NCBI GenBank assembly: GCA_020860885.1
Contig: JAJBTS010000238.1
Span: 1-5,283 of the forward strand
Length of the DNA stretch: 5,283 nucleotides
From: Bacteroidales bacterium
GTDB taxonomy: Bacteria > Bacteroidota > Bacteroidia > Bacteroidales > Azobacteroidaceae
Direction: 5' to 3'
A model generated the notes under the pieces. That model was not told the DNA's origin, made no database searches, and was given only the letters and a program-made list of their open reading frames with translations. The position numbers were made by a program, and so were the translations under genes. Of the stretch, positions 1 to 5,283 are shown in pieces. Numbering within the stretch: the first letter of the stretch is position 1; each line of letters opens with the position of its first letter.

Positions 1-5
1 GTTTT

Positions 6-69
6 AGTCTGGAAATTCTTAAAATCAGATTTTCTTTATCATACTTTTTTTATTTATATCTGCCAGACT
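6..69. repeat. Separated 7-bp inverted repeat flanking the candidate promoter
   Basis: AGTCTGG at 6-12 is the exact reverse complement of CCAGACT at 63-69, with 50 bases between the arms. The arms bracket the candidate promoter, and the second arm covers the predicted transcription start. It could be a looped operator or a weak stem, but a 7-base match in about 100 bases can also arise by chance. No regulator gene is visible in the window. Confidence 0.2.
31..62 (+). promoter_or_regulatory. Candidate Bacteroidota-type promoter for the carotenoid operon
   Basis: A -33-like TTTC (31-34) is followed after 20 bases by TATATCTG (55-62). This resembles the Bacteroidota primary sigma consensus TTTG, then about 19-21 bases, then TAnnTTTG, with one mismatch in each box. 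Transcription would begin near 68-70 and leave a leader of roughly 36 bases before the TTG start of crtI. The region is very AT-rich, so a chance match is quite possible. No other promoter-like pair fitted better in 1-105. Intergenic gaps further down are too short to hold obvious internal promoters. Confidence 0.3.
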
Positions 70-105
70 TTTTGTATAGAAGTTCTAATTTAACCTGGAA
101 AATAT

Positions 106-1575
106 TTGAAAAAAATAGCAATCATAGGATCCGGATTCTCCAGTCTGTCTGCCGCTTGTTATATGGCTCAGGCAGGATATCATGTAACGGTTCTGGAGAA
201 AAACAAGACTATCGGGGGACGGGCACGACAATTCGAAAGAAACGGCTTTAAGTTTGACATGGGGCCTACTTTCTATTGGATGCCGGATATTTTTGAAAAA
301 TTCTTTAAGGATTTCGAAAAGACTCCGGAAGATTTTTATTCCTTATCCCGATTGGATCCCGGTTATGAAATATATTTCGATCAGGGAACCCGTATCAAAC
401 AATCTTCCGATCTTTCTAAACTGAAGGAAACATTCGAATCGATCGAGCCTGGAAGCAAAGAATTCCTTGATAAGTTTCTTCGTAAAGCAGAATACAATTA
501 CAGGGTAGCAATCGATAAAGTTGTATACAAACCGGGGAAGTCTTTATTGGAACTTATTATGCCGGAAACGGTAAGTCGTGCGCCGCAATTTCTTACCAGC
601 CTGAGTTATACAGTCCGCAAAAACATTCAAGACCAAAAATTAAGACAAATGCTTGAATTCCCTGTTTTATTTCTCGGTGCGAAACCCGACAAAACGCCTT
701 CTTTTTATCGTTTTATGAACTATGCAGATATGGTTTTGGGTTCGTGGCATGTGGAGGGAGGAATGATAGAAGTAATATACGGGATGAAAAGACTGGCAGA
801 AACCTTAGGAGTTGAAATAAAAACCAAACAGACTGTAAACGAAATCGTCGTAGAGCGCAATAAAGTAAAAGGGATTGTTGTCAACGGAAATTTTATAAAT
901 ACAGACGCGGTTTTATCCGGTGCAGATTACCACCACACCGAAACGTTACTGCCGGAAAAATACCGCAATTATTCTGAAAGGTATTGGAACCGGAAAGTTT
1001 TTGCTCCTTCGGCAATACTTTTTTATATAGGATTTGATAAAAAAATCCAGAACGTTTCGCATCATACGCTTTTCTTCGATACTTCTTTTGAAGAACATGC
1101 CTCCAATATATACGATGCTCCGGACTGGCCGGAAAAACCGTTGTTTTATGCCAGTTTTCCTTCAAAAACAGACGAAAGTCTATGTCCCGACGGAAAAGAG
1201 GGCGCAATTATATTGATACCTTCGGCTGCCGGTTTAGCCGACCATCCGTATGTAAGGGAAAAATATTTTGAACAGGTTATAGAGCGTATGGAGAAATTAA
1301 CGAATCAGAAACTAAGAAATCATGTTTTATTTTATGAGTCTTATGCGTATTCAGATTTTATGAAAGATTACAACGCATACAAAGGAAACGCTTACGGATT
1401 AGCTAATATTCTAACTCAAACGGCTTTCCTGAAACCCAAGGTGTTCAACAAAAAACTAACTAATCTGTTTTATACAGGTCAATTGACCGTTCCGGGGCCG
1501 GGGGTTCCTACGGCAATTATATCCGGCAAAATAGCCGCCGATTGTGCTAAATCTTATATGAAACATCTATCCTAA
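106..1575 (+). CDS. crtI: Phytoene desaturase (CrtI family)
   Basis: This is an FAD-dependent carotenoid desaturase of 489 residues, a normal length for the family. It is expected to convert phytoene stepwise to lycopene (or a less desaturated intermediate) at the membrane surface. The N-terminal dinucleotide fold is clear: KKIAIIGSGFSSL at residues 2-14, the FAD ribose-binding acid E31, and GGRAR at 37-41. The C-terminal family signature GQLTVPGPGVP lies at 458-468, followed by ISGKIAAD at 472-479. The usual third glycine of GxGxxG is a serine (S13), a variant I associate with CrtI of Bacteroidota. The start is TTG at 106: a TAA at 91-93 is in frame upstream, no ATG or GTG lies between, and a later start would remove the FAD motif. 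No Shine-Dalgarno sequence is visible. crtB follows after 12 bases. Family assignment is firm; the exact number of desaturation steps is not visible from sequence. Confidence 0.95.
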   Translation: MKKIAIIGSGFSSLSAACYMAQAGYHVTVLEKNKTIGGRARQFERNGFKFDMGPTFYWMPDIFEKFFKDFEKTPEDFYSLSRLDPGYEIYFDQGTRIKQSSDLSKLKETFESIEPGSKEFLDKFLRKAEYNYRVAIDKVVYKPGKSLLELIMPETVSRAPQFLTSLSYTVRKNIQDQKLRQMLEFPVLFLGAKPDKTPSFYRFMNYADMVLGSWHVEGGMIEVIYGMKRLAETLGVEIKTKQTVNEIVVERNKVKGIVVNGNFINTDAVLSGADYHHTETLLPEKYRNYSERYWNRKVFAPSAILFYIGFDKKIQNVSHHTLFFDTSFEEHASNIYDAPDWPEKPLFYASFPSKTDESLCPDGKEGAIILIPSAAGLADHPYVREKYFEQVIERMEKLTNQKLRNHVLFYESYAYSDFMKDYNAYKGNAYGLANILTQTAFLKPKVFNKKLTNLFYTGQLTVPGPGVPTAIISGKIAADCAKSYMKHLS

Positions 1576-1587
1576 AATTTATATAGA

Positions 1588-2418
1588 ATGGACGAGCTTT
1601 ATAGTAAGATTTGTTTCGAAACCAGTAAAATAATAACCTCCCGTTACAGTACTTCTTTTTCTGTGGGAGTCAGATGCCTCAGCCCGGAAATACGCAATGC
1701 CATATACGGGGTGTACGGATTTGTCCGTGTCGCCGATGAGATCGTAGATACCTTTCACGAATACGACAAAGAGCTTTTGCTGGATGAATTCGAATCCGAA
1801 TATTATCGTTCGCTGGAAAGAGGGATAAGTACCAATCCGGTAATCAACTCATTCCAGGCAATCGTCAGAAAATATCAAATAGAGGATCATCTGGTTCAAT
1901 CTTTTCTGAAGAGCATGAGAATGGACATCAGTCATACTCTTTATTCGGAAGAAGAAATAAAAGAATACATATACGGTTCTGCGGAAGTAGTAGGATTGAT
2001 CTGCCTTACGATATTCGTTAATGGGGATAAAGAAGAATACGAACGGCTTAAACCCTCTGCCAAACGGTTGGGAGCCGCGTTTCAAAAAATTAATTTTTTA
2101 CGCGACCTGAAAAACGACAGTATGAATCTACATCGTATCTATTTTCCGGTACTGAAAAGCGAACCGCTTACCGAAGCAACAAAAAGAGTTATTCTTAAGG
2201 ATATATACGATGATTACAGGGAAGCCAGAATAGGTATCCGCCAATTACCGGAATGTGCCCGCCTCGGTGTATACACAGCGTACTTATATTATCTGTCCCT
2301 GACCAAAGCTATCGAAAATACTCCGGCTGAAGTACTTCAGGATGAAAGAATAAGAATATCAAACGTACAGAAAGCCCGATTACTTATAAAAGCTTTCCTT
2401 ACTCAAAAATTTATTTGA
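1588..2418 (+). CDS. crtB: Phytoene synthase
   Basis: This 276-residue protein is a trans-isoprenyl diphosphate synthase of the squalene/phytoene synthase family. It condenses two geranylgeranyl diphosphates head to head, via prephytoene diphosphate, to phytoene. Both Mg-diphosphate-binding aspartate motifs are present: DEIVD at residues 50-54 and NFLRDLKND at 169-177. The substrate-pocket segment YSTSF is at 20-24, and YGSAEVVGL at 129-137 stands where many homologues have a Y..VAG.VG pattern. The length is typical for the compact bacterial enzyme, with no fused cyclase domain. The ATG at 1588 is 12 bases after crtI and no better upstream start exists. The C-terminus runs directly into idi, implying coupled translation. 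Squalene-type synthases (HpnC, HpnD) share this fold, but the position next to crtI and the rest of the operon makes CrtB the clear choice. Confidence 0.95.
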   Translation: MDELYSKICFETSKIITSRYSTSFSVGVRCLSPEIRNAIYGVYGFVRVADEIVDTFHEYDKELLLDEFESEYYRSLERGISTNPVINSFQAIVRKYQIEDHLVQSFLKSMRMDISHTLYSEEEIKEYIYGSAEVVGLICLTIFVNGDKEEYERLKPSAKRLGAAFQKINFLRDLKNDSMNLHRIYFPVLKSEPLTEATKRVILKDIYDDYREARIGIRQLPECARLGVYTAYLYYLSLTKAIENTPAEVLQDERIRISNVQKARLLIKAFLTQKFI

Positions 2419-2420
2419 AA

Positions 2421-2927
2421 ATGGTAATACTTGTTGATGAATACGACAATCCATTAGGAACAATGCCCAAAATGGAAGCTCATAAAAAAGGGCTTTTACA
2501 CAGAGCTTTCTCTGTCCTTATATTCAATACCGAAGGAGAAATGCTGTTGCAAAGACGTGCCTTCGATAAATATCATTCGGGAGGACTATGGACAAATACT
2601 TGTTGCAGCCATCCGGCTCCAGGGATAGAAATCGCTGATGCTGCAGTCAAACGACTTCAGGAAGAAATGGGTATCCGTGCTGAAATATATCCAATTACAA
2701 GCTTTATCTATCAGGCACATCTGGATCATGGTTTACAGGAACACGAATTAGACCATGTGTATGTCGGAGTTTCCGATGAAGTACCAGAACCGAACCCGGA
2801 AGAAGTTTGTGAATACAAATATTTATCCGTAAAAAAGATCCGTACAAACATTCTGGAAAACCCGGATTCTTATACGGAATGGTTTAAGATCATACTGGAT
2901 AAACTGGAAGAACAAAAAGAGAAATAG
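2421..2927 (+). CDS. idi: Isopentenyl-diphosphate delta-isomerase, type I (Nudix fold)
   Basis: This 168-residue enzyme interconverts IPP and DMAPP, supplying the allylic primer for GGPP synthesis. Key residues match the E. coli enzyme. Metal-ligand histidines are H21, H27 and H64; the catalytic cysteine is C62 in WTNTCCSHP (57-65); the metal-binding glutamates are E107 and E109 in QEHEL (106-110). A Nudix-like helix RLQEEMGI sits at 78-85, and YTEWF lies near the C-terminus. The ATG at 2421 is chosen, two bases after the crtB stop. A TTG at 2415, overlapping that stop as TTGA, would add two residues and is a real alternative. The gene ends with tandem stops TAG TGA (2925-2930), and the second stop overlaps the crtD ATG. 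Its place between crtB and crtD suggests the operon brings its own precursor-balancing step so that pigment synthesis draws more on the isoprenoid pool. Confidence 0.95.
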   Translation: MVILVDEYDNPLGTMPKMEAHKKGLLHRAFSVLIFNTEGEMLLQRRAFDKYHSGGLWTNTCCSHPAPGIEIADAAVKRLQEEMGIRAEIYPITSFIYQAHLDHGLQEHELDHVYVGVSDEVPEPNPEEVCEYKYLSVKKIRTNILENPDSYTEWFKIILDKLEEQKEK

Positions 2928-2929
2928 TG

Positions 2930-4409
2930 ATGAGTCAAACAAAAAAAAATAGCTATCATAGGTTCCGGAATCGGAGGACTTGCAACGTCCTTAAGGCTCG
3001 CTGCAATGGGTCATCAGGTCACGGTATTTGAAAAAAACAAAATTCCAGGAGGTAAAATATCAGAATTACGGATGGGAGATTACCGTTTTGATACGGGCCC
3101 TTCCCTTTTTACTCTCCCTGAACTGAGCGCCGAACTGTTTCATATCTGCGGTGAAAATATAAACGATCATCTTCCGGCTGTGCGTTTGGAAACAAATTGT
3201 AAATATTTTTTCCCGGATTCCACGACTCTGACTTTCTATCATGATAAAGAAAAATTAGCTCAGGAGCTCAGGAAAAACAATATAGAGGAAGAATCTTCTC
3301 TTTTTAAGAGATTAACGAAATCAAAAGAAGTGTATGAAGTAAGCGCTCCGGTTTTCATATTTACCGCTTTCCATAAACTTTCCAATTTTAATACTCCTCC
3401 TTATAAAAAAATCCTCGGTAAAATTTTCGAACTGGATTTCTTACGTACCATGCATGCTGCAAACAGCCGGGATTTCAAAGACCATCGTATCGTCCAAATC
3501 TTTGACAGATACGCTACATACAACGGATCCAATCCATATAAGGCTCCGGCTACATTTAATATGATTGCCCATCTGGAAAACAATATAGGGGCATTCTTTC
3601 CTGAAAAAGGAATGTACTCGATAGTCTCCGAACTATACAAACTTGCAGTAAGAAAAAAAGTTCAGTTCCGGTTTTCGGAAAAAGTAGAGGAGATCATGGT
3701 ATCTGATAATAAAGCTATCGGACTCAAAACCTCTGACCGGCAAGAGCTTTACGATTTGATTGTTTCCGATGTGGACGTCCGATATCTTTCAGACAAACTC
3801 ATAAAAAAACATCCATGGAGAAAACTGTTAAAGTGGTCTCAGCCTTCGTCCTCCGCTCTTATCTTTTACTGGTCTGTCAGTAAAGAATTCCCAAAATTAG
3901 ATTTACATAATATACTGTTTTCGAAAGATTATGAAGCAGAGTTCAAAAACCTGTTCAAAGAAAAAACAATTTCCAACGATCCTACTATTTACATTTTTAT
4001 CAGTTCAAAGATTGTTTCCGATGATGCTCCGGAAGGCTGCAGCAATTGGTTCGTAATGGTGAATGCTCCATCCGATCAAGGGCAAGACTGGAACAAACTG
4101 ATTAAAGATACCCGAAGAAATATCATCGATAAGATAAACTCTACTTTAAGTATGGATATAGAAAAATATATTATCAATGAGAAAATTAATTCACCACTCA
4201 CGATAAAAGAAAATACAATGAGTGCTTTTGGAGCCCTTTACGGAGCATCTTCCAACTCAAAGTTCTCTGCATTTCTACGTCATCCGAACTTTCTTAATAG
4301 TATTAAGAATCTTTATTTTGTAGGGGGCAGTGTTCATCCTGGCGGCGGGATACCTCTTTGCCTGGCAAGTGCTAAAATAGTGTGTGAAGAAATCAATACA
4401 AACAAATGA
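2930..4409 (+). CDS. crtD: CrtD-like carotenoid 3,4-desaturase, with an apparent frameshift at its start
   Basis: This is a second FAD-dependent CrtI-family desaturase. Beside cruF, the likely role is forming the C-3,4 double bond next to a 1-hydroxyl end group. ATG 2930 reads MSQTKK and then meets a run of nine A's (2941-2949), after which the conserved protein continues in the +1 frame. As written, the ATG frame stops at TGA 3029-3031 after 33 codons. The long frame has TGA at 2931 and no ATG, GTG or TTG until ATG 3006. Starting at 3006 would delete the FAD fold IAIIGSGIGGL, which is intact in DNA at 2949-2981. With eight A's the protein would be 492 residues: GSGIGG at 11-16, E34, PGGK at 39-42 and NLYFVGGSVHPGGGIP at 460-475. 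The GGSVHPGGGIP end differs from the GQLTVPGPGVP of crtI and suits CrtD-type enzymes. It ends in an ATGA overlap with cruF. The family is certain, the CrtD subtype is likely, and whether the gene is expressed intact is open. Confidence 0.85.
2941..2949 (+). other. A9 homopolymer tract at the crtD start, site of the frame mismatch
   Basis: Nine consecutive A's follow MSQ-ACA in the 5' end of crtD. The reading frame set by ATG 2930 and the frame of the conserved desaturase differ by one base exactly across this tract; eight A's would join them. The matching site in crtI has only seven A's (109-115) and is in frame. A runs of this length are known sites for replication slippage, RNA polymerase slippage and sequencing error. 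Confidence 0.85.
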
Positions 4410-5071
4410 GTACAAAAGAAAAAATACTAAGTTACGAAACACGGATACCTTCTTTATTCATCCGCTTCTATCTGGTGGGGTTGGTTCTTTATATGATTCC
4501 CTTTACCCGTAACTTTTTTATTTCCATAACTTCTTTATCCCTACTGTTCGTTATTTCAATCGTATTTTTATTCCATAAAGATTGGAACATCAAATCCATC
4601 GTCTGGTTTCTTTTCATTGTCTGTTCCTCTTTCTTTCTGGAAATGGCAGGAATCCAAAGCGGTAAGATTTTCGGAGAATACAGCTACGACCGCGGACTGG
4701 CTCCTTTAATTAATGGTACTCCATTGATAATCGGTTTCAACTGGTTGTTCCTAGTATATGCCTCTCAAAGTATCGTGCAGAAAGTGAACCGGCTCAATCC
4801 TCTTACACGGATACTCTCAGCCAGTTTATTAATGATCCTATACGATATTCTCCTGGAATGGGTAGCTCCTTTTATGAGAATGTGGCATTTCGAATCGGGT
4901 TTTGCCCCTTTTCAGAATTTTCTTGTCTGGTTTATAGCCTCCCTTATTTACCATGCCGGATTTGAGATACTGCATATCAAAGCGAAGAATCTTCCCGCTC
5001 GTTCTCTTTTTGTCTTTCAGATGATATTTTTTCTGGTAATAGGAATTTATTCCCAACTCTTTATTCTATGA
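4406..5071 (+). CDS. cruF: Carotenoid 1,2-hydratase, CruF type (DUF422 membrane protein)
   Basis: This 221-residue, highly hydrophobic protein has about seven predicted membrane spans, roughly at residues 20-34, 37-56, 64-82, 100-120, 136-155, 172-190 and 200-219. It matches the CruF/DUF422 family, which adds water to the terminal 1,2 double bond of acyclic or monocyclic carotenoids to give a tertiary hydroxyl, without oxygen. Family-like motifs are E79 and G82, FGEYSYDRG (89-97), NGTPLIIGFNW (103-113), D147 with E151 and AP (154-155), W160, and P168/N171/W175 in PFQNFLVW. The ATG overlaps the crtD stop as ATGA (4406-4409), and its own stop overlaps the next ATG in the same way (5068-5071), so translation is probably coupled on both sides. 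It is unrelated in sequence style to CrtC hydratases. The likely substrate is lycopene or a cyclised derivative; which one cannot be told here. Confidence 0.85.
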   Translation: MSTKEKILSYETRIPSLFIRFYLVGLVLYMIPFTRNFFISITSLSLLFVISIVFLFHKDWNIKSIVWFLFIVCSSFFLEMAGIQSGKIFGEYSYDRGLAPLINGTPLIIGFNWLFLVYASQSIVQKVNRLNPLTRILSASLLMILYDILLEWVAPFMRMWHFESGFAPFQNFLVWFIASLIYHAGFEILHIKAKNLPARSLFVFQMIFFLVIGIYSQLFIL

Positions 5072-5283
5072 TACGTGCACACCATACATTTGCAGGGAAA
5101 TTATTATCCGAACTTTATTCAGGGCCTAAATTGAACGAATCTTTCCGGGATGTATGTTTCATCGGAGATGCGGAAGAGAACAGATTACCGGCATTAATGA
5201 TCGCCAATCATTTCAGCTGGTGGGATGGATTCATTCAATACCGTTTAAACAAAACTTATTTCCATCGTAAAATGTATGTAATG
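5068..5283 (+). CDS. PlsC-type acyltransferase, 5' part only (window ends inside the gene)
   Basis: The first 72 codons are present and the frame stays open to the window edge. The acyltransferase catalytic motif H-x4-D is visible as NHFSWWDG (residues 47-54, H48 and D53), typical of the lysophosphatidate/glycerol-phosphate acyltransferase superfamily. The protein begins only about 45 residues before this motif and has no obvious N-terminal membrane helix, unlike many housekeeping PlsC proteins. The start ATG overlaps the cruF stop as ATGA, placing it firmly in the carotenoid operon. A role in acylating a carotenoid glycoside, like CruD acting with glycosyltransferase CruC in green sulfur bacteria, is a reasonable inference. 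A lipid-synthesis role is not excluded. The remaining motifs lie beyond the window. Confidence 0.8.
   Translation, partial: MIRAHHTFAGKLLSELYSGPKLNESFRDVCFIGDAEENRLPALMIANHFSWWDGFIQYRLNKTYFHRKMYVM

Follow-up and report, generated by a model that had tools for sequence, protein, structure and literature searches.

Frame breaks at runs of A or T are not peculiar to crtD in this assembly, and this is the main new finding of our analysis. The conserved crtD gene is separated from its only credible start by a run of nine A's. This amounts to an indel in run length within a gene that is sound elsewhere, like many others in the assembly, and gives no evidence for a programmed device. Our leading, though tentative, explanation is that slippage recently added one base to the run (A8 to A9), a mutation which would leave the desaturase almost unmade, with no programmed frameshift involved.

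The reading frame of crtD and its relatives

The window is one entire contig of 5,283 bases from a draft genome of 438 contigs (3.0 Mb, ~38% GC). It carries, throughout on the + strand, crtI, crtB, idi, crtD, a cruF-like gene and the start of another open reading frame (ORF), and the gene order crtI-crtB-idi-crtD-cruF is kept in seven related loci (L033-L038, L043). The crtI ORF (106..1575) has a TTG start and matches NF058655, the bifunctional phytoene desaturase/3,4-desaturase CrtID, with 692.6 bits (cut-off 640), while idi (2421..2927, stop TAG 2925-2927), coding for isopentenyl-diphosphate Delta-isomerase, matches NF002995 with 163.8 bits (cut-off 127). Two ORFs were assigned from matches under the family cut-offs: the crtB-like gene of the phytoene/squalene synthase family (1588..2418; best family match TIGR03465, 107.4 bits) and the cruF-like gene (4406..5071; TIGR03460, 48.3 bits), whose start overlaps the crtD stop in ATGA. 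The idea that the contig is a stray from another organism finds no support in composition: its tetranucleotide distance ranks 36 of 77 pieces; its GC content is 0.387 versus a mean of 0.377 for the metagenome-assembled genome (MAG).

As the earlier note had stated, the A9 run at 2941..2949, where the frame is lost, lies between ATG 2930 and the rest of the conserved frame of CrtD (2949-4406). The ORF starting at ATG 2930 (2930..3031, +) reads MSQTKKNSYHRFRN... and ends after 33 codons at TGA 3029-3031, off the conserved frame. The frame bearing IAIIGSGIGGLATSLRLAAMGHQVTVFEKN is open from ATA 2949 to 4406, that is, for 486 codons, and is closed by TGA 4407-4409. Upstream of 2949 this frame contains, as claimed, TGA 2931-2933 followed only by GTC AAA CAA AAA AAA. 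Its first ATG, GTG or TTG is indeed ATG 3006, and the resulting ORF of 467 amino acids (3006..4409), which is identical to protein entry P0001, is devoid of the GSGIGG dinucleotide-binding motif. With one A fewer the product would have 492 residues; 486 plus 6 agrees with the figure given before.

The conserved frame (2949..4409 including the stop) scores 541.8 bits with NF042421 (1-hydroxycarotenoid 3,4-desaturase, CrtD), above the cut-off of 500. An intact N-terminal dinucleotide-binding fold was nevertheless not found in any translatable ORF, because the frame of the fold has no ATG, GTG or TTG ahead of it and the ORF from ATG 3006 does not include it. Loss of one base or gain of two, at the DNA or the RNA level, would repair the frame, as would a +1 ribosomal step. 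The -1 frame at the run reads ESNKKK and then stops immediately; it therefore does not lead into the downstream product, which excludes rescue by -1 ribosomal frameshifting and recoding of the E. coli dnaX type. The A9 run itself is not rare, as exact A9/T9 runs were found 48 times in the assembly. The unusual feature is its position at the beginning of a conserved gene, where it breaks the frame. The starts of crtI (109-138) and crtD (2943-2972) have in common a 30-base stretch of 90% identity, which takes in the poly-A run and the dinucleotide-binding motif; crtI maintains its frame across its own A7 from the TTG start.

When 393 genomes of the order were searched by protein, 37 had a match at E <= 1e-140, this genome included, and in 29 of the other 36 the start was inspected and found in frame (29/29). 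In a first set of related loci, 35/35 have an in-frame start, 2 to 9 codons upstream of the first residue of the query frame. Six loci of the two sets have the same DNA, so that the 64 start regions represent 58 distinct loci, and an in-frame start was present in the DNA of all 58. Behind an in-frame Met, the fold is found in 119 of the best 120 listed homologues (7,999 scored); the remaining one is P0001, the 467-residue form as encoded by the window, an entry made up of two member sequences, one of which was examined. The nearest other homologue among those listed is 72% identical. No close DNA was found in the 37 other genomes of the genus. On the other side of the stray-contig question, a protein search of 33 same-genus genomes yielded no close CrtD (best E 1.7e-8 at 26% identity), and the carotenoid cluster may accordingly represent a recent gain or uneven loss within the genus. 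Two same-genus genomes, G003 (1.2 Mb, 5 contigs) and G022 (1.0 Mb, 7 contigs), have the look of reduced symbionts, perhaps 'Candidatus Azobacteroides'.

These comparisons bear on three readings of the run. Programmed transcriptional slippage would show as an arrangement conserved among homologues, and this was seen in 0 of the 58 distinct loci; no observation speaks for a programmed or conserved role of the A9, which is unlikely. Phase variation, in which the run would switch between A8 (on) and A9 (off) within the population, has a poly-A precedent in p78 of Mycoplasma fermentans (cited in the available part of PMC3711429). However, a start A run of at least 7 occurs in only 4 of the 35 related loci (7 or 8 A's, frame intact in all four), and our search for literature joining carotenoid genes with homopolymer phase variation found none, so we regard such switching as very unlikely. 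Finally, nothing would be broken if translation began at the rare start codon AUA 2949. The GSGIGG motif would then be retained, and some relatives do begin just two codons upstream of the same point, but an in-frame ATG, GTG or TTG is present in 64/64 start regions and initiation at AUA is very weak in bacteria, which makes this the least probable of all the readings considered.

The earlier note had also argued against an old pseudogene from the open, conserved frame, and that argument holds, since the codon-position pattern of crtD matches that of its intact neighbour crtI. Compared with five relatives of 62-64% protein identity and a sixth of 54%, crtD is 30-40% identical at third and 73-82% at second codon positions; the corresponding values for crtI against three relatives are 38-41% and 77-81%. 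As dS is saturated, no ratio is given. Since crtD shows no sign of decay, its break is either of recent date, or apparent and not real, or tolerated.

Frame breaks at A/T runs across the assembly

We scanned the 82 readable contigs (586,635 bases, window included), having dropped 39 contigs that read as N; of the 81 scanned contigs other than the window, 36 had been picked for holding an A9. Judged by eye, 13 in-gene frame breaks in 12 genes were found at 458 A/T runs of at least 7. The same inspection of 91 control loci (496,037 bases) from other Bacteroidales and the same genus, most of them centred on intact matches, which favours the controls, gave a single in-gene break at 457 such runs (Fisher p = 0.0017; p = 0.003 without crtD). 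When only exact A9/T9 runs were considered, the difference (6/45 vs 0/19) was not significant (p = 0.17). Eight of the 13 breaks have one base too many and five have one too few; RsmD, FKBP and a DbpA-like helicase are hit though conserved in other respects.

Besides crtD, the breaks affect a helix-hairpin-helix protein near its start (T9, L113), a PspC protein (A9, L115), a reverse transcriptase with RVT_1 in its last piece and two breaks, at an A9 and an A8 (L116:2696-3869, - strand), a BY-kinase (T9, L188), a DbpA-like helicase (A9, L194), an alkaline phosphatase (T7, L213), a DcaP-like porin (T7, L197), RsmD and FKBP (each A7, both on L192), an unassigned gene (A7, L122) and a DUF3686 ATPase (A7, L106). 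In the BY-kinase, the helicase, RsmD, FKBP and the alkaline phosphatase, both sides of the break match consecutive parts of the same curated family. The remaining breaks are based on reading the translations together with partial family matches, which the L122 gene and one side of the porin do not have. The sole in-gene run break counted in the controls lies at an A7 run of a Tannerellaceae MAG (L035:6983, +); no other control candidate was counted, and all judgements on inclusion were made by eye.

Several frame switches were left out of the 13. Those on L134, L182, L117, L198 and L175, at 5083 of L103, at 453 of L115, on L131 and at 1025 of L105 were taken as natural gene junctions or as too short for a judgement, on L144 the break lies away from the run, and L118 was considered uncertain, with a radical SAM match on one side only. 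Candidates of the start-type list (L110, L114, L162, L155, L111 and the start of L106) are contig ends or show no evident break.

An automatic test, requiring a coding frame on both sides of a position, pointed in the same direction. The rate of frame switches was 1.07% at random positions (54/5,070) and 1-2% at A/T runs 3 to 6 bases long, compared with 9/136 for runs of 7, 3/26 for 8 and 2/9 for 9. Runs of at least 7 thus differed from random positions (14/171 vs 54/5,070, p = 2.4e-8), some of these switches being natural gene junctions. Against the controls, whose 113 runs may include overlaps between control sets, the contrast was weaker than by eye, with 9/171 vs 1/113 for in-gene breaks (p = 0.055) and 14/171 vs 4/113 for all switches (p = 0.14).

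First counts, with many A9 and almost no A10 or longer runs, had raised the suspicion of a homopolymer "cap" artefact. This was rejected because most of the contigs in those counts (36 of 40) had been picked for A9, and the 41 readable contigs outside them show a normal decay, with A/T runs of 7 to 11 numbering 121, 29, 3, 0 and 1. General pseudogene decay in the assembly was likewise discarded. Stop codons lying in frame between two coding stretches, with no start codon 12 codons or fewer away, occurred at 3/372 coding ends versus 1/226 in the controls, whose ends include mutually overlapping loci, and so were not clearly raised. At L199:2944 (+), an in-frame TGA lies in an apparent channel gene, presumably of the MscS type (STKM*NYDNRLITFPNYK), which may be a nonsense change or another small error.

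Mutation or read error

Since similar A/T-run breaks occur elsewhere in the assembly, the A9 break is probably ordinary and involves no special genetic device. An error or a single-base change, which the earlier note had put forward as the simplest account, is favoured by the absence of the break from all 58 distinct loci and by the excess of run breaks (13/458 vs 1/457). A real recent slippage mutation is likely slightly ahead of a read error. It would be an ordinary homopolymer indel, in which slippage recently turned A8 into A9 within crtD and the extra A would be present in the DNA of the cells and not only in the reads. The CrtD carotenoid desaturase would then be left almost unmade. The 467-residue form from ATG 3006 would be inactive, as the dinucleotide-binding motif is missing, and some CrtD of full length might yet come from a minor share of slipped transcripts. 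Because crtI scores as the bifunctional CrtID, this gene may make the loss less severe. The genes broken at runs look dispensable, which we counted in favour of a real mutation.

The serious competitor, which we hold to be nearly as likely, is a sequence error, that is, a run which is in frame in the cells and was miscounted by the reads or the consensus. Breaks linked to runs are in excess in this assembly, comprise gains as well as losses and hit constrained genes such as FKBP and RsmD; a homopolymer-prone platform would produce a rise that sets in at run length 7 in constrained genes. FKBP, which we counted in favour of a real mutation, shows the event clearly: the run is an A7 here and an A6 in the relative G025, and the protein is 82-88% identical before and after it, with substitutions concentrated at third positions and the rest of the gene conserved; no near-identical intact copy was present among the best 120 listed matches, the best being 90% identical. 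For the helicase, no match at E <= 1e-60 was found in 37 other genomes of the genus. Loss of mismatch repair was examined and rejected, since MutS (an open frame of 876 codons) and MutL (625 codons) score higher than the cut-offs of their families and have no inner stops. With both genes intact, no cause of a raised slippage rate was found, and this too speaks for an error.

On the other hand, a short-read consensus rarely miscounts an A9. Furthermore, the same 467-residue CrtD is present in a protein collection, where its longest contig has 4,903 bases, compared with 5,283 for the MAG contig. The broken helicase, too, recurs there together with its out-of-frame tail, on a contig of 1,995 bases, compared with 5,673 in the MAG. 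Since the broken CrtD and helicase recur on contigs of other lengths, at least the slip of a single assembler is unlikely, although a read-level error may be common to both sources. In favour of an error, a survey of frame transitions expects, in the part of it available, that singletons with homologue support are mostly sequencing errors (PMC3711429). Our search for literature joining homopolymer indel errors, frameshifts and pseudogenes in metagenome-assembled genomes found none.

Taken alone, crtD carries little weight, being a broken or miscounted run in a single draft assembly. More can be drawn from the excess across the assembly, which implies that ORF breaks at A/T runs in this assembly should not be taken individually as biology, and the 13 break sites form a set for telling apart read error, real decay and correction at the transcript level.

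Comparison with known systems

A leaky rescue of crtD by RNA polymerase slippage would be possible. Its nearest precedent is a class of partly functional genes in which eight A's became nine, named "pseudo pseudogenes" by Baranov et al. 2005 (PMC1088944, as far as its available text goes). According to this reading, the A9 would be real in the DNA and slippage would give enough A8 transcripts for a useful amount of CrtD. The gene fits the description in being otherwise intact, with one base in an A run, 486 open codons and codon-position constraint, and it is not decaying. In the accessible portions of the literature, slippage occurs readily at A9 runs in many bacteria, and genes of the 8A-to-9A type are described (PMC1088944), with 30% full-length transcripts cited for such genes by the Blochmannia paper (PMC3017870). 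Against it, no relative examined keeps the arrangement, rescue by deletion slippage of E. coli RNA polymerase was undetectable on the poly(A) runs tried (PMC6260861, available part), and in genome-wide RNA data from Buchnera run deletions were rare, with no frame restored in the portion of that report available (PMC5574713). We therefore hold a useful rescue of crtD to be improbable. A broader version, with an RNA polymerase slipping often on runs of 7 to 9 so that crtD, the helicase, FKBP, RsmD and others are partly corrected in RNA, would mean endosymbiont-like transcript correction in a 3 Mb genome, and we judge it quite improbable.

As described in the available text of PMC1088944, pseudo pseudogenes resemble crtD in that an in-frame run of eight A's became nine in a gene otherwise intact, and in that they were seen in single isolates and not across homologues. 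In contrast to them, no strain with a shorter run was found for crtD, the nearest listed homologue being 72% identical, and the crtD run lies at the sixth codon, with a template frame of just 33 codons. The dnaX gene of Thermus thermophilus also has nine A's in its sense strand, but there, according to the same partial source, the template frame gives full-length tau and slippage adds a shorter product, whereas the template frame of crtD leads to a dead 33-codon ORF. Blochmannia, in the part of PMC3017870 available, is like this assembly in having several otherwise intact genes with one poly-A/poly-T indel; its genomes are very AT-rich and reduced, whereas the genome studied here is of 3.0 Mb and ~38% GC and shows breaks from runs of 7 upwards.
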